Shown here one piece after another: positions 1-64,000 of a stretch of 64,000 nucleotides of DNA. The translations under genes were made by a program, and so were the position numbers. The first letter of the stretch is position 1. Every line of letters begins with the position of its first letter. The stretch comes from Acidobacteriota bacterium. GTDB taxonomy: Bacteria > Acidobacteriota > Blastocatellia > Pyrinomonadales > Pyrinomonadaceae. The DNA is taken from NCBI GenBank assembly GCA_019639155.1, contig JAHBSJ010000007.1, forward strand, positions 109,429 to 173,428, read 5' to 3'. The notes beneath the pieces were generated by a model, which saw only the letters and a program-made list of their open reading frames with translations, was not told where the DNA came from and ran no database searches.

Positions 1-306
1 GACCCGAACTCCGGTCACCTCGAGCGTTACGTTAGTTATCTTTGCATAGGACGACTCGACGTTGCTGCGGACGTTCTCCCAACCGATGGTCGCCGTACCG
101 TTGTTGTTGAAAATAAGCAGGCGGTCGCTCTTTTCGTACGAGGACATCACCTTTTCAGCATCAACCTGGCGAATGCCTTCGATCAGGCGGTCGAACGCCT
201 CGCGTACCTGTTTCGCCGGGTCAGGAGTGCTGCCGCCGGCACGCTGGCCGTAGGACGAGAATGAAAGAGCAAACACCGCAAAAATAATAGCTGTTATCTT
301 GACCAT
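1..306 (-). CDS. Secreted NTF2-like (SnoaL/DUF4440-type) protein, partial
   Basis: The reading frame opens at an ATG at 306 on the minus strand and runs off the window edge, so only the first 102 residues are present. The N-terminus is a typical signal peptide (Lys near the start, then a hydrophobic stretch ending before QRAGG). It is followed by a helix with AFDRLIEGIRQVDAEKV and a strand with FNNNGTATIGWENV, the pattern of small NTF2-fold proteins that follow an 'activity plus nucleotide-like counter' layout. The same family appears again at 56070-56531. Function is unknown; many such secreted domains in this lineage have no assigned substrate. Family assignment is from motif recognition only. 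Confidence 0.6.
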   Translation of the reverse strand, partial: MVKITAIIFAVFALSFSSYGQRAGGSTPDPAKQVREAFDRLIEGIRQVDAEKVMSSYEKSDRLLIFNNNGTATIGWENVRSNVESSYAKITNVTLEVTGVRV

Positions 307-596
307 AAAATTCCTCTGAGCGATTTCACGCGCTTCACATTTCTTGTTTCCTAATCTATCAAATTTCGGCCTTTTTCGGCGCGCACTATTTGGTGTTCGC
401 TAAAGCCTGCGAGTATACGATTTAGGCTATAAAAATTGAAGGAAAGCAAGCAAAACACAATATTTCGCCGATTTTGATCATCAAATAATGCGGTACGGCA
501 TTTGCACTAAGACGGTTGGAATTGCCGGTCTGCGAAAAGTTGCCCTTTCGGCCGGAACCGGCGGACAACGAAAAATCGGTAAGGCGAGGTTCGAAA

Positions 597-2585
597 ATGA
601 CGAAATTCAGAATATATTTTTTGATCACAGCCGCGGTCATTCTCGCGGCAGCGGGAGTGCGGGCCGAGGTTTACGGGCCCCTTGTTGACGATTACAAGCC
701 GGATGTTGATGCAAAGGTTGCCAGGGCAAGTTTCATTAGCGGCGAGGCAAAGCTGAAGCGTGCGGAAAGCGACGTCTGGGAAGAGGTGACGCTGAATCTG
801 CCGATCGTCGAGGGCGACGAGATCGCAACATCTCACGGCACACGGCTGGAGATACAGTTTGACAACGAACGGCATATGCGGCTCGGCGAGAACTCGCTTG
901 CGACCATAATGACGTTCCGCGAAGACGGCGTAGCGATCAGCCTGCTGCAGGGTTCGATGAACCTGCGGATCGCTCGTTTTGAGAACGAAGGGCCGTATTT
1001 TGAGGTTGACGCACCGCGGACGACCGTAGCTGTCCGTTCGGCAGGCAGCTATCGCATCGATGCATTGCCGGGCAGCAGCGAGGTGATCGTCGCGGCGACC
1101 GACGGCGGCGAGGCCCGCGTTTATTCCGAAACCGCGGGATTCATTCTCCGCGACGGACGCCGTGCACGTATCTTTCTGACAGGCTCATCCGCAGGCGAGT
1201 GGGAGACGACGGTAGCATCGCGTTTCATTGACGATCTCGACCGCTGGGCGGCGGAACGTGACCGCAATATCGCGCAGAGCCTCCGTACGGCACATTATGG
1301 ACAGTATTACGACGACGACATTTACGGTGCCGACGATCTGACAAACTACGGCCAGTGGCAGAATCTTTCAGGCTACGGCTATGTCTGGCAGCCCTATTCG
1401 ACCTCGGTCAGCCAATACAGCAACTGGTCGCCGTATCGTTACGGGCATTGGCGTTGGATGAATCCCTACGGTTGGGTTTGGGTGAATGACGAGCCTTGGG
1501 GCTGGGCGACCTATCATCACGGACGCTGGTTCCATCACCGAGGGCGTTGGTATTGGTCACCGTACGGCTATCACCGTTCGGGCCGAAGCTGGTGGTATCC
1601 GGCATTGGTCGTGATGACGTATTACGGTAACAACCTTTGCTGGTATCCGCTGCCGTACCATTACTCGTTCTATAACTACAATTACTACTTCATACGTACG
1701 GGCAGGATCCGCCACGGCGGCATCAAGAATCCGAAAGAGCCGCAGGCTCCTAACCTGCCTCCGTGGACACCGCCGGTCGCCGGAACGCTGCCGACGGACA
1801 AGGCAGGCGCCGGAATTGCCAGGAACCCGAGGACGGACGATGTCGTACCCGCAACCGGTGTCGTGACGACGAATGCTGCATCATTCGGCATAAAACAGCC
1901 GGGCGCACAGGCTCCGCAGGATGTGGCAAGGGCCGTGCTTTCGCGGTCGCCGTCAGAGGTCGCTCCTCCGACACTGCCGACATTTGACGGTCAGCGTGCG
2001 GGGTTGCCGAGCAGTGTGATCAGGCCGCGTCCGCAGATCACCGATGATGTATTCACAAAGCGCACCGGAGCAGCACCGCGGACCGATATCAGGCCGCTCG
2101 ATGCCGATCTGCAGAAAACGCGAATACAGGGCGGGCGTACGCCGGCACCGACCGTGCAAACGCCGGGAATAATTCCTCCGCGGACAGGTGCGGTTGACAG
2201 GCCGCGAAATCCTTCGCCGCCGCCAACGGTAACGGCGCCGGTGAAGCAGCCGCCTGTCGTATCGCCGCCGCCGACGTCGCGGCAGCCTGTTCGGACGCCG
2301 CCGTCGGTACGCGACGATGCCCCGACGGTGAGGCCGCCCGTTCGAAGCGAGCCTCCTCCAGTTCGCACGCCGCCGCCGGCGCAGCGTGAGCAGCCGACGG
2401 TAAGGACGCCGCCGCCGGTGAGGACTCCTCCGCCGACACGGAGCGATCCGCCGCCGGTGAGGACACCGCCGCCGACGCGCAGCGATCCGCCCGCGGCCAA
2501 GGCTCCTCCGCCAAAGCCGCGTGAGGAATCAAAACCTGCACCGCCGCCGGCAAGCCGTCCTAAAGCGAAAGAGGACAGCGAGTAG
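597..2585 (+). CDS. FecR-domain secreted protein with aromatic repeats and proline-rich tail
   Basis: The chosen start (ATG 597) gives a clean signal peptide (MTKFRIYFLITAAVILAAAG) preceded by a purine-rich AAGGCGAGG; an upstream in-frame ATG at 516 adds a non-signal extension and is less likely. Residues about 40-190 match a FecR domain, seen in acidobacterial envelope proteins rather than only in sigma regulators. Residues about 250-370 carry repeated Tyr/Trp/Gly units such as YGHWRWMNPYGWVWVNDEPW, resembling DUF6600 proteins. The last 200 residues are Pro/Arg/Thr-rich and contain an exact-length 13-residue repeat (PPVRTPPPTRSDP twice, about nt 2418-2495). It probably acts in the periplasm or at the cell surface. 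A strong terminator follows directly. No specific partner is visible. Confidence 0.75.
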   Translation: MTKFRIYFLITAAVILAAAGVRAEVYGPLVDDYKPDVDAKVARASFISGEAKLKRAESDVWEEVTLNLPIVEGDEIATSHGTRLEIQFDNERHMRLGENSLATIMTFREDGVAISLLQGSMNLRIARFENEGPYFEVDAPRTTVAVRSAGSYRIDALPGSSEVIVAATDGGEARVYSETAGFILRDGRRARIFLTGSSAGEWETTVASRFIDDLDRWAAERDRNIAQSLRTAHYGQYYDDDIYGADDLTNYGQWQNLSGYGYVWQPYSTSVSQYSNWSPYRYGHWRWMNPYGWVWVNDEPWGWATYHHGRWFHHRGRWYWSPYGYHRSGRSWWYPALVVMTYYGNNLCWYPLPYHYSFYNYNYYFIRTGRIRHGGIKNPKEPQAPNLPPWTPPVAGTLPTDKAGAGIARNPRTDDVVPATGVVTTNAASFGIKQPGAQAPQDVARAVLSRSPSEVAPPTLPTFDGQRAGLPSSVIRPRPQITDDVFTKRTGAAPRTDIRPLDADLQKTRIQGGRTPAPTVQTPGIIPPRTGAVDRPRNPSPPPTVTAPVKQPPVVSPPPTSRQPVRTPPSVRDDAPTVRPPVRSEPPPVRTPPPAQREQPTVRTPPPVRTPPPTRSDPPPVRTPPPTRSDPPAAKAPPPKPREESKPAPPPASRPKAKEDSE

Positions 2586-2605
2586 TGAGGCGAAAAAATG
2601 AAAGA

Positions 2606-2635
2606 GCCGCCTGCATTTGCAGGCGGCCTTTTTTT
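2606..2635 (+). terminator. Rho-independent terminator after the FecR gene
   Basis: A 10-bp perfect stem (GCCGCCTGCA pairing with TGCAGGCGGC) with a TT loop is followed by a run of seven T residues, 20 nt after the FecR gene stop. The M16 protease gene converges on it from the other side. Read on the minus strand the flanking tract is less T-rich, so termination is mainly of plus-strand transcripts. Confidence 0.9.
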
Positions 2636-2643
2636 AATGGGAA

Positions 2644-3996
2644 TTACTGCCTGATGAACTTAGCCCGGTCTATCTTTTGCGGATCGCCGACGACCATAAA
2701 CCGTATATTGCGCATATATTTGCGGGCGGCGTCGCGGACCTGAACCGGCGTTACACGCTGGACGCTTTCAACGAAATTAAATGAATTGCGCCAGCCGCCG
2801 CCGATCAGTTCATAGATGGCCAGATCTCGTGCCTGAGCAGCATTGGTTTCGCGTTCGATCAAATAGGTCGTAAGGAAATGGCCGCCGACCGCCGATATCT
2901 CCCGCGGATCGACGAGGGTAGTTTTCAGGCCTTCGATCTCGTCGAGCATCAGCGAGACAGCCTGATTCGCATCCACTGCGGTCACGTATATCGAGCCCGT
3001 ATTTGCCGCCAGGCTTCCGATGTCGGCATTGGGCGCATAAGAGAGATTACGTTTTACACGCACTTCTTCGAACACCCGTTCGCGGAGCAGATTGATCGCG
3101 ACACGCATCGCCGGATAATCCGGATCGCTGAATGACGGAGCCGAAAAGATGCCGTTCACATAGTTAGTCGGCAGGTCGCGTTTCACGACATCGAGCGTTG
3201 ACCGCTCAAAATCGATCTTTGGCACCGGCGGCGTTTGAAAATTCCCCTTCGGCAATTGTCCGAATGACGCGGTGACAGCCGTCCGTATCATTTCAGCGTC
3301 GAGGTCGCCGACGAATACCAGCAGCATCCGCGACGTTTCCATCAGCTTGGCGTGATAAGCACGCAGGTCATCTGCATTGAAACGGCCGATGCTTTCGACA
3401 GTTCCGCTTGGGTCGTTGCCGTACGATGTCGGCAGCAGCAGCGTACGGTCAACCAGCATCTGCAGCTGATTGTCGGGGTCGTCCTCGCGGCCCTGCAGGC
3501 CGGTTATGATCTTTGACCGCGTGAGATCGACATCACGCATATCGAACGCGGGATTCAGTGCGACGTCAGTGAATATGTCCCAATTCCTCTCGAAATGCTC
3601 ACGCGTCGAGGCAAGCGCCATCAGGCTGAAATCGTAGTTGGAACCGCTGACTATGCTGCTGCCGGTCGATGCGAGTTCGCGGCGAAGTACGGCTCGCGGA
3701 TATTTGCGGCTGCCTTCCGTGGCGACGGAAAGCATAAAACTCTCAAGCCCTGCACTGTCTTTCGGCAGTGCCCGCGTTCCGCCGCGAAAGAACAATCCGG
3801 CCGCGACGGTCATGCTGCCCGGACGGCGTTTGACGAGCACCTTCAGGCCGTTGACGTCGAATTCAGAAACGAGCGACTGCTGATCGGAAACAGCAACACT
3901 TGCGGGCTGAGCGGCAGCCAGAGATACGAGAAAAAGCAATTGGACGCCCGCCCACGCGGTGCGAAATTGAAGACTTGAAATTGAGTTTCTTTGCAT
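2644..3996 (-). CDS. M16 family peptidase, non-catalytic partner subunit
   Basis: This is a 450-residue secreted protein (signal peptide ending near LVSLAAAQ) with the two-repeat fold of the insulinase/processing-peptidase (M16) family. Where an active M16 enzyme carries HxxEH, this one reads GLESFMLSV (residues 83-91), so the zinc ligands are missing. Family knowledge: bacterial M16 proteins often work as pairs of one active and one inactive subunit closing around a peptide. The active subunit is the gene immediately upstream (4001-5527), whose stop lies 4 nt before this start, so the two are surely co-transcribed and likely form a periplasmic heterodimer. The substrate is not predictable. 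Confidence 0.85.
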   Translation of the reverse strand: MQRNSISSLQFRTAWAGVQLLFLVSLAAAQPASVAVSDQQSLVSEFDVNGLKVLVKRRPGSMTVAAGLFFRGGTRALPKDSAGLESFMLSVATEGSRKYPRAVLRRELASTGSSIVSGSNYDFSLMALASTREHFERNWDIFTDVALNPAFDMRDVDLTRSKIITGLQGREDDPDNQLQMLVDRTLLLPTSYGNDPSGTVESIGRFNADDLRAYHAKLMETSRMLLVFVGDLDAEMIRTAVTASFGQLPKGNFQTPPVPKIDFERSTLDVVKRDLPTNYVNGIFSAPSFSDPDYPAMRVAINLLRERVFEEVRVKRNLSYAPNADIGSLAANTGSIYVTAVDANQAVSLMLDEIEGLKTTLVDPREISAVGGHFLTTYLIERETNAAQARDLAIYELIGGGWRNSFNFVESVQRVTPVQVRDAARKYMRNIRFMVVGDPQKIDRAKFIRQ

Positions 3997-4000
3997 TTTC

Positions 4001-5527
4001 TTATTTTCCGATCAGGTCTGCTGCGGTCAGGTTCGTTTGTCGTTGGGCTTCAGGCGAAATGAGTGCGACGGTTATATGCGGTTTGCCCTTGATATATGTT
4101 CGGACGTAGCGGTTGATGTCGGCACGCGTGGTCGCCCGCAGCATCTGATGATAGCCGCGGAAATATTCGATGCCGGTGGAGCTCCACCAAAAGCTGAGCG
4201 TGTGTGCGTATTCGCTGAGCTTTTCGCGCTCGAAAAGGTCGCGTGATTCCAGTATGGTCTTGGCGTTAGAAAGCTCGGCGTCGGTGTAGTAGTTCGGCCT
4301 GTCAAACGCCGCAACCTCGGCATAAGCAGCTTTCAGAGCGGCCTTTGCCTTGTCCGGCGTCGTTACCAGCGTCAGGACGATCGGGCCGACATTTCGCTGT
4401 GTGTAATAGCCGATCCCAGCACCAACGGCCAGGCCTGAATCGACCATCCGCCGCTGAAATCCGGAATCCGGCTGCGTCAAAATATACGAGAATACGTCCG
4501 CGGCGTATGTCGCCTCGTCGTCCTTGCCGATCGACGGGCCGTGCCATCCGATCTGCATCAGGACGTTCTGGACGGGCTGTTCGACGATGTAGCCCGCACT
4601 CTTTGGGATCGGCGGATGCTCGACCATCGGAAATTCGTCGAATGGATCGCGTTCCCGCCGTTTCCAATCGCCGAACATCTGATCGACCAGGCGAAAGACC
4701 TCGTCGGGCTCCGCATCGCCGGTGACAACGACAGCCGAATTGTTCGGCACGTAATAGCGTTCCTGGATCAGCCGCATCTTTTCGACCGTCGCGGCGGAGA
4801 CCGTCTCGCGAGAACCGCCGGGATTCTTGCGTGTAGGGTATTTGTAGAACAATCGATCCATCAGCTCGCGGTCCAAATAAAAGAACGGATTCGATTCATT
4901 GCGGTCTATCTCTCCGATGACGACCTCTTTCTCGCGGGCAAGTTCCTCTTCGTCAAACACGGGGAACCGTGCGCTGTCGCGCATGAATCGAAGAGCGGTC
5001 TCAAGATGTTTGCTCGAGGTCGAAAAATAGTAATAGACGACCTCTTCACGCGTCGTACCGTTGTACGAGATGCCTAGCTGGCCGATGGTGTCCAGATAGC
5101 TGACGTCGCCGATAGCGTTTCGCATTTCAAAGATCGGATTGCATATCCGACGTCCGTAATCCGACAGCGGGCCTTCGCGTGCTGACATCTGACAGCGGAC
5201 GAGCAGGCCGGCGGCGTTCGGCTTGAAGATCATGTGCTCGTAAAGGTGCGAAAGCCCGTTCAGCTCCGGCGGCTCCGTGAAAGAGCCGTTGCGGACGGCG
5301 AGTTCGACCGTTACCAGCGGTACGCCTTTGTCCGGATAAACGATGACCTCGAGGCCGTTCGCCAGCTTTTTGTTGACAAAAGGGACCTTGAAAGCCTGCT
5401 GCGGTGCCGTCGCCGCTGCCGTTTGCGTTACGGGACGCGCCGGCCGCGTCGTTCGCTGTGCCTGCACGTCGAGCGTGCCGACGGCGAGCACCGCCGTCAT
5501 TATTAGATAGATGATGGATCTTTTCAC
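4001..5527 (-). CDS. M16 family zinc peptidase, catalytic subunit
   Basis: A 508-residue secreted protein with signal peptide MKRSIIYLIMTAVLAVG followed by an Ala/Thr/Pro linker. The zinc motif HxxEH is intact as H94-L-Y-E97-H98, and the distal glutamate is probably E206 in the segment EVVIGEIDRN. Between the HxxEH helix (FKPN at 101-104) and the conserved GISYNGTT (about 152-159) there are about 45 residues; I recall about 17 in typical relatives, implying an insertion of roughly 28 residues containing two cysteines (C112, C129). It is the first gene of a two-gene operon with the inactive partner downstream. Probable role: periplasmic degradation or processing of peptides and small proteins. 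Family call is firm; substrate is unknown. Confidence 0.88.
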   Translation of the reverse strand: MKRSIIYLIMTAVLAVGTLDVQAQRTTRPARPVTQTAAATAPQQAFKVPFVNKKLANGLEVIVYPDKGVPLVTVELAVRNGSFTEPPELNGLSHLYEHMIFKPNAAGLLVRCQMSAREGPLSDYGRRICNPIFEMRNAIGDVSYLDTIGQLGISYNGTTREEVVYYYFSTSSKHLETALRFMRDSARFPVFDEEELAREKEVVIGEIDRNESNPFFYLDRELMDRLFYKYPTRKNPGGSRETVSAATVEKMRLIQERYYVPNNSAVVVTGDAEPDEVFRLVDQMFGDWKRRERDPFDEFPMVEHPPIPKSAGYIVEQPVQNVLMQIGWHGPSIGKDDEATYAADVFSYILTQPDSGFQRRMVDSGLAVGAGIGYYTQRNVGPIVLTLVTTPDKAKAALKAAYAEVAAFDRPNYYTDAELSNAKTILESRDLFEREKLSEYAHTLSFWWSSTGIEYFRGYHQMLRATTRADINRYVRTYIKGKPHITVALISPEAQRQTNLTAADLIGK

Positions 5528-5613
5528 TTAAATTAACTCCAGTCGCTGTGATCCGGTGGGCATTTGGCGAGCCGAGCGGATAAAATAATCTAACATACGG
5601 AGGCCATAAAACA

Positions 5614-5841
5614 ATGGAACGAGACAATTTGATGCACGGCGCACGCACAGCGTTGAATCGAGATATGGAAATTCGCGAATGGGCGGAAAATTATCTGAAG
5701 GAAAAAACGCGAGCCGAAATGCCGGAAAAGACCGGCGAGGAGTTCGAGACCTACTGGAAATACCACAAACCGGAGATCATGCACGCCGGCGCCGCCGAGG
5801 CGATGGCGGCATACCGCGAGTCACGCAAAGTGCAAGAGTGA
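5614..5841 (+). CDS. Small charged protein of unknown function
   Basis: Encodes 75 residues, rich in Glu, Lys and Arg, with no signal peptide or membrane segment; it looks like a soluble, largely helical cytoplasmic protein. I do not recognise the family. It is probably a real gene because a good ribosome-binding site (ACGGAGG) lies 11 nt before the ATG. It stands alone, divergent from the M16 operon, and its stop codon is the first unit of an 8-bp tandem repeat. Confidence 0.6.
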   Translation: MERDNLMHGARTALNRDMEIREWAENYLKEKTRAEMPEKTGEEFETYWKYHKPEIMHAGAAEAMAAYRESRKVQE

Positions 5842-5900
5842 AAAAGTGAAAAGGTGAAAGAGTGAAATAGCATGAAGCTCCGCATTTTCACCCTTTCACC
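5838..5900. repeat. 8-bp tandem repeat followed by an inverted repeat
   Basis: Four direct units of GTGAAA plus two variable bases (GTGAAAAA, GTGAAAAG, GTGAAAGA, GTGAAATA) span 5838-5869. The 15-nt segment 5853-5867 can pair with 5886-5900 (one mismatch), forming a hairpin between the small gene and the convergent POT transporter gene. The hairpin could terminate transcription in either direction but has no T-run. Confidence 0.75.
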
Positions 5901-5922
5901 AAGATCCAAATTTACCGGACAT

Positions 5923-7593
5923 TTACACGCCGGGCATTGCTTTCTTTAGCGGTCTGATTATCACGAATAGTACAACCGCCATGAACAAAGCCATGAGTCC
6001 AAGTATCAAGAAGAAGTTGGACTGATACCAGATACTCCAATAAATACCGATCGCGGTCAACTTGTTCCCGATCGCGGTAGCCACGAACCAGCCGCCCATC
6101 AAAAGGCCCCGCATTCTTATCGGAGCGACCTTCGATACCAACGAAAGCCCCATCGGTGACAGCATAAGCTCACCAAGTGAAATGATCGCATACGCCAAAA
6201 GCAGCCAAAACGGCGATACGGTGAACAAGAAGGCATGTTTGAGAAAAAGGTCACGATACTTTGAGCCGTCGCCGGGCGATACCTTGTCGATCGCGGCGAT
6301 CAGACGGTCGCTCCCCTCCATTTTTTGACCGGTTGCCTTATCCGTATCCGGCGAGAATTTCACGTCATCGATGAGGTTCTTTCCATCATCAGCTTTAGCG
6401 GATATTAGTTTGTCGAGCAAGGCCTGCGGCACACCGTCAGCGGCGAGGTTCGTCATTACACGCTCGTTTATCCTAAATGAACCGCCCCGCATTTCCTCTG
6501 CCGTATAGACCTTACCTTCGCCGATCACTGCGGCATACCAAAGAACAAAGAACGACAACCCCGTTAACGTCATTCCGAAGGCCATCTTAACCGGTGTGGA
6601 AGGTTCCTTGCCTTTCTTATCAAGCCAGCCCCAGAACCAAACGAGCGGGAAGGTCAGGACGATGATCCAGAAAGGATTGATAGCATTGGAGATCGTCCCT
6701 GATACATTCCATGCTGTATTGTCATCTGCCCAATAAGTAATCGTAGAACCGTTCTGATGGAATACCATCCAAAAGACAATGACAATAAGAAAGATGACAA
6801 TAAGGGCCGTAACGCGCTTCCAATCAGGAACCGCATCCATTAAAGAGGCCTTCTGCGAGGCAGTGGTCTCGTTGTTGCCACCCTCATCCTGGCTGCTGAC
6901 GCCGTGAGGCGGAGCGTCAACAGAAACCGCTGCGGTATCAGCTGCCTCGGAAGCGCCGGCAATACGTTGCTTGAGAGCATCCGGATCCTCGACCAAATTC
7001 TTCCATCGCCAAAGGATCGCGACTGAGATGACCATTCCAAATGCCGCCACAGCAAATGCAGCATGGAAGCCAAAATACGCCTTGACGATCTCCATTACGA
7101 TCGGTGCCAGCAAAGCTCCGACGTTAATGCCCATGTAGAAAATATTGTAGGCACGGTCTTTCAGGTGGCTGCCTTCGGGATAAAGGTTGCCGACCATGGT
7201 CGAGACGTTAGGTTTGAAGAAGCCGTTGCCGATGACCAGGCATGTTAATGCGGCATATACGGCCCAGATCTGCGGGATTGACAGCAGGCCGTGTCCGGCC
7301 ATGAAAAAGAAACCGCCTATCATCACGGCCTTGCGATAGCCGGTTATCTTGTCAGCGATCAAACCGCCGATCAGCGGGCTCGCGTAGACGAACATCAGAT
7401 AGTTCGCATAAAGTGAAGTTGCCTCGGCGGCTGTCCAGCCAAAGCCTTCGACAGGATCCCGAAGGTAGAGCGTAAATAACGCCAGCATCGAGTAGAAGCT
7501 GAACCTTTCCCACATCTCAGTGCCGAAAAGCACATACAGACCTCTCGGGTGTTCATGAACATCACCGTTGGTCAATGTTGCCGCATTTGCCAT
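5923..7593 (-). CDS. POT/PTR2 family proton-coupled peptide transporter
   Basis: A 556-residue integral membrane protein of the major facilitator superfamily. The first helix has the family signature ExxERF (TEMWERFSFY), and the later motif FYMGINVGALLAPIV is the PTR2 signature region. It should import di- and tripeptides using the proton gradient at the inner membrane. A long hydrophilic loop (about residues 205-240) separates the two halves, and a second large loop (about 345-425) sits between late helices, longer than in DtpT-like relatives. It is a single-gene unit, convergent with the small gene at 5614 and divergent from 7680. Confidence 0.88.
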   Translation of the reverse strand: MANAATLTNGDVHEHPRGLYVLFGTEMWERFSFYSMLALFTLYLRDPVEGFGWTAAEATSLYANYLMFVYASPLIGGLIADKITGYRKAVMIGGFFFMAGHGLLSIPQIWAVYAALTCLVIGNGFFKPNVSTMVGNLYPEGSHLKDRAYNIFYMGINVGALLAPIVMEIVKAYFGFHAAFAVAAFGMVISVAILWRWKNLVEDPDALKQRIAGASEAADTAAVSVDAPPHGVSSQDEGGNNETTASQKASLMDAVPDWKRVTALIVIFLIVIVFWMVFHQNGSTITYWADDNTAWNVSGTISNAINPFWIIVLTFPLVWFWGWLDKKGKEPSTPVKMAFGMTLTGLSFFVLWYAAVIGEGKVYTAEEMRGGSFRINERVMTNLAADGVPQALLDKLISAKADDGKNLIDDVKFSPDTDKATGQKMEGSDRLIAAIDKVSPGDGSKYRDLFLKHAFLFTVSPFWLLLAYAIISLGELMLSPMGLSLVSKVAPIRMRGLLMGGWFVATAIGNKLTAIGIYWSIWYQSNFFLILGLMALFMAVVLFVIIRPLKKAMPGV

Positions 7594-7679
7594 GGAATTT
7601 ATTCCTATCCTTTTTTTGTTATTAGAAGAGAGTCAGGCAAAATATAGCAGATAAAAGCATTTATCGACAAAGAGAGAAT

Positions 7680-8150
7680 ATGCGCAAGATAAGCATTTTA
7701 TTTGGAGCGGCGGTCATCTTCTTCGCGGTTTCAGCTGATACTGCGGCCCAGCGGGCGAGCGTTTCGGGAAAAGAAGTGACCGGAACCTATAAAATGAATT
7801 TCCGCGGCAAGTTCGCCAAAATGGCCAACGACATGAAGATACAGGCCCTCGGCGGCGGCAAGCTCCGCGTTGCATTTGACCTCATTTATCCCTATACGCT
7901 GAGGAATGGCGAAACGACCGTCAACATGGGCTTTATGGACACAGAGGCGTCGATTGTAGGCGACACTGCGGTCATCGAAGCGGAAGAATTCGGCACTTGC
8001 CGTATTACAATAAAATTCGTACGCCCCGGAACGGTGCGCGTAACTCAGGAAGGCTCGTCGCCCGACTGCGGTTTCGGGCATAACGTGACCGCGGACGGCA
8101 CTTACCGCAAGATCAGCTCGAAGCGGCCGAAATTTGAAGAGCCGCTGTAA
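7680..8150 (+). CDS. Secreted protein of unknown function
   Basis: A 156-residue protein with a signal peptide (MRKISILFGAAVIFFAVSADTAAQ). The mature part looks like an all-beta lipocalin-like or small barrel domain, with alternating short strands (TGTYKMNF, KLRVAFDLIY, CRITIKFV) and two cysteines that could form a disulfide. The start has a purine-rich leader (AAAGAGAGAAT). Its stop is followed 4 nt later by the next gene, so the two are co-transcribed. No family recognised. Confidence 0.65.
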   Translation: MRKISILFGAAVIFFAVSADTAAQRASVSGKEVTGTYKMNFRGKFAKMANDMKIQALGGGKLRVAFDLIYPYTLRNGETTVNMGFMDTEASIVGDTAVIEAEEFGTCRITIKFVRPGTVRVTQEGSSPDCGFGHNVTADGTYRKISSKRPKFEEPL

Positions 8151-8154
8151 GAAA

Positions 8155-9390
8155 ATGGACATTATAAAACAGCTCGGCGAAGAGGTGGAGAGACGTTGGA
8201 AGGCCGAGAACTACAACGAGGACAAGCTGCCCGAGATAGCTGCGGACGCTCTGCGAAATGCACGTGCGCATGAACACATAACAGCGTGGCAAGTAGCTGA
8301 ATGGTCATTGGGGCAGACGGAGCTTCCGGTCCAGCGCGATCTGGCGGGGCGTTTCGGCGATCCGCCGATCACGCTGTATTCCGCACCGCGTTTTCATATC
8401 GACGTCTATTTCTGGTTCGAGGGCACGACCGCAATTCACCAGCATTCATTCTGCGGTGCCTTTCAGGTTCTGCTCGGCTCGAGCATTCACAGTTGGTATG
8501 AATTTGAACCCGACCGTCACGTAAATGTGTTTTACGAGACGGGCGAGATGAAGCTGAAGGTGTGCCAACTGCTCGAGGTCGGCGCAGTACAGGAGATCTG
8601 GCACGGCCGCCGCTACATCCATTCGCTGTTCCATCTCGATCAGCCTTCGGCAACACTAATTATCAGGACAGACCGGTCGCCGCTCGAGCAGCCGCAGTAC
8701 TCCTATCACAAGCCAGGACTCGCGATCGATCCGTTTTTCGAGCAACCGACCACAGTGAAGCAGGCTCAGGTGCTCGCTGCGTTCGTCCGTGCCGGACGAG
8801 AGGAAGCTGATACAATGATCAATAAGTATCTGGCTGACGCTGACATCCAGACGACCTTTAATCTGTTAGTGCATCTACGCGGCTTTCTAAGGACCGACCG
8901 GATCGGGAGCTTTTTTCTGCCGCAGGACAAATCCGCGCGTTTCAATGCGATGCTCGACGCGGTCGAAGAACGCCACGGCGGCGACGCCGCAATGATACGC
9001 CGCGTGTTTGCACATTACGACGTTATTGACGAGATACTCGTCCGCCGCGGCTATGTGACACAGCCGGAATTGCGCTTCTTTCTGGCGCTGCTGATGAACC
9101 TGGACGGCCGCGATTCGATCTTCGCGTTGATCCGGGAACGTTTTCCGGACACCGACCCCATCGAAAAAGCACTTGATTGGACGTTCGACCTTGCCCAGAC
9201 ACGCATTTTCGGCGTCGAAGGCGCGAACGCCGTCGGCATCGCTGACTTTGGCGATGCGGAGCTGACAGTGCTCGAAGAGATGCTGCGGGGACGTCCCGAC
9301 GACGAGATCATCGCGGAAAACTCGGCAAACGCCGCCGCCATTGAAAAGATACGCGGCTCTGCGATATTTCGCCCGCTGATGACGCCTTGA
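8155..9390 (+). CDS. Cupin-like protein of unknown function
   Basis: The start at ATG 8155 follows the upstream stop by 4 nt; an in-frame ATG at 8134 would overlap the upstream gene. Residues 72-170 look like a cupin: H81-x-D near the start, then IHQHSFCGAFQVLLG (H95, H97), and a later WHGRRYIHSLFH, giving three or four candidate metal-binding histidines. The cupin glutamate position seems to be replaced. The remaining 240 residues are helical and match no fold I can name. It is cytoplasmic with no signal. It could be a metal-dependent dioxygenase or a sensor; I cannot assign a reaction. Confidence 0.6.
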   Translation: MDIIKQLGEEVERRWKAENYNEDKLPEIAADALRNARAHEHITAWQVAEWSLGQTELPVQRDLAGRFGDPPITLYSAPRFHIDVYFWFEGTTAIHQHSFCGAFQVLLGSSIHSWYEFEPDRHVNVFYETGEMKLKVCQLLEVGAVQEIWHGRRYIHSLFHLDQPSATLIIRTDRSPLEQPQYSYHKPGLAIDPFFEQPTTVKQAQVLAAFVRAGREEADTMINKYLADADIQTTFNLLVHLRGFLRTDRIGSFFLPQDKSARFNAMLDAVEERHGGDAAMIRRVFAHYDVIDEILVRRGYVTQPELRFFLALLMNLDGRDSIFALIRERFPDTDPIEKALDWTFDLAQTRIFGVEGANAVGIADFGDAELTVLEEMLRGRPDDEIIAENSANAAAIEKIRGSAIFRPLMTP

Positions 9391-9436
9391 CGGCGTTTGC
9401 GGTAACGGTTTCGTTGCAATAGAATCTTACAAGTAT

Positions 9437-9509
<73 letters not shown>

Positions 9510-9620
9510 TACCCCAACACACCTGATCGTTGTCGTAAGTTATTCGCTTGTAGATACTTGGCTGTTCAGTGAAGAACGGCCCTTGCTGCGGCATTCTCTC
9601 TCGGTCGCGGCACCGGCGCA

Positions 9621-10391
9621 ATGAAATTAAAGGGCCGCAATCATTACATACGCAAAACACACCGCTATTTGGGCGTATTCATCGGCGTTCAATTCCTGCT
9701 CTGGACGCTCGGCGGACTTTATTTCAGCTGGACGCAGATCGAGGCCATACGCGGTGACCATCTGCATCATCCGTCCGCGATCGAGCTCGACGGTCAAATG
9801 GTCTCCGTCAGCGATGCGTTGGATGGAAAGCTCGCCGAAGGTGAAAAGGCCGACCTCTCAAGACTGCGCATCGTCAAGGTCCTCGGCAAGACATTTTATT
9901 CCGTCGTCTATAAAGATCGCGGCCTTAACGAACGCCGAATGCTCATCGAGGCGTCGAACGGTGTACGTCGCACTCCGGTCTCAGGAGATGAGGCCAGACA
10001 GATCGCCCTCACGTCCATTCACGAACCGGCTGAGGCTGTATCCATCGAATTTATTACGGAGGACATGATCACCGGCCATCACGAATATCGTGAAAAGCCG
10101 CTGCCGGTGTGGGCCGTCGGCCTGAACCTTGGAGATGGTGTGACAGTATATGTCGGAGCGGATGACGGACAGGTTCACGCGGTGCGGACCAACAGTTGGC
10201 GTGCATTCGACTTTCTGTGGATGCTGCACACAATGGATTTCGCCGGACGCGACAATATCAATAACTACGTGCTTCGCGCTTTCTCGATCCTAGGGCTGGT
10301 TACCGTGATGTCCGGTTTCCTCTTATTTTTTGTCAGTTCAAGAAATCTCCGCCGGCTCACGCGATACTTTTCCCGCAAACACCGGGAATAA
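9621..10391 (+). CDS. PepSY-domain inner membrane protein
   Basis: A 256-residue protein with one membrane helix near the N-terminus (YLGVFIGVQFLLWTLGGLYF) and one near the C-terminus (ILGLVTVMSGFLLFFV), enclosing a periplasmic region with PepSY-like modules. This is the layout of short PepSY-TM proteins, which often neighbour TonB-dependent receptors and act in iron uptake or ferric reduction. The C-terminal region WMLHTMDFAGRDN contains the conserved histidine near the second helix. The receptor at 11033-13234 is convergent with it, and a bidirectional terminator closes it off. Confidence 0.75.
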   Translation: MKLKGRNHYIRKTHRYLGVFIGVQFLLWTLGGLYFSWTQIEAIRGDHLHHPSAIELDGQMVSVSDALDGKLAEGEKADLSRLRIVKVLGKTFYSVVYKDRGLNERRMLIEASNGVRRTPVSGDEARQIALTSIHEPAEAVSIEFITEDMITGHHEYREKPLPVWAVGLNLGDGVTVYVGADDGQVHAVRTNSWRAFDFLWMLHTMDFAGRDNINNYVLRAFSILGLVTVMSGFLLFFVSSRNLRRLTRYFSRKHRE

Positions 10392-10435
10392 GAAAACCGG
10401 ACGCAGTGTCAGGCACGGCGTCCGGTTCGTGTTTT
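10392..10435. terminator. Bidirectional terminator between convergent genes
   Basis: A perfect 10-bp inverted repeat (AACCGGACGC at 10395-10404 and its complement at 10418-10427) is flanked by A-rich sequence on the left and GTTTT on the right. It lies between the convergent PepSY gene and CPMK-repeat gene, so it can serve both strands. Confidence 0.75.
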
Positions 10436-10454
10436 GATATGGAAAGTTAATGGA

Positions 10455-10901
10455 TCAGACGGCAGTGTCTGCTTCTTTCTTTTCTTTGCCGCAATGTCCG
10501 CAGCCCGTGCAGTTATCGCAGCAATCGCAGCACTTTTCTCCGCCCGCTGCCATCTTGTCGCCCTTGCCGTTCTTCATCGGGCAGGACCCTTTGTCGCCTT
10601 GCATTGATTCCGTTGCGGCGGCGTCCATTTTCTTTTTCATCGGGCAATTTTCGCCTGACATTTTGTGGCCTTCACCGTCTGCCTTCTTGTAGTCGGCATG
10701 GTTCATTTTGTGGCCTTCGCCGTTCTTCATCGGGCAGGACTCTTTGTCGCCTTTACAGCAATCGTGCGCAGGCTTGCCCTCGGCACTGACCATCATCGAC
10801 TTGATCGGACATGATTCGCCGCCGATATTAAATGCATATGCGGCTATGCCGATGCTCAATGCCAAAATCGCTCCGATCACAAAAAGTGCTTTTAGTTTCA
10901 T
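10455..10901 (-). CDS. Cys/Met/Lys-rich CPMK-repeat exported protein, putative metal binder
   Basis: The start at 10901 (MKLKALFVIGAILAL) has an AGGAG box 9 nt upstream; an upstream ATG at 10937 is weaker. After a single N-terminal hydrophobic segment, the 148-residue protein is built from repeats of CPMK or CPIK (four copies), HKM motifs, and a C-terminal cluster CCDCCDNCTGCGHCG, giving about 15 cysteines plus many Met and His. Such density of soft ligands suggests binding of copper, zinc or another soft metal in the periplasm, anchored by the N-terminal helix. No catalytic domain is present and I know no named family with this repeat. Neighbouring PepSY and TonB-receptor genes support a metal role; this is inference. 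Confidence 0.65.
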   Translation of the reverse strand: MKLKALFVIGAILALSIGIAAYAFNIGGESCPIKSMMVSAEGKPAHDCCKGDKESCPMKNGEGHKMNHADYKKADGEGHKMSGENCPMKKKMDAAATESMQGDKGSCPMKNGKGDKMAAGGEKCCDCCDNCTGCGHCGKEKKEADTAV

Positions 10902-11032
10902 CTCAAGATACTCCTGGACTGCAAAGATAAAAGACAAATTCTAACATTGATAGGCTACCACAAGACGTCGAAACTTCCACGTGATGCAGGTCACAAAGGT
11001 CTGTCGAAATCGCCGCCGGAGGTGCAAAAATG

Positions 11033-13234
11033 TCAAAACCTGATCTTGATGCCGCCGTTGAATACCCGGCCCTCGAGGTGTGTATAGACCTCGGAAAACG
11101 TCGGCGCCGTCAACGGCGGAAACACGACCTGCCCATATCGGCTTTGCCTGACGTCGGTAATGTTCTCGGCGTTGATGAAAAGGCTGAATTTCTTGAACAT
11201 CTTTTCGCCGAAGATGCCGACAACCGTATATGATCGTGCCGATGTGCGGTCAGAAAGAGTTTGGCGGCCGGTGAAATGAGCTTCGATGCCCGCCTTGAAG
11301 TTGTCGTGTTCCTCGAGGATCAGTGAGGAGTTTATCTTGTTCCTAGGCGTAAGGGGCAAAACGCGAGTGTCGGACAGATAGCCGGCTTTTGCATTTGTGT
11401 AGGTGTATCCAAGAAACAACTTCGCGATCTTGTAATCTGCTCGAATGTTCGTTTCAAAACCTCGACTGATGACCGAACTGTCTGCGTTTCCGAATGCGAA
11501 GCGTCCGTTGGGGCGATCCTCCAACACGATCGGGTCCGTGATCTGCGTGTAAAAGAACATCTGATTGATCGACACGCCGATCTTTTCAGCTATTTCGGCC
11601 CGATAGTTTATGTCGAAGGTCCCGCCGCGGCTGCGCTCTGCTTTCGTTCCGTCCTCGATCGGCAAAACGCCCCGGAACAGAATCGTCTCTGAATCCTCGT
11701 TAAAAATCGTCGGCGTCTTGTAGCCCAAGCCAAAACCGATACGCGTCGTCAGATCGTCGGTAAATCGATAAAGCAGCGAAACACGCGGCAACGCAAAAGT
11801 GCCGTATTTTCGCGTGCCGTCAACACGCAGCCCCGTTTCGAGCGAAAGCCGGTCAGAGATGTCCACAGTGTCCTGAATGAACGCACCGAAAGACGCCCGC
11901 GATTCATCGCGTTCGACCTCGCCCGGGGCCGCATCGGTTTCGTTGAAACGATCGAATGCCGCCGTAAAACCGACTATGACGGCATGGTTCTTTATTGGAG
12001 CAACAAGCGACAGATCGGTGTATGAATTGAACTGCCGGCCGGCGAAACGGTGGTCCGGCGTGGTCAGCTCACGGTCAAAGAATGCCACGCTCTGCTTCGC
12101 CGTAAATCGCCGATTGCCGGAAAGGTCGCGGCTGAAGTTTACCGTGGTGATGTTGCGGACCGACCTGTTCTTTTCGAAATAGCGATTTTGCGGGCCGGTC
12201 GTTCCTCGGATCACCTTCATGTCGCCGCCGTTCCGGTTTTGATATGTGGTCGAGTTACCAATGGTCAGCCGCGTGGCATCATCAATATAAAAGAACGCCC
12301 TCGGCGTGACCGCGAACGAGTATGTGCGCGGCAGATCGCTGAAGCCGTCGTCGTCTGCGTCATACTCGTTCTGATAATTGAATTGCCCGAGAAATGTATG
12401 CCCGAAACGGCCCGCCCTGCGTGTATTGAAAAATGACAGATCGGTCCCGAGAGCAGAGGTTTGGTTGAGCAGCAGGATCGATTCCGACTCTTCGCCGGGC
12501 ACTTTACTGATGAAATTAACGACTCCGGCGATGGCACCTTCGCCATAGAATGTAGCTGCCGGGCCTTTGATGATCTCCACCTGTCTCAGGTCTATCGGCG
12601 GTATCTCAAGCAGTGATTGGCTGCCGGCAAATCCGCCATACGAGGGAAAACCGTCCTTCAGGATCTGAGTGTAACGGCCGTCGAGGCCCTGTATCCTAAT
12701 GCTCTGAGTGGCCGATGTCGCAGAGGTCTGCTGCACCTTTATGCCTGTGCTCTCATTGAGGACCATCGAAACATTGGCCGGCCGCATGTTGATCTTTTCT
12801 TCGACCTCTTCCTCATCGATCGCCTCGACGCGCGTCGGCTCTGCCTCTATGGTTCGGCCGGTGCGTGTCGATTCGATGGTAACCGAGGCAAGTTCTGAGA
12901 GCGGATCCAGCTCGATCTCCTGCTCGTCATCATTGCTGAGCGGAAAAACGATCTTGACCTCTTTCGTCTGATATCCCGCAGAGCTGACCACGACCATGTG
13001 TTCTCCGGTAGGTATGTTTGGCAGGGTCGCTCGGCCGTCGGCCGCGGTCGTAGCGGAAATGTCGGTGCCTTTGACGGAAACGGCGGCATTCGCCATGGGC
13101 GCGCCGGAATCATGAACAACGACCTTCACGCGAAGAACCTGGACATCCTGCGCAGCCGCGGCCAATGAAATAAACAGAAGGACCAAGGAAAACGAAAATA
13201 AACGGAGCATCGTTATTTGTTTGCGCTTAAACAT
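11033..13234 (-). CDS. TonB-dependent outer membrane receptor with N-terminal carboxypeptidase-regulatory-like domain
   Basis: A 733-residue outer membrane receptor. Order: signal peptide (to about residue 29), a beta-sandwich carboxypeptidase-regulatory-like domain (about 30-115), the plug domain (about 120-260, including VEIIKGPAATFYGEGAIAG) and a 22-strand barrel ending in the aromatic residue needed for Bam insertion (GGIKIRF). The ATG at 13234 overlaps the ychF stop by 8 nt, suggesting translational coupling; an alternative ATG at 13210 also leaves a signal peptide. Ligand is unknown. A Cys/Met-rich exported protein downstream and a PepSY protein facing it suggest a metal or metal chelate. 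Confidence 0.88.
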   Translation of the reverse strand: MFKRKQITMLRLFSFSLVLLFISLAAAAQDVQVLRVKVVVHDSGAPMANAAVSVKGTDISATTAADGRATLPNIPTGEHMVVVSSAGYQTKEVKIVFPLSNDDEQEIELDPLSELASVTIESTRTGRTIEAEPTRVEAIDEEEVEEKINMRPANVSMVLNESTGIKVQQTSATSATQSIRIQGLDGRYTQILKDGFPSYGGFAGSQSLLEIPPIDLRQVEIIKGPAATFYGEGAIAGVVNFISKVPGEESESILLLNQTSALGTDLSFFNTRRAGRFGHTFLGQFNYQNEYDADDDGFSDLPRTYSFAVTPRAFFYIDDATRLTIGNSTTYQNRNGGDMKVIRGTTGPQNRYFEKNRSVRNITTVNFSRDLSGNRRFTAKQSVAFFDRELTTPDHRFAGRQFNSYTDLSLVAPIKNHAVIVGFTAAFDRFNETDAAPGEVERDESRASFGAFIQDTVDISDRLSLETGLRVDGTRKYGTFALPRVSLLYRFTDDLTTRIGFGLGYKTPTIFNEDSETILFRGVLPIEDGTKAERSRGGTFDINYRAEIAEKIGVSINQMFFYTQITDPIVLEDRPNGRFAFGNADSSVISRGFETNIRADYKIAKLFLGYTYTNAKAGYLSDTRVLPLTPRNKINSSLILEEHDNFKAGIEAHFTGRQTLSDRTSARSYTVVGIFGEKMFKKFSLFINAENITDVRQSRYGQVVFPPLTAPTFSEVYTHLEGRVFNGGIKIRF

Positions 13235-14327
13235 TGAATCGGAAATCCACGACGTCGCCTTCCTGCATTATATATTCTTTGCCTTCGAGCCGGGCGAGGC
13301 CTTTGTCGGCGGCGGCTTTTCGCGAGCCGCAGGCGACCAGGTCGTCGAATGAAACGATCTCAGCGCGTATGAATCCGCGTTCGATGTCCGTATGTATCTC
13401 TCCGGCCGCCTGCGGGGCTTTTGTGCCGATAGGGATCGTCCAGGCACGCACTTCTTTTTCGCCGGCGGTCAGGAACGACATCAGCCCGAGCATGTGATAG
13501 GCCGCCTTGATCAATGCGTCAACGCCTGACCCCGTGAGGCCGAGGTCTTTCAGATAATCTGCGCGATCTGCGGGGTCGAGCGCGACGAGTTCTGCCTCGA
13601 GCTTTGCACAGATCACAACGACGTCGGAATTCTCCTTTGCCGCGAACTCTTTCACCTTTGCGACGTGCGGATTCGAATCGGGATCGGCGAGCGACGCCTC
13701 GTCAACATTCGCCGCGTAGATGGTCGGCTTGGTCGTGAGAAAGAACCACTTTTTTACAATTTCGCGTTCGTCGTCGTCCAAACTGGCGGCGCGTGCGGGG
13801 CGGCCTTCTTCCAGGATGGGCTGAATCTTGTCGAGTATCTCAAGCTCGCGTTTTGCGTCCTTGTCGCCGGTCTTCGCGGCACGCATCGCCTTCTCGCGGC
13901 GTTTTTCGGCGGACGCAAGATCGGCAAGAGCCAGCTCGATCTGTATGGTCTCGATATCGCGGATCGGATCGACAGAACCTTCGACGTGGACGATGTTCTC
14001 GTCCTCGAAACAACGGACGACCTGTACGACGGCGTGCGTTTCGCGGATATTTGCGAGGAACTGGTTGCCCAATCCTTCGCCTTTTGACGCACCGCGTACA
14101 AGGCCGGCGATGTCCAAAAACTCCACGGTCGCGGGCACGACCTTTTGCGCACCGACCAGCTTTTCCAATACACCGAGCCGCTCGTCCGGCACGGCAACGA
14201 CGCCGACATTCGGTTCGATGGTCGCGAAAGGATAATTTGCCGCCAGTGCGGCCTCTTGTGCGGTGAGTGCGTTAAAAAGCGTAGATTTGCCGACGTTCGG
14301 TAATCCGACGATACCTGCCTGAAGCAT
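13227..14327 (-). CDS. ychF: Redox-regulated ATPase YchF (OLA1 family)
   Basis: The start at 14327 gives MLQAGIVGLPNVGKST with an AGGG box just upstream and a 366-residue product, matching the family's usual length of about 363; a longer frame from 14384 is unlikely. G1 is GLPNVGKST, G3 is DIAGLVRGASKGEGLGNQF, and the G4 position reads NVDE rather than NKxD, as expected for this ATP-preferring Obg-like group. A coiled segment lies at about 125-200 and the C-terminal TGS domain at about 280-366. It is a universal ribosome-associated P-loop ATPase involved in translation and stress responses. Confidence 0.95.
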   Translation of the reverse strand: MLQAGIVGLPNVGKSTLFNALTAQEAALAANYPFATIEPNVGVVAVPDERLGVLEKLVGAQKVVPATVEFLDIAGLVRGASKGEGLGNQFLANIRETHAVVQVVRCFEDENIVHVEGSVDPIRDIETIQIELALADLASAEKRREKAMRAAKTGDKDAKRELEILDKIQPILEEGRPARAASLDDDEREIVKKWFFLTTKPTIYAANVDEASLADPDSNPHVAKVKEFAAKENSDVVVICAKLEAELVALDPADRADYLKDLGLTGSGVDALIKAAYHMLGLMSFLTAGEKEVRAWTIPIGTKAPQAAGEIHTDIERGFIRAEIVSFDDLVACGSRKAAADKGLARLEGKEYIMQEGDVVDFRFNV

Positions 14328-14501
14328 AATTCCCTTGTCGCCGCCGCCGAGGGCGGGCGAAACGTTAGATTCTACTAATTCCAAACAGTTGGTGAAAGCG
14401 GGGCGGAAAGTTCGACCGCGGGCAATTAATGAAAAAGCGCCGTAAATTGTGCTTTCTATACGATTTGAAGTAATTTATCTACTGCTGCTCTTTTATTGCT
14501 G

Positions 14502-16475
14502 ATGATCTTATCTGCGCTTTTTATTGCCGTCATTGCGATCGGCGGGCTGGCGTTAAGCTACCTTATCGAGGACGAAGAGCCCCTGATGTGGCGGATAGCT
14601 GTCGGCATCATCGCCGGGTCCGGCCTGTTCGGGCTGGCGATGTTCCTGATAGCGTACGTTGCGGGACTTTCGCCGGTCACCATCGTTGCGGCGATGATCG
14701 TGTCGATGCTGCCGGCGCTTATCTTCAGAAAAAAGGAATACAAGAATAAGCTAAAACACGATTGGAACAAGGCAAAGGGAAAGATGCAGGGCTTCGGCCT
14801 TTCGCGTTTTCTCGCTTTTACCTATTACGCGGGCTTTTTTCTGCTTTTCTGGGCTTATTTCGGCCACTCGGTATATCAGACGGCGGAAGGCCTTTTTACA
14901 GGCGGTTCGCAGAATCTCGGCGATATGCCGTTTCACCTCGGCGTGATATACAGCTTTACCGAGGGCAACAATTTCCCGCCCGAGAATCCGTCGTGGGCCG
15001 GTGCGAAATTCACGTATCCATTCGTCGCGGACCTAGTTTCGGCGGCTGCGGTTAAGTTGGGTTTTTCGATCTCGGCCGCGATAAACGCTCTCAATATCGC
15101 GTGGGCGTTCTCGCTGCTTGTCGTGATCGAGCGATTCGTATTTCGCCTCACCGACAGCCGCATTGCGGCCCGCATAGCACCGGCGCTGCTCATTTTCAGC
15201 GGCGGGCTTGGATTTTTGTGGTTCCTGCAGGACGTCAGCGAATCCGGCAAAGGGCTGACAGACATTTTGTGGCAGCTTCCGAGGGACTACACCATCGGCG
15301 ACAAGTTCCGCTGGGGCAATTCGATGGTCGTGCTTTTCATCACGCAGCGAAGCCTGCTGCTCGGAATGCCGCTTACGGTCATCGTGCTGCAGCAGCTTTG
15401 GAAATACTTCACCGCGGCGCGCGAAGAGAAGCCTGCGGAAACCAAGCTGCTCGACCCCGCGTTGCTGCCGGCGTTTATCGTAGGCCTGGTGGCGGGATTG
15501 CTGCCGCTGATCCATCTGCACAGCCTGGTAGTTCTGTTCGTCGTTACGGGTTTTCTGTTCTTTGTCAGGCTTGACCAATGGCGGACGTGGATCGCATTCG
15601 GCATCGGCGTCAGCGTTGTCGCGGTGCCGATATTGATCTGGTCGCTGACCGGCAGCGCGACCGACAGCACGAAATTCTTCGGCTGGCATTTCGGTTGGGA
15701 TAAGCGAAACGATGACGTTGTTTCGTTCTGGCTGAAAAATACAGGACTCACGATACCGCTGATACTCGCGGCTATCGGATACGTTATCTTCAGGCTTACA
15801 CGCAAGCCCGATGAGGACGCAAAGAAGAACGCCGCCGATGAACGCCCGCGTCTGAGGCAGCTGCTGTTGTTCTATATTCCGTTTGCGGTACTGTTCATCA
15901 TCTCCAATGTTTTCAAGCTGGCGCCGTGGGAATGGGACAACATCAAAATTCTCATATACTGGCTGGTCGGTTCGCTGCCGCTGATGGCGTATCTGATGTC
16001 GGAGATCTGGGAAAACGGAGTTCCCGGCAAGGCCGTCGCGACGGTCATTCTCGTAGGGTTGTGTGCGGCGGGAGCTCTCGACGTATGGCGAACGGCATCC
16101 GGCCAGGTGAAGATCCGCGTCTTTGAAACGGACGGCGTCCGCATCGCCGATCAAATTAAGGCAAAGACCGAGCCGAGAGCACTTTTCCTCAACGCCCCGA
16201 CGTACAATTCAGCCGTTGCTCTCTCCGGCAGGCGTTCGCTGATGCGTTACAGCGGCCATTTGAGCTCGCACGGCATCAATCATTTCGAACGCGAAAATGA
16301 AGTTCGGCAAATTTATCAGGGCGGCGGAACCGCCGACATTCTGCTGCGCAAACACAATATCGAATACGTGATGGTCGGCCCCGAAGAACGGGAGCTGAGG
16401 CCGAACGAGGATTTCTTCAAGAAATTTCCCGTCATTGCCGAAAGCGGCCAATATCGGGTCTATAAAGTGAATTAA
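14502..16475 (+). CDS. Large multi-pass membrane protein, probable GT-C-type glycosyltransferase
   Basis: Starts at ATG 14502 (an in-frame TTG at 14496 is possible; no clear ribosome-binding site for either). About 657 residues with roughly twelve hydrophobic segments and a soluble C-terminal domain of about 130 residues (from ALDVWRT on). Between helices 3 and 5 there is a periplasmic loop with an acidic-His motif (GDMPFHLGVI) and ENPSWAGAKFTYPF, the arrangement of GT-C enzymes that use lipid-linked sugars. It is followed after 9 nt by an Agl23-type gene, supporting a cell-surface glycan role. No exact family name can be given. Confidence 0.6.
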   Translation: MILSALFIAVIAIGGLALSYLIEDEEPLMWRIAVGIIAGSGLFGLAMFLIAYVAGLSPVTIVAAMIVSMLPALIFRKKEYKNKLKHDWNKAKGKMQGFGLSRFLAFTYYAGFFLLFWAYFGHSVYQTAEGLFTGGSQNLGDMPFHLGVIYSFTEGNNFPPENPSWAGAKFTYPFVADLVSAAAVKLGFSISAAINALNIAWAFSLLVVIERFVFRLTDSRIAARIAPALLIFSGGLGFLWFLQDVSESGKGLTDILWQLPRDYTIGDKFRWGNSMVVLFITQRSLLLGMPLTVIVLQQLWKYFTAAREEKPAETKLLDPALLPAFIVGLVAGLLPLIHLHSLVVLFVVTGFLFFVRLDQWRTWIAFGIGVSVVAVPILIWSLTGSATDSTKFFGWHFGWDKRNDDVVSFWLKNTGLTIPLILAAIGYVIFRLTRKPDEDAKKNAADERPRLRQLLLFYIPFAVLFIISNVFKLAPWEWDNIKILIYWLVGSLPLMAYLMSEIWENGVPGKAVATVILVGLCAAGALDVWRTASGQVKIRVFETDGVRIADQIKAKTEPRALFLNAPTYNSAVALSGRRSLMRYSGHLSSHGINHFERENEVRQIYQGGGTADILLRKHNIEYVMVGPEERELRPNEDFFKKFPVIAESGQYRVYKVN

Positions 16476-16484
16476 GAGTTACTG

Positions 16485-18572
16485 ATGGCAAAAAAGAAGA
16501 AGACACAGAAGGCTCAGCCGCAGGCGGCCGCGGTTGAAAAGAGTTCGGGCGGAGCGGCGTTGGCGTTGCCATCGTTCAAGATAGACGACAAGTCGTGGAT
16601 GATCTCGGCGGTCGTCATAACGGCCATTTCGGCGTTGCTGCGTTTCGTGATGCTGGCGATCAAGCCGCTGCATCACGACGAGGGCGTCAACGGATTTTTC
16701 CTCACAAATCTCGTGCGCGACGGAGCCTATCGCTACGATCCGTCAAATTATCACGGGCCGACGCTCTATTATCTCTCGCTTCCGTTCGTCAAGCTTTTCG
16801 GGCTTGAAACGGTTCCGATCCGTGTCAGCGTCGCGATCTTCGGCGTTCTTTGTGTCGTACTCGTTTTTTATTTGCGGCGGTATCTGGGCGACCTCGGTAC
16901 GCTTTTCGCGGCGCTTTTCATGGCACTCTCGCCGGGGCTCGTTTATATTTCGCGATACTTCATTCACGAGATCTTTTTCATCTTTTTGGCGATGGGCATC
17001 GCGGTCGCGGTCGTTCTATACATCGAGGGCAGGAAAGCGGGGCCGGGCGCGGTCGCGTGGATGGCGTTGATACTGTTCACGTGTTTCATACCGTCGGCGA
17101 TGGCGGTCTCGTCTTACATCGACAAGGACAACACCGGCCTGCTTTGGGCGGTCCGCATCGGCCTGCTTGTCGTCAACGCCTTGCTTTCCTATTTCATTGT
17201 CCGTTCGCTTTTGAACTGGGACGAAGGAAGGCCGATGTATCTGATCTTGGCATCGGCATGTGTTTCGCTGATGTTCGCGACGAAAGAGACCGCGTTCATT
17301 ACCCTCGGCACGATGGCCATCGCCTGCGTCAGCGTTTACATCTGGCGGCTCATTCGTTTCAGCAAGGCGTTCGAAGCGAACATCACCACAATTCTGATCG
17401 TCGGCTGCGCGATACTGGCCGCGGGAGGCGTTTATTACTCGTCTTATATTTCTGACGCTCTGAAATGGATGGGCGACGTATTCATGCCGGCGGACGTCAG
17501 CAAGCAGGACAACTTCTCCTACTTCACTATCCTGTTCCTGATATTTGCGTCTATAGCGGCGTGGGCCATGTTCCTAAATGAAAGCCGCAGGTCGAACCAT
17601 ACGGAACTGATAGAACCCGCGGACATGACGCTCGGCGGTTTTCGCCGTGCCCTCGGCAGCGGCACGACGATGTATCTGGCGTTGATCGCCGCGGCGGTGC
17701 TGTTCGCTTATATCTGGATATTGTTCTTCTCGTCGTTCTTTACGTTCGCTGACGGCATCAAGAAATCGTTCGAGGCATACGCCATCTGGACAAAGACCGG
17801 CAACCGCGACCATACGATGAACGGGCCGTTCGCCTATCTGAAATGGGGAATGCGCATCGAGGCGCCGATACTGCTTTTTTCAGCGATCGGAGCATTCGTC
17901 GCCCTTCTCAAAGGCAAACATCGATTCGCCATATTTTCGGCGTTTTGGGCTTGGGGGCTTTTCGTCGCTTACACCATCATTCCGTACAAAACGCCGTGGC
18001 TCGCCATCAGTTTTCTGATGCCGATGTGCTTGGTCGCTGGCTATGCGATAGGCGAATTGCTCGATGCAAAGACACAGATACTGCGGCTGGCGGCGGTCGT
18101 TCTGGCCATCGCGGGAACCTCGCTGCTGACCTATCAGACGTATCAGCTCAATTTCCAGTTCTATGACGACGACCGCATGCCGTACGTTTACGCGCATACG
18201 AAACGCGGTTTCCTCGATATGGTTGACAATATCGAGAAATTTGCCGACAAGAGCGGTAAAGGTAAAGAAGCCGTCGTCGAGATAATCTCGCCCGACTACT
18301 GGCCGCTGACGTGGTACATGCTCGAGTACAAGGCGAATTTTCACGGCAGGCCGGTGGATGCCAACACGGCGGAGATGATAGTCGCCAAAAAGGATGCGCA
18401 GGACGCTCTGCTGCTCCAAAAATACGCCAACCACTATAAATGGCTTGACGTCTATCCGCTCAGGCCGGGCGTGAATCTCGTACTTCTTGTCAGAAACGAC
18501 ATCGCTCCGCCTGAGGCAAAGGAACTATCAAAACTGCCGGAATACAGATCGATCCCGGGATATACACAGTAG
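16485..18572 (+). CDS. Agl23/TIGR03663-type membrane glycosyltransferase-like protein
   Basis: A 695-residue protein starting with a Lys-rich cytoplasmic tail and Ala/Pro linker, then about thirteen membrane helices. The first periplasmic loop has the GT39-like motif IKPLHHDEGVNGFF, followed by DPSNYHGPTLYYLSLPF, which are hallmarks of the TIGR03663 family called 'flippase activity-associated protein Agl23'. Family members are predicted inverting GT-C transferases acting on lipid-linked sugars. Two segments in the middle (about 205-230 and 395-420) are less hydrophobic. Likely works with the upstream membrane protein on a surface polysaccharide or protein glycan. Confidence 0.82.
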   Translation: MAKKKKTQKAQPQAAAVEKSSGGAALALPSFKIDDKSWMISAVVITAISALLRFVMLAIKPLHHDEGVNGFFLTNLVRDGAYRYDPSNYHGPTLYYLSLPFVKLFGLETVPIRVSVAIFGVLCVVLVFYLRRYLGDLGTLFAALFMALSPGLVYISRYFIHEIFFIFLAMGIAVAVVLYIEGRKAGPGAVAWMALILFTCFIPSAMAVSSYIDKDNTGLLWAVRIGLLVVNALLSYFIVRSLLNWDEGRPMYLILASACVSLMFATKETAFITLGTMAIACVSVYIWRLIRFSKAFEANITTILIVGCAILAAGGVYYSSYISDALKWMGDVFMPADVSKQDNFSYFTILFLIFASIAAWAMFLNESRRSNHTELIEPADMTLGGFRRALGSGTTMYLALIAAAVLFAYIWILFFSSFFTFADGIKKSFEAYAIWTKTGNRDHTMNGPFAYLKWGMRIEAPILLFSAIGAFVALLKGKHRFAIFSAFWAWGLFVAYTIIPYKTPWLAISFLMPMCLVAGYAIGELLDAKTQILRLAAVVLAIAGTSLLTYQTYQLNFQFYDDDRMPYVYAHTKRGFLDMVDNIEKFADKSGKGKEAVVEIISPDYWPLTWYMLEYKANFHGRPVDANTAEMIVAKKDAQDALLLQKYANHYKWLDVYPLRPGVNLVLLVRNDIAPPEAKELSKLPEYRSIPGYTQ

Positions 18573-18579
18573 AGTTGTT

Positions 18580-19869
18580 ATGCTAAAAAAGATCACCATT
18601 TTCCTGATGATTGCCGCGTTCGCCGTGAGTTCATCGAACGCAAAGGACATGAGTGCCGAGGTCGACGCGGCCGCGCAGAAAATACTGCCGAAAGTGATCG
18701 AATGGCGGCGTCATCTGCACAAATATCCTGAGCTCGGAAACCGCGAATTCAAGACCGCGAAGTTCATCGAGACCGAGCTCCGACGTCTTAATATCGAGGT
18801 AAGAACGGGCGTTGCACATACGGGAGTTGTAGGCATCATCCGCGGCGGCCAACCCGGGCCCGTTATCGCCCTGCGTGCGGATATGGACGGGCTTCCGGTA
18901 ACGGAACGCTCCGATCTGCCTTACAAGTCCGTCGAAAAAGGCGAGTACAACGGCCAGACCGTCGGCGTCATGCACGCCTGCGGCCACGATACGCACGTCG
19001 CGATGCTGCTCGGTGCGGCGAATGTTCTTGTCGGCATGAAGGACAAGATCAAGGGCACCGTCGTTCTCGTGTTTCAGCCCGCCGAAGAAGGCCCACCGGC
19101 AGGCGAAGAGGGCGGAGCGTATCTGATGGTCAAACAGGGCGTGCTGGACAACCCGAAGGTCGAGGCGATCTTCGGCATTCACATCAGCGCCGGGATGCCC
19201 ATCGGCCATATCGCGTACAAACCGGGCGCCGCGATGGCGTCGAGCGATTGGTTCACCATCAAGGTAAAAGGGCAGCAGACGCACGGTGCCTATCCCTGGG
19301 CGGGAAAAGATCCGATAGCCGTTGCGACGCAGATCTACACCGGACTGCAGATGATCGTTTCACGCCGTACGAACCTGACGGCATCACCCGCGGTGATAAC
19401 GGTCGGCCGTATCAGCGGCGGCGTTCGCGAGAACATCATCCCCGAAGAGGTGACGATGGCCGGCACCATCCGTGCTCTCGACACAGAGGTTCAACGTGAC
19501 ATTCACGAGCAGATGCGGCTTACCGTGGCGAAGATAGCAGAGAGTGCCGGTACGACCGCCGAACTGACGATCTTCAACGCCGCACCTGTTACTTATAACG
19601 AGCCCGCCCTGACGCGGCGTATGCTGCCGTCGCTGGAAAAAGCCGCAGGCAAGGATCGCGTCACTCTGGCGAACTGGGTAACGGGAGCTGAGGATTTTGC
19701 GTTCTTTCAGGAGAAAGTGCCGGGACTGTATTTCTGGGTCGGCGGCATGGCTCCGGGGACAGACCCGTCAAAGACAGCCCATCACACGCCGGACTTCGTC
19801 ATTGACGACAGTCGTCTCGACGTCGGCGTTAAGGCGTTCTGTAATATAGTGTTCGATTATCCCGGCTAG
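18580..19869 (+). CDS. Secreted M20D amidohydrolase
   Basis: The start at 18580 yields a signal peptide (MLKKITIFLMIAAFAVSSSNA) and a 429-residue product; a longer frame from 18487 overlaps the previous gene. Metal-site segments of the M20D family are intact: MHACGHDTHVAMLLGAA, FQPAEEG, GIHIS, and the C-terminal HTPDF. The lid (dimerization) domain lies at about 215-330. Related enzymes hydrolyse N-acyl or amide bonds (hippurate, N-acetyl-amino acids, IAA conjugates); export suggests peptide or amide scavenging in the periplasm. Gap of 7 nt to the preceding gene implies co-transcription. Exact substrate unknown. Confidence 0.88.
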   Translation: MLKKITIFLMIAAFAVSSSNAKDMSAEVDAAAQKILPKVIEWRRHLHKYPELGNREFKTAKFIETELRRLNIEVRTGVAHTGVVGIIRGGQPGPVIALRADMDGLPVTERSDLPYKSVEKGEYNGQTVGVMHACGHDTHVAMLLGAANVLVGMKDKIKGTVVLVFQPAEEGPPAGEEGGAYLMVKQGVLDNPKVEAIFGIHISAGMPIGHIAYKPGAAMASSDWFTIKVKGQQTHGAYPWAGKDPIAVATQIYTGLQMIVSRRTNLTASPAVITVGRISGGVRENIIPEEVTMAGTIRALDTEVQRDIHEQMRLTVAKIAESAGTTAELTIFNAAPVTYNEPALTRRMLPSLEKAAGKDRVTLANWVTGAEDFAFFQEKVPGLYFWVGGMAPGTDPSKTAHHTPDFVIDDSRLDVGVKAFCNIVFDYPG

Positions 19870-19929
19870 TCTCGGCTATAAGTGATTGACTTTATTAGAA
19901 GCCGCCGGTCCTCAGGATCAGCGGCTTCG

Positions 19930-19956
19930 TTGACTTTCGGTATCCTCAAGTGTAAT
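19930..19956 (+). promoter_or_regulatory. Probable sigma-70 promoter of the PhnDCE-type operon
   Basis: TTGACT (19930-19935) and TGTAAT (19951-19956) form a near-consensus pair with a short 15-nt spacer; the same -35 also gives TAATCT at 17 nt. It lies just downstream of a hairpin (GAAGCCGC at 19898-19905 pairing with GCGGCTTC at 19921-19928) that probably ends the amidohydrolase transcript, although no T-run follows. The predicted start of transcription falls at or only a few bases before the first ATG (19960). Confidence 0.5.
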
Positions 19957-19959
19957 CTA

Positions 19960-20934
19960 ATGCAAATGAAAATCATTTTCATTAAAACAAAGATCGCAAG
20001 GCTTCTCAGCAGAGCTGCGGAAAGATCAAAAAGCCTGAAAAGCAACGCGGCAGTCTTGCCGATCTTTGCTGCCGCCGCAATTTTCAGCTTCGCATGCGCG
20101 GGTACGGGCGAGGGTTCGAACGATCCGAACTCGACCTCGGCTTTGCCCCGCATCGTGGTCGCGCTGAAACCGGACAAGAACCCCGATCAGATGTTGGCAG
20201 AGCGGGACGCCGCGGCCAGGTTTCTCTCCGACAAACTCGGCCGTCCGGTCGAGGTGGTCATACCTTTGTCAGCGGCGGTGATAAATGAAGGATTTGCCAA
20301 CGGCACCATTGACATCGGTTATCTGAGCGCCAATGACCTGATAAACGCAAAAGACGCGGAACTGCTTTTGGTCGGCGAGATAGACGGCAAGACGACCTAT
20401 AAGAGCTATTGGCTCGCATTGAAAGATAAACCGTATTCGAGCATCGAGGACCTGCGAGGCAAGCCTGTCGCCTTTGCAAGCAAAACAAGCACGTCCGGCT
20501 ACATCATTCCGCTCTCCGATCTCAGGAAAAAAGAACTGATATCTGAAAAAGCCGATCCTGAGGAGTTCTTTGGAAAAGGAAATGTGTTTTTCGGAACAGG
20601 CTATGTTTCCGCCGTCGAACGCGTGCTGGCAGGCGATGCCGAGGCTGCGGCGGTAAGCTATTACGTATTGGACGAGAACAAACATCTTAATGATGATCAA
20701 CGCGCAAGGCTGAAGAAGATCGCAGAACAAGGCGACGTGCCCACACATATCATTGCCATCCGCAAAAGCCTGGCAGGTGCCGAACGCGAAAAACTCAAAG
20801 CCGCTCTTCTGCTCCTGAACGACGCGGAAAATGTCGAGCTTCGCAACAAGCTTTTCACATCGAAACTCGTGGAGGCCGACCGCGAAGCCCATCTCAAGCC
20901 TTTGCGCGAGGCCCTATCACTATTGCCGAGATAA
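19960..20934 (+). CDS. PhnD-type ABC transporter substrate-binding lipoprotein
   Basis: The start is uncertain: ATG 19960 or 19966 gives a long basic N-terminus before the hydrophobic stretch AAAAIFSFACAG, whose cysteine resembles a lipobox. A frame open from 19882 is not credible because it would include the promoter. The mature part is a two-lobed binding protein of the phosphate/phosphite/phosphonate family: VVALKPDKNPD, then GTIDIGYLSANDL, the hinge KPVAFASKTSTSGYIIP, and FGTGYVSAVERVLAGDAEAAAV. It feeds the permease and ATPase encoded directly downstream. The overlapping Fur-like operator is not expected for phosphonate uptake, so metal or metal-chelate transport should be considered. 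Confidence 0.8.
   Translation: MQMKIIFIKTKIARLLSRAAERSKSLKSNAAVLPIFAAAAIFSFACAGTGEGSNDPNSTSALPRIVVALKPDKNPDQMLAERDAAARFLSDKLGRPVEVVIPLSAAVINEGFANGTIDIGYLSANDLINAKDAELLLVGEIDGKTTYKSYWLALKDKPYSSIEDLRGKPVAFASKTSTSGYIIPLSDLRKKELISEKADPEEFFGKGNVFFGTGYVSAVERVLAGDAEAAAVSYYVLDENKHLNDDQRARLKKIAEQGDVPTHIIAIRKSLAGAEREKLKAALLLLNDAENVELRNKLFTSKLVEADREAHLKPLREALSLLPR
19965..19983. promoter_or_regulatory. Fur-family operator (Fur/Zur/Mur-like palindrome)
   Basis: AATGAAAATCATTTTCATT is a perfect palindrome around a central C/G and fits the 7-1-7 Fur pattern TGATAATnATTATCA with one symmetrical change per half. It lies over the predicted transcription start and the first codons of the PhnD-like gene, a position that would block transcription when occupied. 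The regulator that reads it cannot be told from sequence. Confidence 0.7.
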
Positions 20935-21630
20935 ATGAACACCAACGGTAACGGTTCCGGTACAGATGTCATCGTCGTAAAGGCGCTCACGCTGCAGCGT
21001 TTCGGCCGGGATCTGTTTCGCGATATGTCATGGAGCCTTAAAGCCGGCCAGTTCTTGGCTATCACCGGGCCGTCCGGCGTCGGTAAATCAAGCATCCTTG
21101 CCGCGCTTTCGGGAAACCTGAAGCCGGCACACGGGAGCATCTATGTTTCGGCCGCTGCCGGAGCCTCAATGATCTTTCAGGATAATAGGCTGACAAAAGG
21201 ACTTTCGGTCCTGAAGAATGTACTTGCGGGACGGCTGTCCTCGCATTCATGGACGAGAACTGTTTTCGGCTTTCCCGCGGCCGAAAAGAACGAGGCATTC
21301 GGCATACTTGCGGATCTGGGGATCGAGCACCTTTGCCACAAAAAGGCGGGATTCATCTCAGGCGGCGAACAGCAGAGGACGGCCATCGCCCGAGCGCTTT
21401 TCCAACAGCCGTCGCTGATCTTTGCCGACGAACCAACGTCAAATCTCGATCATGCGTTGTCGGAAAAGGTACTGCAGATGCTGTTCAGCGAGTGCCGAGA
21501 TTCCGGCCGAACGGCCGTATGCGTCCTGCACGATACCGAGTATGTCGGCAGATTCGCTGATGTTGAGCTTCAGTTGGGCCCGCAATTTGAAAATGGATGG
21601 CGGCTGCTCCGCCACCGGACACCAAAATGA
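20935..21630 (+). CDS. PhnC-type ABC transporter ATP-binding protein
   Basis: A 231-residue ABC ATPase starting immediately after the upstream stop (TAAATG junction). Walker A is GPSGVGKSS, the Q-loop is FQD, the signature is SGGEQQR, Walker B is LIFADEPTSNLD, and the H-loop is LHD. Overall shape resembles PhnC and other small importer ATPases. Operon neighbours are the binding lipoprotein and the permease, whose start overlaps this stop by 4 nt. Confidence 0.9.
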   Translation: MNTNGNGSGTDVIVVKALTLQRFGRDLFRDMSWSLKAGQFLAITGPSGVGKSSILAALSGNLKPAHGSIYVSAAAGASMIFQDNRLTKGLSVLKNVLAGRLSSHSWTRTVFGFPAAEKNEAFGILADLGIEHLCHKKAGFISGGEQQRTAIARALFQQPSLIFADEPTSNLDHALSEKVLQMLFSECRDSGRTAVCVLHDTEYVGRFADVELQLGPQFENGWRLLRHRTPK

Positions 21631-22421
21631 CCAAGACAGCACCGAGCCTATCTTGGCGTGAGCGATTTACGGCTTTTCGCGCCACGCTGCTCATCTTTCT
21701 GGCCGCGGTGTTGGTGTCACTGCCGGCCTTGCGCGGTTCGGGCCGCGAACTTGACCACCTTGCAAATCTTCGCCGCTTTGCATCGCAATTTTTTCCGCCG
21801 GACCTCAGCGTGACGCCGCAGATCCTCTCGGCTCTCGGGGAAACGATACAGATCGCCGTCCTGGCGACTGGTATTTCCGTCCTTATCGCTCTTCCGCTTG
21901 CCGCTTCAGCGTCGCGAAATATCGCTCCAAAGGCCGTCAACCTATTTGTAAGAATGTTGCTGAACGGGATAAGGACGCTGCCGAGCCTCGTGTGGGCGCT
22001 TGTCGCGGTCGTGATCGTCGGGCCCAATCCATTGGCGGGCGTGATCGGCCTCACCTTTTACAGCGTCGGTTATTTAGGCAAATTCTTCAGCGACGCCTTT
22101 GACTCGGCCGATATGTCCGTTCCGGAAGGATTGAAAATGTCGGGCGCCCATCCCATACAAGCCTTTCAGTACGGCCTGCTTCCGCAATTGAAGCCTCTTT
22201 TGATGAGCAACAGCCTTTGGATGTTGGAATACAACGTTCGATCAGCCGCGATCGTAGGATATGTCGGGGCCGGCGGTATAGGATTGCTGCTGCATTCGTA
22301 TCAGGAATTCGCCCAGTGGGACCGCTTTGCGACCGTTCTGTTATTCATACTGGTACTGGTCTCTGCGCTGGATCTGTTCGGGGAGTGGCTACGTCAGCGA
22401 ATATTGAAAAGCAACACTTAG
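21627..22421 (+). CDS. PhnE-type ABC transporter permease
   Basis: ATG 21627 overlaps the upstream TGA in an ATGA junction; an earlier in-frame ATG at 21597 lies inside the ATPase gene. The 264-residue product has about six membrane helices and an EAA-type coupling loop (EGLKMSGAHPIQAFQYGLLPQ region, about residues 170-190), followed by YVGAGGIGLLL, characteristic of PhnE/MetI-like permeases. It completes a three-gene importer with the binding protein and ATPase. It is single-copy, not the duplicated PhnE seen in some operons. Confidence 0.88.
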   Translation: MTKTAPSLSWRERFTAFRATLLIFLAAVLVSLPALRGSGRELDHLANLRRFASQFFPPDLSVTPQILSALGETIQIAVLATGISVLIALPLAASASRNIAPKAVNLFVRMLLNGIRTLPSLVWALVAVVIVGPNPLAGVIGLTFYSVGYLGKFFSDAFDSADMSVPEGLKMSGAHPIQAFQYGLLPQLKPLLMSNSLWMLEYNVRSAAIVGYVGAGGIGLLLHSYQEFAQWDRFATVLLFILVLVSALDLFGEWLRQRILKSNT

Positions 22422-22487
22422 ACCCTCACCTGCGGCGTCGTGGGGACGCGGCAGGCGAGGCCGCGGATATAATTCTTTTAGAAGCCG

Positions 22488-22964
22488 TTAAGCTTGGCGG
22501 TGAGCCTCAACGAACCAGAGCATCTTGTCCACTGTCCGAGAGACGCCCGTCAGAAGGTCTGCGGTGTCTTTATCGCCCAGTTCATCGGTCGCATCGATAT
22601 CGCCGCGCACCTTTTTGCCGAGGTCCGCCAATGCGGACGAAAGCGCATCGACGTGATCGGCACCGTCAGTTATCTCAAGCGGATATTCGGCCAGCGACGA
22701 ATTCTGCGCCGCTACGCGGACCGTGCCGCGGGCGGTGCCGCCGAGCGTTGTAACGCGTTCGGCGATGTCGTCGATGTGCGGCTCCATCAACGCTGCTACC
22801 TGATCGAACAACTCGTGCAGAGCGATGAAATTCATCCCTTTCACATTCCAATGAGCCTGTTTTGCCTGCGACCTCAGATCAAAAGCGTCCGCAAGGCGTT
22901 GGTTCAATATCTCAACTACCTTTTCGCGGGTCTCGAGCGGAATGTCAATTTTAGTGGTGTGCAT
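22488..22964 (-). CDS. dps: Dps ferritin-like DNA protection protein
   Basis: ATG 22964 has a GGAG box 8 nt upstream and yields 158 residues, the usual Dps size. The ferroxidase site residues are visible in SQAKQAHWNVKG and HELFDQVAALMEPHIDDIAERV. Dps dodecamers oxidise and store iron with hydrogen peroxide and shield DNA. The operator and promoter at 22975-23015 indicate Fur-family (probably PerR-like) repression. The gene converges with the Fur-box-bearing ABC operon. Confidence 0.93.
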   Translation of the reverse strand: MHTTKIDIPLETREKVVEILNQRLADAFDLRSQAKQAHWNVKGMNFIALHELFDQVAALMEPHIDDIAERVTTLGGTARGTVRVAAQNSSLAEYPLEITDGADHVDALSSALADLGKKVRGDIDATDELGDKDTADLLTGVSRTVDKMLWFVEAHRQA

Positions 22965-22974
22965 GATCTTCTCC

Positions 22975-22997
22975 GTATTTAGAATTATTCTAAATAC
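22975..22997. promoter_or_regulatory. PerR-like palindrome over the dps promoter
   Basis: The 23-bp segment is a perfect 11-1-11 palindrome whose core TTAGAATTATTCTAA (22979-22993) fits the PerR/Fur 7-1-7 form TTATAATnATTATAA with one symmetrical change per half. It covers the -10 element of the dps promoter, so repressor binding would block transcription. In Bacillus the dps homologue mrgA is controlled by PerR through such a site. Confidence 0.78.
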
Positions 22998-23015
22998 AGG
23001 GCGGCTAAAAGTCAA
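22987..23015 (-). promoter_or_regulatory. Sigma-70 promoter of dps
   Basis: On the minus strand TTGACT (23015-23010), a 17-nt spacer and TAGAAT (22992-22987) form a good promoter. The expected start near 22980 leaves a leader of about 16 nt containing the GGAG ribosome-binding site. The -10 element lies inside the Fur-family palindrome. Confidence 0.75.
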
Positions 23016-23026
23016 CCTGTTCGCTG

Positions 23027-23698
23027 CTATCTGATCGGCGGCGGCGGCGCAGTAACCTGCGGAGATTGTGTGACGTTGCGGCCGGAACCGCGAAACAGCG
23101 GAGTAAAGACCCAGCGGGAATGATTCTCGATACCGTAGTAAGTGATGATCGACTTTGAGCGGCTCTGGCTGGCTACCCCGATGAACGGCGTGTTGTCAAA
23201 ATCCATGTCAAAGCTGGAGTCAGCCTCGTTGTCGCTGTCCAACTCAGTGTTCAGCACGCTGATGAACTGCACCGCGAATTTATCGAACAACGGGCTTGGG
23301 TTCGCGGGCAGCAGCCCGCCGTTATAGTTCTGTACACGGCGTGCAAAGCCGCCGATGGAATTCGGGTCGGGCTTGATCAGCCGCCAGCGGCCGTCATCGC
23401 TCAGCGGATCTACCGCCGCGGACGGGCGCAGGATCTGACGCTTTTTCGTGCCGGCGGGCAAACCTTCGAGGAGCTCGTCCATCGAGGTCGGCAGCTTACC
23501 GCCGCCGTAGAATTCGACGTACTGGCGGATCGCCTCAGCGACCTCTTCGCCGCGGCGGATAGCCTCAATTTCCTTTTCACGCTGTATCTCTGTATAGACC
23601 GACGGCGCCACCGCGAGCAACGCCACGGCAAAGACGGCCATGATGCCCATCAGTGCGATGAGCGTCATTCCGAGTTCGCCTTTACGGTTTCTTTTCAC
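23027..23698 (-). CDS. Type IV pilin-like / pseudopilin protein lacking the conserved Glu5
   Basis: The start is GTG 23698, placed 6 nt after a GGAGG box inside the upstream gene, with which it overlaps by 17 nt. The N-terminus is a class III prepilin signal: basic residues KRNRKGELG then MTLIALMGIMAVFAVALLA. The cleavage site is G|M and position +5 is Ala, not Glu, which is unusual and typical of some minor pseudopilins. The rest (about 195 residues) has a helix followed by a globular tail with no named domain. It is the last gene of the PilN/PilO-like cluster, so it probably joins a type IV pilus or type II secretion apparatus. Confidence 0.72.
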   Translation of the reverse strand: MKRNRKGELGMTLIALMGIMAVFAVALLAVAPSVYTEIQREKEIEAIRRGEEVAEAIRQYVEFYGGGKLPTSMDELLEGLPAGTKKRQILRPSAAVDPLSDDGRWRLIKPDPNSIGGFARRVQNYNGGLLPANPSPLFDKFAVQFISVLNTELDSDNEADSSFDMDFDNTPFIGVASQSRSKSIITYYGIENHSRWVFTPLFRGSGRNVTQSPQVTAPPPPIR

Positions 23699-24752
23699 CG
23701 CCGTCCTCCAGATCGTCAACATCCTCTTTCTTTTCAGGCGGCCGCTGGGGACGTGCGTTGGCCGGCTGATTAGGCGGGACATAGCGCGGGATGTTGTCGG
23801 GAATGCCCGGGATGTTGCCGCCCGGCATCGCGGGGTTGAACGTAGGATACGGGCTTGGGACGTTGCCGGCGGTAGTCGGCGGCGTTCGGTTAAGTGGGAC
23901 GCGATGCTTGAATCCCAACTGCGTATCTTCGAATTCAACGTTATCCGACGTGATGTTGATCAGACGGAACCTGCCGCCTACTATATCGTTCAAACGCTTG
24001 CCGTAAGGCTTGTCGTTGCCCGGTTCGGTGAAATATGCGGTGTCGTTGTTAGCACGTTTTCTGGCGATCATGCCGATATACGTGACATTCGGTTTAGGCG
24101 GAGGCTGGACGCTGAATATGACCTGGTTTGAATATGTCTTGCCGTCCGGCGTTTGAATGATGATCTGCTTCGGTCCTTCCTGAGCGATGAGGTTCGCCGG
24201 CACGTCCGTGAACATCCGCTGAGCGTTAACGAAAACGGTCGGCATGGGCGACTGGTTGAAATAGATGCGTGTGTCCGGAGTGAACTTGTCACCGTTGATC
24301 TCCAGACGGAAACCTTTCGATCCGGCAAAAACGGTTTGCGGATTGACGAAAGACAGCAGAATCGGCGGCGTCGGCACCGGCGAGGGCGGAACGATCACCG
24401 GCGGCGAAGGCGAAGGCGGAACGAATGGCGTCGGCGGCGGCGGCTCGTAGAATGCGAAGATATTGCGGCCCGCGTCAGGAGCATAAGACGCTCCCGGACT
24501 GTAGTCTATCGGCGTCGTCTGATAAACAAAATCCTGTTCCTCGGGCGATACCATCCTGTTATCGGCGGCGCGATCGACAGGCGATGCGGTCGGCCGCGGC
24601 GTTGGTGTTGTCTTTGTAGCGGCAGTTGAACCGCCGAACATACCGCGGCCGAAAGCCATGTAGAGAGCGATGAGCGCGACCAGCCCCAACACCGCTGCCG
24701 CTATCAGCTTGTTTCTCTCTGCGGGGTCCTTGATGTTTATCGTCGCTGCCAT
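23682..24752 (-). CDS. PilP/GspC-like assembly protein with Pro-rich linkers and IPT/TIG-like domain
   Basis: A 356-residue bitopic protein: short cytoplasmic tail, one membrane helix (LIAAAVLGLVALIALYMAF), a Thr/Pro linker, a Pro-rich segment, a beta-sandwich resembling IPT/TIG (about 145-230: VFAGSKGFRLEINGDKF), and a small C-terminal domain (YIGMIARKRAND to GFKHRVPL) resembling the PilP or GspC homology region. Such proteins bridge inner membrane platform and secretin. It follows the PilO-like gene after 2 nt. Assignment of PilP versus GspC cannot be settled without a structural search. Confidence 0.6.
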   Translation of the reverse strand: MAATINIKDPAERNKLIAAAVLGLVALIALYMAFGRGMFGGSTAATKTTPTPRPTASPVDRAADNRMVSPEEQDFVYQTTPIDYSPGASYAPDAGRNIFAFYEPPPPTPFVPPSPSPPVIVPPSPVPTPPILLSFVNPQTVFAGSKGFRLEINGDKFTPDTRIYFNQSPMPTVFVNAQRMFTDVPANLIAQEGPKQIIIQTPDGKTYSNQVIFSVQPPPKPNVTYIGMIARKRANNDTAYFTEPGNDKPYGKRLNDIVGGRFRLINITSDNVEFEDTQLGFKHRVPLNRTPPTTAGNVPSPYPTFNPAMPGGNIPGIPDNIPRYVPPNQPANARPQRPPEKKEDVDDLEDGGEKKP

Positions 24753-24754
24753 CT

Positions 24755-25654
24755 TTACTGCTGCACCGGCGGAACATTTGCTACTGCCGGCCGGCGGAAA
24801 TATGCCGCCAGTTCGATCCTGAGTGTAACTGTCTGTCCGTGCATCCTGCCCTGCTGCGAACGAGGTACGTCCGGCGCCGGCTGTACGGGAACCGCGGGAT
24901 TCATGCCCGGCTGGAACATGCGATTGTTCGCGGGCGGTGCCGCGGGGTTGACAGGCTGAAACTCCTGAAGGTTGGTCCGTGCCTCCTTCGGCTTGTCCGT
25001 AGAATCCGAAGGAGCAAGCTCGATAGAGCTGATCAGCACGAATTCACGGCCGGTCTCGATCTCGCGAATGAATCGACGCAGATTCTGATACGAACCCTCA
25101 AGCGTCGTCGTCACATACATGCCCGGATACAGGCTGCGGAAACGCGCGCGTCCCTTTTCCTGTTCCGATTCCTGCTGCCGTTCCTGCTGCCCGATCGGCT
25201 CGAGCGGCGCGTAATCAGGCCCCGAAGTGTTCACAAGTCCGTAGGCCCGAATCAACGCGTTCAGCCGCTGATATATAGCCGAGCGTCCGTTGACGGAAGC
25301 CGGCAGGAACCGCGTTTCAAAATCGTCCACGCTCGATATCAGCGTGTCCACCTGAGTCTGTGTATCCGTTATCTCGCCGTATTTTGAGCGGGCAGAAGCG
25401 AGTTCGGCCTCGAGACGGTCGTTCTCGGTCTTGTTCTTAGTCAGCTCGCGATCGGAAGGGACCGTAAAGAAAAGATATACCGCGACGGCGGCTACCAGTA
25501 CCAGAACAGATGCCGCAACAACGCCGATCTCTGCCGGACCCCACATTCCGCCGTAAACCTTGCGCGGCCTGCGAAACGAAGGCGGCAATGGCCGGCCCTC
25601 GGCCGGGATCTCAACGACCTCAACAACAGGCAAATTGTTCTCGTTCTCTGTCAC
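24755..25654 (-). CDS. PilO-like type IV pilus/secretion platform protein
   Basis: A 299-residue bitopic protein: Pro-rich cytoplasmic tail, membrane helix (VVAASVLVLVAAVAVYLFF), coiled coil (about 85-135) and a ferredoxin-like C-terminal domain (about 170-240, PGMYVTTTLEGSYQNLRRF), the PilO layout. Starts at GTG 25654, whose first base is the last base of the upstream stop codon, so translation is coupled to the PilN-like gene. It should form heterodimers with PilN in the alignment complex. Confidence 0.78.
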   Translation of the reverse strand: MTENENNLPVVEVVEIPAEGRPLPPSFRRPRKVYGGMWGPAEIGVVAASVLVLVAAVAVYLFFTVPSDRELTKNKTENDRLEAELASARSKYGEITDTQTQVDTLISSVDDFETRFLPASVNGRSAIYQRLNALIRAYGLVNTSGPDYAPLEPIGQQERQQESEQEKGRARFRSLYPGMYVTTTLEGSYQNLRRFIREIETGREFVLISSIELAPSDSTDKPKEARTNLQEFQPVNPAAPPANNRMFQPGMNPAVPVQPAPDVPRSQQGRMHGQTVTLRIELAAYFRRPAVANVPPVQQ

Positions 25655-26286
25655 TATTGCCCGTTCTCCTCTGAATTTGCCGGCCTTGCCTGCGCGACAT
25701 CCGGCGGATCAGCCGAGTATCCGTAGCCCGGCGAATAAATGATCCTGAATGTGTACTCGGTAAAGGTGATGCGTTCGTTCGACTGCAGGTCCTGTCCGCG
25801 AAGCTCGGCATTGAACAAACCGGAGTTGTTCATGTTCTCGATCATCGACATCACCGCGGCGTAATCGCGGCTTTTTACCGAAATTTCCAGCTCGGCACGC
25901 GTTCGCTGGCCGTCCTGAAAAATGTTCACCACGGATATTCGCGACGCGCTGACGCTGTTCGGCAGGACGGCTTCAAGGTCCGCAAAAAGCCTCGACCAGC
26001 CGAAACGCTTGTTGGCGACGAGTTTGTGCGAAGCGACGAGCATCTGCCGCTGGTCGGGCGTCAGCATCTGCTGCACCTTTTCGCCCTCGCCTTTGAGCCG
26101 CTGGATCTCCTCTTTGCGTTCCTCGATCGCACGCGTGAGCAGCTCATTGCGTTTTCGGTTCTCGTTGAGCCTGTATAGCGAGAAAACGCCCGTCAGGAGC
26201 CCGACCATGATCACAAGGCCCGCCAGCAGATACGGCAGTTTTCTGTTCCTGAAAGGGTATGTAGCTAGATTTAACTTCGTGATCAC
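25654..26286 (-). CDS. PilN-like fimbrial assembly protein
   Basis: A 210-residue bitopic protein starting at GTG 26286 (MITKLNLATYPFRN). It has a membrane helix (LPYLLAGLVIMVGLLTGVFSLY), a coiled coil (about 45-80) and a C-terminal ferredoxin-like domain with the conserved LEAVLPNSVSASRI, as in PilN. The usual upstream partner pilM is absent: the gene upstream is a diguanylate cyclase, 106 nt away. The cluster continues with PilO-, PilP-like and pseudopilin genes. Confidence 0.78.
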   Translation of the reverse strand: MITKLNLATYPFRNRKLPYLLAGLVIMVGLLTGVFSLYRLNENRKRNELLTRAIEERKEEIQRLKGEGEKVQQMLTPDQRQMLVASHKLVANKRFGWSRLFADLEAVLPNSVSASRISVVNIFQDGQRTRAELEISVKSRDYAAVMSMIENMNNSGLFNAELRGQDLQSNERITFTEYTFRIIYSPGYGYSADPPDVAQARPANSEENGQ

Positions 26287-26392
26287 CGCTTGGCCCTACA
26301 CCGTTTGACTTCGCTCAACGCGCAAAAAAATATCGTAGCACGAACGAAAAGCAAAGTCTTTCACGTCGCGGAGGCTGTGCAGGTTGCAAAAA

Positions 26393-27325
26393 TCAGGCGC
26401 GTCTGGGCGGCAGGTCTCGCTTCATTTCCTCGTCAGAGATGTCTCGATATGCGGCAACACGGTTTCGGCCGCCTCGTTTCGCTCGGTAAAGTGCCGAATC
26501 CGCCATTTCCACCAGCTCGATCGGGTCAGAAGAGTCTTCCGGAAACGATGCGACGCCGATGCTGACAGTGATCTTGTGTGCCTCGCGTGCTTTTCCCTGG
26601 CGGATCACGCTGAAGGGATAATCTTCAATCGACGTGCGTATCCGTTCCGCGGCAACAAGGCCCTGCGGCAGGTCGGCATCAAGCAGGAAGGCCGCGAATT
26701 CATCGCCGCCGAAACGCGCCGCGGCGTCGCCGGTCCGCAGATTCGTCATGATCGAAAATCCGATCTCTTCGATGGTCTTGCTGCCGGTCAGATGGCCGTA
26801 GGTGTCGTTCACGCTTTTGAAATTGTCGCCGTCCATCATCAGTACGCAGAACGGGCGGCCCTCCGCCTTTGCACGGCCTGCCTCTCTGCGCAACTCGGAA
26901 AAGAACGATCGGCTCGATAGCAGTCCCGTCAGATCGTCGTGCGAGATCAGCCTGTGTATCTGCCGCTGATACTCTCTGTCGATCTCGTCCAGCAGGTCAA
27001 ACCGCAGGATTGTTTCGCCGAGCGTGATCTTGTCGCCGTTCTCGAGCTTTTCACGGCGGATGCGGCGGCCGTTCAGAAAAGTGCCGTTTCGCGAATCCAG
27101 GTCGTGGAGTATGTATTCCATAGCGACCCTGGAGTCGCTGGGCGTGGTTTCGATCCTGGCGTGCTTTCGCGAAACAAGAAAATCGTTGACGCGAACGTCT
27201 GCTTCGATCGCACGGCCCAAAATGACCTCTTCACGTTCAAGCGGTATCGGCACAGCGATCAGCTCGCCTGTCAAAAAAACAAGCGACGGCCGAATGTCTC
27301 TGCGAATTATCTCGGAATCTATCAT
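26393..27325 (-). CDS. FHA-domain diguanylate cyclase (GGDEF)
   Basis: A 310-residue cytoplasmic protein with an N-terminal FHA domain (about 20-110: VILGRAIEADVRV, SRKHARIE, DLDSRNGTFLNG) and a C-terminal GGDEF domain (about 140-300). The active-site motif GGDEF is intact (about residue 205-209) and the inhibitory RxxD site is present five residues upstream (RTGD), so it should make cyclic di-GMP with product inhibition. The FHA domain binds phosphothreonine, linking a Ser/Thr kinase pathway to c-di-GMP. Its position beside pilus/secretion genes fits control of surface motility. Confidence 0.92.
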   Translation of the reverse strand: MIDSEIIRRDIRPSLVFLTGELIAVPIPLEREEVILGRAIEADVRVNDFLVSRKHARIETTPSDSRVAMEYILHDLDSRNGTFLNGRRIRREKLENGDKITLGETILRFDLLDEIDREYQRQIHRLISHDDLTGLLSSRSFFSELRREAGRAKAEGRPFCVLMMDGDNFKSVNDTYGHLTGSKTIEEIGFSIMTNLRTGDAAARFGGDEFAAFLLDADLPQGLVAAERIRTSIEDYPFSVIRQGKAREAHKITVSIGVASFPEDSSDPIELVEMADSALYRAKRGGRNRVAAYRDISDEEMKRDLPPRRA

Positions 27326-27475
27326 ATGCCGCGGGGCGGGCGGGAGCGGGCAGCAATCCCCATTCTACTACATTTCAAGCACCGCTATCCATACTTTTTT
27401 GCTCGACATTTAATTGAGCGGGTAAGGCCGCCTGCGAAGGCGTTCTTAAATTTCTGCATAATGTGAATAAAATTA

Positions 27476-27496
27476 CTTGACAACAGCACACTCAAG
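27476..27496. promoter_or_regulatory. HAIR-type HspR operator upstream of hsp20
   Basis: CTTGACA, a 7-nt spacer and ACTCAAG match the HspR-associated inverted repeat CTTGAGT-N7-ACTCAAG with a perfect right half and 5 of 7 in the left. The left half contains the -35 hexamer, so HspR binding would exclude RNA polymerase. In Streptomyces and mycobacteria this site controls dnaK/clpB/hsp20-class genes, which is what follows here. No HspR gene lies in the window. Confidence 0.75.
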
Positions 27497-27505
27497 TTTT
27501 ATTAT
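27477..27505 (+). promoter_or_regulatory. Strong sigma-70 promoter of hsp20
   Basis: TTGACA (27477-27482), a 17-nt spacer and TATTAT (27500-27505) are near consensus. The predicted leader of about 48 nt starts with a small hairpin (GACTAA-TTTG-TTAGTC, 27513-27528) followed by T5, and ends with the GGAGG ribosome-binding site before the ATG at 27560. Confidence 0.82.
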
Positions 27506-27559
27506 TCTCGTGGACTAATTTGTTAGTCTTTTTATTCTACATTGATGGAGGATAAAGCA

Positions 27560-28045
27560 ATGAACATCATCAGACACGATCCATTTCGCGAACTTCGCAG
27601 CCTGCAGGAAGAAATGAACAGGCTGTTCGCCGGCGTAACGCCGTCCTCAGATCGCGAAGAAATGTTCGGCGGCAACTGGGCGCCGAAGGTAGACATTTGG
27701 GAAAACAAGGACAATCTGGTCCTCGAGGCAGAACTTCCGGGCATGACCCGCGACGATTTCGAGCTGTCATTCGAGAACAACGTGCTGACGCTCAAGGGCG
27801 AACGCAAGTTCGAGAAAAAGACGGAAGAGGGCAACTACTACCGAGTTGAAAGGTCCTACGGATCCTTCACGAGGTCGTTCACTTTGCCGCAGACGGTGAC
27901 ACCGGACGGCGCGGCCGCCGAGTTCAACAACGGCGTGCTGCACGTCACACTTCCGAAACGTGAAGAGACAAAAGCACGCAAGATCGAGGTTATTGGCGGC
28001 GATGCCGAACCAAAGACCATTGAGGCCAAGACGGCCGGTGCCTAA
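27560..28045 (+). CDS. Hsp20/alpha-crystallin small heat shock protein
   Basis: ATG 27560 is preceded by GGAGG at 8 nt; upstream in-frame starts at 27542 and 27545 fall on or before that box. The 161-residue product opens with the usual MNIIRHDPFREL and has the alpha-crystallin core at about 40-135 (WAPKVDIWENKDNLVLEAELPG, GVLHVTLPKRE). It binds unfolding proteins as an ATP-independent holdase. It heads a heat shock gene island and is under the HAIR operator. Confidence 0.93.
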   Translation: MNIIRHDPFRELRSLQEEMNRLFAGVTPSSDREEMFGGNWAPKVDIWENKDNLVLEAELPGMTRDDFELSFENNVLTLKGERKFEKKTEEGNYYRVERSYGSFTRSFTLPQTVTPDGAAAEFNNGVLHVTLPKREETKARKIEVIGGDAEPKTIEAKTAGA

Positions 28046-28090
28046 TGTCAGAAACGCCTGCATGAGCGGGCGTGAAATATCCCAAAGAGT

Positions 28091-28149
28091 CGGAACCGCC
28101 ATTGCTAAAAAGACGGCCCGAGAGCCGTAGCAGGCGGTTCCGCTTTTTT
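28091..28149 (+). terminator. Branched terminator between hsp20 and clpB
   Basis: CGGAACCGCC (28091-28100) pairs with GGCGGTTCCG (28133-28142), and an inner stem ACGGC/GCCGT closes the loop; a run of six T follows. It should end most hsp20 transcripts, with some reading through into clpB 16 nt later. Its outer arm shares GGAACCGCC-type sequence with the palindromic element inside alaS (50810-50890). Confidence 0.75.
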
Positions 28150-28165
28150 GGAGTAAGATAAAGTT

Positions 28166-30778
28166 ATGAGATTCGACAGATTCACCATTCGCGGCCAGGA
28201 GGCCGTTCAGGAAGCGATCGGCGTCGCTGAAAAGAATCAAAATCAGCAGGTCGAGCCCGAGCATATCCTCAGCTCGCTGCTGGAACAGAAAGAAGGCGTC
28301 GTGCGGCCCATATTGGGAAAGATCGGCGTCAATCTGGCGCAGATCCAGAACGAGCTGACGTCGGCGGTCGAGAAGTTTCCAAAGGTCTCCGGCGGGCAGC
28401 AGTATTTCAGTTCGCGGACGAATACGATCTTTCAGGACGTGCAGAAGATCGCGGAGGCGATGCAGGACGAATACATATCGACCGAGCATCTGCTGCTGGC
28501 GATCGCCGCCGAAAAGCACGGTGACGCAGGCCGAATATTGCGTTCGAACGGTGTTTCTTCTGAGGATCTCGAAAAGGTCGTAACGGAGATGCGCGGCGGT
28601 TCGCGCATAACTGAGCAGAACGCAGAGGAGAATTTTCAGGCGCTCGAAAAATACGCGCAGGACCTGACCGAGCGGGCACGCAAAGGCAAACTCGATCCGG
28701 TGATCGGCCGCGATGATGAGATCCGCCGCACGATACAGATACTTTCGCGCAGAACAAAGAACAACCCTGTTCTGATCGGCGAGCCCGGCGTCGGCAAGAC
28801 GGCAATTGTCGAAGGCCTTGCGCAGCGCATCGTTTCGGGCGATGTGCCGGAAACGCTGAAAAACAAACGCCTTGTTTCGCTCGACCTTGGCTCGATGCTC
28901 GCGGGTGCAAAGTACCGCGGTGAATTCGAGGACCGGCTGAAAGCCGTATTGAAAGAGATCGAAAAGGCCGAAGGCCAGATAATTCTCTTTATTGATGAGC
29001 TTCATACGCTCGTCGGAGCAGGCGCTTCGGAGGGCGCGATCGACGCGTCGAATATGCTCAAGCCCGCACTTGCACGCGGCACTCTGCGTGCGGTCGGTGC
29101 GACGACGCTGAACGAATACCAGAAATACATCGAAAAAGACAAAGCACTCGAACGCCGCTTTCAACAGGTTTACATCGGTGAACCGACCGTAGAAGACACC
29201 ATCGCGATACTTCGCGGACTGAAAGAGCGGTATGAGGTTCATCACGGCGTCCGCATCAAGGACGCTGCGATCGTTGCCGCGGCGACGCTGTCGAACCGCT
29301 ACATCACCGATCGCTTTTTGCCGGACAAAGCCATCGACCTGATCGACGAGGCGGCATCGCGGATACGCATCGAGATCGATTCGCTGCCGCAGGAGATCGA
29401 CGAACTCGAACGCGAGATACTGCAGCTCGAGATCGAGCGGCAGGCTTTGTCACGCGAGACGGACGAAAAATCGAAAGAGCGGCTTGGCGACATCGAAAAG
29501 CGCATCGCCGACCTGAAAGAGCGTTCATCGGCGATGAAGGCGCAATGGCAGTCGGAAAAAGAAGAGATCGAGAAGATGCGCGAGGGCAAGGAGCAGCTCG
29601 AACAGGCAAAGCTCGAACTCGAACAGGCTCGCCAGGCGGGCGACCTTACTAAGGCGGCCGAGATCCAGTACGGCCGTATTCCCGAACTTGAAAAGCTGCT
29701 TGAGACTGAGCAGCAGCGGCTCGGCGAACTGCAGAAAGAGGGCGTATTCCTGAAAGAGGAAGTTGACGAAGAGGACGTTGCCGAGGTCGTGGCGAAATGG
29801 ACAGGCGTTCCCGTTTCCAAAATGCTCGAAGGCGAGATGCAGAAGCTTGTCGCGATGGAGCAGAATCTGGGCAAACGCGTCATCGGCCAGGATGAGGCGC
29901 TTTCGGCGGTGTCAAATGCGGTTCGGCGTGCGCGTGCGGGATTGCAGGACCCGAACCGGCCTGTCGGTTCGTTCATATTCTTGGGACCGACGGGCGTCGG
30001 TAAGACCGAGACGGCGCGAGCACTCGCAGAATTCCTGTTCGACGACGAACGCGCGATGGTACGGCTCGATATGTCGGAATACATGGAAAAACACGCCGTC
30101 GCCCGCATGATCGGCGCGCCGCCGGGATACGTCGGCTATGAAGAAGGCGGGCAGCTTACCGAGGCCGTTCGCAGAAGGCCGTATTCGGTGGTGCTTTTCG
30201 ACGAGATCGAAAAGGCTCATCCCGACGTTTTCAACGTCCTGCTGCAGATCCTAGACGACGGACGCCTGACCGACAGCAAGGGCCGCGTGGTCGATTTCAA
30301 GAACACGGTGCTGATAATGACGTCAAACCTCGGCTCGCGTGAGATACAGTCCGCGGCGGAAAATCCGCTAGCGGACCGCGACACGAAAGCGGACGTACTG
30401 CAAGTTTTGCGGGGGCATTTCAAGCCGGAATTTCTCAACCGCATCGACGACATCGTGGTCTTTACGCAATTGTCGCGTGAACAGATCGCGACGATCATCG
30501 ACGTACAGCTCGAACGCCTGCGAAAGATGTTGGCAGAGCGCGATATCACCATCGAGATGGAACAGTCGGCACGCGATCTGCTCGTTCAGGAAGGCTACGA
30601 TCCGATCTACGGCGCACGGCCGCTTAAGCGGGCAATACAGTCGCTGATCCAGAATCCGCTTGCGGTAAAACTGCTGAACGGCGAGATCGGTTCGGGGCAA
30701 AAGGTCGTCGTTTCAGCCGATAACGGCGAGATGAGATTCTCGCCTTCGGCAGGCGAAGGCAAAGCCACCTCGAACTGA
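28166..30778 (+). CDS. clpB: ClpB disaggregase
   Basis: An 870-residue Hsp100 protein: N-terminal Clp repeats (about 1-150), AAA+ module 1 with Walker A GEPGVGKT (about 206) and Walker [10 protein letters not shown], the long middle coiled coil typical of ClpB (about 400-530), and AAA+ module 2 with Walker A GPTGVGKT (about 607) and [12 protein letters not shown]. Where ClpA/ClpC carry an IGF/IGL loop, this protein has [15 protein letters not shown], so it should not bind ClpP. It works with DnaK/GrpE to rescue aggregated protein; grpE follows 41 nt downstream. Confidence 0.97.
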
Positions 30779-30819
30779 CGGTTTCCAATGAGGAACGCAA
30801 GCCTTTAAAATAACTGTAG

Positions 30820-31494
30820 ATGTTTAAGCGAAAGAAGATGAGTGAATTCGATCACCTAATTGAAGAGCACCCTGAGGATATGGAGCCGCCGATCGCGGTC
30901 AAAGACAAGCGCCGTTTCAATGAGAACGGCGAGCTCGTCCGTGAAGATGAGCCCGAAGCGGGTAAAAAGACGATCCCTGTGAAGTCGCAGCGTGAGACCG
31001 AGCTCGAGGCACAACTCAAGGCCGAGACGGAACGCCGCGAGGCCGCCGAAGCAAAATTGGTGGGCGTGCAGGCAAAATTTGAGGAGGCAAAAGCGGACCT
31101 CGAAAAAGAGACCGCCGAAATGCGCGATCGGTTAAAACGGACGCTCGAGGACCGTGCCAATCAGAGCAAGTTCAATTTTTTGCAGACGCTGCTTCCCGTT
31201 CTGGACAACCTTCACCTAGCGGTCAATGCCAGCGAAGAAGATCCGTCCATCGACAATCTGAGGACGGGCGTCAAGGGCGTCGCCAGGTCGTTCGAGCACG
31301 CATTGGCGAGCGTCGGCGTTGAAACTGTTCCCTCTATCGGCACGAATTTCGATCCTGAGCTTCACGAGGCGGTCGATATGGCGTCGACGGATGCTGAGAA
31401 TGACGGAAAGATCGTTGCGGAGTATCAGACCGGTTACCGTTTCGGCGACCGTCTGCTGCGTCCCGCCAGGGTGCAGGTCGGAAAGGCAGGTTGA
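30820..31494 (+). CDS. grpE: GrpE nucleotide exchange factor
   Basis: A 224-residue protein with a charged N-terminus, a long coiled coil (about 60-115) and the GrpE beta-domain with conserved LLPVLDNLHLAV, VETVPSIGTNFDPELHEAV and YRFGDRLLRPARV. It releases ADP from DnaK. The start could be ATG 30820 or 30838 (MSEFDH), neither with a strong ribosome-binding site. Placing grpE between two Hsp100 genes rather than beside dnaK is unusual; no dnaK or dnaJ is in the window. Confidence 0.92.
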   Translation: MFKRKKMSEFDHLIEEHPEDMEPPIAVKDKRRFNENGELVREDEPEAGKKTIPVKSQRETELEAQLKAETERREAAEAKLVGVQAKFEEAKADLEKETAEMRDRLKRTLEDRANQSKFNFLQTLLPVLDNLHLAVNASEEDPSIDNLRTGVKGVARSFEHALASVGVETVPSIGTNFDPELHEAVDMASTDAENDGKIVAEYQTGYRFGDRLLRPARVQVGKAG

Positions 31495-31585
31495 AATTTT
31501 GCTTATCAATTGCCAACTCGAATGCTATTATGGCGTTTAGCCCACCTCTCCCGTCCCGTGCGGCCCAAAAGGCGGAACCAAATTT

Positions 31586-33865
31586 ATGGCGGATATAGAA
31601 GCGTACAAGGACAAATTCAGCGAAAGCGGGCAGCGTATTTTGGAGATCGCTCTGGCAGAATCCAAAAAGCGTGACCAGAACTACATTGCGGTCGAGCATA
31701 TTTTGCACGCGCTTGCCGGCGAGGAAGAGGATCTTTTTTCTTCCACGATGCGTGACCTTTCGGTAGATCCGCGTTCGGTGAAGATCCTTATCGAAAAGCG
31801 CATGGCGAACGGCCGCCATCATACCGGGACCGGATACCGTATAGCTCCGGAGACGACCGAGCTTTTTAAGCGGGCGATGGATCGAGCCAGATCGCAGGGC
31901 CGCCGCGTCATCGATGCGAGCGATATTTTCTACGTCCTTTCAAATGACGAACGCAGCGTTTTGAATGAGGTGCTGCAGAATCTGGGCGTCCCGACCGAGG
32001 AGGTGGCGCAGATAGCCCGAACACGCATTCGCAAACGCGAAAAGGAAGAGGAAAGGGTAAGGCAGAAATATGAATTGCCCAGCTTCTTGCGGCATTTCGG
32101 CGTTTCGCTGAACAAGCTTGCGCGTCAAGACAAGATCCCGCCGACGATCGGGCGCGAACAAGAGATACGGCAAATGATCGAGATACTGTCGCACCGCGAG
32201 CGGTCAAATTCGCCGATGTTGGTCGGAGAGCCGGGCGTCGGAAAGACCGCCGTCGTCGAGGGCCTCGCCCGCCTGATCGAGTTGGAACCGGAAAAGGTTC
32301 CCGCACGGCTGCGCGACGCACACATCGTTCAGCTTCAGATGGGCGGACTCGTGGCCGGAACGATGCTTCGCGGTATGTTCGAGGAGCGTATCAAAGGCAT
32401 CATCGACGAGGTAAAGGAAAAAGACCACATCATTCTGTTCATCGACGAAGCGCACACCATCATCGGTGCCGGTGCGGCAATGGGCACGACGTCCGACGCG
32501 GCAAATATGTTCAAATCCGCCTTGGCCCGCGGCGAACTCCGCATCATCGGTGCGACGACGATGACGGAATACAAAGAATATATCGGCGAGGACGAAGCCC
32601 TTGCACGCCGTTTCCGTCTGGTCAAAGTGCCTGAGCCCAGCATCGACGAAACAAAACAGATATTGCTCGGCGTCAGGCCGCGTTTGGAAAAGAACTATTC
32701 GGTCACCATATCTGACGAAGCGATAAACACAGCGCTCGAGATGTCGCCGAAATATATCCGCAATCTGCATTTGCCGGACAAGGCCATCGGTTGGCTCGAT
32801 ACCGCTTCGGTCAAGGTCGAGATCAATTCCGGCGAGGGAATGGTCGTCAAGCCCGACCACATAATTGAGGTCATATCGCAGGAATCGCGTATTCCGAAGG
32901 ACATGATCTATCGCGACACGTCGGACCGCTTTTCTATCATGGAAACGGAACTCGGCAAACGCGTCATCGGGCAAAAGGATGCGGTCCGAGCCGTTGCTGA
33001 ACGCCTCCGCCTGAACAAAGGCCCGCTCAAGGAAAATCACTATGCGCCGGACGGCGTGCTGCTTTTCCTCGGGCCCACGGGCGTTGGTAAGACGGAACTT
33101 GCAAAGGCAGTCGCGGAATTCATGTTCGGCGACGAAAGCAAGATGATCCGCATCGATATGTCCGAATACGGCGACGGCACGGTCGGCATCGAGAAGCTGA
33201 TCGGTATGCCGCGAGGCATCGTCGGCTCGGAACGCGGAGGTATTTTGACCGAACAGCTTCGCGACAATCCATACACCGTGCTGCTGCTCGACGAGGTCGA
33301 AAAGGCATCGCCGTATTTGATGAACATCTTCCTGCAGGCATTTGACGAAGGATGGATCACGGACGGCCGCGGAAAGAAGGTCTATCTGTCGGACGCGATA
33401 GTCATAATGACGTCGAATCTGGGCTCTGAGAACTTCAAGAAATACGAGTCGCCGCTCGGTTTCGGCATGAAATCCGTCGGCAGTATGCAGGCAATTCGCA
33501 GCGATGTGATGAAGGCGGCGGAGACGCGATTCACGCCTGAGTTCCGAAACCGCATCGACGAGATCGTGATTTTCTCGCCGCTGACACGCGACGAGGTCCG
33601 CGAGATCGCAAAACTTTACTTGGCAAAGATCCAGCGAAATATGGAACGCCAGGGCAAGGTCGTCGAGGTCACGGATGCCGCGCTTGAACTCATCACGGAC
33701 AAAGGCTACTCGCCGACCTACGGCGCTCGTTTCCTGAAACGCCACATCGACCAAAAGGTGAAGCTGCCCATTACGAATTCGTGGAAAGCGGCGGCCAAAT
33801 TCATCGTTGACGCCGACGGCGAAGAGATAGTCGTCCGAAACGACGAGGTTTTCAGCCTTAATTGA
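31586..33865 (+). CDS. ClpC/ClpA-type AAA+ unfoldase (ClpP partner)
   Basis: A 759-residue Hsp100 protein: N-domain (about 1-145), a charged helix, AAA+ module 1 (Walker A GEPGVGKT about 214; FIDEAHTIIGAG) and module 2 (GPTGVGKT about 496; LLLDEVEKAS). It lacks the ClpB-type middle coil. Between the second sensor region and FTPEFRNRID it carries P-LGF-G (L624-G625-F626), the loop that docks Clp unfoldases onto ClpP. So it should deliver substrates to ClpP, unlike the clpB neighbour. It may be a ClpA-class rather than ClpC-class protein; clpP is not in the window. Confidence 0.88.
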   Translation: MADIEAYKDKFSESGQRILEIALAESKKRDQNYIAVEHILHALAGEEEDLFSSTMRDLSVDPRSVKILIEKRMANGRHHTGTGYRIAPETTELFKRAMDRARSQGRRVIDASDIFYVLSNDERSVLNEVLQNLGVPTEEVAQIARTRIRKREKEEERVRQKYELPSFLRHFGVSLNKLARQDKIPPTIGREQEIRQMIEILSHRERSNSPMLVGEPGVGKTAVVEGLARLIELEPEKVPARLRDAHIVQLQMGGLVAGTMLRGMFEERIKGIIDEVKEKDHIILFIDEAHTIIGAGAAMGTTSDAANMFKSALARGELRIIGATTMTEYKEYIGEDEALARRFRLVKVPEPSIDETKQILLGVRPRLEKNYSVTISDEAINTALEMSPKYIRNLHLPDKAIGWLDTASVKVEINSGEGMVVKPDHIIEVISQESRIPKDMIYRDTSDRFSIMETELGKRVIGQKDAVRAVAERLRLNKGPLKENHYAPDGVLLFLGPTGVGKTELAKAVAEFMFGDESKMIRIDMSEYGDGTVGIEKLIGMPRGIVGSERGGILTEQLRDNPYTVLLLDEVEKASPYLMNIFLQAFDEGWITDGRGKKVYLSDAIVIMTSNLGSENFKKYESPLGFGMKSVGSMQAIRSDVMKAAETRFTPEFRNRIDEIVIFSPLTRDEVREIAKLYLAKIQRNMERQGKVVEVTDAALELITDKGYSPTYGARFLKRHIDQKVKLPITNSWKAAAKFIVDADGEEIVVRNDEVFSLN

Positions 33866-33941
33866 AACTATCCAAAAACTTCCCGCATCAAAGGCTTTGG
33901 TGATAAAATCGCCAAAGCCCTTCGTTTTCGGAGGCAAAGTT

Positions 33942-34202
33942 ATGGAGAAATATAAGGCGACGATCCGCGGCGACAATATTGAATGGGACGGTGAGGCTCC
34001 GGATGCTGTAAAGGACGGCAAGCTTGTGAGAGTGGAGGTAACGCTCGTCTCGAAACCGGTGAAACAGTCGAAGCGGAACGCTGTTCGAGCCGTCGCGGCT
34101 TTGAAGGAGATAGCCTCCAGAGGCGGCATTAGTTCAATTCCCGACCCTGTTGCGTGGCAGCGAGAGATCCGTAAAGACCGGCCATTACCGGGACGCGATT
34201 GA
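33942..34202 (+). CDS. Putative antitoxin of the PIN-domain toxin at 34202
   Basis: ATG 33942 has a GGAGG box 7 nt upstream; a frame open from 33897 lacks one. The 86-residue protein starts with a short beta-strand module (YKATIRGDNIEWDGEAP, LVRVEVTLV) and ends in a charged tail (VAWQREIRKDRPLPGRD) resembling toxin-wrapping tails of VapB-like antitoxins. Its stop overlaps the toxin start (TGATG). Family not named, role inferred from coupling to the PIN gene. Confidence 0.75.
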   Translation: MEKYKATIRGDNIEWDGEAPDAVKDGKLVRVEVTLVSKPVKQSKRNAVRAVAALKEIASRGGISSIPDPVAWQREIRKDRPLPGRD

Positions 34203-34579
34203 TGGTACTGCTCGACAGTAACATTGTGATCTATTCGACACGGATCGAATCCGAGTTTGACGCCCTTCGCACATTCCTGGTCGAAGAACGTTCAGCGGTC
34301 TCGCTGATAACGTTTGTTGAAGTGCTCGGCTATCACAAGCTCAGCGAACAGGATAAGGTCTCTTTTGGAGTGTTCTTTGATTCCACACCAATACTTGACA
34401 TTACCGCAGATATTGCAGCGGGGGCAGTTCGACTGAAACAGGTACGGAAGATCGGCTTGGGTGACGCTGTGATCGCCGCGACAGCAATGGAGCACGGCCT
34501 TACGCTCGTAACCCGAAACACTAGAGATTTCAGTTGGATAAGAGGCCTTAACCTGCTGGATCCAGCGAAAGACCTTTGA
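34202..34579 (+). CDS. VapC-type PIN-domain RNase toxin
   Basis: A 125-residue PIN protein. The acidic triad is visible: D in VLLDSNIVIY, E in LITFVEVLGYHKL, D in GLGDAVIAATA, and a further D in NTRDFSW. Such enzymes are Mg-dependent RNases that often cut tRNA or rRNA. The ATG shares a base with the antitoxin stop codon, the usual arrangement for stoichiometric control. Confidence 0.9.
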   Translation: MVLLDSNIVIYSTRIESEFDALRTFLVEERSAVSLITFVEVLGYHKLSEQDKVSFGVFFDSTPILDITADIAAGAVRLKQVRKIGLGDAVIAATAMEHGLTLVTRNTRDFSWIRGLNLLDPAKDL

Positions 34580-34605
34580 TCGGCCTAAAAAGGTCGCAAT
34601 TGTAG

Positions 34606-35436
34606 ATGCAGCTTCGGCATCAAATGCCTATTATGTTGCGAGCGTTAAAGACGACACAATTCGGAACTGCGATCCTGAGTTTATTTCTGTTTTCTCCGCA
34701 GTACTTATTGGCGCAAACATCCGAGCCGCCGTCGCCTGATGCCATTATCTCGAAAGCCGTCGAGTATTTGGGCGGCGAGCGCTATTTGAAAGTGACGTCG
34801 CAGGTGAGCCGCGGCAAATTCAGCGTGATACGCGAAGGCGCGGTCATTTCGTTCTCGTCATTTCACGACGTGATAGTTTTTCCGGACCGCGAGCGGACGG
34901 ATTTTCGCAGCAGCGGGATACGCAGCACTCAGGTGAACATCGCGGGCGGCGGCTGGGTGTTTGACGGCGATACCGAATCGATACGCGATCAGACGGAGAT
35001 ACAGCTCGCCAATTTCAAACGCGGCGTCCGAACGAGCCTGGACAACTTGCTGCGAGGCTATTGGAAGGGTGAGGCCGAACTGAGTTACGCGGGCCGAAGG
35101 CCTGCGTCGATTGGGCGTCGAAACGACGTCGTAAAGCTGAAATACAGCGACGGTTTCGAGGTAGAGTTTGAATTCTCTGCGGACGACGGCACTCCCCAAA
35201 AGGCCATTTACAAACGCCAAAATGCCGACGGCGAACCCATCACCGAAGAGGACCGCTTTGCGCAGTTCGTCGAGGTCGGCGGCATTCGTGCGTCATTTGT
35301 CGTCGATCGCTTTACGGATGGCAAACACGCATCGCGCATCAACTACGAATCCATCGAATACAACAAACGTATTCCCGATTCGATCTTCGTTAAACCCGCC
35401 AATCTAAAAGAGGCAAAACGCGACATCAAGCTCTGA
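34606..35436 (+). CDS. Secreted protein of unknown function, LolA/LolB-like shape
   Basis: A 276-residue exported protein with a signal sequence ending at about LLAQTSEPP; starts at 34606, 34627 and 34633 are all possible. The mature part alternates amphipathic strands with aromatic patches (VSRGKFSVIREGAVISFSSF, DDVVKLKYSDGFEVEFEF), reminiscent of the half-barrel of outer-membrane lipoprotein carriers. It may carry a hydrophobic ligand. This is a fold impression, not an identification. It lies alone between the PIN toxin and convergent rne. Confidence 0.55.
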   Translation: MQLRHQMPIMLRALKTTQFGTAILSLFLFSPQYLLAQTSEPPSPDAIISKAVEYLGGERYLKVTSQVSRGKFSVIREGAVISFSSFHDVIVFPDRERTDFRSSGIRSTQVNIAGGGWVFDGDTESIRDQTEIQLANFKRGVRTSLDNLLRGYWKGEAELSYAGRRPASIGRRNDVVKLKYSDGFEVEFEFSADDGTPQKAIYKRQNADGEPITEEDRFAQFVEVGGIRASFVVDRFTDGKHASRINYESIEYNKRIPDSIFVKPANLKEAKRDIKL

Positions 35437-35451
35437 GCCGCGTCTTGCCTC
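35410..35451. terminator. Hairpin between convergent genes
   Basis: GAGGCAAAACGCG (35410-35422) and CGCGTCTTGCCTC (35439-35451) pair with one mismatch; the left arm is inside the last codons of the secreted protein gene. It sits 14 nt before the rne stop on the other strand. There is no T-run, so a Rho-independent role is uncertain. Confidence 0.5.
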
Positions 35452-35465
35452 TGAATTGACTTTGC

Positions 35466-38141
35466 CTAAACGAACGCGAAATCGAACTGCGCCTGATGAG
35501 CCGATCGGTCGGAGGCTAGGTCCACGTTTCCGAGGTATTCCTCAATCTCTTCCATCACGGCACGTTCGGTCGAGCGAAGCGCCTTTGCGACCTCAGGATG
35601 CACGCGAAGCGTCGTATGCCGAAGGTCTTCCACGTCACGCGACAAGCGGCGTGCTTCGGCGAGTATCTCATAGCAGACCGTCGTCGGCGATTTCACCCAG
35701 CCTGAACCCTCGCAGTTCTCGCACGGCGTACACATCGTGCGTTCGAGCGACTGTTTGACGCGTTTGCGGGTCATGATGATCAGCCCGAAATCGTTGAACG
35801 AGAGCACCTTGGTCGGCGAACGGTCAGATTGCAGTGCTTCCTGCAGAGCCTGCTGGACCTTGTGCCGGTTGCGGCGGTCCTCCATGTCGATCAGATCGAG
35901 CACGATGATGCCGCCGAGGTCGCGAAGCCGAATTTGGCGTGCGATCTCGTCGACCGCCTCCATGTTCGTCTTCGTAATGGTGTCCTCGAGGCGTGCGTTG
36001 CCCTTGCCGACGAATTTGCCCGTGTTCACGTCGATCGCGACGAGTGCCTCGGTCTGATTGATGACCAGATATCCACCGGATTTCAGCCAAACGCGGGGTT
36101 TCAGTGCCTTGTCGATCTCTTCCTGAACACCGTAATAATCGAGTATCGGCTCATCGCGTGTGTAGAGCTTGATGCGGTTCACCATCTTCGGATGGATGAG
36201 GTTGATGAACTCGACCGTGCGGAGGTATTCCTCTTCGCTGTCCACGCGGATCGCCGCAAAATCATCGGAAAGCTGATCGCGCAGTATCCGCTGGACGAGA
36301 TCCAGGTCCTGGTGAACCAACGCCGGCGATTTACATTTTTCAGAGCGTTTCTTGGCGTCAAGCCATGTTTTGACGAGGTATTTCGCGTCGTTGCGAAGCT
36401 CGTCCTCGGGTATGCCGATGCCCGCGGTGCGAACGATAAAACCGCCCGAGGTGATTTCCGGATCTTGCCGGATCTTTTGTATCAGCGTCCGCAGACGGCC
36501 GCGTTCGCTGGATGATTCGATCTTTCGCGAAACGCCCAAATGCTCGATCGTCGGCATATAGACCAAAAACCGCCCCGGCAGTGCGATATGCGACGTGATG
36601 CGTGCGCCTTTCTTTGCAATAGGCTCTTTTGCGATCTGAACGATGATCTCCTGGCCTTCGCGGAGCAGATCCGAGATGGCAGGCATGGGCGGACGTTCGC
36701 GGCGATCGAAACGCTTGCCGTTCTCTTTGCCTCTGTCGCGATCACGGTCCTTGTCGCGATCCCTGTCGCGGGCTTCGCCGCGATCCTTGTCACGGGTTTC
36801 GCGGCTGTCGCGGCCGTCGCGGTCACGTCCGCCGCGTTTGTTGCGGCCGCGGTCGGATCTTTCGGGCCGTGCTTCGGCCACAGGTTCTTCCGATCCTTCC
36901 ACTGCTGCCTCTTCTGCGGAAAGCTCGTCGGCTTTAGGAGCCTCTTCTTCGGCAACGGGTTCTTCCGAAGCAGCTTCCACGGGCTCGGGCTCGCTCATGA
37001 CGTCCGCAAAACCTTCGATTATTTCCGTCTCGTCGAGTTCTTCCAGAGCCTCCGCCATCTTGTTCTTGGCCCCGCCGCGTCGTTTTCCGCGGCCGCCGCG
37101 GCGAACCGCCATTTCCGCCGCGTCAGAAGATTCACGGAGCGAAGCCTCGGCGTCCTCCAGCGGCCGGTCCTCTTTCTTCTTTCTGCCTCTCGTGGTTTTT
37201 GCTTTTGCAGACGCGGGCTTTTTCGCTGCGGCCCGCTTTGCCTTTGGCTTTTCTTCCGCGGGTGTTTCTGCCGCTTCGGCGTCATCTTTTTTGCGGCGGC
37301 CGCGTTTCTTCGGCTCGGGTTTGGCCTCCGGCTCGTCTTCGTCGGCGATGCGTTCGAATCCGTTGCCTTCTCCCTTCGCATCGGCGAGGAGCGAGCCGAC
37401 CTCTGCTTCCGCGGTACTGTCGTCAAAACTGAATTCGATCGCACGAACGCTGTCAACTATGGCCTCTTGAACGTACGCGTCCTTGAAAAGTTCGCCGGTT
37501 TCCGCGTCGTCGTCGGCGATGCGTTCAAAGCCCGACGCGTCCAGATCTTCATCGAGGATGGTGCCGGCGGCTATCGCCTCAGACCTTTCAGCTTTCACTA
37601 CCGACTCGGTTTCGACCCGCGTTTCGTCGGCTTGTGTTTCGACAATTTCCGCGACCTCTTCACGGCGTCCGCGTCCGCGCTTTCCGCGATCGCGGCGTCC
37701 GCCTCTTGCTCCGTCCGCGGATACAATGGTCGCATCTTCGTCAATAACGGCACCGGATTCCGCGATCGGCTCGACGATCTCCTGCACGGATTCCATCTGC
37801 TTTTCGCGTTCGATCCGGCTGCGTTCGATCTGTTCGTTGGCTGCCTTTTTTGCATCTTCGGGCGAGGATTTCTTGCCCTTTTCGGTAACGATGCGTTCGA
37901 TCTCTTCATCCTCATCGAAGAAATCGGAAACGTAAAGGAAAGCATCGCGTTCGAGCCCGATATCGACGAAAGCCGACTGCATTCCGGGCAGGACGCGCAT
38001 CACGCGGCCCTTGTAAACATTGCCCGCGACGCCTGAGTTCTCCTCGCCGCGTTCGATATAAAATTCCGTGACCTTGCCATTATCCAGAATGGCGATCTTC
38101 TTTTCGCGTCCATTGACGCTGACGATCATTTCTTTAGACAT
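35466..38141 (-). CDS. RNase E/G with a very long insert inside the S1 domain
   Basis: An 891-residue protein of the Rne/Rng family. The S1 domain begins at about residue 36 (GNVYKGRVMRVLPGMQSAFVDIG), breaks off at about residue 85, and resumes near residue 484 (ISDLLREGQEIIVQIAKEP). The roughly 390 intervening residues are low-complexity and rich in Glu, Ala, Arg and Lys, with an Arg/Asp-rich stretch near the end (RDRDKDRDRDRG). The catalytic domain is intact: AIDVNTG and IIVLDLIDM carry the metal-binding aspartates, and the Zn link is CTPCENC (about 803-809). It matures rRNA and decays mRNA. The C-terminal degradosome scaffold of E. coli RNase E is absent; the insert may replace it. Confidence 0.93.
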   Translation of the reverse strand: MSKEMIVSVNGREKKIAILDNGKVTEFYIERGEENSGVAGNVYKGRVMRVLPGMQSAFVDIGLERDAFLYVSDFFDEDEEIERIVTEKGKKSSPEDAKKAANEQIERSRIEREKQMESVQEIVEPIAESGAVIDEDATIVSADGARGGRRDRGKRGRGRREEVAEIVETQADETRVETESVVKAERSEAIAAGTILDEDLDASGFERIADDDAETGELFKDAYVQEAIVDSVRAIEFSFDDSTAEAEVGSLLADAKGEGNGFERIADEDEPEAKPEPKKRGRRKKDDAEAAETPAEEKPKAKRAAAKKPASAKAKTTRGRKKKEDRPLEDAEASLRESSDAAEMAVRRGGRGKRRGGAKNKMAEALEELDETEIIEGFADVMSEPEPVEAASEEPVAEEEAPKADELSAEEAAVEGSEEPVAEARPERSDRGRNKRGGRDRDGRDSRETRDKDRGEARDRDRDKDRDRDRGKENGKRFDRRERPPMPAISDLLREGQEIIVQIAKEPIAKKGARITSHIALPGRFLVYMPTIEHLGVSRKIESSSERGRLRTLIQKIRQDPEITSGGFIVRTAGIGIPEDELRNDAKYLVKTWLDAKKRSEKCKSPALVHQDLDLVQRILRDQLSDDFAAIRVDSEEEYLRTVEFINLIHPKMVNRIKLYTRDEPILDYYGVQEEIDKALKPRVWLKSGGYLVINQTEALVAIDVNTGKFVGKGNARLEDTITKTNMEAVDEIARQIRLRDLGGIIVLDLIDMEDRRNRHKVQQALQEALQSDRSPTKVLSFNDFGLIIMTRKRVKQSLERTMCTPCENCEGSGWVKSPTTVCYEILAEARRLSRDVEDLRHTTLRVHPEVAKALRSTERAVMEEIEEYLGNVDLASDRSAHQAQFDFAFV

Positions 38142-38602
38142 ATTTTGTCCCTATGGTTGGATTTAGGGATCCTGACGGTGCGGAGATGGGATGGAGCTAT
38201 CGCAGATCGGCCCGAAAAATCAGGCCGAGCGCAGTTTCGCCTTACAACTGTGGCCCCGAAATAGACTTCGGGCAGATGAGTGAAAACGAATATTCACGCT
38301 GGGATCTGTTTGATGCGGAGATGCGGCCTCCTTATCGCCTTTCTCCGCGGGGAGCGACGGGCAATTTTTACAAAACGCCGTGCTCAAACCCTATCAATAA
38401 CTCTCATTCACGGCCTCCGTCGGCCGAAAAGATCTTTTTCGTATTCGCGGCAACTGGCTCAGTGCCAAAACCGTGAACCGCAAGCAGTATAAACAATTGC
38501 GGGAAATGAGTAAACCGACATTTGAGGATTATTTTGCCGTAGATCTGCTGCAGATTGGCTAAGGCCGCGGCAACGGGCTAGAATGTAATTCCCCTTTGTC
38601 TG
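38142..38602. other. Intergenic region between rne and polA
   Basis: This 461-nt divergent region carries promoters for both flanking genes, which I could not place with confidence. A 107-residue open frame on the plus strand (38153-38476) has no ribosome-binding site or recognisable motifs and is probably spurious. Two short inverted repeats are visible (CCCGAA...TTCGGG near 38254-38272 and a CGAAAAGATC-centred palindrome near 38427-38444). I see no RNA gene. Confidence 0.5.
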
Positions 38603-40378
38603 ATGGAAGTACAATTTCAATTCATAACCGACCCCGAGGCTCTCGAAAAAGCGTGCGAAGAGATGTCCGACGCCGCCGATCTGGGTTTTGACGTCGAGAC
38701 GACCGAACTTGACCCTTACAAAGGCGATCTGCGTCTGGTGCAGCTCAGCGACGGACGCCGGACAAAGGTCATAGATCTTTACGCTTTTCGCAAATTCGGC
38801 GGCCTTGCCACGCAGACGGAACTTGCCCCGCTGCGCAAGCTGCTCGCCGCCGAACGCCCAAAAAAGATCGCTCACAACGCGAAATTTGACGCGAAATGGA
38901 CGCGGCATCATCTCGGCGTCGAAACGGGCGGGCTTTACGACACGTATCTCGCGAGCGTTCTGATAGGTGCGGGCACGGGCGAACGCCGCCACGGCCTGGC
39001 CGACGTCGTCCAATTTTTCCTGCAGAAAACCCTCGACAAGACAGAGCAGGTCAGCGATTGGGGCGCCGAGGACCTGACGCAGGCTCAGGCGGAATATGCC
39101 GCACGCGATGCCGCAGTGATGCCCGAGCTCAAGGCGAAAATGGAAGAACGCATCGCGGCGGACGGGCTGCGGGACGTCCTGAAACTCGAGAACGAGTGCG
39201 TGATGCCGGTCGCGGAAATGGAGCTGAACGGCTTTTTCCTCGATGCGGAACGCTGGCGCCAACAGCTCGCCGTAAAAGAGGCCGAACAGGCGGCCGCGGG
39301 AAAGGAACTGCAGTCGATGTTGGCCGCGGGCGTCGCACAGGCGTCGCTTTTCGGCACGACGGAGATCAATCTCGATTCGCAGCAGCAGGTCGCGGCGGCT
39401 CTTTCGGGCCTCGGAATTCCGATGCCTGCATCGACTAGCCGCTGGCAGCTTCAGCCGCTCGCGGAAAAATATCCGCAGATCGCAAAACTGCTCGAATACC
39501 GTGCCGCCGCAAAGGCAGCGGGCAGTTTCGGCGAGAACATTCTTGAATTCATCGAACCGAAAACCGGCCGCATTCACGCCGATTTCCGACAGATCGGCGC
39601 ACCGACGGGGCGTTTTTCGTGTTCTAACCCGAATCTGCAGCAGATACCGCACGAAGATGTTTACCGGCGGTGTTTTCGTGCCGAAGAAGGCAACAAGCTG
39701 GTCGTCGCCGATTATTCGCAGATCGAACTGCGGATACTTGCAGAAATGTCCGGCGATGCGGCGTTCATCGCGGCGTTCGAATCGGGTGCGGACCTGCACG
39801 CGGCGACGGCGGCACGCGTTTTCGGCGTCGAGCCCGACGCTGTAACGCCCGATCAGCGTTCTTTTGCAAAGCGTCTGAATTTCGGCGTCGTTTACGGCAT
39901 CGGAGCGCAGCGTTTTGCAAGAATGACCGGCCTTTCTGACCGCGAGGCCGAGAACGCACTGCGGCGTTATTTCGCCTCGTACCCGCAGATGGACGAATGG
40001 TTAAGAGTGCGTTCGAAAGAGGTCATCTCGTCGCGTGCTGCCAGAACGATGTCGGGCCGTTTGGCGAAAATTGAGCTTGATCCGGCGGACCGTGCGTCGG
40101 TCGGTGCGGCTCAGCGTTACGCACGCAATATGCCGATACAGGGCACCTCGGCCGACATCCTGAAGCGGGCACTGCGGCTGCTGCACGACCGAATTCGCGA
40201 AACCTCCGCGAGGCTCGTCAACATCGTCCACGACGAGATCGTCGTCGAATGCGCGGCTGCCGATGCCGAAACAACGCGCGAAATTCTGGTTGATGCGATG
40301 ACCCGTGCGGGCGAGGAATTCATCAAAAAGGTGCCGATAAAGGTCGATGCGGCGATCGCCGACGAGTGGACAAAATAG
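38603..40378 (+). CDS. Short DNA polymerase I (3'-5' exonuclease and polymerase, no 5' nuclease)
   Basis: A 591-residue family A polymerase. Exonuclease residues are present: D-V-E in FDVETTELD, D in NAKFDAKW and YxxxD in YAARDAAV, so proofreading should be active. Polymerase motif A is VVADYSQIELRILAEMSGD, motif B RSFAKRLNFGVVYG, and motif C VHDEIVVE. There is no 5' nuclease domain, so it resembles the Klenow part of Pol I, as in some phage and plasmid enzymes and a subset of bacterial ones. It is followed after 4 nt by the SRAP gene, suggesting a repair operon. Whether a full-length PolA exists elsewhere is unknown. Confidence 0.93.
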   Translation: MEVQFQFITDPEALEKACEEMSDAADLGFDVETTELDPYKGDLRLVQLSDGRRTKVIDLYAFRKFGGLATQTELAPLRKLLAAERPKKIAHNAKFDAKWTRHHLGVETGGLYDTYLASVLIGAGTGERRHGLADVVQFFLQKTLDKTEQVSDWGAEDLTQAQAEYAARDAAVMPELKAKMEERIAADGLRDVLKLENECVMPVAEMELNGFFLDAERWRQQLAVKEAEQAAAGKELQSMLAAGVAQASLFGTTEINLDSQQQVAAALSGLGIPMPASTSRWQLQPLAEKYPQIAKLLEYRAAAKAAGSFGENILEFIEPKTGRIHADFRQIGAPTGRFSCSNPNLQQIPHEDVYRRCFRAEEGNKLVVADYSQIELRILAEMSGDAAFIAAFESGADLHAATAARVFGVEPDAVTPDQRSFAKRLNFGVVYGIGAQRFARMTGLSDREAENALRRYFASYPQMDEWLRVRSKEVISSRAARTMSGRLAKIELDPADRASVGAAQRYARNMPIQGTSADILKRALRLLHDRIRETSARLVNIVHDEIVVECAAADAETTREILVDAMTRAGEEFIKKVPIKVDAAIADEWTK

Positions 40379-40382
40379 CGAT

Positions 40383-40994
40383 ATGTGCGGCAGATACGCG
40401 ATGAACGCGGAGCAAAAGGAGCTTTACACGGCGATACCGTGGCTCGAGGGCGACGAGTATTTTGACATTCACGGCTACCGCACGCGGCCCGAAATTTTCC
40501 CCGGAACGCCGATCCTCGCCGTCAACAGTGACCGCCGTGCAGAGGATCTTTTCTGGACCATTGCGGACAAAACGTGGGAAGGAAAACCGGTAAAGGTGAT
40601 AAACGCCAAGAGCGAGACGGTCAACCGCGTGCCGATGTTCAAGGAAGGCTTTCGGAAGGACCGCGTGCTGATACCGGCGACCGCGTTTTTCGAGTGGGAC
40701 GCCGAAAAACGCAAGCATTTATTCACGTTCGACGAGCCGCTTTTTACGTTCGGCGGCATCGCCCGAACATGCGAGATAAAGGGCCAGCCGACACGCTGCA
40801 CCGTTATTTTGACGACCGAGGGAAACAACGTCGTCCGGCCGATACACACGAAAAACCGCATGCCGGTCGTCATCCACGCATACGACCGCGAGAAATGGCT
40901 GGCGGACGACACGCCTTTTGAGGAACTGCAGAGAATGATGCGTCCCGCCGCTGACGACGAGACGCACGTCGAGCCTTACGAACCGCCGAGCTGA
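40383..40994 (+). CDS. SRAP (YedK/HMCES-type) abasic-site shielding protein
   Basis: ATG 40383 places the catalytic cysteine at position 2 (MCGRY), which must become N-terminal; a longer open frame from 40347 is therefore wrong. Conserved segments are NAKSETV, FFEWD, and IHTKNRMPVVIH, 203 residues in all. Family knowledge: SRAP proteins form a thiazolidine crosslink with abasic sites in single-stranded DNA to prevent strand breaks. It is co-transcribed with the short DNA polymerase. Its 3' end overlaps the convergent phosphomannomutase by 19 bp. Confidence 0.92.
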   Translation: MCGRYAMNAEQKELYTAIPWLEGDEYFDIHGYRTRPEIFPGTPILAVNSDRRAEDLFWTIADKTWEGKPVKVINAKSETVNRVPMFKEGFRKDRVLIPATAFFEWDAEKRKHLFTFDEPLFTFGGIARTCEIKGQPTRCTVILTTEGNNVVRPIHTKNRMPVVIHAYDREKWLADDTPFEELQRMMRPAADDETHVEPYEPPS

Positions 40995-42340
40995 GCCTTT
41001 ATCTCTTCGATCGCTGTCAGCAGCGTGTTTTTGATCTCTTCCAGATGCTGCTCTGTATCGGCTTCGCAGCGGACGACGAGCATTTCCTGCGTATTCGATG
41101 GCCGCACCAGGCCCCAACCGTTTGCGAAGTCGATACGTGCACCGTCGATGGTATTCACGTTGTGGTCGCGGCCGAAACGCTCGGCGATCGCGTCGGACAC
41201 GCGGAATTTGATGTCGTCGCTGCATTCGACGCGGAGCTCCGGCGTCGAGAATGTTTCCGGCACGTCGGCCAGCAGCTGCGACAGCGGCTGATCGGTGTTC
41301 GTCAATATCTCAAGCAGACGCGCACCCGCATATGCCGCGTCGTCAAAGCCGTAAAATCGGTCCGCAAAGAAAACGTGGCCAGACATCTCGCCCGCGAACG
41401 CGGCTCCCGTTTCCTTCATCTTCGCTTTGATCAGCGAATGGCCTGCCTTCCACATGATGCCGTTACCGCCGCGTGCGGCGATATCGTCGTATAGGTTTTT
41501 TGAGCATTTCACCTCGCCGATGATGGTCGCACCCGGCATTTTTTCGAGAATTGCACGCGAGTAAAGAATGAGCAGTTCGTCGCCCCAGATGATGCGGCCT
41601 TTTTCGTCAACGACGCCGATGCGGTCGCCGTCGCCGTCGAAAGCGATGCCGACGTTGGCTCCGGTTTCGCGGACCTTGTCGATCATCATCGTCAGATTTT
41701 CTTCGACCGTCGGATCGGGGTGATGATTGGGGAAATTGGCGTCGGGTTCGGTGAAAATGTCGATGACGTTGATGCCGAGGCTCTTGTAAATAGGGACGCC
41801 CGTAATGCCGCCCATGCCGTTGCCCGAATCGACGACCGCCGTTATCGGCCGCGATCCCATCTCGACACGCGAGATGATGTCGTCGCAGTATTTGTCCATA
41901 ACGTCGACGGTCGAGCTCGTGCCTTCGCCGGCGGCGAATTCACCCGATTCGGCGATGACGCGGATCTCTTGTATCTGCGAACCGAACAGAGCGTCCTTGC
42001 CCAGACAGATCTTGAAACCGTTGTGAGCGGGCGGATTGTGCGAGCCGGTGATCATGATGCCGCCGTCAACTCCGGCCGTGAAGACGGTGTGATACAGCAT
42101 CGGCGTTGAAACGCGGCCGATCAGCAGTACGTCGCAGCCGGTCTTTTTCAGCGACTCTTCAAAAAGCGAGCAAAAACGCGGGGAGCTTTCGCGTGCGTCG
42201 TACCCGAGCGCGATCAGCTTTGCATCGTTCTGCCGAAAAAATGTGCCGATCGCCAGGCCTACGGTCGAGACCGTCTCGTCGGTCAGCTGCTTTCCGACCA
42301 CGCCGCGTATGTCGTATTCACGAAATATATTCTTGTCCAT
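40976..42340 (-). CDS. Phosphomannomutase/phosphoglucomutase
   Basis: ATG 42340 (MDKNIFREYDIRG) is the family start, preceded by AGGGTG; 454 residues. The phosphoserine loop is MITGSHNPP with Ser100, the metal loop DGDGDRIGVVDEKG, the sugar loop GEMSGHVFF, and the phosphate-binding domain 4 RPSNTQEM. It converts mannose-6-P or glucose-6-P to the 1-phosphate for nucleotide-sugar synthesis, feeding the glycosyltransferases of the cell envelope. Confidence 0.93.
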   Translation of the reverse strand: MDKNIFREYDIRGVVGKQLTDETVSTVGLAIGTFFRQNDAKLIALGYDARESSPRFCSLFEESLKKTGCDVLLIGRVSTPMLYHTVFTAGVDGGIMITGSHNPPAHNGFKICLGKDALFGSQIQEIRVIAESGEFAAGEGTSSTVDVMDKYCDDIISRVEMGSRPITAVVDSGNGMGGITGVPIYKSLGINVIDIFTEPDANFPNHHPDPTVEENLTMMIDKVRETGANVGIAFDGDGDRIGVVDEKGRIIWGDELLILYSRAILEKMPGATIIGEVKCSKNLYDDIAARGGNGIMWKAGHSLIKAKMKETGAAFAGEMSGHVFFADRFYGFDDAAYAGARLLEILTNTDQPLSQLLADVPETFSTPELRVECSDDIKFRVSDAIAERFGRDHNVNTIDGARIDFANGWGLVRPSNTQEMLVVRCEADTEQHLEEIKNTLLTAIEEIKAQLGGS

Positions 42341-42524
42341 TTTCACCCTATTTGTTGATTTTCGCCGAAAACACGCGGCATCGCAATCCAACTTCTGTTT
42401 TTGGGTCATCGAACCCTTCCGACTGACGCGAAATGTCCGTTTTTGCTATACTTGGCGTTTGCACGGGGCAACAAAACGAGGCTGTTGAGGCATCGAAATC
42501 CTTGTTCAAGCGTGCTCGTTCATT

Positions 42525-43520
42525 ATGATCAGCAAACTGATTTCACGATATCTTTTTACCTTCGCGGGCATGGCGGCTGTCGTCGCAGCGGGATTTGTTT
42601 CGGCAGATGCACAGACGCCGACAGCTACACCGCCGCGGGATGAGGACGGCGGGCCGACAAAGGTTTTCGAAGTTCGGCTTCCTGTCACCGTAACCGAGAA
42701 AAAGAGCCTTATTTCAGGGCTTAACCGGTCGGACTTTATCATCCTCGAGGACGGCGTGCGTCAGGAGATCACGTTCTTTTCGGACGAAAAGACGAATCCG
42801 CCGGTTTACGTAGGCGTTCTGATGGACACATCGCCATCGACCGCCGCGAAGCTGCGATTTTCCAAGGAAGCGGCAAAGAACTTCATCTACACCGTAACTC
42901 GGCTGCGTAAGGACCGTGCGGCCTTCATGACCTTCGATCACGAGGTCATTTTGCACCAGGATTTCACCGACAAACTCGACCTGCTCGACCGTGCCGTTGA
43001 CAGGGTCAACAAAACAGGTTCGCAGACGGCGCTCTACGACGCGATCTGGCAGTTCTCTGACGAAAAGCTCCGCAATGTGCCCGGACGCCGCGTGATCGTG
43101 CTGATCACGGACGGCGACGACACCTTCAGCCGTGCCGATATCCGCGACGCGATCGACATAGCACAGCGTACCGAAACAACCATCTTCGGCATCTCAACAA
43201 AGGCCGGCTTTCTCGGCACCGTTCCCGGCGTTGACGCAGGGACAGGACGCGACAAAGGCGACAGGCTGTTGGCCCAGTTGTGCGAAGAGACCGGCGGCGA
43301 AGCTTTCTTTACGGGAAACATGCTCGATCTGGAACGGGCGTTCAAACGTATTTCGGACGAGCTTCGCACCCAGTATCTGATCACGTATCAGCCGATCGAT
43401 CAGAACTATGACGGCCGTACCAGAAAGATCGAGGTCCGCCTGGCGGATGCTGCCAAAGCCAAGAAATATAAGGTCAGGACGAAGACAAGCTACCGGGCGA
43501 TCCGCGACGCTCTGAAATAA
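42525..43520 (+). CDS. Secreted VWA-domain protein (acidobacterial VWFA type), first of a pair
   Basis: A 331-residue exported protein (signal peptide to about ADAQ) with a short N-terminal beta module (VTVTEKKSLISGLNRSDF, EDGVRQEITFFSDE) and a VWA domain. The MIDAS is complete: DTSPS, T in SQTALYDAIW and ITDGDD. Family members bear a 'VWFA-related Acidobacterial domain' and are of unknown role, presumably binding proteins via a metal ion at the cell surface. The next gene is a paralogue starting 2 nt after this stop. Confidence 0.85.
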   Translation: MISKLISRYLFTFAGMAAVVAAGFVSADAQTPTATPPRDEDGGPTKVFEVRLPVTVTEKKSLISGLNRSDFIILEDGVRQEITFFSDEKTNPPVYVGVLMDTSPSTAAKLRFSKEAAKNFIYTVTRLRKDRAAFMTFDHEVILHQDFTDKLDLLDRAVDRVNKTGSQTALYDAIWQFSDEKLRNVPGRRVIVLITDGDDTFSRADIRDAIDIAQRTETTIFGISTKAGFLGTVPGVDAGTGRDKGDRLLAQLCEETGGEAFFTGNMLDLERAFKRISDELRTQYLITYQPIDQNYDGRTRKIEVRLADAAKAKKYKVRTKTSYRAIRDALK

Positions 43521-43521
43521 T

Positions 43522-44583
43522 ATGCCGAAAAGGTCTTTGCAGTTCATACTCGTTGTTTTGACCGCCGCTGCGGCGTTGGGCGGGCTTGCGTATTACGGCG
43601 AACCGGCCGTTGCCCAGACGACGCGTCCCGCTGCGTCGCCGACACCTCCGCCGGATGACGACGATGAGGTCATCCGTGTCGATTCGGAGGTCGTGAACGT
43701 TCTTTTTACGGCGCAGGACCGCAATCGACGCCTGCTGACCGATCTGCGTGCGGCGGACATTCGCCTGCTCGAGGACGGCGTGCCGCAGGAAGTGACCACT
43801 TTCAGCCGGCAGGTCGATCTGCCGCTGAGTTTGGCTATATTGATAGACGTCAGCGTCTCGCAGGAGCGTACGCTGCCCGAAGAAAAGGCCGCTGCGATCG
43901 CTTTTCTCGACACCGTCGTTAGGCCGAGCAAGGATGAGGTCGCGATCATTTCGTTCACCGGCGAGGCTACGCTGGAGCAGGGCATGACCAACAACCTGAC
44001 GCGTCTTCGCCGTGCCATCGAACGTGTTCGTTTCACGCCGCCCGCGGGTTATCTTGGCGGCGGCGTAATGGGCCCGACGCCTCCTATCTCCGACCGCGGA
44101 ACGGTGCTGCAGGGCTCGACCGCGATCTGGGATTCGATCTGGGTCACAGCCGACGAAATTCTCGGCCCGGCACCCGAAAGTACGCGAAGGGCGATAATAC
44201 TGCTGAGCGACGGCGTTAACACCTCCGGCAAGAAAAAGCTCGATGACGCCGTCAATGCGGCACTGCGTTCCGAGGCCATCATCTACTCAATAGGCATCGG
44301 CGACAATTATTACAGCGGTGTGGACAAGGGCTCGCTGAATAAGATCAGCGAACGAACCGGCGGACGCGCGTATTTTCCGCGCGACGAACAGCAGCTAAGG
44401 CAGGCGTTTCGCCAGATCCAGGAAGAGATGCGTTCGCAGTATCTTGTGGCCTACGAACCAACAAATCAGAAACGCGACGGCTCTTATCGTCGTATAGAGA
44501 TCCAGCTGGCAAATCAGCAGCTGCAGCGTGACAAGGTCCGCCTGACGCATCGGCAGGGCTATTTTGCGAAATCGGTGAATTAG
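43522..44583 (+). CDS. Secreted VWA-domain protein (acidobacterial VWFA type), second of a pair
   Basis: A 353-residue paralogue of the previous gene, with signal peptide and a Thr/Pro linker. MIDAS residues: DVSVS, T in GSTAIWDSIW and LSDGVN. The two proteins share the N-terminal 'xLLEDGVPQEVTTFS' element and the C-terminal RSQYLVAYEPTNQKRDGSYR, so they arose by tandem duplication. Adjacent start (1 nt gap) indicates one transcript and probably a joint role. Confidence 0.85.
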   Translation: MPKRSLQFILVVLTAAAALGGLAYYGEPAVAQTTRPAASPTPPPDDDDEVIRVDSEVVNVLFTAQDRNRRLLTDLRAADIRLLEDGVPQEVTTFSRQVDLPLSLAILIDVSVSQERTLPEEKAAAIAFLDTVVRPSKDEVAIISFTGEATLEQGMTNNLTRLRRAIERVRFTPPAGYLGGGVMGPTPPISDRGTVLQGSTAIWDSIWVTADEILGPAPESTRRAIILLSDGVNTSGKKKLDDAVNAALRSEAIIYSIGIGDNYYSGVDKGSLNKISERTGGRAYFPRDEQQLRQAFRQIQEEMRSQYLVAYEPTNQKRDGSYRRIEIQLANQQLQRDKVRLTHRQGYFAKSVN

Positions 44584-44629
44584 TTGCAAAATAAACTATT
44601 GCGCAGCTTTTGCCTGCACCGTTCATGCG

Positions 44630-45046
44630 ATGAAGGACATCAGGAAAGCATTACTGATATTTTTCGGGACGCTGTTTGTCGCGCTCGGCGTATTGGGTAT
44701 GTTCCTGCCGCTTGTTCCGACCACTGTCTTTCTGCTGATGGCGGCTTATTGCTACTCAAAAAGCTCGGAAAAATTTCATAATTGGCTGCTCAGCAACCGC
44801 TGGTGCGGAGCCTATATCAAGAATTATAAAAGCGGCCGCGGCATCTCCGCACGGCAAAAGGCCTCGACAATTGCGCTGCTTTGGGCCTCGATCGGCTTCA
44901 GTATGTGGTACGTATCCGGCGCCCTGTGGTTCAACCTGCTGATGCTCGCCATCGCCGTCAGCGTCACCGTCCACCTGCTCTGGATCAAGACCTATCGGGC
45001 TGAGACGGAAACTCAACCGTCAGCCGATCTCGTCTCTGCAGAATAG
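44630..45046 (+). CDS. YbaN family (DUF454) inner membrane protein
   Basis: A 138-residue protein with three hydrophobic segments (FFGTLFVALGVLGMFLPLVP, then IALLWASIGFSMWYV, LMLAIAVSVTVHLLW). The conserved YbaN core is GMFLPLVPTTVFLLMAAYCY and HNWLL. Function of the family is unknown. It stands alone after the VWA pair and is convergent with the dioxygenase gene. Confidence 0.85.
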   Translation: MKDIRKALLIFFGTLFVALGVLGMFLPLVPTTVFLLMAAYCYSKSSEKFHNWLLSNRWCGAYIKNYKSGRGISARQKASTIALLWASIGFSMWYVSGALWFNLLMLAIAVSVTVHLLWIKTYRAETETQPSADLVSAE

Positions 45047-45062
45047 TAACCTTTTTTATTTC

Positions 45063-45833
45063 TTATCCGACGCGAACCGCCGTCATAGATATCGATCCGC
45101 CGTCGAATCCCGAAACGGGAAAGCTGACCTCGTCGTCCTGACGACGCAGCGCCAAAATGTAGAGCAGGGGAAGGAAATGTTCCGGTGTCGGAACGGACAG
45201 AAGCGCGTCCGGACCCAGAGAAGCGTAGTCAATCAGGGGATCGTGGTCATTAGCGGCCAACGATCGAGCCATTTCATCGAACCGCACCGCCCAGTCAAAT
45301 GGCCCGATGTCCGCATTTTGCCAAGAATACGCTCCCAGATTATGGACAATATTTCCGCTGCCGATCACAAGCACGCTCTCGTCGCGGAGCGGGGCCAATC
45401 TTTTTCCAAGGTCGTAATGGAATCTGGCCGGCCTATCGCGGTCGATAGAAAGCTGAACAACCGGGACATCCGCATCGGGGAAAACATGACACAGCACCGA
45501 CCATGTTCCGTGATCGAGCCCCCAACTGTCTCGGTCAGAAACGGCGGTGCCGTCCAAAAGATCTATAACTCTGTCCGCCAACTCCGGAGAGCCCGGAGCC
45601 GGATACTGCACCGCGAAGAGTTCTCTCGGAAACCCGCCGAAATCATGTACCGTCCGCGGACTCTCCATCGCGGTCACCGCCACGCCGGGAACATACCAGT
45701 GAGCCGAAATGCAGAGTATCGCTCTCGGCTTTCCGACAGTTCGTCCGATCCCAGCCCATGCACGCGTGTAGCTATTGTCGGCGAGCGCGTTCATCGGGTT
45801 TCCGTGACCGAAAAATATCGCAGGCATTCGCAT
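45063..45833 (-). CDS. YgiD-type extradiol (DODA/LigB-like) dioxygenase
   Basis: A 256-residue protein with the class III extradiol layout: FFGHGNPMNAL, SAHWYVPG, HDFGGFP, and GLDHGTWSVL, which supply the metal-binding histidines. Relatives open the ring of 4,5-DOPA or other catechols, or are zinc/iron enzymes of unproven substrate. It is the last gene of a marR-reductase-dioxygenase operon opposite a catechol O-methyltransferase, so a catechol is the likely substrate. Confidence 0.86.
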   Translation of the reverse strand: MRMPAIFFGHGNPMNALADNSYTRAWAGIGRTVGKPRAILCISAHWYVPGVAVTAMESPRTVHDFGGFPRELFAVQYPAPGSPELADRVIDLLDGTAVSDRDSWGLDHGTWSVLCHVFPDADVPVVQLSIDRDRPARFHYDLGKRLAPLRDESVLVIGSGNIVHNLGAYSWQNADIGPFDWAVRFDEMARSLAANDHDPLIDYASLGPDALLSVPTPEHFLPLLYILALRRQDDEVSFPVSGFDGGSISMTAVRVG

Positions 45834-45860
45834 AACGCATTCCTCAGGAAGCCGCCTTTT

Positions 45861-46418
45861 TCAGCTCGACAATTTTCTGGTCCACTCGACAAGTGCGGCG
45901 ACCGCTTTTGCGATGTGGTCCCGAGTCGTTTCGTCGGTCAGGTTGCCTGCGGCGTCGAATTTGTCGCGGCTGCCGCCGATCATCACTTCCGGTTTGTTCA
46001 GCGGGAACATATTCAAAAAGACCATCGATTTTCTGAGGTCGTATTGAGCGCGTGCCGTGGCGATGTTGCCGCCTGATGCTCCCATGATCGCGGCGGGTTT
46101 GCCTTCCCACGCGCTTTGGCCGTAGGGACGCGAGCCCCAGTCGATGGCGTTCTTGAGCAGGCCGGGAACGCCGTAGTTGTATTCCGGCGTAGCGAAAATA
46201 ATTGCGTCCGCCGATCGCACTTTTTCACGGAGGTCCTTTACGATCTGCGGCGGATCCGATTCGAGTTCCTCATTGAACAGCGGCATTCCATCGAGGTCGA
46301 ATATCTCTATTTCGACGCCTTCCGGAACCACCTCCGCTGCCGCACGCAGCACACCGCGGTTCGTCGAAGCCTTTCTCAAACTGCCCGCAATTCCAAGTAT
46401 CTTTATCTTATCGCTCAT
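45861..46418 (-). CDS. NADPH-dependent FMN reductase (quinone reductase-like)
   Basis: A 185-residue flavodoxin-like protein: ILGIAGSLRKASTNRGVL binds the FMN phosphate and TPEYNYGVPGLLKNAIDWGSRP is the family signature. Relatives reduce quinones, chromate or azo dyes by two electrons. It lies between the MarR repressor (10-nt gap) and the dioxygenase (27-nt gap), which suggests quinone/catechol detoxification. Confidence 0.92.
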   Translation of the reverse strand: MSDKIKILGIAGSLRKASTNRGVLRAAAEVVPEGVEIEIFDLDGMPLFNEELESDPPQIVKDLREKVRSADAIIFATPEYNYGVPGLLKNAIDWGSRPYGQSAWEGKPAAIMGASGGNIATARAQYDLRKSMVFLNMFPLNKPEVMIGGSRDKFDAAGNLTDETTRDHIAKAVAALVEWTRKLSS

Positions 46419-46428
46419 AATTTTCTCC

Positions 46429-46902
46429 TTATTCCGAAATATTGCCCCTGATATTGTCCAATAACTTAACCAGTCTCTTCAGGTCGTTTTCGCTTAGCCC
46501 AGCCATTTGGTTTTCGACGAGCTTACGCAGCGGCCTGTCCAATTCTTTCAGCAACTGAAGCCCCGCTTTCGTTATAAACGCCTTCACCACGCGGCGGTCA
46601 TCCGATTGACGTTGGCGAACTATCAGCCCGCGAGCCTCAAGCCGGTCGAGCATTCGCGTGATATCAGAATCGCGTGTGATCATTCGCCCGCTGATCTCCG
46701 TGCAGGTGATGCCGTCTTTACCGGCTCCGCGCAGTATTCTCAGGACGTTGTATTGTGCGGCGGTCAGCTCCTTTGCCTTGAAAACATGTGCCGCATTTGC
46801 CTTGAGCCTCTCTGCCGTGACCAGTACCGCCAGATGAGCCGCCTCTGCCGCATTAGCAAACGGCTTGTTCTGCTTCAGTTCATTTTGCAAAGCAACGCTC
46901 AT
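46429..46902 (-). CDS. MarR family transcriptional regulator
   Basis: A 157-residue regulator with the winged helix at about 40-125: LTAAQYNVLRIL, CTEISGRMITRDSDITRMLDRLEARGLI and RQSDDRRVVKAF (the wing). ATG 46902 is chosen because the promoter -10 ends at 46910, implying a leaderless mRNA; ATG 46908 is possible. Operons with quinone reductases and phenol-sensing MarR proteins are common; the ligand is probably a quinone or catechol. It should repress itself through the palindrome over its promoter. Confidence 0.9.
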   Translation of the reverse strand: MSVALQNELKQNKPFANAAEAAHLAVLVTAERLKANAAHVFKAKELTAAQYNVLRILRGAGKDGITCTEISGRMITRDSDITRMLDRLEARGLIVRQRQSDDRRVVKAFITKAGLQLLKELDRPLRKLVENQMAGLSENDLKRLVKLLDNIRGNISE

Positions 46903-46906
46903 ACTC

Positions 46907-46938
46907 ATAACGATAGTCGTTATAACGATAACTGTCAA
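46907..46938 (-). promoter_or_regulatory. marR promoter with MarR-type operator
   Basis: On the minus strand TTGACA (46938-46933), a 17-nt spacer and TATCGT (46915-46910) form the promoter. The perfect palindrome ATAACGATAGTCGTTAT (46907-46923) lies across the -10 element and the next GTTATCGTTAT repeats half of it, giving two or three overlapping half-sites. Binding here would shut off the marR-reductase-dioxygenase operon. Confidence 0.72.
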
Positions 46939-46995
46939 ACGTAAAATACAATCTGCCGTATCGTTCCTGCTGGATCGGAATATTAGACTCCAAAG

Positions 46996-47024
46996 TTGCG
47001 CGATCAAAGATGCGGACGTATGAT
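46996..47024 (+). promoter_or_regulatory. Probable promoter of the O-methyltransferase
   Basis: TTGCGC (46996-47001), a 17-nt spacer and TATGAT (47019-47024) precede the methyltransferase ATG by 32 nt, leaving room for the AGGAG ribosome-binding site. It lies 70 nt from the MarR palindrome, too far for direct overlap. Confidence 0.5.
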
Positions 47025-47056
47025 GCCGATGTCTATTAACAAAAGGAGCTGTGAAT

Positions 47057-47812
47057 ATGGGTTGGAAGAATATCCCGTTTTTTCGATGGTCTTTTGTCAG
47101 GATGTTTCTTGGGATAAAGCATCTCACGACCGAATGGCAGGTCGGCGACGGCCGCGAAGCGAAGCTGGCTGACTACGTCGAAGCGAATGCAAAGCCCGGC
47201 GATGCTGCCGATGCCGTTCGTGTAATTGACGAATTCGCTTACAACGAAAGCTTTCTGATCAACGTCGGCGACGAAAAAGGCGAGATCCTGGACGACGCGG
47301 TCAGACGGGCGAATGCAAAGCGTATCTTGGAACTCGGCACCTACTGCGGCTACAGCTCGCTGCGGATGGCCGTCACCGCACCTGATGCACATATTTACTC
47401 GATCGAATTCAATGCTGACAACGCCGACATCGCACGGCGGATCCATCGGCACGCGGGCGTTGGCGACCGCATCACCGTCGTGGTCGGAACGCTGGGCGAC
47501 GGCGGCCAGACCGTCGATGCATTGGAAAGCGAGCACGGGTTCACGCCCGGCTCGGTCGATCTCGTTTTCCTCGATCATGCAAAAGAGGCCTACTTATCGG
47601 ATATTCATCTTATCGTCGAACGCGGTTGGCTGCGGCCTGGAGCGCTTGCGGTTGCGGATAACGTCAAGTTTCCCGGCGCACCGGAATACCACGCTTACAT
47701 GAAAGAGCACGAAGGTCGGCTATGGAAGACCGAGGAACATGAGACTCACGTCGAATATCAGACAATGATAAAGGACCTCGTGCTTGTGTCGGAATACTTG
47801 GGGGAAAGTTAG
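47057..47812 (+). CDS. Catechol O-methyltransferase-type SAM enzyme
   Basis: ATG 47057 has AGGAG 8 nt upstream; the GTG at 47051 is too close. The 251-residue class I methyltransferase has the SAM motif ILELGTYCGYSSLRMA, the acidic loop IYSIEFNADNADIA, and VFLDHAKEAYLSDI and ADNVKFPGAPEY, matching the Mg-binding Asp and Asn of catechol O-methyltransferases. It would methylate a catechol hydroxyl. It is divergent from marR-reductase-dioxygenase, which points to a shared catechol pathway. Its 3' end overlaps the convergent aldehyde dehydrogenase by 4 bp. Confidence 0.88.
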   Translation: MGWKNIPFFRWSFVRMFLGIKHLTTEWQVGDGREAKLADYVEANAKPGDAADAVRVIDEFAYNESFLINVGDEKGEILDDAVRRANAKRILELGTYCGYSSLRMAVTAPDAHIYSIEFNADNADIARRIHRHAGVGDRITVVVGTLGDGGQTVDALESEHGFTPGSVDLVFLDHAKEAYLSDIHLIVERGWLRPGALAVADNVKFPGAPEYHAYMKEHEGRLWKTEEHETHVEYQTMIKDLVLVSEYLGES

Positions 47813-49455
47813 GAGCGTCGTCTGTTCCTTACTAGTTCTTTTATTCGTGTGAATAGCTGCGGCATCATTCCCGTCGTTTTGATCAGCGAGCCGGTGGCGA
47901 ATTTGGTCGCGAATTGGCGGAAAGTGTCGACCGCGGCCGGCGAATAGGGAAACCACCACGCGTCGGGCAGCAGTGCGGTGCGGTTCGAGTGGATGTGCTG
48001 CGGCTGGACGAGCTCCAAGAGGCCTTCGATGCCGTGCGTGCGGCCGCGGCCGGAGTTTTTGAAGCCGCCCCACGGCGTCTGGCCGATGCCGTGCGTGTAT
48101 AGATGTTCGTTGATGCAGACGGTGCCCGCCTCGATCTGCTCGGCGACGCGGCGGCCTTTTGCGTAGTCGCGGGTCCAGACGCTCGCCGTCAGGCCGAATT
48201 CGGTATCGTTCGCCAAGGCGATCGCCTCTTCCTCGGTATCAAAGACGCAGATCGGCAGCGTCGGGCCGAACGTCTCGACCTGCATCGGCCGCATGTCGTT
48301 CGTCGCACCGGTGATAACGGTCGGTTCGTAGAAAAAGCCCGCTGCGGTTTCGATGTCATCGGTCGGCTCGGTGAATCCGGGCACGTGAATGCGTCCGCCG
48401 GTCTCGATGATTGCACCGCAGTCGCGAAATTCTTCGACGTGTTCGAAAACGATCTTAAGCTGCCGCTCGGACGACATCGCACCGATCGAAACGTCCTCGC
48501 GTTCGCCGCTGCCTTGTTTGAGTTTCAGCGTACGGTCGATGATCTTTTGCGTCAGCTTTTCGGCGATCGGCCGCTGGACGTAGAGCCTCTCGACCGACGC
48601 ACAGTTTTGGCCGGAGTTGGAAAACGCACTCCATACGGCGGCATCGGCGGCGAGTTCGATATTCGCGTCGTCGAAAACGATCATCGGGTCTTTGCCGCCG
48701 AGTTCGAGGACGCACGAAGTGAGATTCTTGGCCGCTGCCTCTGCGATCCTTTTGCCGGTGGCGACCGAACCCGTGAAAAGTATCTTGTCCGGCGGTGCTT
48801 CGACGAGTGCGGCTCCCGTTTCGCCGGCACCGCAAACGACCTGAACGACGTCCGGCGGAAAACCTGCTTTTTCGAATATCTCGCCGATCCTCAGCCCGAC
48901 GAAAGGCGTCAATTCCGAAGGTTTCAGGACGACCGTGTTGCCCGCCATCACTGCCATTACGGCTTCGCCAAGCGGTATCGAAAAAGGATAGTTCCACGCA
49001 GGGATGACCGCGACCACGCCTAGCGGCTGATAGACGATCTTGGAAAAACGGCCGAGCAATTCAAAAAGCCCGATGCCGATTCGCCGCGGCCGCAGCATCT
49101 TTTCGGCGCCGTTCGCGATCCAACGCATCAAATCGAGTACGGGCGCGATCTCGAACGCGAGGGCCTCGGCGACGGGCTTACCCGATTCGCGTGAGATGAG
49201 CAGAGCTATGTCGTCCATCTCGGCGAGGATCACTTCGCGAGCGGCTAGAACGAGGCGTTTGCGTTCAGCGAACGAGGTCTTTTTCCAGCTCCGGAACGCC
49301 GCACGCGAACGCCCAACCGCAGCGAGCACTTCATCGGCGGATGCAGCGTTAACCCGGCCGATCTCAGCACCGGTCGCCGGATCGAAAGAGACGATCTCGT
49401 TTGCGGGGTCGGCGATAGTTTGTACTGCGGACATGGTCTCACTGCCAAATGGCAT
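47809..49455 (-). CDS. Aldehyde dehydrogenase family protein
   Basis: A 548-residue NAD(P)-dependent dehydrogenase with the usual sites: IPAWNYPFSIPL, the dinucleotide loop FTGSVATGKRI, the catalytic glutamate ELGGKDP and nucleophile SGQNCASVERLYV. A C-terminal extension of about 60 residues (SNRTALLPDAWWF onward) exceeds the common length of about 480-500. The ATG at 49455 shares a base with the upstream stop codon (TGATG), so it is translated by coupling. It belongs to a three-gene operon with alaS and an 85-residue gene. Substrate unknown. Confidence 0.93.
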   Translation of the reverse strand: MPFGSETMSAVQTIADPANEIVSFDPATGAEIGRVNAASADEVLAAVGRSRAAFRSWKKTSFAERKRLVLAAREVILAEMDDIALLISRESGKPVAEALAFEIAPVLDLMRWIANGAEKMLRPRRIGIGLFELLGRFSKIVYQPLGVVAVIPAWNYPFSIPLGEAVMAVMAGNTVVLKPSELTPFVGLRIGEIFEKAGFPPDVVQVVCGAGETGAALVEAPPDKILFTGSVATGKRIAEAAAKNLTSCVLELGGKDPMIVFDDANIELAADAAVWSAFSNSGQNCASVERLYVQRPIAEKLTQKIIDRTLKLKQGSGEREDVSIGAMSSERQLKIVFEHVEEFRDCGAIIETGGRIHVPGFTEPTDDIETAAGFFYEPTVITGATNDMRPMQVETFGPTLPICVFDTEEEAIALANDTEFGLTASVWTRDYAKGRRVAEQIEAGTVCINEHLYTHGIGQTPWGGFKNSGRGRTHGIEGLLELVQPQHIHSNRTALLPDAWWFPYSPAAVDTFRQFATKFATGSLIKTTGMMPQLFTRIKELVRNRRRS

Positions 49456-49712
49456 CAGCGGCCCTCGAAATATTCATAATCGGGCGGGTGAAAACGCGAT
49501 TTGATACGGTCAATGATCTCCTGCTCGCGGCCCTTTGCCCAATCGGGAAAACTTATGTGGCTGAAAAATATCATATGATGCGCCCGCCCCGTCAACATCT
49601 CGCCGTCAATGACAATCTCATGCCATTCACGACCGCGGACCTCAGCATAGTACATCAGGTCACGGCCCGTATGGCCGACCGACCAGGTTCCGTCTGCGGG
49701 TATGTCGCTCAT
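49455..49712 (-). CDS. Small protein of unknown function between alaS and aldehyde dehydrogenase
   Basis: An 85-residue soluble protein rich in aromatic residues (HMIFFSHISFPDWAKG, FHPPDYEYFEGR). No family recognised. Its start overlaps the alaS stop by 4 nt (ATGA) and its stop overlaps the next start by 1 nt, so it is clearly a real, coupled gene. Its role may be related to the tRNA or aldehyde functions on either side. Confidence 0.65.
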   Translation of the reverse strand: MSDIPADGTWSVGHTGRDLMYYAEVRGREWHEIVIDGEMLTGRAHHMIFFSHISFPDWAKGREQEIIDRIKSRFHPPDYEYFEGR

Positions 49713-51670
49713 GTAAAGGACCTCTCGACGATCGCAAAGGCTGCGTCGATCGCTTCGCTGAGTTTTGTGGGGTCGGTTCCGCCGCCTTCGGCCATGTCGG
49801 CCTTTCCGCCGCCTTTTCCGCCGACGATAGGTGCGATCTCGCGTATGATGTCGCCCGCTCGCACTTTTCCGGTCAGGTCGTCCGAAACGCGGACGATCAG
49901 ACCGACCTTGTCTTCGTCTTTGCGGCCGATGATGACGACGCCGCTTTTCAGCCGAGCGAGCAGAGTATCGGAAAGCTGCCTCGTCGCTCCGGCGTCCAGA
50001 CCCTCGACGATCTTTGCGAGCACCTTTATGCCGCCGATCTCCTTAATGTCGTCGCTGTCGCCGTTCGCCGCGGAACCGCCGCCCATCGCCGCCTTCAGCT
50101 TCAGGTCGTCCATCTCCTTGCGGGTGCGTTTCAGCTCTTCCTGCAGTTTGGCGATAGCGTTCGGCAGGTTGTCGCGTTGGGTATTGAGTGCCGCAAGCGA
50201 TGCGTCGATCAGCTTTTCGTCCGCACGAAAACGCTCGAATGCGTCGTAGCCCGTGATGGCACGGATACGCCGAACGCCGGAGGCGATGGCTTCGTCGGAG
50301 GTGATCTTGAACGAACCGATGTCGCCGGTCGCTCGAACGTGAGTTCCGCCGCATAGCTCCATCGAGAATTTGCCGTCGCCGACCGAAAGCACGCGAACGT
50401 CCGAGCCGTATTTCTCGCCGAACATCGCGACGGCCCCGACGCGCATCGCGTCCTCCAGCGCCATCATGTTCGTCGTAACCGGTTCATTTTGCAGGATATA
50501 GCGGTTTACCAGATCCTCAACCTCGGCTATCTCGGCGTCGGTCATCGGCTGATAGTGCGTGAAATCAAAACGAAGATAGTTCGGCGCAACGACCGAGCCT
50601 GCCTGTTTAACGTGCGTGCCGAGTACCTCTTTCAGCGCAGCGTGAACGAGATGCGTCGCGGTGTGATTCCGCCGCGTGGCATCGCGCTTCGACTCGTCAA
50701 CGATCGCCGAAACAGTGTCGCCGACCGAGATGCTGCTTTTCTCGACGGTAACCTTGTGTATGATCAGTCCTGCCACCGGTGAGTATGTGTCGTGAACGGC
50801 TGCCCTTAGGTCAGAACCACCTGCGGTAGCGGGTGGTTTAACGTCAACATCGCCGGAGTTCAACCGCCCACTACCGTAGGCGGTTCTGACAATAACGCCC
50901 ACATCACCGACCTGGCCGCCGCTTTCGGCGTAGAACGGTGTGCGGTCGAGAACGACGCTGCCCTGCTGTCCCTCGCCGAGCGAATCGACCTGAACGTCGC
51001 CGTCGAGAATGGCAACGACCTTAGCGTTATCAACCCGAGTCGTTTCGTAGCCGAGGAACTCATTCGCACCGAGTTTTTCCGCCAGCTCCAGATAAACCGG
51101 CGAGACCTGCGACTTGCGTTCCGTTTTGCCGATGCCGGACTGCTGCTGCAGTGCCTGCAGAGCGGCGTCAAAGCGCTCGTTGAAATCGTCCTCTTCCAGG
51201 GCGATGCCTTTTTCTTCCAGGTAAACGCGGATCAGATCGCGCGGAGTGCCGTATGTGTCGTACAGCGATGCGATCGAGCGGAAAAGCTCGTCGTCAGCCG
51301 CGGTATTCGCGTCTATGTTGAGTTCGCCGAGCTTCGACAGGCCGACAGTGACCGTATTCCCGAAACGTTCCTCTTCCAGCCGCACCATCTTGCCGATGAA
51401 ATCGCGTTGGGTCTCGAGTTCGGGAAAAGCGCCGCTGAAATCATCGACGACCTTGTCGCAGACCTTGTAGAAAAATGCGTCGCTCAGGCCGAGGTGTTCG
51501 CGGCCGTGATAGATGGCACGCCGCATTATCTTGCGGAGGACGTAGTTGCGGCCTTCGTTGCCGGGGAGGATGCCGTCGGCGATGGCAAACGCGGTCGCAC
51601 GCGCGTGGTCGGCGATCACGCGGGCGGCAAACTGCTGCTGTTCATTCAGTCGTTCGTAAACGCTCATCAC
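49709..51670 (-). CDS. Alanyl-tRNA synthetase lacking the N-terminal catalytic domain
   Basis: A 653-residue protein aligned by eye to about residue 285 onward of E. coli AlaRS. It starts (GTG 51670 or ATG 51667, no ribosome-binding site) at the tRNA-recognition helix ARVIADHARATAFAIADG. The editing domain is complete with HTATH and CGGTH zinc/hydrolase residues (about 375 and 465), and the C-Ala domain follows with the GGKGGGK glycine loop. The aminoacylation domain of about 280 residues is missing, and only 58 nt separate this start from the upstream TPR gene, so it cannot be encoded just upstream. An 81-bp palindromic element is inserted in frame (50810-50890). It may be a split synthetase, an editing-only protein, or a decayed duplicate. 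Confidence 0.85.
   Translation of the reverse strand: MMSVYERLNEQQQFAARVIADHARATAFAIADGILPGNEGRNYVLRKIMRRAIYHGREHLGLSDAFFYKVCDKVVDDFSGAFPELETQRDFIGKMVRLEEERFGNTVTVGLSKLGELNIDANTAADDELFRSIASLYDTYGTPRDLIRVYLEEKGIALEEDDFNERFDAALQALQQQSGIGKTERKSQVSPVYLELAEKLGANEFLGYETTRVDNAKVVAILDGDVQVDSLGEGQQGSVVLDRTPFYAESGGQVGDVGVIVRTAYGSGRLNSGDVDVKPPATAGGSDLRAAVHDTYSPVAGLIIHKVTVEKSSISVGDTVSAIVDESKRDATRRNHTATHLVHAALKEVLGTHVKQAGSVVAPNYLRFDFTHYQPMTDAEIAEVEDLVNRYILQNEPVTTNMMALEDAMRVGAVAMFGEKYGSDVRVLSVGDGKFSMELCGGTHVRATGDIGSFKITSDEAIASGVRRIRAITGYDAFERFRADEKLIDASLAALNTQRDNLPNAIAKLQEELKRTRKEMDDLKLKAAMGGGSAANGDSDDIKEIGGIKVLAKIVEGLDAGATRQLSDTLLARLKSGVVIIGRKDEDKVGLIVRVSDDLTGKVRAGDIIREIAPIVGGKGGGKADMAEGGGTDPTKLSEAIDAAFAIVERSFT
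50810..50890. repeat. 81-bp palindromic element inserted in frame in alaS
   Basis: Two 31-nt arms (50810-50840 and 50860-50890) are inverted copies with 26 of 31 positions matching, around a 19-nt loop. The element is exactly 27 codons and keeps the alaS frame open. Its peptide includes KPPATAGGSDL and falls between VGDVGVIV and AVHDTYSPVAG, a surface loop of the editing domain in other AlaRS. It resembles palindromic in-gene elements such as those of Rickettsia. Confidence 0.85.
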
Positions 51671-51700
51671 TCACGATGATAACAATATCACCGCGGCGAT

Positions 51701-51723
51701 GTCAGCAGGCAGGCCGTGCTGAC
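51701..51723. repeat. Inverted repeat at the 5' edge of truncated alaS
   Basis: GTCAGCA (51701-51707) and TGCTGAC (51717-51723) form a 7-bp perfect inverted repeat with a 9-nt loop, in the 58-nt gap between the TPR gene and the headless alaS. It could be a terminator or a trace of the rearrangement. Confidence 0.55.
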
Positions 51724-51728
51724 TTAGG

Positions 51729-53312
51729 TTAGTTCTTCTTCGGTGCCGCCAGCTCGCGGGCCTTTGCCTCGTCAGCGGCGGCCAGATCGTTGCGGCCCTG
51801 ATCACGGTAAACCCTGGCTCGCCCGGTGAAAACACGCGCATCTCGCGGTGTGAAGGTCAGTGCCTCGTTATAAGCTTCGAGCGCCTCATTGAGCAGCTTG
51901 GTCTTGTTCGCGAACGAGGTTCTTGATTCACTTCGTTTATTGCCACCTTTGATCATCAGTGCGGCTGAACACATCTCGCGGAGCCCCACAACGCTGATCG
52001 ATGATCTAAGTCTCGCAGACGTGTCATTTGGCCGTTTCGCCTGTATGACGTCCATCCATTCGATGCCGGTTTGGAATCCGGAACGGCAGGTCGTTACGCC
52101 GAAGATCATCTCGACAGAGGCTCCGATAAGGCCGATCTCACCGCTCTTGTCATTATCAAGCTCGCGATTTGCGGCCTGTATGCGTCGAAGCGTTTCCTTC
52201 ATCGCCGATTCAGTGATATCGAAATAGTCGTTGTCAGATTCGGCGTGTCTGCCCAAATCGGATAGCGAACGCGCACGCATTTTCAGCAGCTCTGTATAAA
52301 CTGACAACATTAGATCGTCGGCCGGCTGATGCTTGTTTTTCATCGGCAAAAACTGCAGCGAGCGTGTCACCAGAGCGACGACGAGCGGATGGTCCTTAGC
52401 CGTGGCGGCGGCTTGAGCCTGTTTGAATCCGTCGGCGACGGTCGTAACGGCTGCGGCTATCGTGGCAGGATCAGGTTTGGTGACCCTAGCCGGCGTCGGT
52501 GCGGGAGTGTTTCGCGGTCGAGTCCGTGCAGGCGTCGGGGCCGGTTTCGGCGTTCTCGTTGCGACCGGCGTTTTCACGACGGGGTTAGGTTTGGTTTGGG
52601 CCTTTACAGCGGCGGCCTTGGCGGCCTCGCTGTCTATATAGTCGCGATAGATCTTTGCGGCTTCGTAATTCGGGAAAAGCTTTAACGCCATTTCGGCGTC
52701 GGCCTTTGCGGCCGCGTAACGCTTAGCTGCAGCGTGAATCTTTGCCCGCGTGTAGAATGCGACGGCATCCTTAGGGTCGAGCCGGATCGCCATGTTCAGG
52801 TCGGGCAATGCCTTTGCAAGCTGGTTCGACAGTTCGTAGGCGACGCCGCGTTCACGATAGGCAAGTGCGCTTTTAGGGTTGATCTTTATCGCTTTATTGA
52901 GGTCCGAGAGCGCCTGCGCGAGCGACTTTTCATAGTCGATGGTCATCAGCCTGATGTACACGCTGCCTCGGGACGTCCAATACTCGGCGTCGTTCGGCTT
53001 TATCTCGATCGCTTTGGAAAAATCCGCTGCCGCCTGCCGGTAAAGAGGTTCGGTCGGTGCCGCCTGCGCCTTGTTGTAGAGCGAAAGCCCGCGGTTGAAA
53101 TATGCGGCCGAACTGTTAGGTCTAAGCTTGAGATACTCTGTGTAGTTGGCGATGGCGGCATCATATTGTCGTGCCGTATATTGATCGGTAGCTTTGTTGA
53201 AAAGCTGAGTCGCTCTCTCGTCTGCTGTCGCGGTCTGCCCGACTGCCAAAGCGGCAGCAACGAAGATCAGTAATGACAATGCCAATGATCGGCTGAATGC
53301 TATTCGTCTCAT
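51729..53312 (-). CDS. Secreted TPR-repeat protein
   Basis: A 527-residue exported protein (signal peptide to about AVGQT) with at least five TPR units between residues 33 and 220 (for example AAYFNRGLSLYNKAQ, AYRERGVAYELSNQLAKALPDLN). The middle is a Pro/Thr/Arg-rich linker (about 240-285), and the C-terminal part contains two further helical repeats. TPR proteins are scaffolds in the periplasm. Second gene after a small secreted protein (6-nt gap), followed by truncated alaS. Confidence 0.8.
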   Translation of the reverse strand: MRRIAFSRSLALSLLIFVAAALAVGQTATADERATQLFNKATDQYTARQYDAAIANYTEYLKLRPNSSAAYFNRGLSLYNKAQAAPTEPLYRQAAADFSKAIEIKPNDAEYWTSRGSVYIRLMTIDYEKSLAQALSDLNKAIKINPKSALAYRERGVAYELSNQLAKALPDLNMAIRLDPKDAVAFYTRAKIHAAAKRYAAAKADAEMALKLFPNYEAAKIYRDYIDSEAAKAAAVKAQTKPNPVVKTPVATRTPKPAPTPARTRPRNTPAPTPARVTKPDPATIAAAVTTVADGFKQAQAAATAKDHPLVVALVTRSLQFLPMKNKHQPADDLMLSVYTELLKMRARSLSDLGRHAESDNDYFDITESAMKETLRRIQAANRELDNDKSGEIGLIGASVEMIFGVTTCRSGFQTGIEWMDVIQAKRPNDTSARLRSSISVVGLREMCSAALMIKGGNKRSESRTSFANKTKLLNEALEAYNEALTFTPRDARVFTGRARVYRDQGRNDLAAADEAKARELAAPKKN

Positions 53313-53318
53313 ACGGCG

Positions 53319-53963
53319 TTAATCATCAAGAGCCCATTCCGTGCCGTTGATGCGGCCGTAAAGCATCAAACGGCGTTCGCCTTTTTCGTGCAGCGAGCGG
53401 ATCAGCCACGTCAGGCCGTCGGAGGTGGTTTTTACCCACTCGATGTCGCTGAAATGGTACTCGTCTTTTGGATCGCGGACGGTGCCTTTGCCGTAGGTCT
53501 TAGTGACCCAGGCCTTTTGATCGAATCCGGGCTTGAAAAGGACCGTAAAGCTGTAAGCGAAGGCATCCGCAGGTATCTTGTTCAGGATCAGGCGTTTTAC
53601 TTCGATCTCAAATTCACCGTCCTCGGTCTTTCGGGTTACTGTCGCTTCGGACAGCAGTTCATCGCGGCCTTCATACGGAAAGCCCGCGACCTTTGCGGCA
53701 AATCCGCTGATGTTGCCTTTATCAAAAGGTATCTGCAGCGTGAATTCCTGCATGCGGTCGTCCTCGATATCCGCACGCGACAGATCGATCTGCTTTGCAA
53801 GATCGCGCAGAGGCATTCCGAGATATACCTGGCCGAGTTCGGCCGGGATCAGCTTTTTCTGTGCCGAGTAACTGTATTTCGGCGCACGCTGAGCCGACGC
53901 GGCAGATGCCAAAACGAGTACCGCGACACAAAGGAGTGACGAAATTCGGAAAAATGGACTCAT
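53319..53963 (-). CDS. Secreted protein of unknown function
   Basis: ATG 53963 gives MSPFFRISSLLCVAVLVLASAASAQ, a clear signal peptide; the longer frame from 53999 does not. The mature part of about 190 residues has a helix-rich start and a mixed beta end with WLIRSLHEKGERRLMLYGRI. I do not recognise it. It lies 6 nt upstream of the TPR gene and is probably co-transcribed with it. Confidence 0.6.
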   Translation of the reverse strand: MSPFFRISSLLCVAVLVLASAASAQRAPKYSYSAQKKLIPAELGQVYLGMPLRDLAKQIDLSRADIEDDRMQEFTLQIPFDKGNISGFAAKVAGFPYEGRDELLSEATVTRKTEDGEFEIEVKRLILNKIPADAFAYSFTVLFKPGFDQKAWVTKTYGKGTVRDPKDEYHFSDIEWVKTTSDGLTWLIRSLHEKGERRLMLYGRINGTEWALDD

Positions 53964-54111
53964 AATTATTCTGTTTGAAACGATACAAGAATAGCACAAT
54001 TTGCCGTATCGTCATTTTTGACAGCCTGTGATTGTGATGATGATATGTAGCTGTCGGTTGGACGCGGGACATTGTAACGAAGATCAGAGTGTTAAGGACA
54101 TTTGCGGCCGC

Positions 54112-54201
54112 AGCACACTGATCGGACACGGCGGCGACCAGAACGGCTTTATCAGCTATATCGACGTCAACGTAGAGAAACGCACCGCCGCGAAGCCAGA
54201 A
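54112..54201 (+). pseudogene. Possible remnant of a serine beta-lactamase-like hydrolase
   Basis: A short open stretch reads STLIGHGGDQNGFISYIDV and NVEKRTAA, which resembles the late GHGG-x-xGF strand of serine hydrolases of the beta-lactamase/penicillin-binding class. No other part of such a gene is nearby, so this is at most a decayed fragment. The rest of the 268-nt gap (53964-54231) shows nothing. Confidence 0.3.
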
Positions 54202-54231
54202 AATTGCTCTAACTTCTAATTGCTGATCGCC

Positions 54232-54726
54232 CTATTTTACGCCTTTTTCAAGGTCCCACACGTTCTGCAGCCGCAGCAGCAGAACGATCTGGCCGGCGTG
54301 ATAGGCGTTGTGGGCGTTAATTGTGGCGATGGCATCGGCCCAGGGAATGGTGATCTCCGCGGAGATCGGCTGTAAAAATTTAGCCTCGTCCGCCGCTTCG
54401 ATCAGATCGAGCCATTCTGTCATCACGGCGTCGAAACGCTCAACGTCCTCGAGCCATTGCGCCGAATCGACATCGCCGAAACTGAACGTCTCGTTGTTCG
54501 AGCCGGCATCGTATTTATAGTCGATCCCCTTGAAACGCTGCAGATAAGCGTTGTTGTAATAGGTCAGGTGATTGAGAGTTTCCCAGATGCAGTTCACGTC
54601 CGCGTCGTGCGGCTTCCACAATGCCTGCTCCACCGTCACCCCAACAACCGCCCGCCGCACTGCCACGAACCAGCCGTTCGTCGCATAGCTGCGATTGAAT
54701 TGATCGAAAAGAGTTTTCTTGAGCAT
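54232..54726 (-). CDS. DinB family protein
   Basis: A 164-residue four-helix protein. DinB metal-binding positions are visible in LNHLTYYNNAYL and NAHNAYHAGQI (histidines in helices 2 and 4). Family members are metal-dependent hydrolases or bacillithiol/mycothiol-related transferases, often of unknown function. It is divergent from the RelE antitoxin. Confidence 0.85.
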   Translation of the reverse strand: MLKKTLFDQFNRSYATNGWFVAVRRAVVGVTVEQALWKPHDADVNCIWETLNHLTYYNNAYLQRFKGIDYKYDAGSNNETFSFGDVDSAQWLEDVERFDAVMTEWLDLIEAADEAKFLQPISAEITIPWADAIATINAHNAYHAGQIVLLLRLQNVWDLEKGVK

Positions 54727-54741
54727 AAGTCTTTCACCAAA

Positions 54742-54768
54742 CGTCTTGACGTTAAGACGTCATGACGT
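54742..54768. promoter_or_regulatory. Operator of the RHH/RelE toxin-antitoxin pair
   Basis: CGTCTT (54742-54747) and AAGACG (54754-54759) are inverted around 6 nt, and ACGTCATGACGT (54757-54768) is a perfect 12-bp palindrome. Together they form TGACGTCA-like half-sites 12 nt before the antitoxin ATG, the usual place for autoregulation by an RHH antitoxin. Confidence 0.65.
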
Positions 54769-54780
54769 CACACTCTTAAT

Positions 54781-55014
54781 ATGGCAGTCAAAACAAAAAG
54801 ATCGACCATTTACCTCGACCCCGACCTGCATCGAGCTTTGAAGCTGAAATCCGCCAACACGAACCGGACCATTTCGGATATTGTAAACGAATCTTTGCGG
54901 ATATCACTGCGTGAGGACGAAGAGGACATTCGCGCTTTTAAGGAGCGGGCGACCGAGCCGAACATCCCATACGATGAGTTTCTGGCGAAATTGAAAGCTG
55001 ATGGCAAAATATAA
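54781..55014 (+). CDS. Ribbon-helix-helix antitoxin (CopG/RelB-like)
   Basis: A 77-residue protein. The N-terminal strand KRSTIYLDPDLHRALKLKS is the RHH DNA-binding strand and first helix; NRTISDIVNESLRISL is the second. The charged tail (KERATEPNIPYDEF) would wrap the toxin. There is no ribosome-binding site in the 12 nt before the ATG, so the mRNA may be leaderless. The stop overlaps the toxin start by 14 nt. Confidence 0.9.
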   Translation: MAVKTKRSTIYLDPDLHRALKLKSANTNRTISDIVNESLRISLREDEEDIRAFKERATEPNIPYDEFLAKLKADGKI

Positions 55015-55261
55015 GGTTGAGTTCAAGCCGTCAGTTCGGAAAGACCTTGACGCGATCCCGATCGCGGACCGCCGTCGGATCTTAAAGCGCATCAGAAGCC
55101 TTGCGAACGACCCGCGTCCCATCGGCTGTCAAAAACTCACCGGCCTCGAACAATATAGGATCAGGCAGGGCAATTATCGGATACTCTATTCGATCGAAGA
55201 CGACCGGCTGGTTGTTATTGTCGTCAAAGTCGGCCATCGCCGGGAGGTCTACGACCGATAG
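55001..55261 (+). CDS. RelE/ParE-type toxin
   Basis: An 86-residue protein with the RelE core: YKVEFKPSVRKDLDAI, RPIGCQKLTGLEQYRIRQGNYRILYSIEDDRLVVIVVKVGHRREVYDR. The late GHRREVYDR motif holds the RNase residues typical of RelE. It cleaves mRNA on the ribosome when free of antitoxin. Coupled to the upstream RHH gene. Confidence 0.92.
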   Translation: MAKYKVEFKPSVRKDLDAIPIADRRRILKRIRSLANDPRPIGCQKLTGLEQYRIRQGNYRILYSIEDDRLVVIVVKVGHRREVYDR

Positions 55262-55264
55262 GAC

Positions 55265-55385
55265 CTAAAGGATCGATCGAGCCATCGTCAAGATATTCTC
55301 GACCGTAAAACTATGATCACGGAAAACGGTCTCTGCAGGGCCAAACTGCAAGATCCACCGGCGCCGAATTGATCGACGCCGATGG
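55265..55385 (-). pseudogene. Remnant of the transketolase 3' end
   Basis: Read on the minus strand, GPAETVFRDHSFTVENIL and TMARSIL then a stop match the C-terminus of the intact transketolase in this window ([25 protein letters not shown]). The DQFG segment upstream is in a different frame, so at least one indel separates them. No other part of a transketolase is nearby; the fragment lies between the RelE gene and a secreted-protein gene. Confidence 0.8.
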
Positions 55386-55429
55386 ATCCTTCCAATAACC
55401 TGCCGGGAGACAGGCCTCGGGACTAGTGA

Positions 55430-55981
55430 TCAGCGAATGCGGGTCGCGACGTGCGTGACGGCGGAGCCCGGATTCGTACCGATGAAGTAGAATCCGCCGG
55501 CAGGCCTTCCCGGCTGCATGCTGTTCAGTACGATCCGCGAATTCAATACGAACGGCGGGTTCGGGATGTTGATGGTCATAGTTCCGGTGCAATCAGCGTC
55601 GATGCTGTATGTGCCGGTGTTCAGATTGCCCATCGTCTGTCCGTTGTTGCTGACATTTGCCTTGTCTGTCAGATTTCCGTTACCGTCCATCGTCATCATG
55701 CTGACAACTGCGAACGGTACCAGCGGTGACGGCGGCGGGCCGCTCGAAACCCAACCTTCGCCTTTTACGGCGTATGATCCGGACAGGATCGAATTATCGC
55801 ATCTTTGACTTATTGCTGCGGTATTCGTCTCCGACTCGCCGCTGTTGATCCCGCCGGCGTGAATGACGCCGGTCGTCCCGAATGTATAGCCCATCGCGAT
55901 CGCGAATACACCCGCGAGCATGATAATGCCCCCGACCGTCAGCGCGATGTTCTGTGAAATTGTGTTCAATTTTTGTCTCAT
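55430..55981 (-). CDS. Membrane-anchored or secreted protein of unknown function
   Basis: A 183-residue protein with a GGAGG box 8 nt before the ATG. One hydrophobic segment (IALTVGGIIMLAGVFAIAMGY) at the N-terminus; the rest is a beta-rich domain with two cysteines and Gly/Asn/Thr-rich loops (MTMDGNGNLTDKANVSNNGQ), as in secreted proteins of this lineage. No family recognised. A GGCTT-A-AAGCC hairpin lies in its leader (about 55996-56006). Confidence 0.65.
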   Translation of the reverse strand: MRQKLNTISQNIALTVGGIIMLAGVFAIAMGYTFGTTGVIHAGGINSGESETNTAAISQRCDNSILSGSYAVKGEGWVSSGPPPSPLVPFAVVSMMTMDGNGNLTDKANVSNNGQTMGNLNTGTYSIDADCTGTMTINIPNPPFVLNSRIVLNSMQPGRPAGGFYFIGTNPGSAVTHVATRIR

Positions 55982-56069
55982 TGTTTTGCCTCCTTTTGGC
56001 TTTAAGCCTTTTATTTGCGCAAAACCGATAGGGTCTTGTGCGGTTCACCTGCCGATATGCGGAAAAACC

Positions 56070-56531
56070 TCAATCGGCGGCCGTTGCGGTCGCCTGTGTT
56101 GCTGCCAGCCTCCACTTGCCGTTGATCTTCACAAGAACCATCGTATTGCGTGATATCGTTGCCATATCCTTCCCGTTGTTGGTCCCGGTAACCCGGACGA
56201 GGGCCGTTGCGACCGCAGAGTTCTGATAGATCCTGATCTTGAGGTCATCGTGAACGAACGTCTCGAATTTGACCGCTTTGCTCCTGATGCCGCCCAAGCT
56301 TTGGCTCTTGGTCATTAGGATCCCCATCGGGTTGATCAGTGTGAAATCGTCGGCATAAAGCTTTTCCAAGGCATCGGCATCGCTCTTTGTCAGGGCCGAT
56401 GCTACGTCAGAGAGCAGTTGCCGTGCGGCCGCCTCGTCAGAGACGATGCCGGGATCGGTCTTGCCGTCATTTCCAAAAGCGAGGGCCGCAGCGGCGACCG
56501 AGATCAAGGTGATCATGATCAGTTGTTTCAT
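56070..56531 (-). CDS. Secreted NTF2-like (SnoaL/DUF4440-type) protein
   Basis: ATG 56531 has GGAGG 9 nt upstream; an earlier open frame to 56675 lacks one. 153 residues: signal peptide (MKQLIMITLISVAAAALAFG) and an NTF2-like fold (ALEKLYADDFTLINPMG, VATALVRVTGTNNGK, NGKWRLAATQATATA), a cone-shaped pocket of unknown ligand. It is divergent from the winged-helix/TPR regulator at 56681. A similar protein starts the window. Confidence 0.8.
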   Translation of the reverse strand: MKQLIMITLISVAAAALAFGNDGKTDPGIVSDEAAARQLLSDVASALTKSDADALEKLYADDFTLINPMGILMTKSQSLGGIRSKAVKFETFVHDDLKIRIYQNSAVATALVRVTGTNNGKDMATISRNTMVLVKINGKWRLAATQATATAAD

Positions 56532-56680
56532 TTGAGTTATTTCCTCCAAAAATTTTAGTGTCGAAATTATTCGCAGGTAGACTATAATCAGGACAACGAA
56601 ACAAAAGCATGACCGAACACTGACGGAAATCTGACATTGTTCGGTATTGACCATAAATTCCTGTTTTCGATCCAAAATTC

Positions 56681-58627
56681 ATGGAAACCTCGGGCGGAAC
56701 CGCCGGCTTTGAATACCGATTTGGCGATGTTGTCATCGACCGCAGTACTTTTAGCGCGGTCAAGGCAGGCACAGCCGTAACGCTGACACCGAGGGCGTTC
56801 GACGTGCTGATCTATTTGATCGAGAATCGGGACCGAGTCGTCGGGAAACAAGAATTGTTCGAGGAGATATGGAAAGAGGCCTTTGTGACCGACAACGCCC
56901 TGATGCGTGCGATAAAAGAGGTTCGCCGCGCCATTGGTGATAATGCTTCGTCGCCGGTCTACATCGAGACCGTACACAAACGCGGTTATCGTTTTATCGC
57001 GGATGTTGCAGTTGAGCAAAAGCCGGAGAGATCGGACGCAGCTCCAAATTTCATCAGCGAAACCGCCGACGGCCATGGGCCGTTGGGGACGCTGCCGCAG
57101 CTTGAGACCAATGGGAAAGGATTGCTGAACGGAAAGCGTAGGCGGTCTTTTACAATTCTGCCGTATTTGATCGCCGCGTTGATCCTGGCCTCGGGCTTTG
57201 GGTTCCTGGCAATGTACCGCAGCGAACCCGCAACGCAGATAAAGTCGATCGCGGTTCTGCCGTTCGCTAACGAGAGCGGCGATCCTGACCTCGACTATCT
57301 TTCGGATGGCATGTCCGAGGCACTTATCAGCTCGCTCTCGCAGCTTCCGGATGTCAGCGTAAAGTCACGCTCCACCGTCTTCCGATATAAAGGCAGAGCG
57401 GAAAGCCCGGCCAATATTGGCACCCAACTGAAGGTTCAGGCCGTCCTTACGGGACGTGTCATCCAGCGCGGTGATGATATCGCTGTTTACCTGTCTTTGG
57501 TGGACACGGAAAACGAAAATAATCTGTGGAGTAAGCAGTACAGCCGAAAAGCAGCCAATCTTTTTGCGCTTCAGAGCGAGATCGCCCGCGATGTTGCAGC
57601 AAGTTTGGGTGCAAAACTGTACGGTATCGCAGAGCGGCAAATAACAAGGAACTATACTGACAACCTTGAGGCCTACCATCTCTATCTCCGCGGCCGTTAT
57701 CATGTTTTGACCACCAGAAACCAAGGTGCCGAAACGGGGATAGGCTATTTCAAGCAGGCCATAGAGATCGATCCTAATTTCGCATTAGCGTATGCGGGCC
57801 TTGCGGGGGCCGCCGTTGGCAGGGCGTTAGGCAGCGAATCGGTCCCTGACGAGGTCTTTCGAGAGGCGAGGGCCTTTGCACTAAAGGCCGTTGAACTTGA
57901 CGAGGGCCTTTCCGACGGCCACGTTGCTGTCGGATCCGTCAGTATGTGGTACGACTGGGATTGGGTGACCGCAGAAAGACATTTGACCCGAGCGATCCAG
58001 GCCGACCCGAATAATGCAGATGCCCATCTCGCCTTAGGGGTTCTTCTTTGCAATCAGGGACGTCGGGACGAGGGCTTGGCGGAACTCAGACGCTCTGTAG
58101 AGATCGACCCGTTGAATCTTCGAAACATCGCTGTCGAGGCACAGTTTCTGAGCTTTGCCGGACGTACCGACGATGCCCTGGCTTCATTGCGCAGATCTGT
58201 AGAGATGAGCCCGAATTTCTACGTCGCATACGTATTTATTGCTACCGCCCTTATCGAGAAACAAATGTACTCAGACGCGGTTGCCGAGGCGCGAAAAGCT
58301 CAATCACAAAATCCTGTCGCATCGATACCGGTCGCCCTGCAGGCTTACGCTCTGGCAAAGGACGGGAAAACGAATGAGGCTCGCCGTTTGCTCAACGGAC
58401 TCTTGGAGCGGTCGAAAAAGGAGTATGTTGCTGCTCACAGCATCGCTCTGATCTACAGCGCGCTTGGTGAAAATGAAAAAGCTCTGGATTGGCTCGAGCG
58501 AGGTATCGAACAGCGCGACCTCAGGATGACATTCGTAAATGTCGACCCGAAATGGAACGGCCTTCGCGGCGAACCGCGGTTTGCAGAAATACTGCGTCAT
58601 CTCGGTTTCTCAAAAAATGGCGGCTGA
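56681..58627 (+). CDS. Winged-helix (OmpR/CadC-type) membrane regulator with TPR domain
   Basis: A 648-residue protein: N-terminal DNA-binding domain (about 10-107: YRFGDVVIDRSTFSA, LTPRAFDVLIYLIENRDRVV, YIETVHKRGYRFIA), a linker, a membrane helix (about 155-177), a periplasmic sub-domain resembling TolB-like nucleotide-binding (SIAVLPFANESGDPDLDYLSDGM), and TPR units to the end. This composite is common in Acidobacteria and resembles CadC sensors, reporting envelope state to DNA without a kinase. Targets are unknown; the divergent NTF2-like gene is a candidate. Confidence 0.9.
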   Translation: METSGGTAGFEYRFGDVVIDRSTFSAVKAGTAVTLTPRAFDVLIYLIENRDRVVGKQELFEEIWKEAFVTDNALMRAIKEVRRAIGDNASSPVYIETVHKRGYRFIADVAVEQKPERSDAAPNFISETADGHGPLGTLPQLETNGKGLLNGKRRRSFTILPYLIAALILASGFGFLAMYRSEPATQIKSIAVLPFANESGDPDLDYLSDGMSEALISSLSQLPDVSVKSRSTVFRYKGRAESPANIGTQLKVQAVLTGRVIQRGDDIAVYLSLVDTENENNLWSKQYSRKAANLFALQSEIARDVAASLGAKLYGIAERQITRNYTDNLEAYHLYLRGRYHVLTTRNQGAETGIGYFKQAIEIDPNFALAYAGLAGAAVGRALGSESVPDEVFREARAFALKAVELDEGLSDGHVAVGSVSMWYDWDWVTAERHLTRAIQADPNNADAHLALGVLLCNQGRRDEGLAELRRSVEIDPLNLRNIAVEAQFLSFAGRTDDALASLRRSVEMSPNFYVAYVFIATALIEKQMYSDAVAEARKAQSQNPVASIPVALQAYALAKDGKTNEARRLLNGLLERSKKEYVAAHSIALIYSALGENEKALDWLERGIEQRDLRMTFVNVDPKWNGLRGEPRFAEILRHLGFSKNGG

Positions 58628-58635
58628 GCAAAAGA

Positions 58636-60648
58636 TCAGATCAAACCTTTCGCCAAGTTGACCACATTTTCCGCCGTGAAGCCATAATCACGAAAAACGT
58701 CCTCGGCTGGTGCCGATGTGCCGAATTTATCGACGGCGAGAATTGCGCCGCGGTCGCCGACGTATTTGTGCCAGCCAAGAGAAACGCCGGCTTCGACGGC
58801 CAGGCGAGCCGTAACTTTCGGCGGCAGTACCTCGTCGCGGTATTTTTGCGGCTGTGCGTCGAAGAATTCCCAACACGGCATCGAGACGACGCGCGTCGGT
58901 GTGCCTGCGGCATTTAGCTGCTCGCGGGCCTCTAGAGCGATGCCGACCTCGCTGCCGGTCGCGATGATGATGAGCTTCGGCGTCGCCGGTTTGCCGGCTT
59001 TTGTCTCGGCTTCGGCGAGGACGTAAGCGCCTTTGTGCAGGCCCGATGCGGAGGCGTATTTCTTGCGATCGATCACGGCGACCTTTTGCCGCGACAGCGC
59101 GAACGCGGTCGGTGCGTCGGTGCGTTTCAGTGCGGCACGCCATGCTTCGCGGACCTCATGAGCATCGCAGGGGCGGATGACGGCGAGTTTCGGTATCGCA
59201 CGCATCGCGGCTATGTGCTCGACGGATTGATGCGTCGGGCCGTCCTCCCCGAGTCCGATGGAATCGTGCGTGAAAACGTAAATTACCTGAATGTGCGACA
59301 GTGCCGCCAGACGTATCGCCGGCCGCATGTAATCCGAGAACGTCTGAAACGTCCCGCCGAACGGCACGAGCCCGCCGTAAAGTGCGATGCCGTTCATCAC
59401 GGAGCCCATCGCGTGTTCGCGAATGCCGAAATGGATGTTGCGGTTCCGGTAACGGCCTGCCTGAATGTCCGCGGACGCTTTGATGAACGTGTTGTTCGAC
59501 GGCGTCAGGTCCGCCGAACCGCCGATCAGATTCGGCACGGCATCGGCGATGGCGTTTATCACATCGCCGCTGTATGCACGCGTTGCTTTTGCCTCGACGC
59601 CGTCAAATTTCGGCAACGCTGCCTCCCAGTCTGCGGGCAGGCCCGTGATCATCTGCCGGAACGCGGCACCGAGTTCGGGATGTGCTTTCTCGTATTTAGC
59701 TGCAAACTTGTCCCAATCGCGGCTAAGTTTCGCACCGTTCTTCACCGCCTGACGCATATGCGACGAGACCTCTTTCGGCACGTAAAAATGCTTGTTCTCG
59801 GGCCAGCCGAGATTGCGTTTTGTCTCTTTTACGGCATCGGTCCCCGGCGCGTCGGAGTGTGCTTTCGACGTGCCCTGCTTCGGCATTCCGAAGCCGATGA
59901 TGGTGTGAACGCGGATAAGCGACGGCTTGTCTTTGACCTTTTGAGCGGCCTTGATCGCGGCCTCGATGGCTTTCAGGTCGTTTCCGTCGGCGACATCGAG
60001 CACGTGCCAGCCGCACGATTCAAAACGCTTCGTCACGTCCTCAGAGAACGCCAGATCCGTCGAGCCGTCGATGGTGATGCGGTTATCGTCGTAAAGGTAA
60101 ATGAGATTGCCGAGTTTCAGATGCCCGGCGAGCGATGCGGCCTCGTAACTGACGCCTTCCATCAGGTCGCCGTCCGAGCAGATGCAATAAATGTAGTCGT
60201 CAATGACCTTGAAACCCGGTTTGTTGAAACGCGCGGCCAGATGTTTGCTCGCCAGTCCCATGCCGACGCCGTTCGCAAAACCCTGTCCCAGCGGCCCGGT
60301 CGTCACCTCGACGCCCGGCGTCAGGATATTCTCAGGATGCCCCGCCGTTTTCGAACCCAACTGACGAAACCGCTTGATCTCGTCCATCGGCAGGTCGTAG
60401 CCCGTCAAATGCAGCAGCGAATAAAGCAGCATCGAACCGTGTCCGCCGCTCAGCAAAAATCGGTCGCGGCCGAACCATTTCGGGCGTTTCGGATCGTGCC
60501 GTAGAAATTTCGTCCACAGCACATACGCCGCCGGAGCCATGCCGAGCGGCAGTCCCGGATGCCCGCTATTCGCCTTTTGAATAGCGTCGAGCGACAGCGT
60601 GCGAATGGTGTTGATGCAGAGTTGGTCGAGGTTCGAGCGTGAGGTCAT
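58636..60648 (-). CDS. tkt: Transketolase
   Basis: A 670-residue thiamine-diphosphate enzyme. Conserved parts include [16 protein letters not shown], the cofactor motif [18 protein letters not shown] with DDN, the pyrimidine domain [16 protein letters not shown] and [18 protein letters not shown], and the C-terminal domain ending [12 protein letters not shown]. It interconverts pentose-phosphate sugars. A decayed copy of its tail lies at 55265. Convergent with the regulator; gap 8 bp. Confidence 0.96.
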
Positions 60649-60729
60649 CGTTTTACTGTGTTCGTGCGTCGTTTCTGAGCAAGGTCGGTAAAAGACATTC
60701 TGCCAGTCTCCTGCTCGAATGGCAAAATC

Positions 60730-61167
60730 TCACGCTTTCATAGGGTTGATTATCTTGACATAGTCGGAAAATCGACGGAAGTCCTTGTCCATGCTGACGA
60801 TCGCCGAGCTATGTTCTACGGCCATAGCGACAATGCGAGCATCCATAACAATGTCACCTGACAGATTCAAGTCATTTAAGATCTTGCTGTAGATCTGCCA
60901 ATGGTCATCTGTCGGTCCGACTGTTGAAACCATCGGATTATCAAACAGGTCGTTCAATACGTCCTGAACGTTATGCAGCTCAAGGGGCTGATCAAAGATG
61001 CGCCGATTTGTGCTTACCCTTATGAACGAAGCCGCGACCTGCCATGTGATCCCGACGATATCCTCGCCGACCGAAAGTGCTCTCTCAAGCCAGGTCTTTA
61101 CGGCTTCATGTTGAGGAAAGATGGGCATTGTCCCGTACAACAAGATGTTGCTGTCGAGTATCACCAT
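60730..61167 (-). CDS. VapC-type PIN-domain toxin
   Basis: A 145-residue PIN protein: LDSNILLYG (first acidic), ITWQVAASFIRVSTNRRIFDQP typical of the mycobacterial VapC subfamily, SGDIVMDARIVAMAVEH and MDKDFRRF (further acidic residues). It is predicted to cleave RNA. The usual second glutamate in the FxRV helix is absent, as in that subfamily. Its start overlaps the antitoxin by 7 nt. Confidence 0.88.
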   Translation of the reverse strand: MVILDSNILLYGTMPIFPQHEAVKTWLERALSVGEDIVGITWQVAASFIRVSTNRRIFDQPLELHNVQDVLNDLFDNPMVSTVGPTDDHWQIYSKILNDLNLSGDIVMDARIVAMAVEHSSAIVSMDKDFRRFSDYVKIINPMKA

Positions 61168-61412
61168 TTGCGGTCGTCCCCCTCAACTTGCGACAGCAAT
61201 GCCTGAATATTGTCGAAATTGAGCCCTGGCTTTGGTTTCGCATTGGGAAAAGTACGCAGCTTAAACTCTCGGCGTTTCGACGGAATCTCAGCCTCGATCC
61301 CCTTCTTCATCAGGTCGTTCACAATTTGCTTGAACGTGCTGTTCGGCCGTTTTTTCTGAATTCGCTTGATGCCGAGCACCACATCATCATCTAATGTTAG
61401 GGTCGTTCTCAT
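61161..61412 (-). CDS. VapB-type ribbon-helix-helix antitoxin
   Basis: An 83-residue protein: RTTLTLDDDVVLGIKRIQ and NSTFKQIVNDLMKKGIE form the RHH DNA-binding dimer, followed by a toxin-binding tail. The promoter immediately before it leaves almost no leader, so translation is probably leaderless. Forms a pair with the PIN toxin. Confidence 0.88.
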   Translation of the reverse strand: MRTTLTLDDDVVLGIKRIQKKRPNSTFKQIVNDLMKKGIEAEIPSKRREFKLRTFPNAKPKPGLNFDNIQALLSQVEGDDRKW

Positions 61413-61421
61413 AACACAGAC

Positions 61422-61450
61422 ATCATAGCATCAAATATTACAGGCATCAA
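61422..61450 (-). promoter_or_regulatory. Promoter of the vapBC pair
   Basis: On the minus strand TTGATG (61450-61445), a 17-nt spacer and TATGAT (61427-61422). The -35 element overlaps the stop codon of the FGGY kinase gene. The expected transcription start lies about 3 nt before the vapB ATG, so the mRNA should be leaderless. Confidence 0.72.
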
Positions 61451-62790
61451 GACATCAACTTTTCGCGAGCGTAAAGAACCGCACCGCGGAGTGATGTGCC
61501 GTCGGCGTCGTGTATCGTCAGGTCGCGGCCGAGTGCGTCCGCCGTGATCTGCCGCCAAGCGGGCGATGAGCGAAGACCTCCGCTTGACGCTACGATGGTC
61601 TTGATCTCGGTGACGGTCTCGAGACGTTCGCAGATGTCGGCGAGGCGAAATGCGATGCCTTCCATCGCTGCCCGCAGAACGTCGATGCCGTCGTGTTCGG
61701 CGGTCATGCCGACAATTGCACCGCGTGCGTCTTCGTCATAACCGGTCGAGCGTTCGCCGAAAAAGAACGGGATGACGACGAGGTTGTCGTCAGGCTCGCG
61801 TTCGGCGATGAGGGCTTCGCAGTCTTTCGGAAGATGAAACATCTTTCGGATCTTCGTCCGCAAATTGCCGCCGTCCGACAGAGCACCGCCGACTATAACT
61901 CGTGTGCCGTCAATGCGATAGCACCATAGGCCCTCCGGGATCTCCGCAGGAACGTCGCCCTCGAACGCAATGCGCATCGCTGCCGATGTGCCGATCATCA
62001 GGCTCGCCGTGTGGGGCGACACACCGTATGAACCCAGGTGGTCCGCCGCTCCGTCGCCGATCGCAGGAAGCCACTTTGCATGCGCCAAAGCGGGCCAGCG
62101 GCGGGCGTATTTTTTGTTCAGCGAAATAGTTTCGGGGTCCGCTGCGATGCGCGGCAGCGACGCTCGTTTCACCTTCAAATATCGAAGAAGCTCGCTGTCC
62201 CACGTCGCTTTTCGCTGGTCGAAAACGCCTGTTGCCGACGCCATCGAGATGCTGGTAACGCACTCGCCGAAGATCCGCGTCGCGATCATATCGCTGAAAG
62301 AGCACCAACGCGCCGTCCGCCGCCAGGCGTCAGCATGCCGTTCGCGGAACCACAGCAATTTCGCCGGCCAAAAGCTGGAGTGAAAATGCGCGCCCGTTCG
62401 GCGGTGCGTTTCCGCTTCGTCAAAACGCTCTTTCAGCCGCGGAGTGAATTCGCGGCTGCGGCGGTCGGCCCACGTTAATAACTGCGTCGTGGCCTTTCCG
62501 TGTTCATCAACGCCGACGATGCCGTGCCAAAACGCGCACCAACCGACGGCGTCTATCTCGATACCGCGTTTCGCCGCGGCCGCCGCGACACGGTCGATCA
62601 GTGCGATGAATTCTTCGAAATGTTTTTCGGCGTCAAAGAACGATCCGCCATCCGGCGAGGATCCCGGAGAGCGTGATGTCTTTGCAGCCAGCCCCGGCAC
62701 CGGACGCACATCGGCGTCAAAAACCTCGGCACGCATCCCCGAAGTGCCGATGTCGATGCCCAAAATATACGGCCCTGTTGCAGCTGGCAT
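61447..62790 (-). CDS. FGGY family carbohydrate kinase
   Basis: A 447-residue sugar kinase with two actin-like domains: ILGIDIGTSGMRAEVFD (ATP and sugar binding), GDGAADHLGSYG (catalytic Asp region), and the C-terminal ATP motif SSGGLRSSPAWRQITADALG. It resembles gluconokinases or other FGGY kinases; the substrate cannot be fixed. It is the last gene of an operon starting with folA. Confidence 0.88.
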   Translation of the reverse strand: MPAATGPYILGIDIGTSGMRAEVFDADVRPVPGLAAKTSRSPGSSPDGGSFFDAEKHFEEFIALIDRVAAAAAKRGIEIDAVGWCAFWHGIVGVDEHGKATTQLLTWADRRSREFTPRLKERFDEAETHRRTGAHFHSSFWPAKLLWFRERHADAWRRTARWCSFSDMIATRIFGECVTSISMASATGVFDQRKATWDSELLRYLKVKRASLPRIAADPETISLNKKYARRWPALAHAKWLPAIGDGAADHLGSYGVSPHTASLMIGTSAAMRIAFEGDVPAEIPEGLWCYRIDGTRVIVGGALSDGGNLRTKIRKMFHLPKDCEALIAEREPDDNLVVIPFFFGERSTGYDEDARGAIVGMTAEHDGIDVLRAAMEGIAFRLADICERLETVTEIKTIVASSGGLRSSPAWRQITADALGRDLTIHDADGTSLRGAVLYAREKLMS

Positions 62791-62799
62791 TAGCGACCG

Positions 62800-63096
62800 T
62801 TAACCGAGCACTTTCTTGAACCACCAACGCAGGCCGACGAAGAGGAAGCGGTAGTCTTTCATAAATTCGGGCGGCTTGCCCTCGAAATAGTGGCCGACGA
62901 ACTGCAGTATCCAGCCGACGACAAAAAGCCCGACGGCGACCATCCACAGATTGCTTACGAAAAAACAGGCCGGTATCAGCAGGATCGAAACGGCGATCAT
63001 CGGTATGCCGAATTTATGCGTCAATTTGTTCATCGGGTGCTGATGGCTTTCGGAATATTCCTCGATCCAATCGTCCCAGCTTCTTCCACCCATCAT
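62800..63096 (-). CDS. DUF962/Mpo1-like membrane protein
   Basis: A 98-residue protein with two membrane segments (GIPMIAVSILLIPACFF and LWMVAVGLFVVGWILQFVGHY) and the family motif HPMNKLTH plus FVGHYFEGKPP. Yeast Mpo1 of this family is an iron-dependent 2-hydroxy-fatty acid dioxygenase; the histidines are conserved. AGGAGG lies 8 nt before the first ATG, inside the upstream gene's end. Confidence 0.85.
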   Translation of the reverse strand: MMGGRSWDDWIEEYSESHQHPMNKLTHKFGIPMIAVSILLIPACFFVSNLWMVAVGLFVVGWILQFVGHYFEGKPPEFMKDYRFLFVGLRWWFKKVLG

Positions 63097-63098
63097 AC

Positions 63099-63260
63099 TT
63101 AGTTCCTCCTCGCGGCCAGCCAGGCGGCGGCCGCTGCCAAACCGAATGAAATTGCGGGAAAGACGCCGTCGGTCAGATGCTGCAAAACAACGAAGACGAT
63201 AACACCGACAGCGACGCCAAATATCAACTTTCTCCAGAATGATACACCGAGTTTTATCAC
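63099..63260 (-). CDS. 53-residue single-pass membrane protein
   Basis: GTG 63260 overlaps the folA stop (GTGA). The 53-residue product has a basic N-terminus (KLGVSFWRKL), one hydrophobic segment (IFGVAVGVIVFVVL) and a second weaker one (FGLAAAAAWLAA), then RRN. It ends inside the ribosome-binding site of the DUF962 gene, so the three are one operon. No family known; function unknown. Confidence 0.7.
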   Translation of the reverse strand: MIKLGVSFWRKLIFGVAVGVIVFVVLQHLTDGVFPAISFGLAAAAAWLAARRN

Positions 63261-63727
63261 CGCTGAAATATCTTCACGCGTAAACCGTCGCCGAGTTCCT
63301 TCTTCTCGGTCTCGGTAAAGCCATCAAGAAAATCACGCGGCATAAAAGTATCTGCATCGTCGATGGTCTCGGGTATCTCGGTGACGATCCATTTGTCGAT
63401 AACGTCGGCAAATTCGGCATAGGTCGCCGCGCCGCCGATGATGAAGACGTCGCGGTTCAGATATTTCGCCAGCTCGACGACCTCTTCCTTTGCATGCAGC
63501 CGCATCACCTGCGGCGGTGTCTCAACGCGGCCTGAACGCGACAGCACGACGTTCAAACGCCCCGGCAGCGGCCGCCCGATCGACTCCCATGTTCTCGAAC
63601 CCATAACGACAGCACCGCCCATCGTCGTTTCCTTGAAAAACTTCAGATCAGCGCTGTAATGCCACGGCAGCTTGCCGCCGCGGCCGATGGCATAATTCCG
63701 GGAAATTGCAACGATGCCGATGATCAT
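63257..63727 (-). CDS. folA: Dihydrofolate reductase
   Basis: A 156-residue enzyme: IIGIVAISRNYAIGRGGKLPWH, MGSRTWESIG, LPGRLNVVLSRS and VFIIGGAATYAEF. It reduces dihydrofolate with NADPH. ATG 63727 is chosen; a GTG at 63736 would add three residues. The start is embedded in a 7-bp tandem repeat with no classical ribosome-binding site. Confidence 0.95.
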   Translation of the reverse strand: MIIGIVAISRNYAIGRGGKLPWHYSADLKFFKETTMGGAVVMGSRTWESIGRPLPGRLNVVLSRSGRVETPPQVMRLHAKEEVVELAKYLNRDVFIIGGAATYAEFADVIDKWIVTEIPETIDDADTFMPRDFLDGFTETEKKELGDGLRVKIFQR

Positions 63728-63758
63728 ACTTGTCACTTGTCACTAAACACTTGTCACT
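63728..63758. repeat. 7-bp tandem repeat before folA
   Basis: Units ACTTGTC, ACTTGTC, ACTAAAC, ACTTGTC and a partial ACT follow one another on the plus strand, reading as GACAAGT on the folA strand. They lie between the DUF2071 stop and the folA ATG. The pattern is like the GTGAAA repeat at 5838. Confidence 0.8.
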
Positions 63759-64000
63759 GGATAGACGATCCTTTGTAAACCGCGATCTCTGAGCCTTTTG
63801 CGAGGACGACGGAATACGGTTTTGTTTCGGTGAGGAACGCGAATTCCTCGCCGTACGTGCAGCCGAGATCGACGTTGGTCTGCGGGTTTTGCACTTCGTA
63901 CAGCTCCCATTTCGGGTGCTCGACCTTGTATTCGTCGGTGCCTTTTTTGCGTTTTGTATAGCCCCAATAATGCTCGATGATGAATTCTTCGTGCGAGCCT
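63754..64000 (-). CDS. DUF2071 family protein, C-terminal part
   Basis: The frame enters from the window edge and reads FIIEHYWGYTKR, GTDEYKVEHPKWELYEV and YGEEFAFLTE before its stop. EHYWGYTRR and VEHPxWxxYE are hallmarks of the DUF2071/YqjF family, a widespread protein of unknown function with an acetoacetate-decarboxylase-like fold. The N-terminal part is outside the window. Confidence 0.7.
   Translation of the reverse strand, partial: GSHEEFIIEHYWGYTKRKKGTDEYKVEHPKWELYEVQNPQTNVDLGCTYGEEFAFLTETKPYSVVLAKGSEIAVYKGSSIQ

Follow-up and report, generated by a model that had tools for sequence, protein, structure and literature searches.

An alanyl-tRNA synthetase of a Pyrinomonadaceae genus, encoded by two unlinked genes that divide catalysis from tRNA recognition

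Two-part synthetases and the present pair

Alanyl-tRNA synthetase (AlaRS), the essential enzyme that charges tRNA-Ala with alanine, is described as keeping one prototype structure throughout biology, the archaeon Nanoarchaeum equitans being a stated exception in the available text of PMC10036535. There the enzyme is encoded by two genes (NEQ 211 and NEQ 547); the α chain alone is described as weak and not G3:U70-specific, and the β chain as restoring both (PMC10036535). AlaRS is split in N. equitans and not in its relative Nst1, according to the accessible part of PMC3655853. In the open-licence literature searched, a two-gene AlaRS was found described only for N. equitans.

The pair of genes from the Pyrinomonadaceae that we describe here resembles that of N. 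equitans in that a catalytic α and a β with the editing and C-Ala domains are separate genes. The cut differs, lying inside the tRNA-recognition domain in N. equitans (position from the available text of PMC10036535) but just before this domain here. N. equitans is, moreover, archaeal with a highly reduced genome, whereas the present division is bacterial and genus-wide, in assemblies of 2.5-4.7 Mb, and, unlike the N. equitans case, has intact and tandem relatives within the same family.

Other enzymes share parts of this arrangement. LeuRS is a class I enzyme, and its divided form in Aquifex aeolicus differs from the Pyrinomonadaceae AlaRS in its domains and in being cut at a tRNA-binding domain site. 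That form is a two-piece bacterial synthetase (PMC4975002, citing Ma et al. 2006, in the portion available). Bacterial GlyRS (α2β2) likewise has a catalytic α and a separate β chain, and the AARS Online table, in its accessible part, places AlaRS and GlyRS-B α in one subclass; the two-chain form, however, is the usual bacterial state of GlyRS, whereas for AlaRS one piece is the rule among relatives, with division following here. The fold matches of our α model include Campylobacter GlyRS α (3rgl), at rank 41 with a TM of 0.49, below many ThrRS domains. The mini-AlaRS of Tupanvirus also departs from the prototype (PMC10036535, available text), but it has lost editing and C-Ala and keeps catalysis and recognition on one chain.

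The β gene and its neighbours

The window, meaning the whole stretch of 64,000 nucleotides analysed, carries on its minus strand an open reading frame (49709-51670) that is the C-terminal two thirds of AlaRS (Table 1). The frame opens with GTG 51670, and the codon right after it is the β start, one conserved in the genus, where a methionine lies 15 residues ahead of RV[IV]ADH in all 37 scorable C-halves. An earlier note on this DNA had described an AlaRS without its aminoacylation domain, and this description holds, β starting past the catalytic core; the two editing motifs are also as the note had given them. The Pfam content of β comprises PF01411 (model positions 265-550, or 258-550 in the genome-wide search), tRNA_SAD and DHHA1, and its fold model gives AlaRS matches along the full length (TM 0.48-0.61; model pTM 0.53).

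Table 1. Positions of β, its parts and its neighbours in the window
Feature	Coordinates	Strand	Remarks
β, AlaRS C-half without catalytic core	49709..51667	-	652 aa, ATG 51667 to stop 49709
tRNA-recognition domain of β	51068..51667	-	about residues 1-200, edge approximate
N37 of β	51557-51559	-	aligns with A. fulgidus N359
D137 of β	51257-51259	-	aligns with A. fulgidus D450
HTATH, editing/zinc motif 1	50651..50665	-	both His kept in 37/37 readable genus members
CGGTH, editing/zinc motif 2	50339..50353	-	Cys and His kept in 36/36 readable genus members
DHHA1 (C-Ala globular part)	49727..50029	-	Aquifex C-Ala 3g98 among fold matches; E 2.4e-16
Inverted pair of REP-like units, in-frame insert in editing-domain loop	50811..50889	.	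encodes ...PPATAGG...
85-aa ORF	49455..49712	-	start overlaps β stop (ATGA); no Pfam match
Aldehyde dehydrogenase (ALDH) gene	47809..49455	-	PF00171, 9.8e-142
TPR-repeat gene, unrelated, upstream of β	51729..53312	-	ends 58 nt from ORF

The gap that the note had reported between β and the TPR gene is correct; that gene ends at 51729, too close to β for a catalytic core to fit upstream. Downstream, the β stop overlaps the 85-aa ORF, which in turn abuts the ALDH gene at 49455, so that the proposed operon coupling to the next two genes is borne out. The REP-like unit has 50 matches genome-wide (≤2 mismatches), against 1 in a reversed control.

The α gene and the proposed two-subunit enzyme

A search of the genome for an intact alaS or an isolated N-domain, as the note had suggested, recovered the N-domain and no intact gene. 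The α gene, of 276 aa, lies elsewhere in this genome, downstream of recX on another contig (G000:C1:466154-466984), and bears the whole class II catalytic core (PF01411, 6.2e-115), with the invariant columns of AlaRS-type class II motifs 1-3. Matches to PF01411 are confined to α (1-259) and β, with no third, and no intact alaS was found with this profile in an assembly of 94.7% completeness. Thus, of the possibilities raised in the note, that of a split AlaRS is upheld, whereas we find no support for a protein with an editing or trans-acting role next to an intact copy.

The same holds across the genus. Among 39 genomes, largely MAGs, the N-half is present in all (once cut by a contig end), the C-half in 38 and an intact, single-polypeptide gene in none; in 38, the present genome included, both halves occur and are divided at one and the same position. 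One genome (G030) is without β, and in another (G002) a frame change ~470 residues in interrupts β. At least 5 kb of contig without the other half follows α or precedes β in 37 of the 39, and in four (G003, G022, G034 and G082) both halves are on one contig, >100 kb apart. An intact copy could be missed in any single genome, but not credibly in all 39. The idea that the split is an artefact of assembly or binning takes its force from the many MAG records, but 38 genomes carry the two halves with the identical cut, some of them on large contigs (several of 0.3-2 Mb; 1.98 Mb for C1 and 0.99 Mb for C2 of G026), and there is practically no chance that the idea is right.

The cut follows class II motif 3 and precedes the tRNA-recognition domain, at E. 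coli residues 269-279: α aligns with residues 5-269 of E. coli AlaRS and β with 279-436. Over the 847 positions of TIGR00344, α covers 1-248 and β 263-847. The editing signature HxxxH...CxxxH and C-Ala are both present on β, and no AlaRS domain has been lost in the split, in contrast to the Tupanvirus enzyme.

Conservation is strong on both sides of the cut. The catalytic motifs are conserved in all 38 readable α proteins. The G3:U70 readers of A. fulgidus AlaRS are N359 and D450 (PMC10036535, available text), and among readable genus members the corresponding N37 is kept in 36/36 and D137 in 37/37. Values of dN/dS, for which several dS values are near saturation, are 0.016-0.055 for α (10 of 11 pairs, the remaining pair being saturated) and 0.048-0.178 for β (11 pairs); both genes are under purifying selection. 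The three tRNA-Ala genes read all have G3:U70 and A73. Distances for α and β are modestly correlated (r 0.38, n 35), a value equally high in 1 of 2000 permutations. The fold model of α matches AlaRS catalytic domains with a TM of up to 0.84, with low-confidence stretches (pLDDT <50) at 33-38, 69-86 and 165-170.

From the gene structure, conservation, synteny and phylogeny that we observe, and with no intact copy found, we infer an active α/β enzyme: the products of the two unlinked genes very probably assemble in trans into one working bacterial AlaRS. In such an enzyme α would activate alanine, while β would bind tRNA-Ala, read G3:U70 through N37 and D137 and position the tRNA acceptor end at α, across a contact surface that would be the one joining both domains in one-piece AlaRS. 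Mischarged tRNA would then be edited by β. Since N37 and D137 sit on β, we predict that β confers G3:U70 specificity on α.

Could β instead be a stand-alone editing and tRNA-binding factor, with alanylation left to an intact AlaRS missed in the assemblies? Editing-domain proteins (AlaX) do exist and share the editing fold with β (fold matches 2e1b and 9iuw), and our own genome is incomplete. Set against this are the absence of an intact copy throughout the genus, an α that is a conserved catalytic core under selection, the retention of the G3:U70 readers on β, and a synteny that indicates two halves of one gene. Nor is β an AlaX, an editing domain alone beside an intact AlaRS: it also has recognition and C-Ala domains, only this C-half was found in the genome, and its match to the AlaX NCBIfam model is partial and far under cut-off (98.7 of 300 bits). 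We consider a stand-alone role very unlikely.

Split inteins rejoin split proteins in nature, as in the DNA polymerase of N. equitans, and protein trans-splicing could in principle join α and β post-translationally into a mature enzyme of one chain. Judged by the length of the protein ends (39 α, 37 β), however, no intein halves were found at the cut. All 39 α proteins end 28-41 residues past motif 3, and the last methionine of β lies 9 or 15 residues ahead of RV[IV]ADH in all 37 scored, neither end having an intein-sized extension, so that we give trans-splicing scarcely any weight.

Synteny, tandem relatives and the breaking of alaS

In the intact relatives G061 and G062 the gene order is recX-alaS-ALDH. 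Within the genus, recX lies upstream of α on the same strand in 20 of 39 genomes and ALDH downstream of β on the same strand in 18 of 38; in the wider family ALDH follows an unsplit or tandem alaS in 5 of 36 scored relatives, many loci ending soon past the gene. The N-half thus often retains recX and the C-half ALDH, and we conclude that alaS broke at the domain junction. The rearrangement junction also proposed in the note is therefore a real evolutionary breakpoint, with the halves keeping opposite flanks, but neither a misassembly nor a chance event, the same structure being present in 37 further genomes.

The two-subunit enzyme may itself be a tolerated accident, in which a rearrangement broke the linker and nothing was gained. 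This account, which does not exclude the two-subunit reading, explains an origin at the linker and the one broken β, whereas purifying selection on both halves indicates that the product matters; we regard it as possible but rather doubtful. We considered, and rejected, the possibility that in the genus a mobile element lying between them had unlinked the halves: in G019 and G031, where α is 17-19 kb upstream of β on the same strand, the intervals hold ordinary-looking genes, and among three intervals read only that of G010 has phage-like genes between the halves. A possible free N-half in another family (G134) proved to be a contig end.

Seven sister-genus genomes have adjacent N- and C-half genes with toxin-antitoxin-like genes or remnants in between, and these differ between loci (AbrB-like/PemK; a nucleotidyltransferase with a small ORF; BrnT). 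In a quick tree supported by SH-aLRT alone (36/39 genus, 36/43 other family and 13/23 class genomes), the tandem state needs at least five changes, a count that does not distinguish fission from re-fusion. All seven tandem β genes, including those of G099 and G102, share MxxYxxxDEQKxFACRV, and the nearest tree relatives of these two have intact alaS with FAMRV. In all 47 readable genes that are split or carry a linker, Cys, Ser or Ala stands in place of the FAMRV methionine. This change would also do away with a false start codon inside the gene. Three genes with long in-frame linkers share FACRV.

A more speculative reading of these patterns, less likely than not, is that the domain junction of the family's alaS is a recurrent site of fission and re-fusion, colonised by toxin-antitoxin cassettes, with the split junction passing between species by recombination. 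If so, the three FACRV genes with long linkers would be natural re-fusions, and a toxin-antitoxin pair could sit locked within the operon of an essential gene and earn its position there by dividing the enzyme in two. The nucleotidyltransferase cassette is not specific to the alaS junction, since 48 of 72 family genomes hold relatives of it (E ≤1e-3), mostly as weak matches and nearly all away from alaS; in the fetched α and β loci of the genus, no cassette remnants were found (tblastn, E ≤1e-3).

The split is easy to overlook in annotation. At the NCBI alaS cut-off (TIGR00344, 457 bits) β alone passes with 508.2 bits and α alone fails with 376.3, so that automatic naming can call half an enzyme whole; among the best 120 of 7,999 matches, N-half records are named 'alanyl-tRNA synthetase', 'alanine--tRNA ligase-related protein' or 'hypothetical protein'. 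A whole bacterial genus with AlaRS divided at the boundary of catalysis and tRNA recognition provides natural material for asking if catalysis and the recognition of G3:U70 can reside on different molecules that come together in trans, the notion underlying models of a catalytic core that acquired tRNA-recognition modules. With intact, linker-expanded, tandem and unlinked forms all in one family, the fission of an essential gene becomes traceable step by step.

The window ORF and its partner gene

The window ORF is, as the earlier note had it, an alanyl-tRNA synthetase (AlaRS) without its catalytic core: the match to PF01411, the AlaRS Pfam profile, covers only model positions 265-550 and is followed by tRNA_SAD and DHHA1 domains, so that the core is absent and the remainder whole. 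The proposed length of 653 residues did not survive. The conserved start is the ATG at 51667, the next codon after the listed GTG, giving a product of 652 residues, and a Met lies 15 residues ahead of the RV[IV]ADH motif in all 37 scorable C-halves of the genus. The upstream TPR gene and the coupling to the next two genes had been correctly noted (table). The C-half loci of 37 other genus members were searched and gave no relative of the 85-residue ORF next to that gene; a few of these loci stop at the gene or shortly past it.

The earlier note had proposed looking genome-wide for an intact alaS or an isolated N-terminal domain, and it is the latter that is present. In the window's own genome (25 contigs totalling 3.2 Mb, 94.7% complete) PF01411 finds exactly two matches, to model positions 1-259 on contig C1 and 258-550 in the window; we call these genes alpha (N-half) and beta (C-half). 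In alignment with the PDB sequence of E. coli AlaRS, alpha corresponds to residues 5-269 and beta to 279-436; the cut therefore falls in the linker ahead of the tRNA-recognition domain, with no domain lost. Of the 847 positions of TIGR00344, NCBI's alaS model, alpha covers 1-248 and beta 263-847, and the cut-off is passed by beta alone and missed by alpha.

Features of the two halves, and genes between the halves in family genomes with two adjacent alaS genes (G, genome; L, fetched locus; window coordinates unless a locus is named)
Feature	Position	Strand	Remarks
beta ORF	49709-51670	minus	listed start GTG
TPR gene	ends at 51729		upstream of beta
85-aa ORF	49455-49712		downstream of beta, overlapping its stop (ATGA); no Pfam match
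Aldehyde dehydrogenase (ALDH) gene	adjoins 85-aa ORF		downstream of beta; PF00171
REP-like inverted pair	50811-50889		GGTAG core; in frame within editing-domain loop
alpha gene	L001 1489-2319, contig C1		276 aa; ends shortly past class II motif 3
G102 (L156)	between halves		AbrB-like ORF, PemK (PF02452, 1.1e-5)
G067 (L146)	between halves		AbrB-like-type ORF, PemK fragment, IS200-type transposase (PF01797)
G099, G068 (L147), G066	between halves		nucleotidyltransferase, small ORF; in G068 and G066 also AbrB-like fragments
G076 (L149)	between halves		BrnT (PF04365, 3.1e-21)
G079	between halves		small-ORF and transposase sequences

Conserved residues and predicted folds

The functional residues checked in both halves are conserved across the genus. 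In alpha, GKHNDL and RHHTFFEMLGNFSFGDYFK (or its RHQ form) are each found in 38/38 readable members and DTG[ML]GLER in 39/39, with two positions of the GPCGPCSEI stretch varying in 3/39. In beta, numbered from the ATG, Asn37 is kept in 36/36 and Asp137 in 37/37 readable members, as are the ends of the editing motifs HTATH (37/37) and CGGTH (36/36). In our reading of the alignment, Asn37 and Asp137 correspond to Asn359 and Asp450 of A. fulgidus AlaRS, which are given as G3:U70 contacts in PMC10036535. Three tRNA-Ala genes (TGC, CGC, GGC), read at loci from 30 of 42 tRNA matches, all have G3:U70, A73 and an encoded CCA. Values of dN/dS, for which several dS estimates are near saturation, are 0.016-0.055 for alpha in 10 of 11 pairs, the remaining pair being saturated, and 0.048-0.178 for beta (11 pairs).

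The predicted model of alpha (30-row alignment; mean pLDDT 78, pTM 0.81) has AlaRS entries as its top 27 fold matches, with TM up to 0.84. The beta model (24 rows; mean pLDDT 83, pTM 0.53) is matched best by AlaRS chains (TM 0.48-0.61; rmsd of the top four, 9-11) and also by AlaX and C-Ala structures; the low TM probably reflects domain placement.

The REP-like pair in the editing loop has an essential gene as its host. With up to 2 mismatches allowed, 50 matches occur in the genome, against 1 for a reversed control. Among measurable genus members this stretch of the loop ranges from 27 to 82 residues, and several carry related peptides of the PPATAGG type.

Distribution within the genus

AlaRS is encoded by two genes throughout this bacterial genus, cut at the boundary between catalysis and recognition. 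When the locus is compared in relatives, as the earlier note had suggested, the split recurs: among 39 genomes, the window's own included, the N-half is present in all (truncated at the end of a contig in G016) and the C-half in all except G030, and none was found to have an intact, one-piece alaS. Since the search of all 39 brought up no other AlaRS, assembly of alpha and beta into an active enzyme is strongly implied. We found no report of a split bacterial AlaRS in the open-licence papers searched; PMC11580382 states, with reference to work on N. equitans, that there are AlaRS isoforms of fused and of fissed type.

Contig ends truncate the C-half in four genomes (G005, G015, G018, G032), and in G002 its frame changes after about 470 residues. 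Complete N-halves are 269-285 residues long, so that stops flagged inside some N-half matches fit the end of the ORF. In 37/39 genomes (G018 and G028 could not be judged) alpha is followed, or beta preceded, by 5 kb or more of contig without the other half. Both halves share a contig about 15-19 kb apart in G010, G019 and G031, and over 100 kb apart in G003, G022, G034 and G082. The G010 interval (L275, G010:C27:183000-199500) holds phage-like genes, named by sequence reading, with an integrase-like ORF directly behind the N-half and terminase-like and long tape-measure-like ORFs.

Two database records deserve mention. An N-half 86% identical, among the matches listed, occurs on a 6.99 Mb contig labelled Leptolyngbya sp. 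7M (P0014), probably from a co-cultured or mixed-in Pyrinomonadaceae. The C-half in a UBA11740 record (L049, about 6830-7515) is interrupted by unrelated sequence and Ns, probably through faulty scaffolding.

Relatives and the origin of the split

How did the split arise? Among 43 other genomes of the family, both parts lie in one gene in 26 (with one internal TGA flagged in G103, and part of the N-half unmatched in G077 and G097), and four are cut by contig ends while continuous across the junction (G071, G085, G086, G088). Three have one gene with an in-frame linker of 21-66 residues (G061, G062, G064) and seven have two adjacent genes in tandem (G066, G067, G068, G076, G079, G099, G102); three were unscored (fragments in G098 and G100, no match in G093). 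In other families of the class the match lies in one frame in 21/23 genomes and is partial in G053 (model 1-34) and G057 (135-551). Of 79 genomes sampled across the phylum, 73 lie outside the family, and in none of these do pieces meet near model position 260; the matches in G140 and G167 are in pieces, and a lone N-part in G134 was rejected as a free N-half, as it stops at a contig end. In family f14, another part of the phylum than the window's genome, G110, G150, G157 and G163 have a one-piece AlaRS of ~1000 residues with the PF01411 match interrupted near position 376.

Gene order points to how the halves parted. In G061 and G062, both with the linker, recX, alaS and ALDH follow one another on one strand; recX lies upstream of alaS in many family relatives, and ALDH downstream of alaS or the C-half in 5/36 scored (G061, G062, G063, G065, G068), with many of the remaining loci stopping shortly past the gene. 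Within the genus, in fetched flanks of up to 2 kb, recX precedes alpha on the same strand in 20/39 genomes and lies upstream on the opposite strand in one more; in flanks of up to about 3 kb, beta is followed by ALDH on the same strand in 18/38. Each half has thus kept its own outer neighbour, and the likeliest reading is that a rearrangement broke alaS at the domain junction, rather than copying it.

In a tree of 85 concatenated rows, 35/36 genus members form one clade (SH-aLRT 96); G036 falls outside it, with the tandem genomes G067 and G068, and the tandem state requires at least five changes. Of the genes between tandem halves (table), PemK and BrnT are firmly toxin-antitoxin by family, and the nucleotidyltransferase pair would be so only at a guess. 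The AbrB-like ORF, our own naming, has no Pfam match and a weak NCBIfam antitoxin match (19.4 of 70 bits). In G067 the broken PemK piece adjoins the transposase. The G068 bin has two C-half starts on two contigs (L147, L148), 89% alike over 353 bases, a duplicate or second strain.

Immediately ahead of RV[IV]ADH, 24 of 26 intact family genes encode Met and the other two Leu and Cys; 7/7 tandem and 3/3 linker genes have Cys there, and 37/37 readable genus betas have Cys, Ser or Ala. G099 and G102 have this split-type N-terminus, yet their near relatives are intact. A Met here would place an ATG at beta's codon 15; we infer that either the split junction was exchanged by recombination, or loss of the Met is favoured once beta starts there. 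The sister genera are likely to hold evolutionary intermediates of the split.
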